Part shown: positions 1 through 64,000 of the stretch, piece after piece | Layout: each line of letters starts with the position of its first letter | Position numbering within the stretch: the stretch's first letter is position 1 | Assembly (NCBI RefSeq): GCF_963675165.1 | Contig: NC_087377.1 | Location: 14,008,198-14,072,197 of the forward strand | Reading direction: 5' to 3' | Length of the DNA: 64,000 nt | DNA from: Halichondria panicea | Taxonomy: Eukaryota; Porifera; Demospongiae; Suberitida; Halichondriidae | Translations under genes and position numbers: made by a program | Notes under the pieces: model-generated | Database searches by the model: none | Seen by the model: the letters and a program-made list of their open reading frames with translations, nothing else | What the model was told of the DNA's origin: nothing

Positions 1-1230
1 AACGACTGGCTCCTACTCGAACAAAGCAAGCTGTCTATTACGTTTTTTATAATAATTTTTAGTTATAATAATTACATGACTGTGTATATAATTATATCCT
101 TGTAAAATAAATAATTTAAGTTGATTGTAGTTTGTAGCCCAGATGGGGGGGATTTGAACATACATAATTCAACTGCTATATCAAATCCCTGTCCATACTG
201 CAAGTGCAATGATCAGCACATGCATGAGCAATAATTATGTCAAGTCAGCCCGTACTAGAGTATAGGTGGGGCTTGCCTTAATAGTCTATAGGTGCTAACA
301 GGAGTACATGAATAGGAGTAAGCAACTACTATACAGCCCATACAAACGTGTTGTTAATATCTCACTGTGTCATGCCACGTCATACTATGCATGTGTAAAA
401 TGCCCACATCTCAAGTGGCCTACGTACAACCACTGTGTGGTTAATACATGCATTGTGCAAGCACACTTGGTAGAATAGGTCCAGGTGGCTAGCTCTTGCA
501 CAAAAGGAAGAAAAGCAAAGAAACATGAACACAGCAAAGCAACTGTGATAGAAGTTGCCAAAAGCTTGCTATACTGAATAAAATAATCTAGCATTGGTGA
601 GAAAATTAACTGAAGAAGTAGAGAAGCTACCACAACTAGAGATGTACCCTGAGAGAAAACAGGTTTTTAATATAATCTCTAAGGAACAGGATGATGGCTT
701 GGTGAAGCTTGCAGGCTGCCTGTGCAATTAATTTTACATCAAGTGTAAAGGCAAATTTAAATGCATACTTAAATTTTCAAATTCAGTGGTACGATTTCCT
801 ACGTTGCATTGCATCTGGGGTAGAAATAAAGCTCTCATAGACTCACAAGTAATCGACTCAGACTATGAAGAAACTCCTACTTTTAGTGCATGGGCATCCC
901 TTGTTACTGCTGTGTCTCTCAAGGTTGACGTTGTTTCCTCAGACACACAACTTGCAATATTCCATGACATTGCAAGTAAGAGATGGAGCAACTTTAGCAG
1001 CTTGTCGCACCTCTAGTTTAGTTCTCTCTATACACGGTAACCCGGCACCACACACAATGCTAACTGCTTTGCATTGCATCAAACATGTTATTCAGCAAAG
1101 ATTAGTTACCAATTTCATGGTGAACAGCCAATTCCGTCTTTTTCTAAGGTTAAGCATTCTCTAGATGCTGAGTAGATCTAGATCTATGCTATTCTCTAAG
1201 TCTTGTATATAGTTTCAGCCTAGCCTGCAC
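1..1230. other. Left edge, no gene recognised
   Basis: This AT-rich stretch holds only short open frames with no recognisable domain and no consistent splice chain. Short poly-A/T and AATTAT-rich tracts resemble the rest of the intergenic DNA in the window. I see no RNA gene. Confidence 0.4.
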
Positions 1231-1811
1231 TAGCCTCAATCCCAGGCCGCACTTCCCACTAGGGAAGTGGGCCTGGTATCGACTGCTTGCGCATGCGCTA
1301 ATATCCCCCCGGTATCTGGGGGCTTTGGATAACATCGTTTATGCTCAGTAAAACTATGACATCACAACGAAAGGAAGTGGATTGAAGGAAGTAGATAGAA
1401 AGTTCGATTGAAGGTTTCTAGCCCATCGGATAGCATTCTCTGATAGCTACCCTTAGCCTGCTATGTTAACAAAAGACTCACAGCCTGCAACAGTGTGGAT
1501 GACGATCGTCTGAAAGGAGTGACGGCTGATAAGAGCCTATATGGACAGACAGGCCACGCCCATTTAACACTAACTGTGGTGAAAGTCTACTATACTGCTA
1601 CTGATTCTATCAGAAGAAAATAGCAGTACAACAAACCTACACAGCTCTGTCTCTAGCTAGCTAGCTATATAGCTCTGTGTATGACTTTTAAGATATTTTC
1701 TCTGATGTATCCAGTATTATAGGAATATTTACGGGAAGAAAATCCAATAATTTGGCGCATGCGCAAGCAGTCGATAGCAGGCCTTCTTTCAAAGGCCAGT
1801 GAAGGAGGCTA
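1231..1811. mobile_element. Foldback element (MITE-like), AGCCTC-type ends
   Basis: An inverted repeat pairs 1278-1298 with 1755-1775 (21 of 21 bases, core TTGCGCATGCGC). The outer ends read TAGCCTC and GAGGCTA. The same AGCCTCGATCCCAGGCC-like end recurs near 8.32, 10.2, 37.9, 45.75, 51.3, 57.8 and 60.0 kb, so this is one copy of a dispersed non-coding family. No coding capacity is seen. Confidence 0.6.
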
Positions 1812-1960
1812 AGCCTGCACATGCACTTTCACTCTTGTTCTAAGTGAGCCTACCATGCAGCCATACATGGTCATGTGTACTGTACACAAAGTAACCACAA
1901 TTTACACTACTACATGTGTTTGTGACGTAGTGAGATAATAACGAATTTATATGGTGTACA

Positions 1961-2697
1961 TACCGTACCCTCGCGAAAATACGCCCACCCTTTTTTTGCA
2001 AGAAGTCTAGGTTTATTAGGGGACTGGGCGTTTAATCGCGAACAGCGAGTTTTCATTCGAATATACGCCCACCCGCGGCCTCAAATCGAGGTTTACACTT
2101 TGCTCTATGCCAATTCTTTATTAATAAATTTATTGTATTTTCATTTTAATACATAGTATGAACATTTTATTGACAACAATGTTATAAACTAATGCATGAG
2201 TATGATTAAAGCATGACAAGAGAATGAACATGAAGAAGTGGACACTGACTCTATTCGTTGCTTGTTGATGTTAGATGTAGCTCGAAGGATGGTAGGTCAT
2301 ACTCCTACAGAGCAGCTATCAGGTACTTTGTTTCAGAAAACCAAGGCAAGATAATCTGCAAAATTAGCCTGTGTGATAACTTTCTTGGACTTTGTGTTTT
2401 CCTTTCTCAGCATATAGGACTACTTGTTCCCTGCATATACATCTTCAGGGGCAAACAGATCCATACAGAGAAAGTTACATGTCTGATCTTGGTCCAGCAA
2501 GGAGTATAGTCTCACTAGCTACTAAAATTAATAGTGAACATGTGGCATTCAGCTACTGCGCATGCTCAACTTCTTATTCTGGGTGGGCTTATAATCGAGT
2601 GAAAATACCCTCGCGTGCAAGAACTTCGAAGCAAAAGAGGGGATGGGCTAGTTGGGCGTTTATTCAAGATGGGCTTATTTTCGCGAGGGTATGGTAG
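1961..2697. mobile_element. MITE with TACCCTCGCGAAAATA ends
   Basis: The two ends are an imperfect inverted repeat of about 25 bp: TACCGTACCCTCGCGAAAAT at the left and the complement of its right counterpart at 2673-2697. A second inverted block with the GGGCGTTTA motif lies just inside each end. The length of about 740 bp and lack of an open frame suggest a non-autonomous DNA element. Confidence 0.65.
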
Positions 2698-2974
2698 TAG
2701 TTCTATTCATGTACTCCTGGTGCTAATTGTAGTGTTACAATACAGACCCCCAAGTTTTCAGGATTTGCAAGACAAGACAGGAAATACATACCACAAGTAT
2801 TTTAATGGTTTCATAAGGATGACATACAAAATTTTTTAATTATATAATGAGATTCATAATGATGACACCCAAAAACTCTAGTGATATTTCTGGATTTCCA
2901 AAGCTCATAACACAGACCATTTACTGAACTAGAACCTGTTATACTAGGAAATAAAATTAATTAGTTCAATATGG

Positions 2975-3550
2975 AATGTATTGACTCAGCAAGTTTGGAC
3001 TGGATTGAGATAGTGAGAACAGCTTGGCAAAAACTCAAAGTTAGCTCATTTTCAATAATCTCTGTGGTTGGTGGAACTCATGGCTGCATATCTCCAGATA
3101 TTAATGGAACCAGCGACTGCCTAACTAGTGCATCTGATGCATGTGCATGCTTTGCACCAAACAAGAAGGCTTGAAGCCATTCATGAAGTGTTCTATGCTA
3201 TTGCCGAGTTGTGTATTTATATAAAAGTTTGTGTATCTGCTTTGCAAACACCATTCATTTGTATGGCATTTACCTTGAATATGTTGTTATTTAGTTTATT
3301 TGTTCGACCAATTTTTAGCTTGCTACGTTGATGGTGAACAGTTTGCTCAAAAACTTAAACTTTCCGCAATCGTTTTACACAAATTTATGCCAGTTTGACC
3401 CAAATTCATATTTAAAGTGTTTATCGTATGTTAAACTGTCTTTTTACATATTTCAACTTAGATAGCTCTAAAAACCTTTACTTTTATCAGAAAAAGTGTT
3501 CTCATTTATATTTTCATGAGGCTATTTGGGGTCTTAGGGCAGACTGATAG
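2975..3550. repeat. Duplicated block upstream of gene A (copy 1)
   Basis: About 575 bp here are repeated with mismatches and small indels at 48885-49480, in the same orientation. The block sits just upstream of receptor gene A here and just upstream of receptor gene D there. Both copies end with the phrase GGGGTCTTAGGGCAGACTG. Short open frames inside are not conserved in frame between the copies, so I read it as flanking or promoter-side DNA carried along with receptor duplication, or an old gene remnant. Confidence 0.65.
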
Positions 3551-3598
3551 GGGTTTTCCTAAGGAAAATTCCCCGGCCCGCATGTAACTACGTACTAA

Positions 3599-3704
3599 TC
3601 ACCACAGAAACATCTTATTCATCTGGGTTACATTGTCCTGGTTGTAACTGCACACTTGACAGCTCAGTCTCAAGGTGGGAAATCAAAGCGTCACTCGTGC
3701 ATGA
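3599..3704 (+). other. Ambiguous relic: signal-peptide exon lacking ATG, or Ig fragment
   Basis: In one frame, 3623-3674 aligns with the signal-peptide exon of gene F and ends at a phase-1 donor (CAAG|GTGGGA), but the codon matching F's ATG is CTT. In another frame the same DNA reads like an Ig strand (His-Cys-Pro-Gly-Cys-Asn-Cys-Thr, then Ser-Arg-Trp-Glu-Ile) and stops at a TAG. Either reading leaves the true first exon of gene A unidentified. Confidence 0.35.
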
Positions 3705-3733
3705 ATAGTTGATCTTGTTGTTTCCTTTTGAAG

Positions 3734-5318
3734 GTACAAATCCATCAGTCACACTGATTGTTGAAGGAGGAGAGAGTCTGGTTGGTGAACACTGTCCTGG
3801 AACTGTCAAGATCTCATGCATTGGAGTCGACTTGTCGATTTTAAGGTGGAGATTCAATGGGAGCACAGATGTAGTAACATTTTTCTCCGACAATGTGGCA
3901 CGTTCTCCATTCACAAATAATCCAGCATTTATAAGTGCCGAGCTACTGTCTACAGCACCAGATCAACTAGATCCAAACTTTGCTAACTTTTCTTCAGAAC
4001 TTGTTGTAGATGTGTCAAAACTAAAGACGGAGAGTATAACAAGTATTACTTGCGGTGAGCCAGATACTTTCAAAATGATTCCAGTGGATATTGAAATTAT
4101 ACAACAAACTGAGCCTGAGAGTCCCAATGGAACTAATGTGAAAATTCTCTATGAAGATGGATCATTGACAGATGTCACTGTTTCTTGGGAAAAACTGGTG
4201 AGCTATTAACAAGAGAAAAGTTTTAAATGAAATAATGTTTTTTCGCTGCAGGAAGCACGTTGTCCAGTATTTCAGTCTTATTTAGTTTATCAAGTTCAGT
4301 TTGGCTCTAGTGTTGTTGCAATAAATCACACAAGCTGTGGAGAAGTGTGTATCGTCAATTTTCAGAATTTTTCTGATGCTTCTGAGGGGTATAGGGTATC
4401 ACTATCTGCTGTGAATGTAATCGGGGCCAGTAAAGTTGTGGAACATCCAACCCTCATCGGTGTGTTTAACGCTAAATACATTAACACAAACTCAATCATG
4501 TATGACCCACATTTCCTTGTGCATATATAATTAAGCAGGTTACTATTCTATTTCAGTGAAACAAAGCAGCTTCTACTTCACACCTACCTTCCTCTCAAAC
4601 GACTGTCTGTTTGTTTGCGAGTGCTTCTCAAATAGAAGTCTTGATACAGACAGTTGCAATGTGTTGTACACGACTGACTCGATGTACAGGGATCCAACGA
4701 TAATTGTTTCTCCACTCGATACACAATTTGAAATAGCTGAAATAACTTCTAACACAGTCTATTATTTTGAATTCTCCGTGTCTGTGAATGGCACTCTGCT
4801 TGTTAGGAACAGACTTACTGAAAAAGCGATATCAAGTGAGTAACACACAATTATAGACGTTAACTACTGAATCTTCACTGTTTCAGGTCCGAGGTTCAGT
4901 GCAGTGGCTATTGTTTTCCTTGCTCTAACTATTTTGCTTATCACTGTCGGAACAGCATTTGGTATTATAGGTACATTATAATGTAAAGTTGCCTAAACTA
5001 CCTTGCACATTTTTGCAGTTATCTGTGTTGCTAAGCAATTGCAATTGCAAGGGGTTCTAGCAAATATTGTTTTGTTTATGGTATGTCTCTTGGGAATGTT
5101 GAGCTTGATTTTTCTTATTGTTTTCTCTATTGTCACTGGTGTTCAACAAGGTAAGTTTTTACTGAGTTGATTTTATTTTATAAGACGTCTCTCTGTAGAC
5201 ACATGCAGTCTGGATTGGATCAGAGCACATGATGCATTGGTCATTGTGGCCTTTCTGTTTGCTCTATTTGGAAATGCTCTTCTGGTCTGTTTCCTGCTTG
5301 CTTCTTACCAACAGAAAA
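3734..5318 (+). CDS. Gene A ectodomain and transmembrane exons
   Basis: The 464-nt Ig exon begins in phase 1 and contains the signature GEHCPGT, a first Ig cysteine, the Arg-Trp core tryptophan and a second cysteine before Gly-Glu-Pro-Asp. FN3 is split by a phase-0 intron after Val-Ser-Trp-Glu-Lys-Leu and ends with the typical Tyr-Arg-Val-Ser-Leu-Ser-Ala-Val-Asn strand. The 279-nt next exon is Cys-rich and ends with YYFEFSV. Three exons of 84, 132 and 120 nt each encode one hydrophobic helix. Exon sizes and phases match gene F nearly one for one (470, 211, 279, 81, 126, 126 nt), which supports the model independently. Confidence 0.85.
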
Positions 5319-8300
5319 GTAAGGCATCTTTAATTTTTAAATTAATGGCAATAAATTTAATTCGTGCCTGTGCCTGTTGTCAGAGTTTGGCCAGATGAAT
5401 TTACAGCGTAGCCAAAACGGTTCCCAGATCAACATGCATAGGTAGGTATATAATCATAGTATATATAGCCGTACAATTAATATTTTTGATTTCCTCAGTA
5501 ACACCATATTCTCAGGACAAGCAGACACAACAGCTGAGGTTAGTATATAGTTGCTTTTCTATCAAACATATTGTGCATGCGTTGCATATATAGGATTTGA
5601 CTAGCAATTCCAAAGCAAATCCCAAGAAGACGAACACCGCTTCAGTGCCCAAAGATGTAGTAGCACCTTCAGAGAATATAGACGGAGAGCTGGAGTCTAG
5701 TCCAAAGAAAGGCCCATCATCTGCGTCTAAGAAATTCACTGTCTACAAAGTTGTAGTCACTCTTGAGGATAGGTCATACTTTGTGTTCAGAAGGTGATTA
5801 ATGCTGTCCTTTGTTAGATCATGATGTTAGATATATCGGCATTGCAGATACAGTGAATTTGAATTCTTTTTTGGCGAAATTAAAAAGGAGTACCCATCCT
5901 TGGATAAACTGACATTTCCAGGGAAGAAAGTCTTGAAGAAAAAATTCGATCCGAATTTTATCGAAGAACGTCGCATCGGGCTACGTGATTTCATTATCAA
6001 CCTTATGAATGTATGCTTCAATGTAAAATAGACAGTGATGAAGTATAATTTTAATCAAACACACCTGCAGATCCCCAACATTCTAGAATATCTCCCGGTT
6101 CGTGAATTCTTGGCCATCGATGACCCACGTTCAGCACTCCCCATCAACGACATGCCGGCAGCCGAACAGAAAGTGAAAGAGGCGGACAGGGTGGAGCTTG
6201 GTAAGAAAGAGGACACCACTGCCAAGATCACTGACCTAGACTTGCTCAAAGTTATTGGGAAGGGAACCTTCGTGAAAGTAAGTATAGCTTGTGAGAGTTA
6301 GTTTACAGAAATTATTAAAGCCTGACCTCCCATGCAAAATGTTGCTACAATTTAAATCACCTATCAGGGCTCGAAATTACAGTCTGACAATTAACAGACA
6401 AACCCGGTTATCATGTGCACGTGACCGATCATTTCACGTGTTAGTCACACATAGAATACATGTAAAGCTAGCTATAGCCAGAGAGCTAGCTGTTCAGTCT
6501 AGCTCTAAGAGGCCTTGTCAAAAGTGCTCAGAAGAACCTACGAAAATATTAAGTGTGGATAAATGCATCAGTAAAGAACTACAAACTGCCTCATGGTTCA
6601 AGTACATAGAATGTAGTTTGCTCTCTCTCTCTTTCTGGCTGGTGAGTTTTCTCTCTATACGAAGTTTCAAGATAAGCTATCCCGCCTAAGAAACTTTTTG
6701 ATGGCTCAAGAAATCTTTGAGCGTCCAACCAGCCTCATACACAAAACTAATGATTTTGTGTGTGTATGCCTGATTTTGTAGAAATTGTATGACCAACTTT
6801 AATAATTATTATGTTGAATGCATGTCTGAACATGTTGTCAAATCAAAACATTAATTGGACTGACATTTGACAGGCATGCAAATATTTTAATTGCGAGCCC
6901 TGCCTATTGCCACGGTCAGGTTTAGCATATTTTGGCCCAGCCCGGATCTTTGATGTACAGGCACACATATAATTATATATATATATATAGCACAGGTTAA
7001 ACTCTTAAGGTTACGGTCAATCGTTTTGCTCATTAATTATTCATGAGCTAGATCTAGTGATCTTTTCCAGCTAGAATGAGCTGGAAGTCCAGCTGAAATG
7101 CAGTAGTCATTTCATGGTTCGAATACACATTTTTACTATAAAACTTAGGTACAGTCTACTGTAGCTTCACTATATGCAGGGCGGGTCGAAGAGATATTTC
7201 GAAAAAAGGCTACTGAAAGCTCACAAGAGGCTGTTTTCCTTGGCTCTGGCCGCAATTTTAAGTGAAGTTAGTCTACATATTATTATTAATTTTTGTGAGA
7301 GTTTCTTGGCCTGGAAAGAAAAAACGCTTTGACCCGCCCTCCAGAATGGTAAGAAGCATCATATAAGAGAAAGAACACAGAGCTAGAAGTGTTTTTGGAA
7401 GCTTAAAATGGCTACTAGTTTGTGTTGTTTCTAGTAACTTGAAGATTGCTCAGAGCTTCCACTGGAAAATGTTTTGAAGACTAATACTTGTCATACAGGA
7501 TGATACACCAATATATTTATCATGTATATGCTTCAAACTTTTATCACGGCATGTATAGTTTCACAAAAATCATTTGCAGTAACTGTAGGGTATATACATG
7601 TATCTCTAGCCCATTAAGTGGGCTAGTATACTCGGGTATATTAAGGACTGGGACCAAAGGAGGTTGGTCACGATTGTTAATTAATCTTCTAATTTTCTTT
7701 GTAACCTCCAATTCCGTGGAAACTTGCAGAGAAAGTAGCTATCCTAGCTAAGCTAAAAGGCTGCAAACGATCATAGCCTTTTATACCAGTAGGAAATGAT
7801 GCTAACAATACTCAGTGACCCTAGAAAGTGAGTAGCATAGTCATACTCGAGCCAGAAACTAATACTATTAGTCACAAAGTTCCAGTTGTTGCTGCACTTT
7901 CCTTGTTTTTTTTCCTCCTGTCTTAGATTGGCTGGACCAAGATTATATAGCTATAATTATAGGGTAGAGCATAGTTTAGCGATGCTGCATGTATGCAGCT
8001 TGCACTATAGTGACTGGCAAGAATCTAGTAAACACTGTATGCACTGTTAACTCGCCAGAATAGAGGGGATCGGGTTGGTTAATGAAAGATTTATATCCAA
8101 AGAAGCCAGAGAGACACATAAAGTTTGCACTTAGAATTAGAAAATTAGAAGATTAATTAAAAATCGTGACCTTCTGGTCAGAGTCCTATACCTGGTCATA
8201 GTGTCCCTCGGTCCAGAGAGTCTTGCAAGGGTTGATGTATACGCTACGAATAGCTGGAGGCCTTATTTAATAAATGATTGTTCTTGTGGCGGGTTTATAG

Positions 8301-11300
8301 TCACTGCATGTAAGAGGCTAGCCTCGATTCAAGGCCGATTAAAATACGGCCTGGTATACCATTGCAAGGGTGATAGTGAGCATGCACTTCAAATTACCCA
8401 GAATATGGGTAATCGTACTACGAACGTAGTTAGTTCATTTACTAAGACCGTAATACTTTATCTCTATGACTGAGTTCCGTGAAGCTGTGACTTATGCAAT
8501 CTATTGCATTGGTGTAGAAGGCTTGAACACTAGTCTAAAGACAAAAGAGGCTCTCGTCTACGTCTACGATCGTCCTATAGCCAGGTTTTGTTCGCAAATA
8601 GCAGTTATAAGAGGCACCATACACTTCCCATAGACTGTACACATCCAAGCTAAAAGACATCCTGACCATACAGCCATCATAGAGGTAGACGAGAGCCTCT
8701 TCTGGCTTCAGACTAGTGTGAAAGCCTTCTGGAACAACGCAACAGAGAGCTAAGCTGATGTACAGTGCAACAACCAAAGAAAAGTTAATTTAGAGTATAG
8801 ATATATTTTTTTTACAACTTTTTCACAGTTTGCTGCATATCTTTTGAAGTTTAGGTGATACACAGCAAAAACACATAATTATGTTATATGAGATGCATCA
8901 TCGTATTTTAGTGTTAAAATGACAGAAATTTATGTCATTTCTACACGAAATTTCAAAAGATGCGTTTCATTTAACATGTTTTATGTTACTGTAACGAACA
9001 TGTTTTTACTGTGATGATCTATTTGAGTGTAGGTACTGAAAGTTCAACTATTGGCGCTTCCATTGGACCACCATCTGTTACATCATAATTATTATGACAT
9101 CATTAATATAAAATGGCTGTCTGAAGATGTGTACCTCTGAAAATAATTATGTTAGAAATAGAAGTAGCTTATTTGTTTGAGTTTATTGTGCATGTATACC
9201 TGATTATAATTATTGCTCCTTCAACGGAAGTCTGGGCTAGTAGTAAGTTCTGCACTTTTTAGTGGTAAATAATTACGTTAGGAATACATGCAACTTTCAT
9301 TTTATGCTAGTTAAGGTCTGATTTTTGAGAAGCATTTACTACAATAGCGTAAAATTCATTTGCACTAACTTACAGGAGCTAGACAAGTTTCTTCTTTGCT
9401 AGAGCGGCCCTTCTTGTCAAAAATGGTGATTTTGCTCCGTTTTGCTACTTTTTACTGACGTAGCAATTGATTTATGACATCACAAATCATCTTGTTGTTA
9501 TTTGCTACATCCAAAGGTCATGTGATGTCTACCTGCAACTACACAGTTGGGTCATTCTGTGTCACAGGGGCAGCATGGCAATTGAGCTTACTACATAGCG
9601 CAAAGTCATAAAAGTGACAAGATGGGCCGCTCTAGCCTAACTCGATCCTGTAAGTTAGTACAGATGAAAAGTACACTTAGTACATGCTGCTCAAAAATCA
9701 GAACTTAACAAATATAAAATCGAAAGTTGTATTCCTAACATAATTATTTTCCACCAAAAAACAACAAAATGCAGTATTTCTCAGAACTTACTAGTAGCCC
9801 AGACTTCCGTTGAAGCTTAAAAGTTTGAACAATTAGGTACATGCTCAACAAATTTCAGATCTTAACTCAAAGAAATAAGCTACTTCTATTCCTAACATAT
9901 TTTTGGAAGTACACATCTTCAGACAGCCATTTTATATTGATGATGTCATGTATTGTAACAGGTGGTGGTCCAATGGAAGCGCCATGCAATTGTTGAACTT
10001 TCAGTACCTGCATGCACTCAAATAGATCATAATTATCACTTTTACTTTGGAAGATATGCCACAAAATGTAAAAAATGTGTACCAAAAAAATCTACTCTCT
10101 TTGGTTGTTGCACTGTACATAGAAGAAGAGAAAGAAAAAGGGGATTCCCCATATTCTGGTGAATAAACTAACGCATGCGCACTATCACCCTTGCAATAAG
10201 TACCAGGCCGTATTTTAATCGGCCTTGAATCAAGGCTAGTAAGAGGCATATAGTTAAAGAAAGTTTGGCTTCGCTGCATGTGGAATGATAAGTGCATGCA
10301 TGATGGTTTAAAGATTCTTGTGTTGACGTACAGCAAATTTAAACCTGTATGTGATCGACTATTCAACACCACTATATATATACCACTATCAAATGATTGA
10401 TTTTCGATTCAACCCGGATATATAGCCTCGCTTCGCTCGGAATAATTAAGTCGTGCCGGACATTTATTCAACAGATTGCTTTATAATCGTATTATGTACT
10501 CTTTAATGCTATATCACCATGCATCACACAGCAAAAACACAGAATTATGTTATATGAGATACATCATCGTATTTTAACACTAAAATGACAGAAATATATG
10601 TCATTTCTACATTAAATTTCAAAAGATGTTAACATGTTTTATGTTACTGTAACGAATGTGTTTTTACTGTACATAATAGTGTACCCTGTCACACGTACCA
10701 CACACTCTAACCACATGCACATACCCTCCCCATGCTTTCACAGGTCTACCTGGGTCGACACAAGAAAACTGGTGCTTTCTATGCCATCAAAGTCCTGCAA
10801 AAGGAAGCAGTCGAACGCAGCGAGTTTAAACTCATCATGGCCAGGAGAAGCGTCGCAATCCACCCATTTCTAGTAGGCCTACAGTGCTCCTTTCAGACGA
10901 GGACCAAGCTATACTTTTTGTTGGACTATGTGAATGGTGTGAAGTTGTTCTTTCATCTGCAAAGGCAGAAAAATAATGTGTTCGACGAGCCTATTGCAAG
11001 GTGAGTATAGTCAGACACCAGTTATTATTAAATGCTAAGCGGCTTATTAATATTTTAGTTAGCTGCATAGTTTAAACTACAGCTTGATCAGTCTGTTGCT
11101 GCTCCTGACATAATAATGATCAACTCTATACATACATGAAGTGTAGTATATATAGCCTTCTAGCAAGTTACTATTATGTGTTGGTTTTTGAATTCCTGAG
11201 TGTCGTACAGTGTCATGTCTGAAACGTTGCTAAGGAATGGACAAAGAAATTCAGCAAGAGCATAACTCAGATTCCTTTTTCTCAAAAAGCGGCCTGGATT

Positions 11301-14300
11301 CGAGCTGGTTCAAATAAAGGGTGTGGTCTCTTACGCACCTACGCAACACTAGAACCACACCCTTTTCTTTTAAAAAGGTGTGGTGTCTATAAGATTTCAT
11401 TTCACAGATTTGGTTCGACATTTCATGGAATATTTCGGATTTCAGCTTGTATACGAGATCTGCATGTGTAGCAAGTGCTATAGATACTCATAGCAAGTCA
11501 GCAAAGACTTGAACTTCTGAATCACACAAAGTAATCACACAAAGTAAACAACATAGATGTACACTGTTACTTCAGCTATATACTGTTCTTAGGTACTCTA
11601 GTACATATAATATTATAGATAAACCCTTTCCTGGCTTTAATTAAAACAAGAAAATACAGAATAAATACACGTTTTTCTTTAAAAATCCATATCTCATGAA
11701 CCATACATTGAAATGACTCGTAACTATTTCCTACAGGTAGCCCAGACACCATGACATCATCATCGTTACCTAGCAACTGACCACCCCCAACTAATTAGCA
11801 ATTGTTTCCAAACATTCACAATTATGTACACAAACAATATTGTATGAAAGCACAAAGTGACTATAGACACTAAGTAAGTGTTCTCAATGTTCTCACGGTG
11901 ACATGGTTCGATCAGGATCTGCCGAAACTTCTCTGCCAGGTCGTATCAGCAGACGCCCTTTTCCCAGGAAACGTTTTCTTCACCGGCCTACACACAGGCT
12001 TACAAGTTCAATGGTGGCTCATGATGTCCACTACTGTACTAACTAGTCTAAGCAAACCTATACTGAAGCTATCACAATACAGTCTGTTGTACAGATGCTA
12101 CTTTAGACTTACCAGATCCATAAACTTGGTCCGACATGCACCTTCATGCAGGCTCCTCATGCTCTTTATTTTCTAGCTTGAGGTAGCTTCCTACCTAGCT
12201 ATGATCCCAGTCACTGTCCTCTCACTCAACAAGGACATAAACATTGACATTTTCACTGTCTAGCAGCTCTAAAACTTCACTGAGGTTGTACTACGAAGAT
12301 CTTGAAGACTAAGTCATCATCAAACGGTCACTTTTCTTTTGACAGTACTGGGCAAAGCGCACCTCAAGGCAAGATATTGAAAATACCACGTAAAAGAGCA
12401 GCTCAATGCGCATGTGCCGGTACCTACAGCGTGCGCATAGCTCCAACACAGCCCGCACAACGAAATTTTGAAAAATCTCGGTAGCAAGGACGACATATGT
12501 CGTCTAAAGCCGGGAAAGGGTTAATGCTTGTAGGGTGCATGGAAAAGGAATGCGGAATGCGGACACGAAAAGCGGAAACGGAAATATCTTAGCTGTCTAA
12601 AGTTAACAACCATCACCATTCTGTGTTTTTTTTTACACAGAATTCATGGTAATGCATGGTGAGCAAAAAACACAGAATGGTAATTATGCCTATAGGTGTG
12701 CGTGCGCGTGGTGCGTGTGTATGTGTGTGTGAGTGCGTGCGTGTGTGTGTGCAGCCATTAATTTGAGAGACTTGGACTTTTGGCATCGATCGTTTTTAAC
12801 AACAATCATGGTCGATCATTACCCACTCCTTGAGTTTGCATGCATGCAGCAATGCAAAAATTCATCATTATGATAATTATAATGTGTGTATAGCTTTGGC
12901 ACCTAGGATTTCATATTATAATTGCTATCTTGCATGAGAAACAAAATGTCATAAATGAAAACATGAAGAGCTGCTTTAGAGACACTCTGGGAGAGGGCTT
13001 GGGCTCAGGCTGAGCTTTTCCAGCTTTCTCGAGGATTTCTCATTGACTTCACAGTCAACGATTGTCAAGAACTGGTTCTAAAACTGTGGCCTGCGTACAG
13101 TGAACTGTCAATGCCCCGTGATGAAAGAGCCTTACGGAAGGAGGAGGTAACGTTTAATTTTGGGGCGAACACGCATAAGCGAACTCTGTATTTTACAATA
13201 ACTTGTAATTTTGTGACGTATAATTATATGGTCCAAGGCCAAAAAATAACAAATTAGGGCCCCGAACGTGGGAACAAGAAATCATGATCGACCATGATTG
13301 TTGTTAAAAACGATCGATGCCAGTGCCAGTACAGTGTTGCTCATTTGGGAGCCCTGTAGCAGAGGAGGGTGGGGCATTAGGGGGTGTGGTATGATGGATA
13401 CGCACCGTCTGATACACTTGCATATAGACGCAGTTATATGTAGAGGATCATGCTGAGCTTAATAATACTCTCTAGTAGTTGCAAAGCTCCACCGAGGCAT
13501 CAGCACCTGCGGTGTTTTCATTAAACCAATGAATATAAACATGAAAGTGAATGAAGTAAACATGAAAGCACCTTGTCTCAAGCTACCTTACCTATAGTTG
13601 CTCCTTGAAGCTAGATAGATTAGATAGGCTTCCCCACAGCATCGCTTTACAAATACGACTGCGCCTACAAATTTTCTCTCATGCTTTCATGTTCATTTTA
13701 TTCATCAGTCAGAATAGTATAATGGTCGTTAACTTTAGACAGCTGAGATACTTCCGTTTCTGTTTTCCGTTTCCTTCTTTTCCATGCACCCATGCTTGCA
13801 TGCTTCATAAATTATCTTGTTGAGGCTGCTGCATGAGGAAGATATCCCATGTGTCGAACTTAAACTCTTCATCACTACTCTGATTTGACCACATGCACTC
13901 ATTCATATACTGAATATTTTGTAGACACTACTAGATATTGTCAAGGGCGTATAAAAGAAGAGAGAGCATGCAACTCCACTATCAGTACACGTATAGCTAT
14001 ATAGCAGAGTTCAAACGTGTGCGGAGGAATGTGTGCATTTGCATGAAGTGCTAAAAATAGAAATTTCTATTTTTAGCAAATCATGCACAGTCATGCACAT
14101 TCATCCGCCCACGTTTGAACTCTGCTCATGCATTTGGAGTTGCATGCCCTCTCTTCTTTTATACGCCCTTGATATTGTAAAATGGCTCTTGTCTGGAATC
14201 TCTTTGCTCAGCTTTAGAAACATCTCTTCACTTCAATTTAGCAACCTAGGCAACCAAAACACGTTCAATATAAAACCTTACCATGAATGAATAATGGCTT

Positions 14301-17168
14301 TAATTTTTGCCACATCGTCTAACATTATAGTATTCTTAGTACATAATGGCGTGCAAGTGAAAATTTATCTGACGGCAAAAGGGTTAAAAAATGCTGAATC
14401 AGCAAATAAGCCTAGCGATTATAGCAATGAAAGTACCGCAGGTGCTGATGCCTCGGTGGAGATGCCAAAGCTACATAACATAAAGCTAGCCTGCTAATAG
14501 CTTTGCTATTAGTATAGGGTGTATGGAAAGAAGGGAAGGAAACGAAAACGAAAATGGCATAGCCCGAGGGATGAGGGACACTATAACCATAGATACATAA
14601 ATCAATGAATAAATAAACGTGCAGAAGAGTAAAACCAAAAACCGGACAAGTCCGATGAAGACTACCAGTACTGTTTAGATGGCTAGGTTCAGCCATTGCA
14701 GCTTTATCTCACAGTCGATGTTTGCAAGGGTCTTACTTCTCCAACATAATTACAATGCTGCCTGACGTCATCTGTTTAGTACTTGCTAAAGCTGGATGTA
14801 TTCAAGTTCTCAGATTCTCTCCTATATATACCTGCTTTTCCATGTACTCAACTTTCAAATTCAAATAGGTTCACTTCATTCACTCTGATCGACCAGGAGC
14901 GTGGGAAGCATGCTCTGGAGCACCCCCTTGTCTCAAGCTACCTTACCTAGATAGGTTTCCCCATGCACAGCACCCCTTCACAAATACATCTTCCTACAAC
15001 TCTGCTCTCAACTAACTTTCCATGTTCATCAGCATGCAGTATTCATGTGAAAAAATACAGAATGGTAATGGTCGTTAACTTTACACAGCTGAGATATTTC
15101 CGTTTTTTCCGTTTTCATTTTCCGTTTCCTTCTTTTCCATGCACCCGCTTTTATACACAATTCACATTAATTTTTTGCAATTTTGCTGCATGAACTCAAA
15201 GTGTGGGTAATAATCGAACATGATTGTTGTTAAAAACGATCGATGCCAAACGTTCAAGTCTATAATTAATCGGGTTGTATCATCAGAGCCTTGCAGCTCT
15301 CTTCTCACTCTTTCTTGCAGCTATCAATAGCTAGTGTTCTAGTGCAGAGCTAACTACTAAGTAGAGTAGCAATACTCGGTAAACAAGTTTGGCTACGTGC
15401 TCTTCTGAAAAGGCTACAATGGCATTCCAAGTAAGCAAAACTAGGCATAACTCGAGAACAAAGCATTATTTTGCAAATCCACGAATTAAATCCAAAAAAA
15501 CATGACTAGAAGCCTATATACTTGCACTTCATTGATCCTTGAGCAGCGGGGTAGTCTCATGGATCAGCCCCCTCCTAAGAAGGGGTCTGAGCACTCTTGT
15601 CTTGAGGTCATTTCCCAATGGAATGTGCCAGACCAATGGAATGTAATCAATTCCTGACCTTACGCCCGCGTATTTGTTAATTATGCCTCGAGGTGTAGCC
15701 GCACGAGGGATACGGTAAAGTGTGTGTGTGTGTCTGTCTGTGGGTGGGTGGGTGGGTGGGTGTGTGTCTGTTCCAGCTGTAACTGCTCAACGGTTGCAAT
15801 GCGACGAAAACAAACAGCTTCTATAGGCTTCTAGCCACGTTCTCTTGGATTTTGATTCGTGGATTAGTAAACTAAAGCTTCTTTCTCAAGTTATGGCTAG
15901 TTTGACTCACATTGAAGGCCTCTAAGATTATTCATTAAGCCATCAGATAGGCTTCTGTTTCCATTCAGCTCCTCTCCTATAATGACTGTGTGGAATTCAA
16001 TTCTGTCAACAATTGTCAACAATTGCAATCAACAATTGCAATCAACGTAACATATATCTCTTCACCTCTTCTAATAGTTTTTGAGCGAAAGCAAAACAAC
16101 AGCGAGAGGCATTAGCACAGCACAGCTTGCACCACTCGTTCGTTTGGTCAGTGATCGGTTCGTTATGGCAAAAATCGAATTATTGGACAGTATTTTTCAA
16201 ATGATTACTGTTCCAACTGGAAGTGACCTGGCCTATCCAAATGTTCGCTTGTTAATTGTTACATGCATGGCCACCATTATAAAGTAGGAAAATTAGTTTC
16301 ATAATTTGTTCGTGCATTACACGACCTTTTAACAGGCGCACTTTGATGTCTAACGGAGTTCGGCGACTTGCTGTATAAGTTTTAAAGTGGCCGACAGGCC
16401 CTTAAAAACACTCTTACAAAAACACTCATACAATTGCAGCTATTAAAATAAGGTCATGCACTACTGCCATGCTCAAACGTGTTATTATTTACCCGTTACA
16501 GATTCTATGCTGCCGAGATCACCTCTGCCCTCGGGTACCTGCACAGTCTCAATATTATCTATTGGGATCTCAAACTTGAAAACATTCTACTAGACGCTAA
16601 CGGCCATATCATGCTAACAGACCTTGGACTCTGCAAAGAAGAGGTCAAATTTGGAGAGACAGTAACAACTTCTGGCAGCCCCAAATGCCTAGCCCCTGAG
16701 GTGCTCAGAAAGCAAGAGTACGGTTACAGCGTCGACTGGTGGTGTCTGGGCGTGGTAATCTATGAAATGATGTACGGGCTGCCACCGTTTTATTCTGAAG
16801 ATGTTACTGAATGGCACAACAATATTTGTCGTAAGTCATTACAACTTCGGAATCTGCCTAACATCACTCCCAGTGCTCGAGGCCTACTCGAAGGTTTGCT
16901 GCAAAAAGACAAAAATCATCGATTAGGAGAGAATGGTGATCATAACGACATCAAGGTTCACTCATTTTTCAAGTCCATCAACTGGGATGCCCTGTTCCGT
17001 AAGCGATTGAAGCCTCCGTTCAACTCTCCTCCGGTAAAGGATACCCTCAAACTTGGACATTTTGGGTCCGAGCTTATTGCCGAGGCTATTTCTGGCGCAC
17101 AGAAACACGGGACAGTGCGTGTGCCATGTGTGAGCATTGCTGAAGACACTTTTAATGTAATGAACTAG
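3734..17168 (+). CDS. Gene A: three-pass Ig/FN3 receptor fused to PX and SGK3-like kinase
   Basis: Fourteen exons were chained by splice sites and phase: 3734-4197, 4252-4459, 4557-4835, 4887-4970, 5019-5150, 5199-5318, 5384-5441, 5499-5538, 5594-5793, 5848-6010, 6071-6277, 10744-11000, 16502-17168, plus an unseen first exon. The junction phases all agree and give about 959 codons without an internal stop. The order is an Ig-like domain (residues about 1-130), FN3 (130-224), a Cys-rich membrane-proximal domain (225-317), TM1-TM3 (320-425), a linker, PX (508-605) and an AGC kinase fold (638-900). With a cleaved signal peptide, three helices place PX and kinase in the cytosol. SGK3 PX domains bind PI3P; that function here is inferred. 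No start codon was found, and key kinase residues are changed. Separate receptor and kinase genes remain possible without cDNA. Confidence 0.72.
5384..6277 (+). CDS. Gene A linker, PX domain and kinase glycine loop
   Basis: Two short exons (58 and 40 nt) and a Lys/Ser-rich stretch lead into a PX domain. Recognisable PX features are Val-Tyr-Lys-Val, the RRYSEF motif split by a phase-2 intron, Phe-Asp-Pro-Asn-Phe-Ile, and Glu-Arg-Arg-Ile-Gly-Leu. These match the PI3P-binding basic residues of SGK3 (CISK) by family knowledge. The last exon ends in the kinase glycine loop GKGTFVKV, where the third glycine of GxGxxG is Val651. The spacing from the TM3 exon is only 65 nt, which leaves no room for a separate promoter and terminator. 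Confidence 0.82.
8518..8727. mobile_element. Small foldback element
   Basis: About 50 bp at 8518-8570 pair with the complement of 8675-8727; the shared core is AGAGGCTCTCGTCTAC. The loop is about 110 bp. No coding capacity or clear target duplication is seen. Confidence 0.6.
8763..10115. mobile_element. Palindromic MITE, CAGTGCAACAACC ends, TA target site (copy 1)
   Basis: The element is flanked by TA on both sides and its ends are exact complements (CAGTGCAACAACCAAAGA). Most of its 1353 bp is one long imperfect palindrome, with a GAGCGGCCC block inverted around the centre. A second copy lies at 23881-25120. TA target sites and CAG ends are typical of Tc1/mariner/pogo MITEs, and the pogo-like transposase at 21.9-23.7 kb is a candidate mobiliser (inference). 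Confidence 0.8.
10744..11000 (+). CDS. Gene A kinase N-lobe exon
   Basis: This 257-nt exon runs in phase from the glycine loop. It encodes Tyr-Ala-Ile-Lys-Val-Leu-Gln-Lys with the ATP-anchoring lysine (Lys668) and HPFLVGL, Ser-Phe-Gln-Thr and FFHLQR strings typical of SGK kinases. The alpha-C glutamate of the family Met-Ala-Glu-Arg-Asn motif is Arg686 here, and the alpha-C to beta-4 segment is several residues shorter. The family Gly-Gly-Glu-Leu-Phe is Gly-Val-Lys-Leu-Phe. A degraded copy of this exon lies at 37676-37850. Confidence 0.88.
12696..12754. repeat. TG/CG-rich microsatellite
   Basis: The stretch alternates GTGTG, GTGCGTG and GCGCG units over about 58 bp. It is simple-sequence DNA just outside a foldback element. 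Confidence 0.8.
12781..13322. mobile_element. Foldback element, TGGCATCGATCG ends
   Basis: The first 38 bp and last 38 bp are complements with one or two mismatches (core CGATCGTTTTTAACAACAAT). A solitary copy of the right end recurs at 15213-15248. No open frame of note is inside. Confidence 0.7.
13480..14472. repeat. Inverted repeat pair with inner palindrome
   Basis: About 42 bp at 13480-13522 (including CACCGAGGCATCAGCACCTG) pair with their complement at 14430-14472. Inside lies a second, nearly continuous palindrome at 13941-14172, whose arms carry TCAAGGGCGTATAAAAGAAG and a central AATAGAAATTTCTATTTTTA hairpin. This looks like one foldback element inserted into another. Confidence 0.6.
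15430..15930. repeat. Dispersed repeat with (GGGT)n tract
   Basis: The segment containing CGCACGAGGGATACGGTAAA, a TG-rich tract and TCTAGCCACGTTCTCTT recurs at 63855-64000. The phrase GCATTATTTTGCAAATCCAC also recurs near 59.18 kb. At 15740-15762 five consecutive GGGT units could form a G-quadruplex. The repeat has no coding content that I can support. Confidence 0.6.
16502..17168 (+). CDS. Gene A kinase C-lobe and C-terminal exon
   Basis: One 667-nt exon completes the AGC kinase fold to a TAG stop. It starts with Arg-Phe-Tyr-Ala-Ala-Glu-Ile and matches SGK kinases through [22 protein letters not shown] and the PPFN tail start. Deviations are Tyr-Trp-Asp (758-760) for the family Tyr-Arg-Asp, Asp-Leu-Gly (778-780) for Asp-Phe-Gly, and an activation segment reading TTSGSPKC where the family has TFCGTPEY. 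Asp760, Asn765 and Asp778 are kept. The C-terminal hydrophobic motif of SGK proteins is not recognisable in the last residues. Weak or absent catalysis is inferred. Confidence 0.9.
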
Positions 17169-17313
17169 TTAAAAAAATAATGTGTGGTGAATATAACTGC
17201 AAGCGGTCATATTTCTGTGTTGTTAAAGTAATAATTATTTTATTCCAAGGTGAAATAACTAAGTGGGGTTAAATTAAATGTCATTAAGCCAAATTACTAC
17301 TTGCGATTGTTTT

Positions 17314-17319
17314 AATAAA
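17314..17319 (+). terminator. Candidate polyadenylation signal of gene A
   Basis: AATAAA lies about 145 nt after the gene A stop codon in AT-rich DNA and is the first consensus hexamer there. Confidence 0.5.
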
Positions 17320-18200
17320 CAACAGGTTAAAGATACATTTGTGCTATATATATAGTAAATATAATTACGTTCTTTGTGGTTATTTTAAATTAACGTATTG
17401 TCTATCTGGATAAAATAACCCAGGTATTCAGTGTTTCTAGACTTATACCAGTCTAAAACAACCTATCAATTAGTTATTGGCAGATAAAGCTAACTGAAAT
17501 AGATACTGTACATCATTGAATCTCTTTTTTACTCTTTCAGCTTACGTTACCTGGAGTAGAGCACTAACTCTTGTTCATACAGTGAGAAACTCAACAGTTC
17601 CAGGAATCGGGCATGAAAGGAAGCATTATAATTCCAGAAATACAAGATTTGTAAAAAGCTAATGTTGCTTCACCTACATGGCCCAAGTCAATCTTTCAAG
17701 TACACTTGCCACCAGACATTGTTGTATACCAGTATTACTGAAATGTTTAACTCTTGTAGGACCCAGAACCACAACTAGTCGCCAGTATACTTAAGAACAA
17801 AGCTGCCACAATTATTATGATTTTGAGACTAAAATAAACTCTTTTTTGTGTAATTACCTCTTAATTAACACAGGAAAAATATCGAAATTTCCTATACTTT
17901 CAGGATAGTACAAAATTTCCTGTAGACTTTCCTGTATGAATCTTACACATGTCCTGAACTTCTTCAGGAATAGTAAAGGAAACTATACAGGAAACGTTGC
18001 ACTATCCTTTGTAAGTAGGTTGCAGGACACCTGCCATTTTTCAGGAAATGTGCAGATTTTATGGGCTGCACTGTAGCAGCACTGTAGCAGGAAATTTAAA
18101 TATTTTCCCTGTGTAACAATCAGTCATTCTAACATATTCATTAATAAATGCCAGTAAAAGCTATAAAAAACTTCGGATTGTGTGTACTTATAGTGCAACC

Positions 18201-18632
18201 ACTAGAGTAAAGTATCAATCACCGGACGTCATCATATGTCGGACACCGATATTGTCAAAACTACAAAAGATACAGACACCATTCAAAGACTATTTTAAAG
18301 CTAATGTCTTATGCTATCTATTCTCCAAATTGTGTAGCTATACTGTGAAAATTGTTTGTTTTACAGCTGAAAGAAAACGCTGTCCGGTGGTAGCGATTGC
18401 CAGACAAAAACAACGTAAGTTCGGACAGTGCTGATATTCTCACCAGTAAGGACTCCTGTGAAAATGTAAAAATTGAGGACTATAGCGGAACTCTTTAGCT
18501 AGCTGCAGACCAAAAATGAAGCTCAAACTCCTATCAGGCTCTGCACTACGCTCAGTTGAACTGGTAAAGGTATCTCGATCAATAAATCGGACATTGTGGT
18601 TATGATCAATTAACCGGACACTGTACTTTTCC
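18201..18632 (+). repeat. Left terminal inverted repeat of the large transposon
   Basis: This arm pairs with 25149-25576. It begins ACTAGAGTAAAG and ends near AACCGGACACTGTAC. It contains the motif CGGACA or its complement at about 18222, 18238, 18384, 18421, 18590 and 18628. The 84-codon open frame at 18180-18434 has a counterpart in the other arm but no domain, so I do not call it a gene. Confidence 0.8.
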
Positions 18633-19012
18633 AGTGCTGCTGGGCTCAAAGGGATGTCTAGATACTATCAGACTTTGCACATCATACTTTTCTTCAACTG
18701 TCTAACTCTATATATATAAAACAAAATGTATACACCAATCATGATGACCAATGTTCAATGTTTTGTGTTTTACTCTGATCTAGATCTACCTGACTACCAA
18801 ACAGATCTTGTGACTTCATACAAACGGAAACCACACTGTAAAAACAAATATATCATACTAGAAATGTTGCTGAGAATAACACATTGACAGAAATACCTTT
18901 TTTCCTTCATCCACACTCTTTTTTGGCTCTGCATGTACGATACAAAGTAACTCTAGTTACGTACCATTATTTTGTATAATTGTGAACGGAGTAGAGTGTA
19001 TAATAAAAATCA

Positions 19013-20932
19013 GTGTCTTTTTGTATACCCCGAAACTGTTCTGGGTGCAAGCCACGTTCAATAATACCTTTGATGCCGTGGACAGCGGAAATAGTCTCGT
19101 CAGAAGCAGCTAGAATAAATAAATTAAAACACAACACTGTGACTGGAATTTAAACTATAACCTTTGACTTCCAGAGTGCTTACAGCCTTGGGTACTGGTT
19201 TACTCGCTGGTTTACTCTCTCCTCTGAGTTTCATTTTGAACCCTGAAAGATTGGATGATTTTTATGCCACATAATTATAAGCACATTCATTAATGCCTTG
19301 GACAGCGGAGGTAGTCTCGTCAGAAGTAGCTAAAATAGATTAATTAAAACCACAACACTGCACGTGACTGGAAATTTAACTAACCTCTTTTGACTCCCAG
19401 AGTGTCTTCAACCTTGGGCGCTGGCCTTTTAGACCCTGAACATTTGTATGACCTTCACACCAATACGTATGGGCATATTCGATACCTTTTGCAGATGTAA
19501 GATCTGTGCCATTGGTGGTCGTCTCGGCAGAAGTAGCTGGAATAATGAGATACATTAATTAAAACACAACACTGTGATTGAGCAACATAAACAAACATTT
19601 GACTCCCAGTGTGCCTACAGCCTTGGGCACTGCTCTTCTGAGAGTCCTCTTGGGTTCTGAAAATTGTAAGACTTTTATGCCACGTGTATTGGCATACACG
19701 TCACTGATACCTTTGATGCTCTTAACAGACGTAACACCTCTAGTCTCGTCAAGAGTAGCTGGAATAATGAGATACATTAATTAAAACACAATACTGTGAT
19801 TGAGCAACATAAACAAACATTTGACTCCCAGTGTGCCTACAGCCTTGGGCACTGCTCTTCTGAGAGTCCTCTTGGGTTCTGAAAATTTGTAAGACTTTTA
19901 TGCCACGTGTATTGGCATACACGTCACTGATACCTTTGACGCTCTTAACAGACGTAACACCTCTAGTCTCGTCAAGAGTAGCTGGAATGGGACTGGGCAA
20001 TGAACCTTTGACTCCTACAGTCTTGGGCGCTGGTGTACCCCCTCTTCCGATTGTCATATTGGGCTCTGGAAATGGTATGACTTTCATGTATCAGTATGCC
20101 ACGTATATATGTACGTAAAATAATTATTGGGACATTAATAGTAATACCCTTCGCAGACGTAACACTAAGAGGTATTAGGTAGTCATTAAACAAACCTTTG
20201 ACTCCCAGTGTACCTGCAGCCTTGGGCATTGCTTGACACCTTCTTCTTAGCGTTCTCTTGGGCTCTGCACAATTGTAAGACGTTCATGCCACATATATAT
20301 ATTATGTACACAATAATGCACATTTCGAAATCAGATACCTGTGATTCCCTTTGTAGACGTAGAGGTAGATCTTGTCTTGTCAGCAGTAGCTGGAAAATTT
20401 GCTACATAAACACAACACGGGAAGGGACTGGGCAAAAAACTAACCATTGACTCCTACAATCTTGGGCGCTGGTGTAGACGTAGAGGTAGATCTTGTCTTG
20501 TCAGCAGTAGCTGGAAAATTTGCTACATAAACACAACACGGGAAGGGACTGGGCAAAAAACTAACCTTTGACTCCTACAATCTTGGGCGCTGGTGTATCC
20601 CCTCTTCTGGGTGTCCTCTTAGACTCTGAAAATTCCGGGTGTGAATTTCGCTTAAAAATATGCACATCAAATACCTTTGACTTCTATCCCAGACACGTCA
20701 TCCTCACCATCAGACATAGTCGTGGCTACATAACGAGTGACTCAAATTGAACATAGGGTGTAAAAGTTAATTGTTAATTATACCGCTTAGACTGGTGCTA
20801 GCTTCTTGCTGCTCAGTGAGATAGCCCAGAGAAGCTGCAGTCTTATCAATATAAATACCAAATGCATGAGCATATCTAAACTTACCAGACTTAGAACACG
20901 TCGTATGCTCATCTGAAACAGTACAACCAGAA
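19013..20932 (-). CDS. Repeated 3' exons of the Ulp1-PHD gene
   Basis: Downstream of the PHD exon the minus strand continues as short exons that all start and end in phase 1: 20885-20932, 20784-20834, 20673-20723, 20566-20625, 20445-20510, 20339-20389, 20196-20264 and further copies to about 19050. They fall into two alternating types. One encodes an acidic/threonine string such as ATLDETRGVTSVKS; the other a basic string such as PKRTLRRAVPKA followed by GTLGVK. One exon (20445-20510) is a fusion of both types. A short final exon with a TGA near 19013 is possible. The repeats would extend the protein with alternating charged linkers. Some copies are decayed (about 20145). Confidence 0.6.
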
Positions 20933-20946
20933 CCTACAAATAATTT

Positions 20947-21771
20947 TTAATTATGTATGTGCGAAAATAAACTTGTATACTTACACTGGCAGCATATCCA
21001 GAGGATGGAATCATCTTCATCTAACAGCACATCATCAGGAATCGGAACGCAGCCTTCATGATACCACATGTTACACGTGTCGCAGGAAGCCATCGGCAAA
21101 ACCTCCGTTCTTCGACATAAGCAAAACAACTCAACCGATTTTCTGTGGACAAGCCGCCTTTTCTCCTTGCTATCTCTTCTAGTTGAAAATACGGTGAGAG
21201 TTGGTGGTTCGCTCTCGAAACATTCTTTCAGGTGAATTCGCATACTTGATTGATCATAACTGCTTTTGAAAGGATCGATTCTTGAACACAAATCTGCAGC
21301 CATAGCGATCGCATACAGTCCACAATCATTACATCCTATCTGTTTTTGAACATTAACCACGTTGATGGTCACAGAATGCTGTTGAGACTTCAGAATTGTG
21401 CAAACTTGCTGAGCTATTGATCCTGATGCGGTGGGGATGGTATGCAGGGAGTCGTATAAATCAACACTTCCTTGTTCAGAAAATACATTCGAAACACAAG
21501 CCCAGTGACAGTCGTTAACACATAAAATCTGCACAAATTCATCTGGAACTGACAGCCAGGTCTTCCTATCTCTTAGGTATGACGTATCTAAAAGACCGTT
21601 TTGTCGAGGGTACCTTTGCTTAAGCATGTACTGAGCTGCACTGATATGACTTGCAGACAACCATTTGCCATTCGTTAGAGTGTCTTCATCATCCTTTGTA
21701 AGACATAATGTGTGTATCCATTCAGTCAAGTATGGATCTAAGAGAAATATATAGATGGTAAAAGGCATCAA
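20947..21771 (-). CDS. Ulp1-like (C48) cysteine protease with PHD finger
   Basis: The open frame encodes a C48 protease core with His89 (DCHWACV), Asp107 (DLYDS), Gln144 and Cys150 (NDCGLYAIA), the usual His-Asp-Gln-Cys set. A C4HC3 PHD finger follows at residues 217-263 (Cys217, 219, 230, 233, His238, Cys241, 260, 263) with the MWYHEGC core. C48 enzymes cleave SUMO-like proteins, and PHD fingers often read histone H3 tails; both functions are by family. A donor (CAG T|GTAAGT) within the last PHD codons leads in phase to the 20885-20932 exon, so the real protein continues. The true exon start is probably at AG|ATCC near 21740. Such proteases accompany several transposon types. Confidence 0.82.
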   Translation of the reverse strand: MMPFTIYIFLLDPYLTEWIHTLCLTKDDEDTLTNGKWLSASHISAAQYMLKQRYPRQNGLLDTSYLRDRKTWLSVPDEFVQILCVNDCHWACVSNVFSEQGSVDLYDSLHTIPTASGSIAQQVCTILKSQQHSVTINVVNVQKQIGCNDCGLYAIAMAADLCSRIDPFKSSYDQSSMRIHLKECFESEPPTLTVFSTRRDSKEKRRLVHRKSVELFCLCRRTEVLPMASCDTCNMWYHEGCVPIPDDVLLDEDDSILWICCQCKYTSLFSHIHN

Positions 21772-21791
21772 TTAAATTAAAATACTTACTA

Positions 21792-21853
21792 TCACTTTCA
21801 GCTGGGACAAGTTCAAGAGGTCATAACCACAGTTCGTGGAATTGCAAGGGCCT
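21792..21853 (-). other. Possible linking exon between transposase and Ulp1-PHD
   Basis: A 62-nt open segment is bounded by ATTCAG and GTAAGTAT. The transposase frame ends at a donor-like ACAG|GTGAAT that could join to it in phase, but the next junction to the Ulp1 exon is off by one nucleotide in my reading. The two proteins may therefore be separate or the exon ends may differ. Confidence 0.3.
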
Positions 21854-21893
21854 GAATTATCTAATTGTACCGTGGAGAGACAGATATATAGAC

Positions 21894-23657
21894 TTAAAAT
21901 AAACAATACAAATATTCACCTGTCTTCTGAGATGGCACTGTAGTTTTCTTCTTCTTCATCGGTGTTTTTTTCTTTTGTTCTTCCCGCTGAATCTTTTTCT
22001 CTTCACGCTGAATCCTCCTCTCTTCTTTCTGTCGTTCAATCTCCTTTTTCTCCTTCTGTTTTTTCTCTGCTGATTCAATCCACTGCTTACTTGTAATCAC
22101 TCGACCACCTGATTTGTTTGATTTAGGAAGGTTACTTGGTGGCTTGGGAAAATCTAACGTGTGCCCAAGCGGTGAGACATAGGGCAGTGGCTTTGCTGGT
22201 GTAGCAAGGTGTGCTGGGTTCAATTTCTGTTTCATAATTGGCTCTTGGGTACGCAGACGAACAGGATTTCCATCTGCTATGTGTGTGGAGATAGGACTCT
22301 CGATATCCTCACTACCTATTGAAGAACGATAGGCAGGTTTTCTCTTAGTCTGCGGACTGTAAAAAGGAATATACGAAAGACCAGTGTTAGAACAAAGAGC
22401 CTCTGGTTTAAATTCCTTAAATTGCTCCTCTGGAAGAACAAATGCAGCTTCATTTAAGGGGTATACTCCGGTCACCCTAAAACCACTTTTTATGTTTTTG
22501 ATGGTCATTGCCTCGTCCCACGCTTCACACAGTAAAGAGGAGAAATCATAGAGCGTAATCACTCTCCCAGGATTTCTGACGAGAAATGAATGGCATACCT
22601 TTCTCCAACTGCTCTTTAAAGCTGAGAAGACTCCTTTGTCCAAAGGCTGAGATACCTGGGTTGTGTGAGGTGGGAGGACAAACAAGACAACTTGTTCACT
22701 GGCAGCAAGTTTAACCATGTCCGGGCAAAAATGTGATGAACACCCATCTAAGAGTAGTAGCAGAGGCCTCTCTGAAGGGGCGTAACATAGAAAATGGTTA
22801 ACAAACCAGTCATGGAACAGCTCCATATCCATCCAGCCATTTTTCGAATACCCATAATACGTGTTTGGAACTTCACCAACAGCAAGTTCAGTTTTCATCT
22901 TTCGATTGAAGATCACAAATGGTGGTATGCAGTCACCAGTTGCATTGACACAGGCAATAACAGTTACCTGAGATTTTGTATCAGAGGTGATACATGATAG
23001 ATTCTTCTGCCCTTTTCTGCCCACAACTTTGGGTGCTTTGGGTGCTAAAGGCATTCCGCTCTCATCACAATTGAAAATCAACCTTGGCTTATCAAGCAAA
23101 GTATTCTGAGTTAAAGTTTCTCGGAGCAGATCGAAATATTTGTTAAACGTTTCCCGACTCATAGCTTGAGCTCGTGGTTGGGCCAAAGGTGAGGGAGTAC
23201 GGAGAGTAATATGAGGCTGTCTTTCCCTAAATCGTTGCCACCATCCAGTTGACACCTCTTTCTCAATCCCTTTTCTCCAGAGATGTTGCTGTACAATGCA
23301 GATAACTTGTGTTCTAGTTCTGGGATATCCAATGGCTGCACAACCAATCAAAAAATGTGCAAGTTCCTCTTCTTCCATCGTCGTAAGATACTTCTCTGGG
23401 CCAGGTCTATTTGTGGAAACATTCTTACGGACTCTATCATAGAGAGTTGACTTGGGTACTCCGTAACGCTCTTGTGCTTGTCTGAATGAGAGAGTGTGGT
23501 TGGATACAGCTTCACATGCTAACCCCATACTTTTAGAGTTCGTCCAATCATGGTACACACGTGGTGGTTGTATTGTGGGTACTGGTGGAGTTGGATCACG
23601 ACGAAGATCGTGATCACGTGACCTTGCTCCAGATATTCTACAGTGCAAATCAATCAT
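21894..23657 (-). CDS. Pogo/Tigger-like DDE transposase
   Basis: The 587-codon frame has a psq/CENP-B-type helix-turn-helix at residues 42-80 (LSFRQAQERYGVPKSTLYD), a second DNA-binding region to about 150, and a DDE_1 catalytic core. Asp198 lies in FNCDESG, Asp304 in LLLDGCSSH and Asp340 in QPLDKGVF, a spacing of 36 residues between the second and third. The C-terminus (about 510-575) is a long Lys/Glu/Arg-rich probable coiled coil. The frame is intact, so activity may be recent. It lies with the Ulp1-PHD gene, same strand, between long inverted repeats. The start ATG at 23657 is the first in frame; an upstream exon is possible. Confidence 0.88.
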   Translation of the reverse strand: MIDLHCRISGARSRDHDLRRDPTPPVPTIQPPRVYHDWTNSKSMGLACEAVSNHTLSFRQAQERYGVPKSTLYDRVRKNVSTNRPGPEKYLTTMEEEELAHFLIGCAAIGYPRTRTQVICIVQQHLWRKGIEKEVSTGWWQRFRERQPHITLRTPSPLAQPRAQAMSRETFNKYFDLLRETLTQNTLLDKPRLIFNCDESGMPLAPKAPKVVGRKGQKNLSCITSDTKSQVTVIACVNATGDCIPPFVIFNRKMKTELAVGEVPNTYYGYSKNGWMDMELFHDWFVNHFLCYAPSERPLLLLLDGCSSHFCPDMVKLAASEQVVLFVLPPHTTQVSQPLDKGVFSALKSSWRKVCHSFLVRNPGRVITLYDFSSLLCEAWDEAMTIKNIKSGFRVTGVYPLNEAAFVLPEEQFKEFKPEALCSNTGLSYIPFYSPQTKRKPAYRSSIGSEDIESPISTHIADGNPVRLRTQEPIMKQKLNPAHLATPAKPLPYVSPLGHTLDFPKPPSNLPKSNKSGGRVITSKQWIESAEKKQKEKKEIERQKEERRIQREEKKIQREEQKKKTPMKKKKTTVPSQKTGEYLYCLF

Positions 23658-23880
23658 CCGAGCCTAGGAAAAAGATTTTGCTATTGTTACATTGTGTCCT
23701 GATTATTATTTGTATACTATATAAAAAGTTTTAAATGATGCATGAGCACCAGCAAGTTGTGGATTCTACCTGTCAGTGAGTACATGATATGTATGCTCAT
23801 AGGCAACCGTCTTTGGCTGTTAATTTAACCATAAATAGACTAGATATACAAGTAACTTACCATTTTCATGTACTGTATAC

Positions 23881-25120
23881 AGTGCAACAACCAAAGAGAG
23901 TAGATTTTTTTTTATATTATTTTTTTTCACATTTTGTGGCATATCTTCTGAAGTAAAAGTGATATGATCTATTTGAGTGCAGGTACTGAAAGTTCAATTA
24001 TTGGCGCTTCCATTGGACCACCACCTGTTACATCATATGACATCATCACTATGAAATGGCTGTCTGAAGATGTGTACCTCCGAAAATATGTTAGGAATAG
24101 AAGTAGCTTATTTGTTTGAGTTAAGATCTGAAATTTATTGTGTATGTACCTGACTATATTGCTCATCTTTTGAGCTTCAACAGAAGTCTGGGCTGCTAGT
24201 AAGTTCTGAGAAATACTGAATTTTGTTGTTTTTTGGTGGCAAATATGTTAGGAATACAACTTTCGATTTTATGCTAGTTAAGGTCTGATTTTTGAGGAGC
24301 ATGTACTACAATAGCATAGAATTCATCTGTACTAACTTACAGGAGCTAGACAAGTCTCATCTTTGCTAGAGCGGCCCTTCTTGTCAAAAATGGTGATTTT
24401 GCTCTGTTTTGCTACTTTTGCTGACGTATGCAATGATATTCATTGATTTGTGACATCACAAATCATCTTGTTGTTATTTGCTACATCCAAAGGTCATGTG
24501 ATGTCTACCTGCAAATACACAGTTGGTGTTGGTCATTCTGTGTCACAGGGGTGTGGTAATTGAGCTTACTACGTAGCCAAATCGCCCTAAAAGTCATAAA
24601 AAGCACTGTTTTTGACAAGATGGGCCGCTCTAGCAAAGAAGAGGCTAGCCTAACTCCTGTAAGTTAGTACAGATGAAAAGTACACTATTGTAGTACATGC
24701 TGCTCAAAAATCAGACCTTAACTAATATAAAATCGAAAGTTGTATTCCTAACATATTTGCCACCAAAAAACAACAAAATGCAGTATTTCTCAGAACTTAC
24801 TAGTAGCCCAGACTTCTGTTGAAGCTCAAAAGATGAGCAATATACTCAGGTACATACACAACAAATTTCAGATCTTAACTCAAACAAATAAGCTACTTCT
24901 ATTCCTAACATATTTTCAGAAGTACACATCTTTAGACAGCCATTTTATACTGATGATGTCATGTGATGTAACAGGTGGTGGTCCAATGGAAGCGCCAATA
25001 GTTGAACTTTCAGTACCTGCACTCAAATAGATCATATCACTTTTACTTTAGAAGATATGCCACAAAATGTAAAAAATGTGTACCAAAAAAAAAAATCTAC
25101 TCTCTTTGGTTGTTGCACTG
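23881..25120. mobile_element. Palindromic MITE, CAGTGCAACAACC ends, TA target site (copy 2)
   Basis: Flanking TA dinucleotides at 23879-23880 and 25121-25122 bound exact complementary ends. The 1240-bp body is the same long palindrome as 8763-10115, including the nested GAGCGGCCC...GGGCCGCTC pair. It sits within the large transposon, between the transposase start and the right inverted repeat. Confidence 0.85.
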
Positions 25121-25148
25121 TAAAGAGAAACGATTCAAAGGTGACCTT

Positions 25149-25576
25149 TGTACGGTTGTCCGGTTAATTGATCATAACCGCAATGTCCGATTTATTGATC
25201 GAGATACCTTCACCAGTTCAACTGAGCGTAGTGCAGAGTCTGATAAGAGTTTGAGCTTCATTTTTGGTCTGCAGCTAGCTAAAGAGTTCCGCTATAGTCC
25301 TCAGTTTTTACATTTTCACAGGAGTCCTTACTGGTGAGAATATCAGCACTGTCCGAACTTACGTTGTTTTTGTCCGGCAATCGCTACCACCGGACAGCGT
25401 TTTCTTTCAGCTGTAAAACAAACAATTTTCACAGTATAGCTACACAATTTGGAGAATAGATAGCATAAGACATTAGCTTTAAAATGGTCTTTGAATGGTG
25501 TCTGTATCTTTTGTAGTTTTGACAATATCGGTGTCCGACATATGATGACGTCCGATGATTGGTTCTTTACTCTAGT
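25149..25576 (-). repeat. Right terminal inverted repeat of the large transposon
   Basis: Reverse complement of 18201-18632. It ends CTTTACTCTAGT, after which similarity stops. The last ten or so bases expected from the left end are absent. Confidence 0.8.
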
Positions 25577-27382
25577 TATGTATATCTCCCAAACCCATTG
25601 GCGTCCCAATACGAAAGTTAAGTGCGATAAAGAGGAATAATTATTATCAAAATCTAAAATATCCCGAATTAGGCCTCAAACTGGAGTCGATTATTCCCCA
25701 ATTAATCTTTGACCCCAACCTCACTAGAAAGCATACTTTTGCACATCAAATGAAAGCCTATACTAACACTTATGCTACAACCACATACATGTACAATTAG
25801 TTTCTCATAATTATAACAGCAATCACTTCATGTGAAATGAGCATTTACATGATGCATGCAGTGTAGATCAAACTTGCAAAAAAACTTCACATTTTTACCA
25901 CACTATAACCACGAAGCCATGAAACTTTACCCACACATTTTTGTTGTGGTTTAATATTTCAGCAACTACTACCTATGTACCGAGTTTCGGGGAAATCTAA
26001 GGGGGTCATCCAATTTTCGTGTTGGATCTCACATGGAATGACCCTTAAGCAGCTAGCTATATAATAATTATGTTGTACCCTCATCTCTGATCCACTGCCA
26101 CCATGAGTGTAGTAAAGAAGGTAGTTAAATACGTCCTCATACCCCACAAACTCAATTATGCTACTATGGTCAGTTTTAGTACCTCAGTGTAACCCCTGAC
26201 AATATACACGACACCAAACAGGAAATGCGACGCAAACCCTGTCCGGCACGACCGTTTCTGCGTGCGCATCCCCCGGACCAAATTCTGGCCGGACCTTATA
26301 AATTATTTCCTGTGTCACCGGCTGTTTTTGTGGAGTGCACTATGTCCATAATTATATAAATAAGACAGATTTTAGAAGCAAAAGGATCTCAAACAAAAGA
26401 TTCCAGAGAGACTCAAACTTTCGCTCCCATCAGCTAAAACTATAAGTAGAAAGGAGTCAGTACCACGGGGGTTGGACTGGAAACAACCACTCCCTTCACT
26501 GCGGTCTGGGCGCCGTGAAAGGAATGGTTTCAAGAGTAGGGAAATGCTTGATTTTGCTCCTGTCCACAGAAAAACTCAAATTTCTTACTGAGTAGTAGAC
26601 ATAACCTATCCCACCTGTAGGCATGTTATGGTGGGAATAATATCGTTAGAATAAGGTATGCCGGTGAATAGGGGTTGGTAGATTATGCTGGCATAATTTT
26701 GAGCATAATAGCTAAGCACATTTTTTTGGTGAGAATTATGCTGGCATAATAGGTACCTTTATAAAATGTATGAGAATAATATGAGGTTTTGAAAATACAT
26801 GCAGGTCAATACAAGTCATAGTATAAACATTAGTAGGCCTGACGAAAGTACTGGTCGGTTAATTATCAGTATTCTTCTTGGCATTCTAGTGTTAATATAG
26901 ATGAGGGTCATGTGGCTATTATTTATAGTTTGATGTTACTTGTGAAACGACATGGGGCCTATATGCCTTTGGAGAAATAATAATAGGTGATTTGAAAAGG
27001 GTAATAGGCAATTTGAGGCTATTAACTTGAGCATAAAAGAATAGCATAATAGGTAATCCGTAATTAAACTTACTGAGGTTCCTATAATATTTATTATACA
27101 CAAGTCAATAGCTAATTCTATCCACTTAATTTTATGTTTCAGAATGCTCACTGCATGATGGTGTAATAGTTATTATGATTGTGTTTAAGTGATCTATTCG
27201 CATGTACTAAATTCTGAATAGAGTAATAACAATTAAATCTGGTTACACATAATTATAAACAATTATTATTGCAACAGGAAGCATGTACTTTATAAACATG
27301 CAACAACAATTAATGAACAAAATGAGAGATTATAATAGTCATACAGTTGTTGCTGCAAAGAAGAGGATTACTTACAAGAGGT
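25577..27382. other. Intergenic DNA before gene B
   Basis: No supported gene is seen. The sequence holds CATAATTTTGAGCATAATAG-type repeats around 26.7 kb and AT-rich DNA. The 25959-26147 and 26919-27151 frames are low-complexity or unconserved. Confidence 0.4.
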
Positions 27383-30300
27383 ATGATGCAATGTTATGCA
27401 AGATGCTTTGTACTCTTTCTGCTAAGCTGGTTACACTACTGCCAAGGTATGATAGAAATAATTATTCTAGAGACGTTATACACTATATTTGTTAACAATG
27501 ATAGGAATATCAGTAAGTGTAATTACGGATGATGGAAAAGACACACTTTCTGGTTCATACTGTCCTACTACTGTTAAGCTTATCTGTAATGTTACAAATC
27601 TTCCTAATTTGCGATGGACGTACAATGCCAGCAAAAACATAATTGTTCTTCTTCTCCCGGATGATGTACAACACTACCCAATCCCAGCATTTCCATTTTA
27701 CCAGTTAACACAGTTTAATGTATACAAAAATCATATGAATCTGACTCGGATTAATGCTTCAACGATTCTCACTGTTGATCTGTCAGATCTGAACAAACAG
27801 AATATTGAAATTATTTCTTGTGGTTCTTCTTTTACGGACAAGACAGTGCCAGTGAATATCAGCATTTTGCAGCCAACATTTCCTTCTGTTAGCCCCCAAG
27901 TTTATACAGCTGTGATTGTACGCTATGAGTCTAGACTTATATCAAGTGTAGATGTATCATGGAGAAAATTTCAGGTATGTTATATGTATAATTATATATA
28001 GCACTGTACTTAAACACAAAATGTTTGCTATAGCAACCAGATTGTCCTGAATATGAAAATTCCCAAGAATACCTCATCAATGTCACTGGATGTGGGTGGA
28101 CATGGCTCAACCAAAGCACCTGTCAAGACACTATTTGCTCGTCTGTTTTCTGTAATTGTACGGAGAACGTGAGTGAAATCACCCTACAAGCCAAGATCGC
28201 TGACACTGAGAGTGAGCAAGTAGTTTTTCCCACGTCTGTAGGTGAGAGCATTAATCTAGTAGATTTTACATTTATCGACTTTTTTTACAGATTCCAATAA
28301 TCGCTACTTTAGAGCTGCTCTTAACCAGTCGTCAAGGTGCCAAATTCATGTGCAGTGTTTACCCATGAGAGGAGATGTTAGTATACATCAAATGTGTACC
28401 ATTAGATACACTACAGATCCGGATTATGGAAATCTATCAAATCCTATCACAACTCTAGTTGGCACAGCACCTGTCTCACTTTCACTTACTACTCCTGGTA
28501 CCATATACTACTTTGAGTTCTCCGTGTTGATGAATGATACCCTGTTGATTGTGGAACAAATAGAGTACATGATTACAGAATCAGGAGGTACGGCACGTGA
28601 TTAAGAGGTTTATACACTTCAATTAGCACAAGAAGTTCATGCACTTGTGTTCATTTTCTTACCGTATTCCATACACCTACAGAATCATTCCAGTTGGGTG
28701 CAAGAGAAGGCGTCATCATTGCCATTGTATCAGTTTTCTTAGGATGTTTTACTGTGCACACTACTATCATGATATTGTGCCAATTAACATTTAGCAGTAA
28801 GCAATTCTTGTCACTGGGATGGTATATAATGATAATATTATTACAGGTGATGATCATACTGTTTCCAGATTGAAAAAGTTAATTACTAACAAACAAATTA
28901 AAATCTCGATAACACTGATTCTCCTGGTGCTGTTTATTGGGTGTATCACTCTGCTGACAACTTTTGCCATTATTTCAAACGGTATATTGGAGTAGTATGC
29001 TAATCTGATTAAGAATCAGAGTGTTTTCTTTTGTGTTTGAGTGTGTTTCTCTTCATATAGATATGTGTTTCACAAACCAACAAGTTCCCAACAGTTTGCT
29101 TGATACATTGTTAGTAATTTCAATCATTGGGATAGCATCCATTCTCCTTTATTGGGTCTCAGTGGGATACACAGTTTATAAACAGAGTACAACAGAAGGT
29201 AAGATATTACAGTTGTACATATAGACTCATCTTTTTTATGCAGGAAACAAAACCAAGCTTCAAACAATGTATGTTCTCCCCCAGTAACAATGTTCTGTTT
29301 ATGTGACATACAATAATTATAGGTTTTGTTGCAACAACAATCTTCACAAGAACAGCAAATCAAAAACGCATGAATGTAATATCCAAGAGGTAATTTGTTT
29401 ATGGTTTGTGATGTAGATTGTATTTACGAAGGATATATACCACATGCAGGAAAACTATAACACTGTGAAGCACACCCATAGTTTAAGGCCATCAGACAGA
29501 CATGACATACAGGACGAAATTTACGGGAAACTTGAAGAGGTTTTACTATCATGTATATACTCTAGAATAAATATTAGGGAATAAAATAAGCATTGCATCA
29601 ATGTCCATCTTTGGTAAATAATTATTCATAACAACATCCTATAAAGGTTGGAGACTGGAGAGTTTATAGTCGGCAAAATAACACTGAGAGTCATATTATG
29701 TGTTTTGTCACTTGCATGTGCATGTAATAATTCGGATTTTGTATGGAGACAAATAGAATATAATGGGGGGGCCGGAAGAATAATATTATTTACTCTGTCA
29801 ATTTCCCCCCTAAATTAGACATTTGAGTATCTCCCTATGAACGTCAGTGTGTATGAGCCACTGAGGGCTGGAGAAAAATCGCAACCTGTTCATAACGTAG
29901 CCAATGCAAGTTACTCCCATATTGGAAGACAATCAGAACCTGCTGATACTCACGTTCTATGCAACATGCAGATCCATAACATGAGAGTAAGACGTAATGT
30001 CATAATTATGCATAATATAACCTTGATGAACCTCAGGATGACTACGATGTTCTGGATAGAAATGAGATGTCCTTGTGTACCAGTGCCGATATCCATGATC
30101 CATGTGAATCGGTGTATGGCAATCTTGATGAGGTAAGCAAAAGTCTATATAATAAAAAATTATATCCATGCAACTCAAAACTATACGAGCACGCATTCAG
30201 TGAGACTATTTTTGTCACACAATCTAATAGGCCTCCATTGAACCCCATGGTGATGGTGTCTATAGTCAGCTAAGGCCAGGGGAGAAGTCAAGGCCAGTAC

Positions 30301-30386
30301 CAAACATGACTGATTCCAACTACTCCCATGTGGATGTTAAAGAACAAAGTCCAAAGAGACAACATGAACTGAAGAAGCTAGACTAG
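27383..30386 (+). CDS. Gene B: three-pass Ig/FN3 receptor with tyrosine-rich tail
   Basis: Thirteen exons join in consistent phase: 27383-27446, 27505-27974, 28034-28241, 28291-28587, 28683-28796, 28847-28981, 29061-29198, 29244-29268, 29323-29389, 29450-29539, 29819-29986, 30037-30132, 30231-30386. They give 675 aa. The first exon is a clear signal peptide (CFVLFLLSWLHYCQ). Ig-like and FN3 domains (22-247), a Cys-bearing membrane-proximal domain ending YYFEFSV (248-346) and three helices (about 356-376, 402-424, 442-463) follow. The tail of about 200 residues has tyrosines at 509, 531, 540, 548, 568, 595, 619, 635 and 655. Tyr540 is in a YxxM motif and Tyr619 in YxN. Residues 547-568 and 634-655 are an internal repeat. 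Receptor signalling through SH2 proteins is inferred. Confidence 0.87.
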
Positions 30387-31199
30387 ACATTTCAAGAAAA
30401 CTAGATCTGGTAAATGACTATAATCACTTTTTATTATTATTACCTAACTGAGCTGTATACATGCATGCATTTATAATAGAGAGTACGAACGAAGCATAAT
30501 AGCCTTGCATCAGTATTATAATTATACATTAATGCATGTATTTGGAAAGTAACATGACTGAAATCCTACTTGGTAACTGACCAATTCAAGTGCCTGAGCC
30601 ACCACTTACCTCGATCGGAGGCAGCAATTATTGTATATATAATTATATACTGCTAAAATTAATGATTAATGTATAATTATAATACTAGAACATTTGGTGG
30701 GTGTTTTAATTTGTGGAAGATTTACTGAAGATCGCCAATTTAAAAACCGTCAAATTAAAGTTTTCCGGTGGACACAAGCTCACACAACGTCATTGCAGTA
30801 ACCATGCTTGAGACACCAAATTAAATTAATGTCTCATCCGCCAGTTATACGGTATATATAGTCATATTGAAAAATTGGCGACCATGCATGCAAGTTCCTA
30901 AACACAAGGTATATAAATTATACATAATTATTATTATAGATTTATACTAGGAAATCATTAGGACTAGAATACTTTACCACAAGCGTACACCTGAGTATAG
31001 CCCCAAACTTATAGCCTTGATGTAAAGCATTGCATGTATGCGCGTATACATTAATGTGTACATTTAATTTGTGGACCTATATACTGTCACTAAAACGATG
31101 TATTTTGAAGTTGTCAAAAGAGGTGAAGGTTTATTCTATAGACTCTCAATCGCCTTCGTTTCAATTCCCCATGCACCCATTCCCATTTGTAGTGCTATT
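30387..31199. other. Intergenic DNA after gene B
   Basis: AT-rich DNA with no supported gene. Short ATAATTAT tracts recur. No convincing polyadenylation hexamer was picked out. Confidence 0.4.
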
Positions 31200-31788
31200 C
31201 AGTGGCGTAGCCAGAGGGGGGCAGAGGGTGCTCCAGCACCCCCCTCTGGCCTCAGACTTTGCTCCACAAGTTAAACTAGAGCTCTATAATTGCACGATCA
31301 ACTCAAAACTCCACCTCTAACTATCTAGCTCCACCTCCAAATATTCATTCCAGTCAGTGCACATGCGCAAAGCCACATGCTGAGCAGACCAAGGTCCCCC
31401 ACAGAGTTGCAGACTGTTAATGTTCAGCAGCTATCACCATCATCATCATGAGTATTTTTCCGTTGAGCCCAGTTCACAGAGCAGCACTGCAACTGCAAGT
31501 GGCTTGCCACCCTGTCCTGCTAATTCACAAGCAGAACCTGGTTAGCAGCTGCATGATTTAATTGTCACAACTCAAAACAATGCATTTTATAGGACATCTT
31601 CAAATTAAGATGTGGCTTAACCACCAGTACCCTCAAAGCAGCAGTACCCTCATTTTTCTTTAGCCAGATTGCGTTAGAATTAATCTCAGAGCATGTAACA
31701 ACAAATATTTTCTGGGGGAGTGCCCCCACCCCCATTGGTAATTCGTTCATCAAGCACCCCCCTATCTCAAATCCTGGCTACGCCCCTG
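31200..31788. mobile_element. MITE with CAGTGGCGTAGCCAG ends
   Basis: The ends CAGTGGCGTAGCCAG and CTGGCTACGCCCCTG are near-perfect complements, and a CTATT direct repeat flanks both sides (31195-31199 and 31789-31793). A GCACCCCCCT block is inverted just inside the ends. It is non-coding and 589 bp. The CAGGGGCGTAGCCAG-type end is common in invertebrate non-autonomous DNA elements by general knowledge. Confidence 0.75.
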
Positions 31789-32028
31789 CTATTTATACAG
31801 CTTTGGGTCTGTATATAGAAAGGCATGCCACACAACTTGGTTCATTTAACACATAGATAAAGGAATGATTATACGCAGAACAAACATGCACAGTCATGCA
31901 CTGGAAGCCAATTATCGCGTAAAAGAGTGGGTATTTAGTAACGCCTAGTTGGCTATATACAGCTAGAGCTAGGTAGCTGGAGTTATTAAAAGCTAGCGAG
32001 TCCATGATACCAGGGTGTCATACTGTTA

Positions 32029-32247
32029 CATGCAGGATTTTTAAGTAGAAGGGGGAAGGAAATAAGGCATGCTTTTGAAAGTAACCAGAAACTTTTGTAA
32101 AAAAAGGTCAACTGTTGTTTCAATACCCTGTTAGTATGTGGCTATGGACACTCTGTCATACAACTAGTACCTGAATGCAAATTTGCTGGGGGGGATCGGA
32201 TCCAGAGGGGGATATCCCCATTCCCCCCCTGTATGACACCCTGGATA
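32029..32247. mobile_element. Small MITE with CCAGGGTGTCATAC ends
   Basis: CCAGGGTGTCATAC at the left and GTATGACACCCTGG at the right are exact complements about 215 bp apart. An ATA triplet flanks each side. G-rich and C-rich runs lie just within the right end. Confidence 0.65.
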
Positions 32248-32727
32248 CCTGAAGTTCAGGAGGCAAGATTCCTCATTGCTAGTTATACTCCCCTGAGATT
32301 ATGTCATGAGCTTACCTTGCTCTGGACAAATCGAAGACCTATATATATATATATTCTCTTTTCAAATGAAAGAACAGCGCTCCACCATTCACATAATTTA
32401 TAATACAGTAAAAAATAATTATAGCTTATATTATAGTACTCGTCTGAAAGGTATAAGCGATGTTTTTCTCAGCCATGCACATGCTAATTTAATTGACCAT
32501 GTTGTGTTCGACGATTGTTTTCTTTTGAAGGATGTTGATGGCATTATAGAAACCACCAGTTCTTGTGGCGACTCAGGTAGACCTTTGAGGGTGCATGTGT
32601 GCATGTGCTGCTGCATGTGATGCATATATCATGTGTGGGTTAAAGCCTATAATTATGGCATGGTGAGGGTGTGTGTGTATAATTATATGACCTGCTTGTT
32701 CCATGAGTGCTATTGGAGTTTCCTTAA

Positions 32728-32890
32728 CCTCCTACCAGCAGAGGGCGCACTCGAACCCGAGAGGTTGGCTCCGCCTTTATACCGCGCCAAGGCTATTTAT
32801 GATGCACTCTCCCCTTTGAAACACGAGACAGGGGACGTGTGTGTGAGCGCTACAGATCACACTTTTGTTATAATTTATCACCGGAAATGA
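32728..32890 (+). pseudogene. Possible SH3-like exon fragment
   Basis: An open stretch after an AG acceptor (CCAGCAG) encodes RAKAIYDALSPLKHETGDV, which resembles the start of an SH3 domain (the ALYD and GD-V strands) and stops soon after. A decayed copy with stops lies at about 38340-38450, upstream of the B'' relic. It may be a piece of a captured gene duplicated with the receptors, or chance similarity. Confidence 0.3.
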
Positions 32891-33106
32891 ACTAGAATTT
32901 GACTCTCTGTGTGTGCATGTTTGTTTTTATATTATACCGGTATGTACATTATTGATTGTGACATTATATTTATATAAATTCAAGCAGTTCTAGCGACTGC
33001 ATGCTTTACAAGACGTAGTATAGTAATTATAGATGATGATCTATAGTATAATTTATTATACGTAATGTACATAGTGATGTACTGATCTATATAATTATAT
33101 ATAATA

Positions 33107-33660
33107 TCCGACTAGAAAAACATTTGCAATGTGAAAAATTGCTAGGATTGGCCAGGGGAACCACAAAAAAGCGTGGGAACAAGAAATCAGACGAGAGCAT
33201 AACTCCAATCCGTTACAACGTCAATCACATGTATACTGGTAGTTTTCCCATGTTTTCCCAGCCAATATGCCACGCAATTTTTACTGGTGGAGTGATGACC
33301 AATCCCTATATATATTTATTATACATCCATTTTAGAATGTGGGGCACATAATCATGATGATTTGTGATGAATTGATGTTCCTAATACATGCAGTGTTGAG
33401 CACAGGTACACACAGTCCATCCATGCGTAGTAACATGCACGGACCGTACTGGTGACTGCATGGAATGATGTGGTGGATGGAAGCTGATAGGTGGATCTGG
33501 AACACAGTCTATTATTTAATATACTATGTATTGTACATGTTCATGACGTTGTAACGGATTGGAGTTATGCTCTCGTCTGATTTCTTGTTCCCACGCTTTT
33601 TTGTGGTTCCCCTGGCCAATCCTAGCAATTTTTCACATTGCAAATGTTTTTCTAGTCGGA
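33107..33660. mobile_element. Young foldback element with long near-perfect arms
   Basis: About 118 bp at 33107-33225 are an essentially exact complement of 33543-33660 (outer sequence TCCGACTAGAAAAACATTTG). The spacer is about 320 bp. The near identity of the arms suggests a recent insertion or arm-to-arm gene conversion. No coding frame is supported. Confidence 0.75.
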
Positions 33661-34215
33661 TTCCCTTTCTTTTTCAGTACAGTTTACGTATCATGACATG
33701 CATAAGTGGAACGTCAAGAGGCAGTACAAGAAGAGAAGACAGGACTAATCAGATATCTTCTAGAATATCTCTGGACTAATAATTATAGTATAATGAGTAA
33801 TAATTTATTACTTGATAATTATGTTGAATTTGCGAATCAGTATTAAATGACAGCCATTTTAAGAGCATGATATCTAGCCAGTGCATATAGCATGCCTGTC
33901 AGAGAAAGGGAGCTAGAGCTGAACAGTGTGAAGAAAAGGAACACCTCAGGCTCTGGAAAAGCACTGCTGCACTGATTTTAGGCGCACAGTTTATTAGCCA
34001 CGCCTATCTATTATTATTGGCCACAACGCAATTGCTGAGTCATTAAAGATGGTGGAATTGTCTAGGTAAGAGAAATAGAGACTGAGAGGTCATCTGCCTT
34101 GTGGAAGCAATCGCAAATCTGAAGAAGCGCTTTGTAATCCAGGTTGTAGTCGTTTGGAAACCCTGTGCAGAATGTCCTGGAGATGGCTGTACTTGGAGTA
34201 AATGCTGGGCAAGAA

Positions 34216-34264
34216 ACTTACTTACTTACTTACTTACTCACTTACTTACTTACTTACTTACTTA
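34216..34264. repeat. (ACTT)n microsatellite
   Basis: About twelve ACTT units, with one ACTC interruption. Confidence 0.9.
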
Positions 34265-34676
34265 GTCAGTCAGACAAAGAGCGGTGAAACGTCGAAATAG
34301 TGCAATTTTTAAAATGAAAATATTCATTCATTAAAATGTTTATGGATTATGAAATGAGAGATACAAAGAGAGAAAAGGCTAAATAAACTATCTGTTCAGC
34401 CAGTTTCTTGATGTGGCCTTTCCCTGCAGAGATAGAACAGTTTGAACATGAGTCAAAATAATTGAAATATTGCTAAACACAGGCAAACCCACTGCCAATC
34501 CTATGTAAAACCTACTGGTTTTACTATTATAATGTCTTGTATTTGTACTGCAGATTATGATCATTTTATGGCTATTAAAATAATGCAACAGAAAGCATGC
34601 ACATGCATAATTATGAAAAACGAGAGTATATACAGTCATAAGTTAAGCATGCACACAGAATCCAGATGCCTTTATA

Positions 34677-37316
34677 ATGGTGAAATATTACTATATACTC
34701 TTTATTCTAAGCTGGTTACACTACTGCCACTGTGAAACAATTATAATTATTCAAGAGACGTTAGCTAAAAATTATTACAATCCCTTGTGGATGGACAATG
34801 AATATAGGAACTTCAATAAGTGTAATAACGGATGATGGAAAAGACATACTTTCTGGTTCATACTGTCCAACAACTGTTAAGCTTATCTGCAATGTTCCGA
34901 ATCTCCCTAATTTGCGATGGACATACAATACCAGCAAAGAAATAATTGTTATTTTTCTCTCGGATAGTGTAGAACACTACCCAATCCCAGCATTTCCATT
35001 TTACCAGTTAAAATTTTAATGTATACAAAAATCATATGAATCGGACTCGGATTAATGCTTCAACAGTTCTCACTGTTGATCTGTCAGATCTGAACAAACA
35101 GAATATTGAAATTATTTCTTGTGGTTATTTTTTTGTGGATAAGACAGTACCAGTGAATATCAGCATTTTGCAGCCAACATTTCCTTCTGTTAGCCCCCAA
35201 GTTTATACAGCTGTGATGGTGCGTTATGAGTCTGGACTTATATCTAGTGTAGATGTATCATGGAGAACATTTCAGGTACATATAATATAATAACTATAGA
35301 GAAAGAAATGCAAATGCAAACCCATGGTTCCTGTAGCAACCGGATTGTCCTGAATATGAAAATTCCCAAGAATACCTCATCAATGTCACTGGATGTGGGT
35401 GGACGTGGCTCAACCACAGTACCTGTCAAGATACTATTTGCTCGTCCGTTTTCAATAATTGTACGGAGAACCTGAGTGAAATTACCCTACAAGCCAACGT
35501 TGCTGACATTGAGAGTGAAAAAGTAGCCTATCCCACATCTGTAGGTGAGAGCTTTAACTTGGTAGTATTACATTTATCGACCGGTTTTTTTTATTTACAG
35601 ATTACTATAATCAATATTTCCGACCTGCTGTTAATCAGTCGTCGAGGTGCCAAATTCATGTGCAGTGTTTACCCATGAGAGGAGATGTTAGTATACATTA
35701 AATGTGTACCATTCGATACACTACAGATCCCGATTATGGAAATCTATCAAATCCTATCATGAATTCTGTTGCCACAACACCTGTCTTACTTTCACGCATC
35801 ACGCCTGGCACTATGTACTACTTTGAATTCTCAGTGTTGGTGAATGATACCTTACTGATCACAGAGAGAATTGAGTACATTACAGAATCAGAAGGTACGG
35901 GAATGAAATTTTCTTGAGATAATGCCACTTTAATCAGCAAGATCTTGTCTCATAGACGTGTGCATGCTCATTTTATACTGCACACATGCACCTACAGAAT
36001 TGTTTCAGTTGGGTGCAAGAGAATTAAGGCGTCATCATTGCCATTACATCAGTTTTCTTAGGATGCTTTACTGTGCACACTATAATCATATTGTGCTTAA
36101 ATAGTAAGTATATATATATACGTTAATTTTTGTCACTCATATCAGTATTGGTATATAATAATAATTATAGTATTATGATAATTATTGCAGAGGGTCATCC
36201 TAAAGTTTCCAGGTTCATTTCTAACAAACACATTCAATTCTTGATGACACTGATCCTCTTCATGTTGTTTATTGCGTGTGGAACTCTGTTGACAACCTTT
36301 GCAATTATTTTAAATGGTGCGTATTGGACTTGTGCCAACTCTCGTTTGCAATACTTTGTGTGACATTGTTTTTAATACAGATGTGTGTTTATTGAATGAA
36401 GAAGTTCCCAACAAATTGCTTGATGCAATGTTAGTACTTTCATGTGTTGGGATAGGAATCCTTCTCCTCTATTGGGTCTTCAGACAATATAAAATATATA
36501 AGCAGCATACTAAAGGTAACTTAGAGAGAGTAATTAATATTGTATACATCTTTTCATGCATCTTATTTTGTGTATAGGAACCAAAAACAAGCTTGAAAAC
36601 ACGACGTATGTTCTTCCTTTAACATGTAGTACAGTTCATTATATTTTAATATAGGTCTCATTGCGACTATGCTCTTCGTCCGAACACCTCTTCACAAAGA
36701 GCTCAATATAACGCTCAAGAGTCACCTGAGGTAATTAAATTGTGTTTCAAATTAAGACAATTTATTTTACTATTCAGAAGACACCTGATTCTCAAGAGTG
36801 CCAACAATTGCATCCCGAAGGTGTTAACGAAATGGTTCCAATGCAGAATAAGCCTTTGAATGGCAGCCAGCTAATGATGACACCTAGTAGGAAATGTCCA
36901 CCCTCTACACTTCCCAAACAAAGAAAGTCAGGTCAGCATTCCAACACTGTTTTGTACGATGAGGTTGGTTTAGCAAAAGTCAAAGGCAATGTCTCGGATA
37001 TGACAGAATTCGAGTTGAAAGCTAACGAGTCTTACGGGCACACAGACAAGAGGTTTTCAACTGCCAAGAGCAACGTGACTGATTGTCCATTATGTTCAAC
37101 ACCAGCCAGCAAAATCCAGCAAGATTTGTCATTACGTCACCAGTACAGTGACATCAATGCGAAACCGAAGAGTGAGCATCCTGAGCTGAATGCTATTGAG
37201 CAGGAGCAGATAGAGTTGAAGTATAATCAGTCGTATTGTCAGCTAACAAGTGCTGTCGGTCAGATAGGAGGATGTGAACCACTGCACGAGTACGACTATA
37301 TATACGTGGACTCCTA
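34677..37316 (+). pseudogene. B': broken paralogue of gene B with open C-type tail exon
   Basis: B' follows gene B exon by exon at high identity but carries several lesions. The signal-peptide donor has changed so that joining to the Ig exon creates TGA. A net 2-nt loss in the Ig exon (about 35014) shifts the frame. The exon-4 codon matching CAA in B is TAA (about 35699). A 4-nt TTAA insertion lies in the TM1 exon (about 36027). TM3 and tail exons remain open. The last exon (36778-37316) is a single long frame ending EYDYIYVDS, with NESYGH and NQSYCQ motifs, more like the tail of gene C than that of B. Either decay is recent or the 3' part is used in another transcript. Confidence 0.75.
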
Positions 37317-37675
37317 ATAACGAGGGATAAGAACCACTGCACAATGCATATCATACATAATTATACGGACGGCACCTCTAGTTAACACACTATTAATTTT
37401 CATAAAGAATTGCAATTAATGTATAGTAAACTGAGTATAATTCTGTCATCGTAACATCTGAGTGTATTGCATGCGTGTTATCATAATTATATTTGTTGGG
37501 AATAATTAAGCTGCTTAAAATAGTCCCCTAGAATTCTTTAGATGCACAGTACAGTACTATGTTTAGCCAACATTGTTTGTCCATTGCAGACACTCTCACA
37601 CATGTACACACACCCTCACACCTCGTCATACGTTCACCACACACACATGAACACGATAACATGCATGCACACATG

Positions 37676-37850
37676 TCTAATTGGGTTGGATGCAAGGAAA
37701 CTGAGGCACCAATGTCCTGCAAAACAAAGATGAAACATATCATGCCCAAGAGAAATGTCATGACTCACCCATTTCTAGTAGGACTAAAATTAATATACTT
37801 TTTCAAACGAGCACTATAAGCCATACTTTGTGCTGGACTATGTGCATGCA
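37676..37850 (+). pseudogene. SGK-like kinase N-lobe exon relic 1
   Basis: The segment aligns with the gene A exon at 10744-11000. The strings HPFLVGL, Met-Pro-Lys-Arg-Asn-Val and a Leu-Asp-Tyr-Val stretch are readable across frames. It begins about 360 bp after the B' stop codon. Like gene A it lacks the alpha-C glutamate (Lys instead) and has the same shortened segment before HPFLVGL, so both changes predate the duplication. The relic is frameshifted and lacks the glycine loop. Confidence 0.75.
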
Positions 37851-38515
37851 TGCATGGGTTCTTCAGAGAAGGCTTTACCCACTTCCCTGAGTGAAGTGCG
37901 GCCTGGGATCGAGGCTAATCACATTATGGCTATAATACCATTGACCCATGCACTGTGTATATTCTTGGTTAAATATCTGTAGAGCTGTACTCTCAGTACT
38001 ATATAAATAAGAGAGATATTCGAGTGCAAGTTGAGACCTGGCCTTTCATAAGTATCAGTTAGTCCACTCACTGACAATGCATGTATATAGGGTCCTGCTA
38101 TTTTGAGGTCATTTTTGCCCTTAGGTATATGCACACGTACTATAGGACACATGAGCTTGCATGCTTGAGACCTATTCATAATGCAAGGACGTTTGGAATA
38201 GACTCAGGAACTGGTGATGTTGAAAACATCGAAGTGCACCAGTTTTTTAGTTTATCACCTGCAATGACTCAATTGCATGTTATATATAAGAGCCTCCCTC
38301 ATTCAACTTCCTGGTAAAGATTCCCTCCATTACCGAGAGATTGACTCGGATCGATCTCATCGGTAAGGCTATTTCTAACACTCCTTCCCTTTGAAATACG
38401 AGACAGTGGGCATGTCTGTGAGCGTTACAGACCACACTTTACTTCAGGTTAATAAGATTATTTTATATCCAAATATCCATGACGTGTATTAAAATGTATT
38501 GTCACTCCCACACAC

Positions 38516-40146
38516 CTACAGAATCGTTACTGTTGAGAAGGTGTCATCCTTGCCACTAATATTATTTTAGGATACTCTACTGTCCACACTATAATTATAC
38601 GATGATAATGTACCAAATTAAGTTCTGTCACTCAGATCAGTATTGGCAATGGCACCATAAAGGTGGTGAGCATACTGTGTTCTAACTTCATGTTCATTAT
38701 ATGAAACGCATTCAAATCTCAATCATCACACTGATTCTCCTGCATGGTCCTGTTTATTGGATGTGGCACTCTGTTGACAACCTTGGTATGTTGAATTGGT
38801 ATATACCAACTTACATGTTTTCTTTTGATATAGATGTGTGTTTCACAAACTAAAAAGTTCCCAACAGCTTGATGCACTGTTATTAACTTCGTAGCATCTT
38901 AATGGGTCTCAGTGGGATACAAAGTTATAAAACAACTAGAGCAAACAAAAGGTAAGTAAATCATTTACATTGGAAGGTTACAGTTGTTTATCTGTTAATT
39001 GTGTGACATACAATAGGTCTGGTTGCGATATAACAATCATCAGAACAGCAAATCACAGAAATGTAATATCCAAGAATCGTCAGAGGTTTTTGCCTTAGCC
39101 ATGAAGATTGTGTTATCGAGGATACAAAGAAATGCATTAATGTGTACCAGGGCAGGAATTTTTATAATTTAATTATAGCCTCTGGAGCACACACCGACTT
39201 TAACCATTAATTTTACCAGCTGAATGATTGTGGAAAAAATTCGAACTCTGCATGCTATACCTCGCCTGATTCATGTGTAGATTTCTACAACAAGCTGTCA
39301 CTAGGCCCTGATAAATTATGTTTTTTTCTTAATTCTTGCCTATTATTCTTGGCATAAAAAATCCGCATAACAAAATTCTGAAAATGTGACATAAAAATTA
39401 AGACAAAGACATAAATACAGCACCCAACTGACACACAACATAATTAAATGTGTTATAATTATCTTGCTGACTTGTTTTTGCCGCCATGAAACGTCGTTAT
39501 GCATGTAATGATCTTTACCAAAAATGAACATATGCCAATTATTCTTTATCTAGACACCTATTATGCTAAAAATTGAGCATAATTTGTCAGGGCCTTAGCT
39601 GTCACCCACTGACCTCAATTTTCAGGTCACTTTTTTCCTATTGGTAACCCAATCCAGCCACACCCAACGCTCAAGTGAAATCCCTTCCCTTTTCCACATA
39701 ATAGCCGGAATGTGCAGGGGATTCTTGATGTTTTCAGCGTCCTCAAAGTATTCTTGAAACTGCAGGATGACACGTATATATTAGGACATTATGAGGTTGG
39801 TATCAGACTCTAGTGTACACCCTCAGCTACCTGCCAAATCACGTCTCGGGAGTCCTGAAACCTTAAGAGTGTGGAACCAAGGAGATCGAACCCCGGTTAA
39901 GGAGGCCTTTTGTGCGCCCTCTTAAAATTCCTCTATACATGTTTGGGCAACAAAACGCGGGAGAATAATTACACTTCACTACACGTGGTGATTTTAGCAA
40001 CTTTGTGCACTCTCTGCATGTGCCACATCTGATGGACGCAGTGCGGGCCACACGTTTTTGGCTCATCGAGTCATGCAATGGGGTTAATTAAGGCCATCAA
40101 ACAGATGTGGCACACAGGATGACTTTATGGGAAACTTGAAGAGGTA
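38516..40146 (+). pseudogene. B'': degraded 3' part of a B-type receptor
   Basis: Fragments match gene B exons in order: TM1 exon (38523-38610), TM2 (38690-38785), TM3 (38832-38955), exon 9 (39014-39085) and exon 10 (40088-40145, GGGAAACTTGAAGAGG). All contain stops or indels. A MITE at 39303-39596 interrupts the series. It lies convergent to gene C. The same B-relic/C arrangement recurs at 52.0-55.3 kb. Confidence 0.75.
39303..39596. mobile_element. MITE with AGGCCCTGATAAATTATG ends
   Basis: AGGCCCTGATAAATTATG at the left and CATAATTTGTCAGGGCCT at the right are complements with one mismatch. Partial ends (CCCTGATAAAT...ATGCTCGGAATAAT) recur near 42.43 and 55.6 kb. Confidence 0.65.
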
Positions 40147-43100
40147 ATACTATTATATCACGTACACACCAAAACTCCGTCAATTCCTTTCAAGAGTATA
40201 AAGCTGGATAATGTTGAGTTGTATATGTATTCGCATTGATAGAAACAATGCAGCTATAAGGGTGTACTGATTGTAAATTCAGTATACTTGTGACACAATG
40301 TGCTGTGTGCATGTACGTGATGCCACTTCACTATTATTAGTGCATGTTTGTCCATAATAATTATATCTCAACTTATCTACACTTTGCTATTGAGACTAGC
40401 GATCAATTTAAAAGTACGCAGTAATTATGATAATCAATTTTACGTTACATTGATTGTATGCATGAGTGCATGAAGGGGTTGTATAATTGGAAGTGTGATA
40501 TACACATACTGTTACAAAATATCCGATAAGGTACAACGTTGTGATACTGCACTAAACTGACATGCTTGCATGTGCTAGATCTAAACGGAAGACTCTATTT
40601 GCAAGATTGAAGCAGTTCATTGTCAACGTAATCGTACTCCACTTTATCCTCTGGGTCAGTGGATACTCTTGCCAAACCATACGACTGATTCGCTTCCATG
40701 TTCATCTTGCCTCTTCTAGCTCCACTTCTTTTTAAAATTCCCACTTTATCGTAAGATAGGTTAGCTTTTAATCTCATTTCTTCATCTGGTCGGGAACGTT
40801 CTTTCTTTGGCTTTCCATAAGACTCGTTAGGAATTGAACTTACACTCGACTTTGTATAAACACTACTGCCTATTATTGGATCATCGGCTTCACAATAGGA
40901 GTGAGTCAGGCCTTCATTTTGCTGTGCTGTTTCTGGATTCGAATAGACAACCTCCCGATCAATTTCCCTTGATTCTTGTATTCGTATTTCCGGTGCATTC
41001 TCTCTCGGTTGCACTCTAGTCTCCGTTTCTCTTTTCAATTTTAATTTTTTTAGCACAATATAGTATGTACTAACTCCCGTGACGAAACCGAGTACCAAAG
41101 AGAATATGAATACACCAACAGTAGTTGCTACGGTCACTCCGACAGATACACCATTGGAACTGCTTCCTGTCACTGAAATTATACAGCTGATGTTAAAGGC
41201 TTATGCATTAATAGAAGTCACCTATAAAAATATTATGTAGGACAGGATCACTTCTCCCCACGTTGTTGATAGCTTGGAGCTCCAACACGTAGTTACCATC
41301 TCTGGAAAGCGGGACAGTGAATGTGACGCTGCACACCATTGTACAGGTACCACTATTAGTAGTTGAGATGTGATGATAATCATTCCCAGTTAGGGTGGCC
41401 TCATAGCGTATTTGTTGTCTAGAAGCAGGGCATGCCACAACCTGTGATTGACAATCATGCATGGATCAGATAAGGTGTAAATGTATAGCCCCTGGGCCAG
41501 TATTGCATGGTAAAAATGGTATGGCTTACTGGTGGTTCCCATGAAACGGTCAGCATAACAGAAGCAGAAGATTTAAAGGATTTGACAATATTGATTTGTT
41601 GAGGGTCTTCTGATAATGCCTGTTGCCTTACCTGAACATCAATTGTGATTGTCTGGTGCGTTACCGGATCGCCGCATCTGATTTCATTAATGTGCTGCTC
41701 CTCAAGCTCTGAGATGTTGAGGGTAAGAGTTGAAGAAAAGTTTCCGAAATTCCGTTGATCACTCTGCAAAACTGAGCTCAACTCAACAGAAATAAAGGCT
41801 GGATTTGATACAGTTTGAGTAGAAATCATACTGTCAGGATAGAATGAATGAATTTCTTCCTTAGTGACATTGTAACTCCAACGCAAACTAGTGAGATCCA
41901 CTCCCTCACAAAACAGTCTGACAGTTCCAGGACAGTGTTCACCAATCAGACTCGCTCCTCCCTCTACAGTCAGAGAAACACCTGCAACATGATTACATGC
42001 ACTCAATGTTGCATAGCAAATCATGAAAACATGCAGGGATCTTACTAATTGCTCCGCTTTGTCCAACAGTGAAACACAGTAAGACAACACTCATTACCAA
42101 GTGAAATACTGCCATCCTATTAATATAATAGCTACTTGAGACAGAACAATAATGGCTATTACTATGATTCTCCCAAATTATTTTACTAAAAACAAATATA
42201 CATCACTACATGTAGCTATCTCGTAGTTCACGTGCAGTCTCTCATACTTCAATTCACATGTTGATGTGGATTAGATCTATATTTGAAGACAATGTTATCA
42301 GTTGCAAAACATTGCTTTCTATGTACCTGGTTATAGTGTTCAGTTAACTTCATATTTCATAATCAGGTCACCTGGAGAGTATAGATCTTACGTTAGCTTG
42401 CCCTTCAGATTCCAGTAGACAAAGTATAAGCCCTGATAAATAATTATTATGCTCGGAATAATCTGGAATGTAATAGCATGAACAGTATAAATTTGTCCTC
42501 TTTCTTCCTACAGTGGATTGCAACCTTTCTCTTGTGAGATTTGATGCTTGAGGCAAGGCTTGCATGAGCATGAGGAGCTTTGAACACTTCGATCAAATTA
42601 GATGATCTTGCTGTTATAGTATTTAGAGCATTCTGCACATGCGCAATAGTGTTTTGCGGTTAATTTTGCCTATTATTCAAGATGCTGCCTATTATTCAAA
42701 ATAATTATTATTCAAGTGTATAATTAGCTCAGGCCTAGCATTGAGCGTGAACAAAAACTTAGCCAACAAGTTCGCTTGAAATCCATCGCTAAACGAAAAG
42801 GGCTCGAAAAGGCACCCAAAAAACCTGATAATCGAGTAGTAATCACTGCATGTGTGTACTTATGTAAACTATAAGAACTCATGCATATATAATTATAATA
42901 GCTAAACTATTCAGGAATGTTGTGCAGACCTTAGCGGACAACAATTGGTCTTTTCCATTTTGCTAAGAGATTGTCCACTATATAGAAAAATCCGTTGCTG
43001 TTTTATAATTAACCACCACACAATTATACCCACCACCTTTGATTACCATGGAAATCTTTTTTGGATCGTTCTCTACTTACACAATGGTATCAGTAGTATT

Positions 43101-43200
43101 ACTTAGAAATTATTTTGTGATTGTAGCTAATAATTAATTATATATACCAATACTGAGGAGCAAATATTGCGTTTTTTTACTCTCTAGACTAAAGGCACTG
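39848..43200. repeat. Segmental duplication copy 1 (gene C and flanks)
   Basis: This block is collinear with 53002-57600. It includes the GAACCCCGGTTAAGG segment, the B exon-10 relic, gene C, and a downstream stretch with CTTAGCCAACAAGTT. Coding parts differ by only a few percent. Copy 2 is longer because of about 1.5 kb inserted between 55.64 and 57.18 kb. Confidence 0.8.
40595..42115 (-). CDS. Gene C: single-pass Ig/FN3 receptor with repeated tyrosine motifs
   Basis: Four exons join in phase: 42046-42115 (signal peptide, VVLLCFTVGQ), 41530-41981 (Ig plus start of FN3), 41222-41441 (FN3 end, LELQAINNVGRS) and 40595-41172 (transmembrane and tail), giving 439 aa. The Ig exon has [12 protein letters not shown] and the LRWSYN core. 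The single helix is residues 258-288, followed by KKLKLKR. The 150-residue tail has Tyr324 (YSN, a YxN motif), Tyr340, 353, 366, 388, 412, 427 and 429. Three lie in Asn-x-Ser-Tyr: NESYG, NLSYD and NQSYG, spaced 22 and 24 residues apart. Signalling by tyrosine phosphorylation is inferred. The exon layout of the first three exons matches A, B and F. Confidence 0.88.
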
Positions 43201-43839
43201 TAATTATCAGTGGAAATGGGTGGCTTGGTCGACCTCGCCCACAGACAAAAAGACGTTATATGATTATCGGGATGTTTGCAGGGACATTTTATACTGGGAC
43301 AAACACCAGGGGAAAAAGCTGGGAATCTAATACTCTTCCATAAACTCTTCTGTACTGGGTATGACCAAGAGCACTCCTGGTATATGACTATGTTAGAAAT
43401 TTTGTGAACCTTTTTATAGACAAACTATTGTGAAAAATAAAAAAGGTGATGACACTGCAAATAGTTGTGGCTCAGGTGCTGTTGCAGGAAAGTGACCGCC
43501 TAATACTAGTTGGGCGGAAGTCCTGTCACGGCAAAATCTGTCCCCCCCTAAAATTAGTCCAGGGGGACCGATTTTGGCAGCAAAAGTGGTCCCCCCGGAC
43601 TGGTCTTGATTGGATTGCCATAATTGGTCCTATACCCTGCCTGAATGCTGTGAGGATGCAATCTTCTGAGCCTCCTTCTTTTGGACTGTAGATAGTGTCT
43701 CAACTGTTTATTTCAATTTTCATCAACAACACATCGCGAGCCATCAGCAATATTAAAATCAGGCTAGTGTATACTCACAATAAAGTAGATGAATGCATCA
43801 GTTACATCTATGCAGTATAAATGAGGGCTTAGCCAACTG
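43201..43839. other. Intergenic DNA with G/C-rich repeat
   Basis: No gene is supported. A GTCCCCCC/GGGGGACC-containing block around 43.53-43.61 kb has a degenerate echo near 47.28-47.35 kb. The phrase GTGATGACACTGCAAATA recurs near 60.11 kb. Confidence 0.35.
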
Positions 43840-44470
43840 TAAATTACTTTTTGCAGTTTCTACAGTACCAGCGTTTATTGGTGTTTAGTACTTCTTCATC
43901 GATTTTCTCGCAAGTGTCGTGATACCACTGCACCATACCACCCTGTCAGACGCATGCAGCTCCTGAATCTGTCAAACGACAGTGAAAACATACATTGAAC
44001 GACTCTGTTTTGCTGGGGCGACTAATAGCTCTTCTTGAGATTAATTGGAAAGTGGTCTAGTTGCCCGCTCTCAAGACACTGGATCAAGTGGTTTCTCATC
44101 TGTATCTGCATGGTTATAAACCATACTAGTAGGATTGATTGCGAGACATATAAGGAAGTTGCAAAAGCCAAAGCAAACAGACCATGCACAATCTGAAGCA
44201 CCGATTTGATGCTGTACGTTCATAATTATACTGAATCGTTATGGTATCTTTGCTTGTGTGAAGTAGAGCAACAATTTCTTCTTTGTTTCGACTTGTTGTG
44301 TATCTGCCACCACTATCATACACTTTCACGAATCCAGGAAGACAATTAATGGTAGAAATCAGAATCCAGTGGCTATCGGCAACATTAAGAGCCTGCACAA
44401 ACTCTGCAGTTTCTATATCAATAGAGAGGGTACAAGTTTATCAAACATCCTGTAAAACTGAGACTAGATG
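43840..44470 (-). pseudogene. Degraded Ulp1-PHD cassette
   Basis: Read on the minus strand, fragments of a C48 protease appear: ADSHWILISTIN with the catalytic His, KVYDSG with the Asp, then after a frame change GASDC with the Cys. Remnants of a zinc finger with QWYHDTCEKID and RWYCRNCKK follow. Stops and at least one frameshift separate the pieces. It is only distantly similar to the intact 20.9-21.8 kb gene, so it belongs to another element. Upstream sequence to about 44.76 kb may be its N-terminal part. Confidence 0.75.
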
Positions 44471-44979
44471 ACCAAACTGAGAATGTAGTAGATGTTGCCC
44501 GACATCAATCAAATTATCAGTGAGCCATGCATCGATGTGGATGTTCTAAGATGTCTTTGTCGGCCTTGAATATTTAGCTTCAGTGATGGAGACCAAACTG
44601 AGAGGCCTTGACTCAGAGTTGTCTTCGCTCTTGTCATCTTGCATTGCTTTTCATCTCTTTAAAGCATTCCTTTTCTGTCGTCGTTTTGAATCTCTAGCAA
44701 AGCTTGTTCATTTCGAGATTTCTTGCATGGGGGAAGAACAGCAGGTGTTTCCTTTGTCATAATTATTATGTCTTCGTTTTAAATGTAGTGTGCAATTTTT
44801 TGAGAGCTTGACAATATTGGAAATGGGTATTGCTTGCTTGTATACTTGATAATAAGTTCAAAACAGGTGCTGGAGCCGTTAAGATAAAAATATCTTCATC
44901 AAGAAAACTTAAGTTTGGCTCTGGAACAATCTCAGTGTTTGCAATGATGGGGAAATATACGATAGCTCCAGTGGCGGGG

Positions 44980-45145
44980 AGGTAGGTGGGTTGGGAGGAG
45001 ATGAGCTGTGGGGCGGGGAGGTAGGTGGGTTGGGAGGAGGAGATGAGCTGTGGGGCGGGGAGGTAGGTGGGTTGGGAGGAGGAGATGAGCTGTGGGGCGG
45101 GGAGGTATAGATGAGCTGGGAGGAGGAGATGAGCTGTGGGGCTAC
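44980..45145. repeat. Minisatellite, about 42-bp unit
   Basis: Three to four units of a GGGGAGGTAGGTGGGTTGG-containing sequence are repeated with small deletions. In one minus-strand frame this reads as repeated Pro-Ala-Pro-Gln-Leu-Ile-Ser, which accounts for the long open frame at 44766-45167. A related but inverted stretch lies at 48385-48450. Confidence 0.75.
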
Positions 45146-45169
45146 TAAGTATACATCCAGACCTCAAAA

Positions 45170-46009
45170 GACTGCACTACAATCAAGTTCAAGACTGTTA
45201 TATATCTGTGAGAGACCTGTTACAAGTGATAGTTTTTTTTTGCTATAGCTGTTCCTTAATTAACTATCGTACTTAGTCAAACACTCTGTTAACATTTTCA
45301 CATCCACTTGCACTGTAAAGCAATATAATTTTGAAACAACAACATCCATCACAATAATTATTACAGTGCACGAAAAACAAAAACAGCAGTGGAAGATAAC
45401 GAAAACAGCCTAGATTCAATTTAGATCTACAACTAGCTATAGTATTATATTCTGCAAGTGGAGATACTTTAATACGTATAATGATACCATGCACAAGTTG
45501 CACGTATCACACTGTATCATTTCATCGTAAGAGTCTGGGTGGAGACAATGGCAGCATAATTATAGTATTCACAATGCTGGAAAATCTCTTGTGCATGGCT
45601 ACTCAGTTCTTTTGACTTCAAAAATCTTCTTCATCAAAACAACGTACAAGGTGGTGCCTCATTTTGGGATGATGTCATCCAAATAATTGTCTCCTTGCAA
45701 TTCGTGGTATGCAGTACCCTCCTTCACTGGCCTTCATTCCACTTCCCTGAGTGAAGTGCGGGATCGAGGCTAGGTATATGCAGCGGCAATAGCAAATAAA
45801 CTACAGCTGTTGCTGCCACTGTTCTGCTGCTGAATAAAGCCCACAGACAGTCACAGTAACAACCCATTGTGTGCTTCTACATTTGGGCGATTTTCAGCTC
45901 AGTACTTGGCTCCAGTTTATTAACCTTGCCACCTTGATTAGTTGATAATGATTTGAGGAGTTAGTTAAGATTGGTGTCAGCAATTGTCAGGTCTATCGTT
46001 GCTGCGAGC
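45170..46009. other. Intergenic DNA
   Basis: No gene is supported. A solo end of the AGCCTCGATC repeat family lies near 45.74-45.77 kb (CCTGAGTGAAGTGCGGGATC). Confidence 0.35.
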
Positions 46010-47370
46010 TGGCTGTTGAAGCTCTTTGCGGATGACCTTGCTCACATGATGCATGATCTCAATAGGGAGAAGGAGATACGGCATCTCAGCCAGCGCATCG
46101 TGGGGCCATAGGGTTGTTTCCACTTTTCTGATAATTGGGAGGCAAGTCTTTTAATAGAAAGTGGTTGCGATTGGGGCCAGTCCTCTGGTCAACGAAAACA
46201 CGAGGGGGGAGAATGAGGAGTGTTCTATCTCACGGACTTTTTGTTCGTATTGCCTTTTCTTTTCTTTTTCGTGGCTCCTGTATGTGGCGGACATGGAGCG
46301 CTTTTGGTTAGAGGGGGGGGCAGGGGGTTGAATACCCTCACATCTAGGTACGTTCTCAAGTTTCAAAGGTACTTCCCCAGAATCCGTCCACCACCACGTC
46401 AAGGCGGGCACCATCCTGTTTATTTGTTGAGGTGCCTTCAAAGGTTTCACTTGTCACTGGTTGTAGGGTGGGTTCTGTTGCGACACCGTGGCAGGTTTCT
46501 TTCAGCAGAGAGGCTCTCAGTTCATTGTGCCTTATACTGGGGTAGCCTCCTCTGGGGCATGAGAGAGCGTGTTGAATGGAGAACGTCTGTCCACAAACAC
46601 AGTGGGATGGTGTGTTTGCTGGGGGCCAACCATACCTCAGGGCTATTGCGTCACGAAAGGCAGTTTTGTGTAGGGTAAATTTATGCTCTTCCAATGGTAA
46701 AGCAGATAGCCAGCTTGAGGCACCTTTCTCGCTCCCAAGGTCCATCGCTAGTTGTTGAGGTTGAGGCAAGGAATCTCTAACCATAATTGCAGATTGTTTT
46801 GCATGTTCACCTCTTTTCTCTCTGACAATTATTTTTTCCTCCATTTGTTCCACAAGAATGTCGTACGGGTACGTGATGTTCTTTGCTACTATAAGATCCA
46901 CAAGGGGTTTTGTAATTGACTTAGACATAATAAACTGTTCTCCGGCTGTTGCGGCATGGTCAGGGAGGTTTAACCCACCAAGTCTTGTTAATAATGCGAA
47001 CAATTGTCTTTCTGTGTCGTTGGGGGCTTCTCTTCCAGTGAGTTTTGGGATTAGGTGACACCTGACGGTTTGCTCTAGGGGGTTTAAAAGCATGATATGT
47101 TTGGAGTTGTTCTAGTGAGGTACGCCCATTTGCTGGTGAATCCATGTGTCATTGAGCATGTGGTTGGCTATCGGCAATTTCTGAAAGCTTCACAATTTCT
47201 TCACACCATACCTTCGCTTTTTTATTCACAAAGTTTACGATAAATTCTGGTTTTCCAATGGGGGAGCCAAGCACTGTTGGACTGTCACGACAAAATCGGT
47301 CCGCTGCCAAATTTAGTTCACATGCACCAAAAATGGTCCGGCCGCCACGCTTGATTTGTGTAGCCAAAGA
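46010..47370 (-). pseudogene. 3' remnant of a retroelement (reverse-transcriptase C-terminal region)
   Basis: Three overlapping minus-strand frames together cover the region that follows the reverse transcriptase in a family of invertebrate retroelements: EIADSQPHA, then PKLTGREAPND and LLTRLGGLNLPD, then the Cys/His motif HCVCGQTFSIQHALSCPRGG with IRHNELR, and ARLDVVVDGFWG, followed in other frames by EKKRQYEQKVREIEHSSF and WLRCRISFSLL. At least two frameshifts separate them and the polymerase core is missing. I recognise these strings from the family but cannot name the clade. Confidence 0.7.
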
Positions 47371-47519
47371 GATGAAGATAATGCAGCTGCAGAGTGCTAG
47401 CTATATACAGTCAGAATATAAGAAGCACAGATTGACAGAGTAAGATTGCTGAAGCCCATTGGACCAAGATGGAAGATATTGCAGCTGCAGAGTGTTCAGA
47501 ATCATGCAGAAGCACAGAG

Positions 47520-48190
47520 TATGCATGAGTGCTGAAGACAACCTGCTTGATGCAGTATATAATTACATAAATGAAGTCAGGTATCCAGTGGAGGCAAGTG
47601 CAGACAAGAAGAGATCAGAAAGGCCAAGAAATTTGCTGTAGAGAATGGAAAGCTATTCTAATTGAAGAAAGTAAATTAGAATGTTTCAATGCACGTGTAT
47701 CTACTTTATGCACAGAGTACAGTTGAGGTGAGATATATAAGAGTACAGTTGAGGTGAGATATATAAGAGATCGGAATGAACAACTAAGAATTCTTCGAGC
47801 ATCACATATCGAACCAACAGTTTGGTCACATGGGAATCAAAAGAACCTGTATCGTATCAATGAGAGGTTCATATGGCATGGACTCATCCAAGGATGTAGA
47901 GGAAATCATATGGTGTGTGTTATACTTATTACTGTTATCATAATGTTTATTGAGTAATACTTCAAAGCTGTCTGGATGTGACATTTGTCAACGGGTCAAG
48001 CGAAAGGATGACAACTACGTCACCTGAACTGCACCCTGTTCGTGCATGTGAAAAGCCCTTTCTACCACATTAGCATAGATTTTGTTGGACCTATCACCCC
48101 GATCTCTGAGGATGGCTCTAGATATAATTATACTGACCATTAGTGATTATTTTACAAAATGGGTTGAGGCAATCCCCACTCCTACGAAGT
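47520..48190 (+). pseudogene. Degraded integrase (Ty3/gypsy- or Ginger-like)
   Basis: Broken frames give YINEVRYPVEASADKKR, RDRNEQLRILRASHIEPT, YRINERFIWHG and, after frame changes, FYHISIDFVGPITPISEDG. They correspond to the pre-integrase linker, an HHCC zinc-binding module and the start of the DDE core with its first Asp. A 25-bp tandem duplication (TACAGTTGAGGTGAGATATA) at about 47720-47768 disrupts the order. No intact gene. Confidence 0.7.
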
Positions 48191-48350
48191 GTGCAAGCTC
48201 TCCTATTTAATGCCAATGGACATTAAAGCTCTCCTATATACCTGGGGAAATTGTTTAATGCACATGCATTATAAAAATGCCTCATAGTATATAGGAGAGA
48301 TATAGTGCCGACGAGCATTAAAGCTCTCCTATATGCTTGGGGCACTTTTT
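48190..48350. repeat. Repeats with CATTAAAGCTCTCCTATAT
   Basis: The phrase CATTAAAGCTCTCCTATAT occurs twice directly, with TATATAGGAGAG inverted between. It may be the end of a small element. Confidence 0.5.
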
Positions 48351-48661
48351 TCATTTAGTGACATTCTGTACGGAACCCCCACCTATACCTCCCCACCCCA
48401 CAGCTCATCTTCTCCTCCCAGCTCACGACCTCCCCGCCCTCGACCTCCGCTGAAATCTCTCAAAGTTAAATTTAGGGGGGGGGTCATTTTTTTCAGGGGG
48501 GAGTCATTCGTGACTAGGAGTCAATGACCGGGGGAGTCATTTATTCCTAGGTATGAGTGACCGGGGGTCACTGGTAACTATAGGTATATAGGAGTGACCG
48601 GGAGTCATTATTTGGGGGAGTCACTCGCGCCTATATGACAACGGTATACCATTGCTGTATT

Positions 48662-48840
48662 CTAGCCTCCTTCGCAGCCTCTCCTTTTTCTGTTCTTTGT
48701 CACAGAGGAGGAACAAAGAAAGAAAGAAGGAAACTTTGTCTCTTCCTTCTTTCTTTCTTTGTTCCTCCAATTAGTCCCATATTTTATCTTATTGAACTAT
48801 GACAAAGAACAGAAAAAGGAGAGGCTGCGAAGGAGGCTAG
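48662..48840. mobile_element. Short foldback element, CTAGCCTCCTTCGCAGCC ends
   Basis: About 42 bp at each end are exact complements (CTAGCCTCCTTCGCAGCC outermost). A TTCTTTCTTTGTTCCTCC tract is inverted in the middle. A partial relative lies at 59.85-59.97 kb. Confidence 0.75.
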
Positions 48841-48884
48841 CAATTTAAGCTGTATTCACAACTATCTTGATAATAATTATCTCA

Positions 48885-49480
48885 GCAAGTTTGGACTAGA
48901 TATCTAGTGTGAACAGCTTGCGTAAAAATTCAAAGGTAGCTCATTCTGAATAGTCTCTGTGGTTGGTGGAACTCATGGCTGCATATCTCCAGATGTGAAA
49001 GGAACCAGTGACTGCCTAAAGTATCAACTAGTGTATCTGATGCATGTGCATGCTTAGCAGCAAGCTAGAAGGCTTGAAGTCATTCATGATGTGTTCTATG
49101 CCATTGCCAAGTTGTGTATTTATGTCAAAGTTTGTGTAACTGCTTTGCAAATACCATTCATTTGTATGGCATTTACCTTGAATATGTTGTTATTCAGATT
49201 AATTGTTCACCAATTTTTAGCTTGCTACGTCGATGGTGAACAGCTTGCTCAAAAATTTGCAATCATTTAACACAACTATGCTTGTTTGACCCAAATTCAT
49301 AATTTAAAGTGTTTATCGTATGTTAAACTGTCTTCTTATTACACATTTCAACTTCTAGCTCTAAAAATCTTTATTTTTATCAGAAACAAAGTAAAACTGT
49401 TAAATTCTCCTTAATATATTCATGAGGCAACTTGTAGCACTTCCTGTCTTACAACATTTGGGGTCTTAGGGCAGACTGTT
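48885..49480. repeat. Duplicated block upstream of gene D (copy 2)
   Basis: Copy of 2975-3550 with indels, same orientation relative to the receptor gene that follows. Confidence 0.65.
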
Positions 49481-49550
49481 TATTATAAATGAATTTTTAC
49501 CAATCAAGGAAGAAAGGAGGACTGAGTCTGAAAAGAACATTATGCCCATT

Positions 49551-50562
49551 GCATCCAAAATATTTATGCTTGCTGCTTTGCTCTGTTGAGCAGGTATGAT
49601 AACTAAATGTGTATGCATGCTTGCATTTGTAGATTGGTTTTAATTTGTTCTCAGGCTCATCCACTGATGAAACTTTCAGGCCTATATTGACTAGTCGCTT
49701 AAACAACTCATCTCTCACATTGAATTGTTCAGTGAACTGTACCTACACAAAGATTATTTGGAATATAGGAAATTCTAGATCTAATCGTAACAATATCTAC
49801 AATATCAATGGAATTCAAAATTTTATTCAAACAAATACTACTAATCGGCGTTGCACCATGGATAATACAACACCACAAACATTTGAGCTAATAATTGACA
49901 TTTCGATTCCAAACATAAGTTCAATTTTGCCAAGTATCACTTGTGTAGGTGTGCTAGGAATGGACGACGATTTTGTCTTCAGTGCAAATACTGTTAATCT
50001 AGCGATATTACTCACTGAAAAAACAAGTAAGTGGTCAATTGTAAAATTAAATATCATTCCTAATAGGATTGATTGTTGTTCTCCCCTATTTAGGTGTGAA
50101 CCAAAGTGAAACATCTTGGCCTATATTGACGTTGTGTTTTTCACAAGTTTCAGGAAGAGGAGAGTGGGTGCCTAATCCTGCTGACCTACTTTGTGAAGAA
50201 GGTGTCTTATACAAGATAGCTTCTGACATGACATTATATAATAATTGTCTCCATGTACAAGCACCCATTACTAACGGATCAGTTCATATCAATACCTCTT
50301 GTGTATCAGAGAAAGATGGCGACTCTTTATCAATTGCTGAGATTACAGCATAACGTTCTTAATGGCAACACTCCTTGGATTCCTCGCTGGACTCGTTGTG
50401 ATGCACCTTTGCTCTCGTAAGAAGGCAGTGTACTCCCCAGCAGTTGAAGGACAAGCTAACATAGAACACATTGCACCAGCTAGTCCTGTTTATGAGGAGG
50501 TGTTACCTAAAGAAGAGATTGAACTCAATACTAACCAGGCTTATGGACCAGTAAGAGTGTGA
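49551..50562 (+). pseudogene. Gene D: small Ig-like receptor, probably damaged
   Basis: A hydrophobic first exon (49551 on, IFMLAALLC) is followed by an Ig-like exon 49655-50026 with LTLNCSVNCTYTKIIWNI and a later cysteine, then a Cys-rich stalk exon from 50094. A helix (LLGFLAGLVVMHLC) and a tail ending NTNQAYGPVRV close it at 50562. With the best donor (GCAG|GTATGA) the first exon contains an in-frame TGA; the weaker donor T|GTTGAG avoids it, also in phase 1. A TAA and a one-base frame change separate the stalk from the helix at about 50350. The tail motif matches genes B' and C, so this is a real family member, perhaps newly dead or mis-sequenced. Confidence 0.6.
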
Positions 50563-50960
50563 AAAACATGACTGTGTTAGTGTTCATGTTAAATTCCAAT
50601 GTTATTGTATTTTTTGACGAGCCAGATAGTGTTCCATCCACTAGCTGGTGTGAGCTGAATTGACTATTATCTCAATATCACCTGTTTACAGTGCAATCAC
50701 ATACACTGAAACTAATTGTTGCAACCAACTACAAGAATTGTCACCAACTTTCAATAGCCAGAGGTGTATCCCAATAGAAAACATGCATTGCTATGAGAGG
50801 GCTGGCTAAATTTACATGTGATGCAGTTTTAGGATGATTTTTAAACTAATATAGCATACTCACTCAATTGATGAATCACCAGATTTGACTATGCGAATCT
50901 TTGTTGCCAAAAAACTGTGTGCACTTCACTAACATTGATAAGATACTCAGGTTGCAAAAA
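50563..50960. other. Spacer between D and E
   Basis: AT-rich DNA without a supported feature. Confidence 0.35.
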
Positions 50961-50964
50961 ATTT

Positions 50965-51290
50965 ATGAGATGATGAGCACTGTACATTTGAGAATTTACT
51001 TCGTTCTTCTTCTAATTTTCACAAATACTCAAATACTGGTAATTAAGGCAATACTATATTTTTATACTTTTATACTGTTACAGCTTATTATAATCTATAA
51101 GCTGACAAAATTCTTAGGGCTAGATCTAGTGTATACAAGTGTTTCTCTGACTGTTGAGGGAGGAGTGAGTCTGGTTGGTGAACACTGTCCTGGAACTGTC
51201 AGATTGTTGTCACGGAGTGGACCTCACCATTTTGACATGGTTATGCCAGACAGGGCCGTAGCCACCAGTCCGGTTAGTCAGGTTTCAACC
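50965..51290 (+). pseudogene. E: receptor fragment (signal peptide and start of Ig exon)
   Basis: A hydrophobic leader (IYFVLLLIFTNTQIL, from about 50972) precedes [20 protein letters not shown] at 51140-51210, nearly identical to the Ig start of gene C. The frame is lost directly after Thr-Val-Arg-Leu, and the rest of the Ig domain is absent. A second partial copy of the leader lies at 51365-51413, after an AGCCTCGAGACCAGGCC repeat. Confidence 0.75.
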
Positions 51291-51639
51291 TAGCCTCGAG
51301 ACCAGGCCGATTAAAATACGGTCTATTGCATGGGTTATAGTGCACATTGAGAGGATGGGCACTAAGAATTTACTCAGTTATTCTTCTAATTTGTCAAATA
51401 CTGGTAAGATTATTAACTAAGGTATTGAGAGGTTTGAAAGCATCATTTCTCAAGAGCGATAGACTATAATTATATGAATCTCCAATTATACATACTTGAG
51501 ATATTTGAGCATAAGTTCAAATGACCCTTCCCAACTACAATCAGCTACAGTAGAGACTTTGAACACATTGGTGGTTTGTAAACCGTTCATTATAAGTGGA
51601 TCCTGTAGATCACTAAAAATAATTAACCGATCCTAAAAT

Positions 51640-51955
51640 TTCTGCTGAGATCACCTCTGCCCTAGGGTACCTAAATAGGCTCAATAATTTCTATTGGGAT
51701 TTCAAACCTAAAAAATTACTAGACACAAGGGTCACATCATACTAACGTGCTTTGGATTTCGCAAAGAAACCTTGGGGACGCGACCACCTCAACTTTTTGT
51801 GGTACCCCCAAACATAACAATTATATCCCAAAACAAAAGAGAGGCTGCAATGTCAACGGGTGGTATATACGTGGACTGGTCATGCACCTATACCTAATGA
51901 TGTAGCTGCCACCGTTTTATGCTTGAGATGTTGTTCTACTTTAAGAATCCATGTA
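51640..51955 (+). pseudogene. SGK-like kinase C-lobe relic 2
   Basis: The segment aligns with the start of the 16502-17168 exon of gene A. It reads [14 protein letters not shown], then Tyr-Trp-Asp-Phe-Lys-Pro, so the Arg-to-Trp change in the catalytic loop is shared with gene A. In contrast, the Phe-Gly after the metal-binding position and an activation segment TSTFCGTP (51785-51809) are retained, although the Asp itself reads Cys. Frameshifts and stops rule out function. It follows receptor fragment E within 350 bp. Confidence 0.78.
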
Positions 51956-51956
51956 C

Positions 51957-53312
51957 TACAAAATAACTTGCAGCACAAATTAATGAACAACATTAGATTA
52001 TAATAGTCATACAGTTGTTGCTGCAAAGAAGAGGATTACTTACAAGAGGTATGATGCAATGTTATGGAAGATTTTATTCTGGTTACACTACTGCCAAGGT
52101 ATATGTGATAATTCTAGATACCTATAATTATTCTAGAGACGTTATACCACTTGTGAACAATCGGAATAGGAATGTCAGTCAGTAAAATAATGTAATGACG
52201 GATGATGGAAAGACACACTTTCTGGTTCGTACTGTTCTACTACTAAGCTTATCTGCAATGTTACAATTATATTGTATCATGGAGGAAATTCCAGGTACGT
52301 ATATAGACTGTACTTGACACAATATGTTTGCATGTACACTGCATTGCTGCTATAGCAACCAGATTGACCTGAATATGAAAATTCCCAAGAATACCTCATC
52401 AATGTCACTGGCTGTGGGTGGATGTGGATCAACCAAAGCACCTGTCAAGATAATATTTGTTCGACAGTTTTCAGCAATTGCACAGAGTATGTGAGAGAAA
52501 TAAAAGCCAAGATCGATGACATTGAGAGTGAACATGCAAGCAGTCTATCCCACATCTGTAGGTAGGAACTTTAATTTAGTAGTATTACATTTATCGACCA
52601 TTTTTATTTATTTACAGATTACTATAATCAATATTTCTGACCTGCTGTTAATCAGTCGTCAAGATGCCAAATTCATGTTCAGTGTTTACCTATTCATAGA
52701 TATTTTAGAGAGAATCGAATGTGTACCATTCGATACACTTATACAGATCCGGATTATGGAGATCTATCAAATTCTATCATGAATCCTATTACCATATATC
52801 ACACCTGGTGCTATGTACTACTTTGAGTTCTCAGTGTTGGTGAATGATACCTTACTGATTACAGAGAGAATTGAGTACGTTATAGAATCAGGAGGTATAC
52901 GGGAATAAGATAATAGCGACTTCAATCGGCAAGATCTTACTGCATGTGTATGCTCGTTTTCTACGATATTATACTGCACACACAAACAGAATTGTTCCAG
53001 GGAGTCCGGAAACCTTAAAAGTGTGGAACCAAGGAAACCGAACCCCGGTTAAGGGGGGCTTTGCGCCCTCTTAAAATTCCTCCATACACATTTGGGCGAA
53101 GGGGCGCGCCAAAACGTGGGAGAAAAATTACTTTACTATACATGTGATGATTTAGCAACTTTGTGAGCTCTCGATCTGCATATGCCACATCTGATGGATG
53201 CAGTGCAGGTCACGCATGTTTGACTATCGAGTCAATGGGGTTAATTAAGGCCATCAAACAGACGTGGCACACAGGATGACTTTATGGGAAACTTGAAGAG
53301 GTAATACTATAA
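51957..53312 (+). pseudogene. B''': degraded B-type receptor
   Basis: Pieces match gene B in order: the region around the signal-peptide exon (51970-52100), an Ig exon with about 330 nt deleted internally (52155-52294), FN3 exon (52355-52562, with TGT to TGA near its start), membrane-proximal exon (52618-52893) and exon 10 (53255-53312). It is convergent with C', mirroring B'' and C. Confidence 0.78.
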
Positions 53313-53752
53313 TTATATCATGTACACACCAGAACTCGGTCAATTTCCATTCAAGAGTATAAAGCTGGAAATGTTGAGTTGTATGTATTCCCATTGATAG
53401 AAACATATATATATTGCAGCTATAATAATACTGATTGTAAATTCTGTACTTGTGACACAATGTACTGTTTGCATGTGCTGTCACTTCACTATAATTAGTG
53501 CATGTTTGTCATAATTGGAACACTATAATTATATACACACACCTTGCTATTGAGAGACTAATAGTATGCAGTGAGTGTAATTATGATAATCAACTACGTT
53601 ACATTGATTGTATGAGTGCATGAAGGATTGTATAATTGGAAGTGTGAGATATACACAATACTGTTACAAAATATCCGACAAGGTTCAACGTTGTGATACT
53701 GCACTAAACTGACATGCTTGCATGTGCTAGATCTAAATGGGAGACTCTATTT

Positions 53753-55262
53753 TCAAGATTGAAACAGTTCATTGTCAACGTAATCGTACTCCACTCTTGC
53801 CAAACCATACGACTGATTCGCTTCCATGTTCATCTTGCCTCTTCTAGCTCCACTTCTTTTCAAAATTCCCACTTTATAGTAAGATAGGTTAGCTTTTAAT
53901 CTCATTTCTTTATCTGGTCGGGAACGTTTCTTCTTTGGCTTTCCATAAGACTCGTTAGGAATTGGTTCCTTTGAACTTACACTCGACTGTGTATAAACAC
54001 TACTGCCTATTATTGGATCATCGGCTTCACAATAAGAGTGAGTCAAGTCTTCATTTTGCTGTGCTGTTTCTGGATTTGAATAGACAACCTCCCGATCAAT
54101 TTCCCTTGATTCTTGTATTCGTATTTCTGGTGCATCCTCTCTCGGTTGCACTCTAGTCTCCGTTTCTCTTTTCAATTTTATGATGAGTAATTTTTTCAGC
54201 ACAATATAATATGTACCAACTCCCGTGACGAAACTGAGTACCAAAGAGAATATAAATACAACAACAGTAGTTGCTACGGTCACTCCGATAGATACACCAT
54301 TGGAACTGCTGTCTGTCACTGAAATCACAGCTGCTGATGTAAAGGCTCATGCATTCATAGAACTCACCTATAAAAAATATTATGTAGGACAGGATCACTT
54401 CTCCCCACGTTGTTGATAGCTTGGAGCTCCAACACGTAGTTACCATCTCTGGAAAGCGGGACAGTGAATGTGACGCTGCACACCATTGTACAGGTACCAC
54501 TATTAGTAGTTGAGATGTGATGATAATCATTCCCAGTTAGGGTGGCCTCATAGCGTATTTGTCGTCTAGAAGCAGGGCATGCCGCAACCTGTGATTGACA
54601 ATCATGCATGGATCAGATAAGGTATAAATGTATAGCCCCTGGGCCAGTATTGCATGGTAAAAATGGTATGGCTTACTGGTGGTTCCCATGAAACGGTCAG
54701 CATAACAGAAGCAGAAGATTTAAAGGATTTGACAATATTGATTTGTTGAGGGTTTTCTGATAATGCCTGTTGCCTTACCTGAACATCAATTGTGATTGTC
54801 TGGTGCGTTACCGGATCGCCGCATCTGATTTCATTAATGTGCTGCTCCTCAAGCTCTGAGATGTTGAGGGTAAGAGTTGAAGAAAAGTTCCCGAAATTTC
54901 GTTGATCACTCTGCAAAACTGAGCTCAACTCAACAGAAATAAAGGCTGGATTTGATACAGTTTGAGTAGAAATCATACTGTCAGGATAGAATGAATGAAT
55001 TTCTTCCTTAGTGACATTGTAACTCCAACGCAAACTAGTGAGGTCCACTCCCTCACAAAACAGTCTGACAGTTCCAGGACAGTGTTCACCAACCAGACTC
55101 ACTCCTCCCTCGACAGTCAGAGAAACACCCGCAACATGATTACATGCACTCAATGTTGCATAGCAAATCATGAAAACATGCAGGGATCTTACTAATTGCT
55201 CCGCTTTGTCCAACAGTGAAACACAGTAAGACAACACTCATTACCAAGTGAAATACTGCCAT
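53753..55262 (-). pseudogene. C': near-identical copy of gene C with two lesions
   Basis: The exon equivalents are 55193-55262, 54677-55128, 54368-54588 and 53753-54318. The acceptor before the Ig exon reads GCGG where gene C has GCAG, which destroys the AG. Exon 3 is 221 nt instead of 220 because of an extra A in a run near 54376, which throws the transmembrane exon out of frame. The tail itself is open, and its three differences from gene C (two 3-residue gains, one 8-residue loss) are all multiples of three. The frame may have been kept under selection until recently, or the extra A may be an assembly error. The mutated acceptor argues for a pseudogene. Confidence 0.75.
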
Positions 55263-55668
55263 CCTATTAATATAATAGCTACTTGCAATTGAGGCAGAAC
55301 AATAATGGCTATTACTATGATTCTCCCAAATTATTTTACTAAAAACAAATATACATCACTACATGTAGCTATCTCGTAATTCACGTGCAGTCTCTCATAC
55401 TTCAATTTACATGTTGACGTGGATTAGATCTATTTGAAAACAAGGTTGTCAGTTGCAAAACATTGCTTTCTATGCACCTGGTTATAAAAATAGTGTTCAG
55501 TAACTCTCATTTTCTTCATATTTCATAATCAGGATCACCTGCCGGAGAGTAGGTCATACGTTAGCTTGCCCATCAAATTCCAGTATAGACTAAGTATAAT
55601 CCCTGATAAATTATGCTCGGAATAATTTTAGCATAATATATCTAGAACACCACCTAGCCATATAATTA

Positions 55669-56044
55669 GGCCATTGTTAGTTGCATACTAGCTTGTTTCA
55701 GATGAGAATACTAGCTCAACCCCGATGAGGGAGGGAGGCCTTCATTACCCATTATCCCATTATTTGATGACGTCATATCCTGTTTTTTTAACTGACGAAA
55801 ATACACAAAAGGACGGAGTCTAAACAATAATTATATATAATTTTTTTACGCACTCCATGGCTTTTTGGTGCACAATGCAACTTGCAACATGGCACATGGT
55901 AAAATAATGCAATGTCAGCCCAAAAAAAGGACTTTGACCTCAAAATTAATAATGGCTGACATCAGCAATAATGACTTAATTGAGGAGGTGAGCAAAACCG
56001 AGGAGGGAGGTTGATCTGAAACAAGTATGCAACTAACAGTGGCC
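55669..56044. mobile_element. MITE inserted in duplication copy 2
   Basis: The left end GGCCATTGTTAGTTGCATAC and the complement at 56010-56044 pair over about 34 bp with small differences. It lies in the part of copy 2 missing from copy 1, so it inserted after the duplication. Confidence 0.7.
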
Positions 56045-57198
56045 TTAAGTGTTTTAATCTGTGTGCCGAGCTAGGTAACCAAGAGGCCATCCGAGTGCAC
56101 CAGCATTAAATAATTATACGTGATATTGTCTACTGTGTTTTATAGTTCTGACATGCACGTGATCTCTATAGCCTTGCCATTTTTACAGTGAGTTTGACCA
56201 ATTAAATCAGTTTTTTTACCTGAAATGATTGTATAAAGGTTGAGTATATATAGGGGTTGGTATAACCATCAGTACTTCTATCAGGCCTATAATTATTATG
56301 TGAAACTAGTAGGGTCACAATGGATCATTTTGACCAAAGCCCAAGGCGCAGTATACATTTTAGGGCCCATGCATGCAGTGTATAGATAGACATCATAATT
56401 ATTTTGATGTGTGTCATGATGCGACAGTACGTAGCTCAATGTCACTGACATGCATCTACATACACATGGATAGATTAGTGTAGCAGGTCCTAGAGTATGT
56501 TCTGTGAAAAGGAACACCAAATTATCCATCATCAACCGACAGGAAACACTCCTGAAGTAGACTGCATGCACAATTTCCTCTGGAACAACTTTAATAATAC
56601 CACCTATTAAACTCGTTTCAAGTTCTGTTTCGTACTCACCCTTAAACCCAATCTGTTAAACGTTATAGCTTTATCGTTTAAAAGGGAAGTGGTCTTGTAA
56701 ACTAAAGTAGTCAGTTGCAACCCCCTCTTGACAAAAAATAAGTCATAAGTTTGTAAAAATCAAATCAAAATGTTGGGTCTTCTTAGCCTCCACAAGGCTG
56801 TTTATAGCACGAGACATTCACTTTCATTGCATGCGCATTTCATAAGTTAACTTGTCGCAATAAATAAATGTTATCAAATAATTGTTGTGCAAATTAATTT
56901 CACTTTGCATGTGAAAACACTTCAATGAGGCTGTGGATGGCTAAGCACTACTTTCCCTATATCTATACTGTGTGTAGAGTGGCCATCTTAATTGGGGTGA
57001 CGTTTCACCGACGTCTGAAAATTTGCTTCGTCAACGTTGCGGTTTAAGTATTGGTCGTGTGCAGTCACGAGAAAACTCATAGATTACAAACGTGTAAAAC
57101 ATCATTACCATCATGGTTTGTCTTTGACATCACAGAACAGAGCACAATCTAACCTCTTCTGCTACCAGAATATTAATAACAATTTATTGTGTGAAAAA
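56045..57198. other. Sequence unique to duplication copy 2
   Basis: No gene or clear repeat ends are recognised here. With the MITE before it, it accounts for the extra length of copy 2. Confidence 0.4.
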
Positions 57199-57812
57199 CT
57201 TAGCCAACAAGTTTGCTTGAAATCCATCGCTAAACAAAAGGCACCCAAAAAACCCAATAAAACTGAAGTAATCACTGTGTGTACTTATGTTAACTATACA
57301 AAATCATGCTATTAGAATTTATTATTCAGGAATGTTGTGCAGATCTTAGCCGACAATGATTGGTCTTTTCCATTGCTAAGTGATTCTCCACAATGACTAT
57401 AATATTATATTATAATTATATATGAAAAGTCCGTTGCTGTTTTATAATTAACCACTACATACCCACCACGTTTGGTTACCATGGAAATCATTTTGGATCA
57501 TTCTCTACCTACACAATGGTATCAGCAGCATTTCTTAGAATCATAGTTTTTTTTTTTATTGTAGCTAATTATGTATACACCAATACTGACACTATAACCA
57601 TAGATATACTGAATGCACATGTATAATTATACTGACTGATTTATAGATCCTACTTTTCATTGGCTGCCTCGATCATGCAGGCAAAAAGTCATAAGTGTCT
57701 TTATAAAAGCAGCAAGCCTTTTACTAGCCTTGATCCTAGGCCAAGTTTTCGCTTATATAACGGTTAGGCGAACAACTATAGGCTAGGCCTGGACGAATGG
57801 ATATTCTCGTTC

Positions 57813-57870
57813 TAGCCTTGAATCCACGCCGATTAAAATACGTATTTTAATCGGCGTGGATTCGAGGCTA
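57813..57870. repeat. Perfect short palindrome of the AGCCTC family
   Basis: TAGCCTTGAATCCACGCCG and its complement abut around ACGTATTTTAATCGG, forming a 58-bp near-perfect hairpin with no loop to speak of. It appears to be a minimal internally deleted form of the 8319-10237 family. Confidence 0.7.
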
Positions 57871-59970
57871 TTCTCGTTCACTTTCATGGCATTTATATTC
57901 GTGTACTATATTGTGTACTAAAAGTCAGTTCCCGTTTTATCTTTATTGGAATCAATTGGGATGCATGGCTCTTAGCCTGCTGAAGCTTCTATCTTCTCTG
58001 AAACTTAGAAAACGGCTGAAGACTTAACAACAATTAGGGAAGAGGTAGATCTATAAAGCTTTGTCAAGCTTGTTAAGGTCAGATATTTTTGTGTGGGCCC
58101 TATGCTATCATATTAAGTTAAATTTGTTCATGTTTGGCAAGATATATAGTTTCACCATTGATCTACTTTTAATATGGTGGATCAAGTGAAGAGTGTGCAT
58201 GAGCCAGAGAACTTGGTGCTGCCATCATCAGCTCGTCGACAATGACACTATAACCTGTTTAATACGAGACATTTAATAATCAGGCCAAGCCAACTTAATT
58301 ACATGCTTCACCGATGCAAGCGGGTCTCTTTTTGTGAAAATCTAAAAAAACCCACAACCACCCACTCCATACCCTTATAAGGCTTATTTGTGACCATAAC
58401 TTACTTACCAGTGTGGTTTGGGAAGCCTACCCATTATTTTCTCTAACAGCCTAAAAACACCCACTCTCCCTTCATTTTTAATCATATTCATTTTTTTACA
58501 GATCTAGCTGGTCTATAAATTGCTAATGAAAGTCCGTGAAACATGTTATTAAGTTGGCTTGGCCTTATGAAGATCTACACGTATTCAGAATGTCTACTTC
58601 TCTGCACAGGAGCAATGCCTAATATCAAGGGCGTATATACAGAGACGCCCTTGCTAATTAATATCCAGCTATCCCAACAGTGCTCCTTGGCCTCTTGGCT
58701 ATATACTAGCGACGAGACTGGTCAGTTTGAGGTAAGGGTTTAACCGTCTTTGGTTTCTTTTTAATTCAGGACTGGAGTATGATCTGCTCGTTTGAGGGTT
58801 GCTGGGTAGCTCAGAGGCATCAATAAAATCTACGTTTTCTCAAGCAAAATTTACCTGAGTTACGAGTTCGAGTAGGGGCCTAGAATCAGAGAGGTCCAGC
58901 AGCCTGCTAAACCTTCTTGAAATGTAAATTGAGGGCATTCAATCATCCTGAAGTTGCCTTGGGTCACTATAATCGTGCTGCAGCACAGCTGGCAACTCCC
59001 CAGGCCCTTGTGAAGCAGCTCCCTATGTGCATTTTTTGTATACTCATTCTGTGCATTTTCTGTGTACAAATTTCAATTTATTAAATATTTTGCCGACCAC
59101 AAATACAATGAAAATTTGACGCATGCGCAAGTATCATGCCTTGTTCGCCTTTGGTTATAAAAGCGAAAACTCGGCCTGGCATTATTTTGCAAATCCACGA
59201 ATTAAAATCAGCTGTATAAGCAGTCTACATAGCCTCGTTCCCAGGCCTTACTTTTTCTTGTTGTTGTCACTGTTCATTCATAAATCACAAGAAAGACATA
59301 GTGCTAGTGAAATGGAAAAAAATAAAGAAATGGGCGTACGGTTAAGGCCTGGTTTGGGAAATCGCGTGGTCCACAAGGATTTTTATGAATGTGGGCGATA
59401 TGTAGCCCACAATCATGACGATTCTCCCACGCATTCAGAGTTAATAAGACTGTACTGTACTGAGACACAACCACCAAGCTGTGCTGCAAGTCAGATCAGA
59501 GAACCAGCGTGGCCAGCTCTGGTGGCAGTAGCTACCTGCTATATGATAATGATGACTTGATCTATACTAGCATGTAGAAAGACACAAGAAAAGGTAATAG
59601 TCTGATAGAATCTGAACACACACAATCTAGACTAGTAGATCATCTAACTAAGCCTAAGGTCTATAGCTATAGTGCTTGCAAACTTCCAGTTCCAAGTCCA
59701 TGTCCAGCTTGCTGCAGGCAAAGTTTATTGGTCATAGATATCTGCGTGGGCAGTCCAACATCTCTAGCTCAGCATGCCTACGCTCATTTTCACCCCCTTT
59801 TACCCTCACACGACTTCCCGATATACTGGCTCTCTAACTCTACGTCTATTTCTTTCTTTATTCCTCCAATTAATACCATATTAAATTTATCTCATTGAAC
59901 GATTAAGACAGTATTTTATCTTATTGAACGATTGTGATAAAGAACAGAAAAAGGAGAGCCTGTGTAGAGG
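57871..59970. other. Repeat-rich intergenic DNA
   Basis: No gene is supported. A small hairpin (AAGGGCGTATATACAGAGAC region) lies at about 58625-58655. The 145-codon frame at 59123-59560 is composed of repeat pieces found elsewhere in the window, with an inverted CCCAGGCCTTAC/AAGGCCTGGTTTGGG pair. Confidence 0.4.
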
Positions 59971-60063
59971 TAGCCTCGACCCCCGGCCGATCCGTCTCCA
60001 ATTGAACGCTAGGTCGCCTTCAACTTTGTTCTATTAAAAAAAATCGGCCTGGGACCGAGGCTA
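59971..60063. mobile_element. Short AGCCTCG foldback copy
   Basis: TAGCCTCGACCCCCGGCCGAT at the left and the complement of AATCGGCCTGGGACCGAGGCTA at the right enclose about 50 bp. Confidence 0.6.
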
Positions 60064-61411
60064 GTGTAGTAGGCGTAACCTCGCTTGCGCATGCGCACCA
60101 AGGCAAAAGTGATGACACTGCAAATATTTGTAGTCCTGAGGTGGATGTATGAGTAGACAATGGAAACGGCTAAAATGAAGGTAGAGTTTTAATTGTATGT
60201 ATAGTAGATCTCTATTCAGGGACTATTATAATCATAGATCTATTATTCATTGTGAATTTCAGCTACTGTATTAAAGTTTGAGCCGAGGCTCTGTATATAT
60301 AATTATCATATCTATATATGTACGTACATGCTATAGTACTAAATCGCGAGCTGTTGCTTTTGAACGGCGCGAAAAGTAGACTGGTCAATTTGAAACTAAT
60401 TTATTATCATAACAAGTGGCCCGGCATGTGATAAGATCATTGATTGAATTCTCACTGCACCATGATATTATAGGCATATCATGTAAGTTGTAAACTCGAG
60501 TATAGTACGTCCTAACACAGCGCTAGGATACTTTTTGAGTAAGCTAGTGAGTTAGGTGTTTGTGTAGTCTTCTCAGACACCATGAAAACCAGCTGCATGG
60601 TCAAACACACAACTCTCGAGCTCTATATACGGAGTTTGACAAAAAGTAGATCTATAGACTACAGTAGAGTATAGTCTCGCAAATCTGGTCTTTGAGTGCG
60701 TCACCTTCAATACCGGTATAGTTTCATTTGGCACAGATTGTTAGCTTGATCTTTTCTGCACAAAACTCGCCCTGAAATGTGGCCACCGTATAATATTCAA
60801 TTAAAGTCACAAGTTAAAATGTACGGGCAGCCAGCACTGGCTAGTATACGGAGTAGCGCATTTCAGGGCGAGTTTTGTGCAGCCGTAAACATCTAGCTAT
60901 AGCAATCCGTGCAAACCGCCAAATGGCCGGAGGTGGCCCTATATTTTAGAGAGCCAAAATAGCGATAGTTTTTACTGTACACTTAAATAGAGAGCATAAT
61001 AATTCATTATCCTCGAGAAAGAGCCGTAAAATAATTAGTCGGGGTAGAGTCGCTTTTTACCTGCAACTACTTTCTGAAATTCAGCCTATTCCGACCAAAC
61101 TACACTGTTCCAAGGGTGACCATGCATGCAGATTAACGGGACAGTATATATATAATTATTATATCTAGCTATAGCTATAAGATTCATCCTGGCATGCATG
61201 ATTGTATAATACTGACCGACTGATGCGAAAAATAGACATTGGTGGACTAATTCTATACAATAAGCTAAATGACAGCTGCATGTAGAGGGTCATTCCCAGG
61301 GAATTTCCCTAAAAATCATAATATTGATAAGCATCCTGTAAAGGGTTATTCCAGGGAACTTTCAGTCTTAACCACTATAGTATGTTGTTTACACCATGCA
61401 CACAGAAACTA
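60064..61411. other. Intergenic DNA upstream of gene F
   Basis: AT-rich; contains one foldback (60756-60882). Apart from that no gene is supported. Any promoter of F should lie here, but no TATA or initiator could be singled out. Confidence 0.4.
60756..60882. mobile_element. 127-bp foldback element
   Basis: CTGCACAAAACTCGCCCTGA and its exact complement at 60863-60882 form 24-bp arms around an 80-bp loop. Confidence 0.7.
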
Positions 61412-63762
61412 ATGTTTCACCTGGGCTGGATCGTACTAACTGCCACTTCAGTTTTAACAACTCGGTCTGAAGGTGATCCTCCTGTATGTTATAATTAGAA
61501 AATGCTATTCACAAATGGTGCAAGCTGATTAGTTTCCTTATTTCACTTAGAGACCTATATATACCTCAGCATGCTGATCGAGGTCTTATTATATATACAG
61601 AGGTCCACTATGTACGATGTGTACTTATAGCAATTTATGTTGAAGTCACATAATTATAGTAATGATACAGCTAGTGCATAATTACAAACTAAGCTTGCTC
61701 TAGCAGCTACCAATAGCTAGTACTCTAGTGCAGAAATAACTACTAAGTAAAACAGTTACAGGCCTTGTACAACGGTAACTATATAAGAGACCTCCTCGAA
61801 CCCCTCGGGGACCTTGGACTCTTATAACTATATGGTATAGTGTAATTTACGTTGCTGCTTGTTTTTGAAGGTGCAAATCCATCAGTCACACTGACTGTTG
61901 AGGGAGGAGGGAGTCTGGTTGGTGAACACTGTCCTGGAACTGCCAAGGTTTTGTGTTACGGAATTCATTTGTCATTTTTACGATGGACGTACAACGGGAA
62001 CATAGATATAGTGTCTGCCTTTCTCTCAGATACCACATCACCTTCTTCTGTTAATCCTAATGATCCAGCGTTCATAAGAGTGGAGCTGCTATCGGTAGCA
62101 CAGGATCCAGCGTTCCTGAGTTTCGCTAACTTTTCATCTGAGCTTGTTGTAAACGTGTCAAATCTAAGAACAGAGAGTGTAATAAACATTACATGTGGGG
62201 ATCCAAATACTTTCAAAATGATTCCAGTGGATGTTGAGATTATCCAACAAACTGAGCCTGAGAGTCCCAATGGAATGAATGTGACAGCTCTCTATGAATT
62301 TGGATCCTTGACTGATGCCATTGTCTCTTGGAAAAAGTTGGTGAGTAAGTTATACATCAATGCTCATGTAAAATTGTAAACATATCGCATAGGAAACACG
62401 ATGTCCAGAATTTCAGACCTTCTTGATCTATCAAGTCACACTGTTGGACTCCGGTGTTGTCACAGTAAATCACACAAGCTGTGGAGAAGTGTGTATAGTC
62501 AACTTTCAGAACTTTTCCGATACTACTGAAGTGTATAGGGTGTCACTGTTTGCTGTTAATGCCATCGGGGCAAGTGAACTCGTGGAATATCCAGCCATTA
62601 TTGGTATGTCAACATTAATTATGTCAAAATACATTTATTATAGGGTCCGGCGATTTAATACATATAAAAGCTATGAAATAATTTATTCTAAGGCCATAAT
62701 TATATCTTACTATTAGCACAAACTTTTTCAGTGAAACGAAGCAGCTTCTACTTCACACCTACTTTCCTCTCAAACGATTGTCTGTTTACTTTTGAATGCT
62801 TCTCAAATGGAAGTCTGGATACAGACAGTTGCAATGTGTTGTATACGAATGACTCAATGTACAGGGATCCAATGATGATTGTTTCTCCACTCGATACACA
62901 ATTCAAAATAACTGGAATATTTTCTGATACTATCTACTATTTCGAATTTTCTGTGCACGTAAACGAAACTCTGCTTATTAGGAACAGATTTACTGAACGA
63001 TTAACATCAAGTAAGCTAGTGGTCATTCCGATGTTATATCGTTAAAGTTTTCCATATGCTTTAGGTCGGAAGCTCAGTACAGTGGTCATTGTGTTTCTAA
63101 CACTAACCATTCTGGCCATCATTCTCGAAGCAACATTTGGTATAGGTAAGTTGTAGTAAGTTTTAATTCGCTAAAGCTAGTCTTGCACCTCTTTTTGCAG
63201 TTCTCTGTGTTTTAAAACAACTGCAAACATTTCAAGCCAAGATTCTATTTCTTGTGGCTGGTTTTTCTGGTTTTTTGAGCTTACTTTCTGCTTTTGTTTT
63301 CTCAATTATCACTGGTGTTCAGCAAGGTAAGCAACTAATAATAATTGTTCTGACTTGAGAGGATTATTTGCAGACACATGCAGTCTTAGACTAGACTGGA
63401 GCAGAGCAAGCAATGCATTGATCATTTCGGCCTTTATTTTAGCTCTAATCGGGAATATTATTCTAATCGGCATCTCGATTGCTTCATGCCTAACGAAAAG
63501 TAAGGCCTTTTCAATATATCTTTAACTATTTCAATACCATGCACCTGTTCCACTCTCAGAGTCCAGCAAGATTATAATTAATTTTAAATTGCAATCGGAA
63601 CATAGGTCTTCTCCAGTTGATGAAATTATGCATAGAAGGTAATAGCAATGATTAGTCATAATTATTATAATAGTAATCTTAATTGCTAATTATAGACTTT
63701 TCATGAAGGGTGACACTGTTCCAGGTGGTGCTTCTAATACAAAAATTGAATCTTCAGTATAG
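61412..63762 (+). CDS. Gene F: three-pass Ig/FN3 receptor, short tail, kinase-less twin of A
   Basis: Nine exons join in consistent phase: 61412-61472 (signal peptide, MFHLGWIVLTATSVL), 61871-62340, 62393-62603, 62732-63010, 63065-63145, 63201-63326, 63374-63499, 63560-63638 and 63696-63762, giving 499 aa. Domains follow gene A: Ig (GEHCPGT, LRWTYN), FN3, Cys-rich membrane-proximal domain and three helices (exons 5-7). The tail is only about 48 residues and ends in TAG where gene A goes on into its PX-kinase exons; exon 8 of both ends near Met-His in phase 2. The protein may act as a ligand-binding partner without its own cytosolic module (inference). No lesion is visible. Confidence 0.87.
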
Positions 63763-63844
63763 CTGTGGTGAGTGATATTTAAATGGCAGCATCTACTCTA
63801 TATCTAAAATTCATGCTTGAAAAAGGTGTGTACCGTATTACTAG

Positions 63845-64000
63845 AATATTTATGTCTCGAGGCGTAGCCGCACGAGGGATACGGTAAAGCTGACTGTGCG
63901 TGTGTGTGTGTGTCTGTGTGTCTGTTCCAACTGTAACTGCTCAACGGTTGTAATGCGAAGAAAACTAACAGCTTCTATATGCTTCTAGCCACGTTCTCTT
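63845..64000. repeat. Dispersed repeat, cut by window end
   Basis: Second copy of part of 15685-15855, starting near GTCTCGAGGCGTAGCCGCAC and containing a (TG)n tract. Confidence 0.65.

Follow-up and report, generated by a model that had tools for sequence, protein, structure and literature searches.

Receptor tyrosine kinases (RTKs) cross the membrane once, and PXK and RPS6KC1 are soluble proteins that combine a PX domain with a degenerate kinase and are linked to the endosomal handling of receptors. In the accessible part of one account, SGK3 is described as being recruited to endosomes through binding of its PX domain to PI3P, with the PX domain also inhibiting the kinase, and as being activated by PDK1 and mTORC2 (PMC8318898). 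The available portion of a transcriptome study of the sponge Halichondria panicea describes numerous receptors bearing Ig, FN3 and tyrosine kinase domains (PMC8242945), and the allorecognition complex of Hydractinia is given, in the accessible portion of its source, an Alr family of 41 members (PMC11999971). Here, we describe a predicted gene of H. panicea in which two otherwise separate modules, an ectodomain for recognition at the cell surface and an SGK3 unit that senses lipids, appear to be united.

The window, i.e., the whole 64,000-nt stretch of DNA that was analysed, corresponds to C1:14008198-14072197 of H. panicea (demosponge, Suberitida), whose genome comprises 131 Mb in 39 contigs. 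Within the window, 14 exons at 3608-17168 on the plus strand splice into one open frame encoding, in order, a signal peptide, an Ig-like exon, two FN3-like stretches, three membrane helices, a linker of ~90 residues, a PX domain and a kinase. The features of this copy (P1), which has two full paralogues (P2 and P3) and an NCBI counterpart in LOC135351103 isoform X2 (P0001, 980 aa), are as follows:

3608..3674, plus strand: signal-peptide exon, KHLIHLGYIVLVVTAHLTAQSQ, with a phase-1 donor; agrees with P0001 from its third residue onward; the MK codons with which P0001 starts lie further upstream
3734..4197, plus strand: exon A, Ig-like domain; weak fold support, no Pfam Ig match
4252..4459, plus strand: exon B, FN3-like by eye, without Pfam or fold confirmation
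4557..4835, plus strand: exon C, second FN3-like stretch by eye, without Pfam or fold confirmation
4887..4970, plus strand: exon D, first membrane helix; a second donor at 4961, the one used in P0001, shortens the exon by 9 nt, and both are in frame
5019..5150, plus strand: exon E, second membrane helix
5199..5318, plus strand: exon F, third membrane helix
5350..5355, plus strand: AATAAA in intron F-G; no in-frame stop ahead of it; P2 and P3 have no AATAAA in this intron
5384..5441, plus strand: exon G, cytosolic linker (predicted)
5499..5538, plus strand: exon H, cytosolic linker (predicted)
5594..5793, plus strand: exon I, linker and start of PX
5848..6010, plus strand: exon J, PX
6071..6277, plus strand: exon K, end of PX, linker and glycine loop (GKGTFVK)
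10744..11000, plus strand: exon L, kinase N-lobe; alphaC Glu replaced by Arg, four alphaC-beta4 residues missing
16502..17168, plus strand: exon M, kinase C-lobe and stop; YWD for YRD, ends FNVMN, without hydrophobic motif
17314..17319, plus strand: AATAAA, possible poly-A signal 3' of the stop

When spliced with the exon-D donor at 4961, these exons reproduce P0001 from residue 3 to its end, P0001 being an NCBI gene model of a kind that may be partly ab initio and representing 4 clustered sequences. The claim of the sequence-only reading that fourteen exons run in phase from an Ig exon through three transmembrane exons into PX and AGC kinase exons is thus confirmed, in one frame and against this protein. 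A chance assembly of exons was also considered and is ruled out by the paralogues and the NCBI protein. Between the signal exon and exon K the introns measure 48-97 nt, and the last two 4466 and 5501 nt. A pattern search for the upstream MK start exon returned none in the window 5' of exon A and one unconvincing match near the far end of L082.

The signal peptide and membrane helices precede the kinase fold in one frame, which is the architecture of a receptor kinase. The Ig hallmark residues Cys28, Trp38 and Cys106 are present in 18 of 18 cases, and the Ig fold of exon A has weak fold support, with no match to any Pfam Ig family at E values up to 1; FN3 likewise gave no Pfam match, and the structural model lies below pLDDT 50 over region 135-345. 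The Ig and FN3 labels of the ectodomain are weak. One Lys/Arg residue follows the first membrane helix and three follow the third, with no acidic residue there; this pattern fits a cytosolic placement of the tail, and we infer a type-I-oriented, three-pass topology.

Receptor, PX domain and kinase very probably belong to a single gene, and receptor and tail are predicted to be spanned by one transcript. The splice borders and frame of the linker exons G, H and I are kept in P1, P2 and P3, the junction introns measure 54-65 nt, and exon I contains no Met ahead of the PX domain, all of which argue against two adjacent, tandemly co-duplicated genes, that is, a three-pass receptor ending near 5.35-5.5 kb followed by a separate PX-SGK gene. 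Tandem duplication of such a two-gene unit would likewise have kept order and spacing, and both the AATAAA at 5350 and an in-frame Met in exon G would suit it; however, read-through from exon F meets its first in-frame stop at 5396, past the AATAAA, which P2 and P3 lack in that intron, and NCBI models P1 and P3 each as a single protein. These points weaken the two-gene arrangement, which appears highly improbable.

For the PX domain, a Pfam PX match was obtained and the best three solved-structure matches are Sgk3 chains (E 2.6e-24 to 1e-23), while the best solved-structure match of the kinase is Sgk1. The tail shows 60% identity to a PX-bearing SGK of Amphimedon (P0005), with equal domain order. 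In a kinase tree built from the M-exon region only, in which 6 of 23 inner branches are strongly supported, the fused kinases group together as a single clade (100/100) whose stem is long (0.73) and whose sister is an intact SGK exon of H. panicea itself (89/80), followed by Amphimedon (82/80). This intact SGK is known here from its last exon, the adjoining sequence being mostly N; the exon carries YRD, DFG, TFCGTPEY and FAGFSY, and its border is common to the fused copies. Taken together, the PX matches to Sgk3, the kinase match to Sgk1, the M-exon tree and the common last-exon border support descent of the tail from an SGK of this lineage. An origin of the kinase as a retrocopy is ruled out, since the fused kinase still has introns and its last exon begins at the same border as that of the intact copy.

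Among 4045 candidates of 527-1676 aa, a protein search returned three proteins of H. panicea and an Sgk3 of an insect, and no other transmembrane-PX fusion was found either in that set or among the 8000 sequences scored in another search. Acquisition of the tail in this animal fits these protein searches. No published report of such a fusion was found at the level of titles and abstracts, a coverage outside which most subscription papers lie.

Although the tail is SGK-derived, its kinase departs from working SGKs at several sites. The third Gly, the alphaC Glu, the HRD Arg and the hydrophobic motif are intact in 29 of 29 reference SGKs, which were chosen from 120 listed and all have GxGxxG, alphaC Glu, YRD and FxGF(S/T). 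In the fused copies, by contrast, the glycine loop reads GTFVK for GSFGK, with the third Gly replaced by Val in all three K exons and the first Gly also gone in P2 and P3; the alphaC Glu is replaced by Lys or Arg in 4/4 L exons; four residues of the alphaC-beta4 loop are deleted in 4/4; the HRD Arg is replaced by Trp (YWD) in 4/4 complete M exons; and the C-terminal hydrophobic motif is gone in 4/4, the protein ending FNVMN or FSVMN. Trp at the HRD Arg position also occurs in four short kinase fragments and in the one relic readable there. The Pfam family Pkinase_C, which is present in the Amphimedon SGK, was found in neither P0001 nor P0002, the NCBI protein of P3. Because these common losses fall at sites invariant across the 29 SGKs, the fused kinase is a probable pseudokinase. 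An active SGK is judged unlikely, as catalytic and regulatory sites are lost together in all copies read, and the SGK3-like kinase proposed from the sequence alone is not supported as a working enzyme.

It also has to be weighed whether the fused receptor is a functional Ser/Thr kinase of unusual chemistry. Some kinases without textbook residues are active, and the fused copies keep the VAIK Lys, the HRD Asp, the catalytic-loop Asn and the DFG (or DLG) Asp, with the activation-loop Thr present in some of them; since the Lys of VAIK and the Asp residues of HRD and DFG are retained, some catalytic activity of the tail might persist. Nevertheless, the joint loss of the third Gly, alphaC Glu, alphaC-beta4 residues, HRD Arg and hydrophobic motif in all copies read, together with the missing Pkinase_C, makes a working kinase decidedly unlikely.

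Three-pass relatives with exons D-F occur at six places, namely P1 in the window, P2, P3, P4, P6 and P7, with P1-P4 spanning the window and C1:14.22-14.47 Mb. The full paralogues P2 (C1:14224140-14236925) and P3 (C1:14401784-14410208) lie 0.2 and 0.4 Mb away from P1 and have exons A-M with the same borders; P3 is a single 994-aa protein in NCBI (P0002, representing 8 clustered sequences), and P2 was absent as a protein of its own from the protein searches. P0002 has 23 extra residues in the glycine loop, the donor used (C1:14404445) lying beyond the conserved one. P4 (NCBI P0003) is cut off inside PX, shortly past its start, and P5 consists of exons L and M, with no receptor found beside it. 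P6 and P7 have no PX or kinase exon in the ~1 kb after exon F. Short kinase-exon fragments, some with stops, are found elsewhere in the cluster, and the window itself holds the following relatives and relics:

61876..63486, plus strand: exons A-F of P7, a three-pass relative, with no PX or kinase exon in the following 1.0 kb
32354..32563, minus strand: relic resembling kinase exon L, with a stop
37721..37789, plus strand: short relic resembling exon L
51641..51932, plus strand: relic resembling kinase exon M, with stops

The window also contains a DDE_1 transposase ORF at 23000-20950 on the minus strand (Pfam E 6.7e-24). After it comes a frame whose matches to PHD (22.5 of 24 bits) and to the Ulp1 protease (19.5 of 20.7 bits) fall short of the cut-off, and small repeated exons extend as far as 19000. 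Two nearly identical copies of a 121-bp unit lie at 20352-20597, and four copies of a 42-bp G-rich repeat at 44973-45142.

In a tree of the three-pass relatives, the tail-bearing P1-P4 are split from the tail-less P6 and P7 with 100/100 support. This clean split points to a single fusion event, and one fusion in the ancestor of P1-P4 followed by truncation of P4 would be the simplest history. An intron-containing SGK copy would have been fused to the end of a receptor gene in this cluster, duplications of the resulting gene within the cluster would have followed, and the kinase would have decayed to a probable pseudokinase before or during these duplications, with PX and fold remaining constrained. 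The earlier proposal that a receptor family gained an SGK3-type tail by fusion is supported by this split, by the structure matches of PX and kinase, and by the kinase tree.

Constraint was assessed from dN/dS between copies (NG86, with bootstrap intervals). Values of 0.27-0.54 were obtained for the Ig exon, 0.26-0.42 for the FN3-like part, 0.42-0.95 for the membrane exons, 0.33-0.50 for PX, 0.23-0.40 for the kinase N part and 0.41-0.72 for the kinase C part, with 0.14-0.20 for the kinase C part against the intact SGK exon. Bootstrap upper bounds exceed 1 in two of six intervals of the kinase C part (1.08 for P1-P2 and 1.35 for P1-P5), in the P1-P2 and P3-P4 comparisons of the Ig exon, and in five of six membrane-exon pairs; given these bounds in the other parts, constraint is clearest for PX and for the N part of the kinase. 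Silent divergence between P1 and P3 is uneven, with dS of 0.59 in the Ig exon, 0.35 in the FN3-like exons, 0.10 in the membrane exons and 0.28 in PX. Such unevenness along P1-P4, high in the Ig exon and low in the membrane exons, suggests exon exchange or conversion between cluster members.

The wide intervals of the kinase C part, with upper bounds above 1, imply that the tail could be decaying baggage, in which case the ectodomain would do the receptor's work and the PX-kinase part would be in the course of loss. The truncation of P4 inside PX, the tail-less working of P6 and P7, the stop-bearing kinase fragments across the cluster and the kinase C values of up to 0.72 are all in keeping with such a loss. 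Against it, P1, P2 and P3 are open over the whole tail, the PX-kinase part being free of stops in each, and for PX and the N part of the kinase most dN/dS intervals stay under 1. Simulated without selection, the window tail rarely remained stop-free at the higher divergences (38/2000 runs at 0.08 and 10/2000 at 0.11 substitutions per site), which favours constraint; at 0.05, however, 153/2000 neutral runs were still open, which weakens the point. On balance, decay of the whole tail appears rather unlikely.

Taken as a whole, the evidence tips slightly towards one H. panicea gene in which an Ig/FN3-like three-pass receptor, a PX domain and an SGK-derived kinase fold were fused, duplicated in the cluster and, with the kinase decayed, turned into an endosomal anchor or scaffold. 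The fused protein retains the PX basic motifs RRYxEF and RR, and its PX domain may bind phosphoinositide (PI3P) directly. After ligand binding and internalisation, PX would bind PI3P on early endosomes and the pseudokinase would provide a docking platform for partners, so that the two could retain or sort the receptor at the endosome, or assemble a signalling complex without phosphorylation of their own. The tail is thus probably a PX-pseudokinase anchor that holds the internalised receptor on PI3P endosomes; an anchor is plausibly the most economical reading, in which PX adds PI3P affinity upon arrival of the receptor at endosomes. Provided that the tail acts in this way, residence at PI3P membranes would be built into the receptor. 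The gene also illustrates the probable passage of a kinase to a pseudokinase after capture by a receptor, which can be compared with an intact parent still present in the genome.

When the receptor half was searched against its own genome, 102 matches were obtained, and from 62 of these at least 54 near-full Ig-like exon matches were counted in C1:13.88-14.54 Mb, a 0.65-Mb cluster read in one haploid assembly, with 25 on the plus and 29 on the minus strand. This is a tandem IgSF family within one region, as in an Alr-like cluster, and the 0.65-Mb cluster is a candidate recognition-receptor locus. Inside the window, Ig-like exon matches occur at 27510, 34813, 41536, 54683 and 61876. The minus-strand gene at 42090-40598 encodes an Ig/FN3-like receptor that has a single membrane stretch and a tail rich in tyrosine (LSYDKV, VEYDYV), which resembles immune-receptor motifs. 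At 27471-30300 on the plus strand, another Ig-like cluster gene is followed by exons with several YxxL/V motifs, and one of these exons gave a below-cut-off match to Pfam ITAM (E 0.23). Tail types differ among the Ig-like genes of the cluster. It is conceivable, if doubtful, that the cluster is a long-sought sponge self/non-self (allorecognition or immune) locus in which some receptors would signal via tyrosine-motif tails and one branch via an endosome-sensing, SGK3-derived PX and pseudokinase, coupling outside recognition directly to PI3P membranes inside. Individuals of H. panicea express individual-specific receptor sets, according to the accessible part of the transcriptome study (PMC8242945), and a large tandem cluster of Ig-like receptors in a sponge is testable for allorecognition.

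Compared to the Alr family of Hydractinia, the H. panicea cluster, known from the sequence of one assembly, is likewise a tandem IgSF array (41 members versus at least 54 near-full Ig-exon matches in 0.65 Mb), whereas no PX-kinase tail is mentioned for Alr in the accessible portion of the source (PMC11999971). As in SGK3/CISK and other PX-SGKs, PX is followed by an AGC kinase fold; unlike soluble SGK3, the fused tail sits behind three membrane helices, and its kinase is without the hydrophobic motif, HRD Arg, alphaC Glu and third Gly. Ig/FN3 receptor Tyr or Ser/Thr kinases similarly carry an ectodomain, a membrane part and a kinase fold in one chain, whereas the sponge protein has an AGC-type fold with PX, three passes and a kinase that is probably dead. 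PXK and RPS6KC1 share the combination of PX with a degenerate kinase but are soluble and lack an ectodomain. The modules of this protein are already known, and their arrangement is a new variation.
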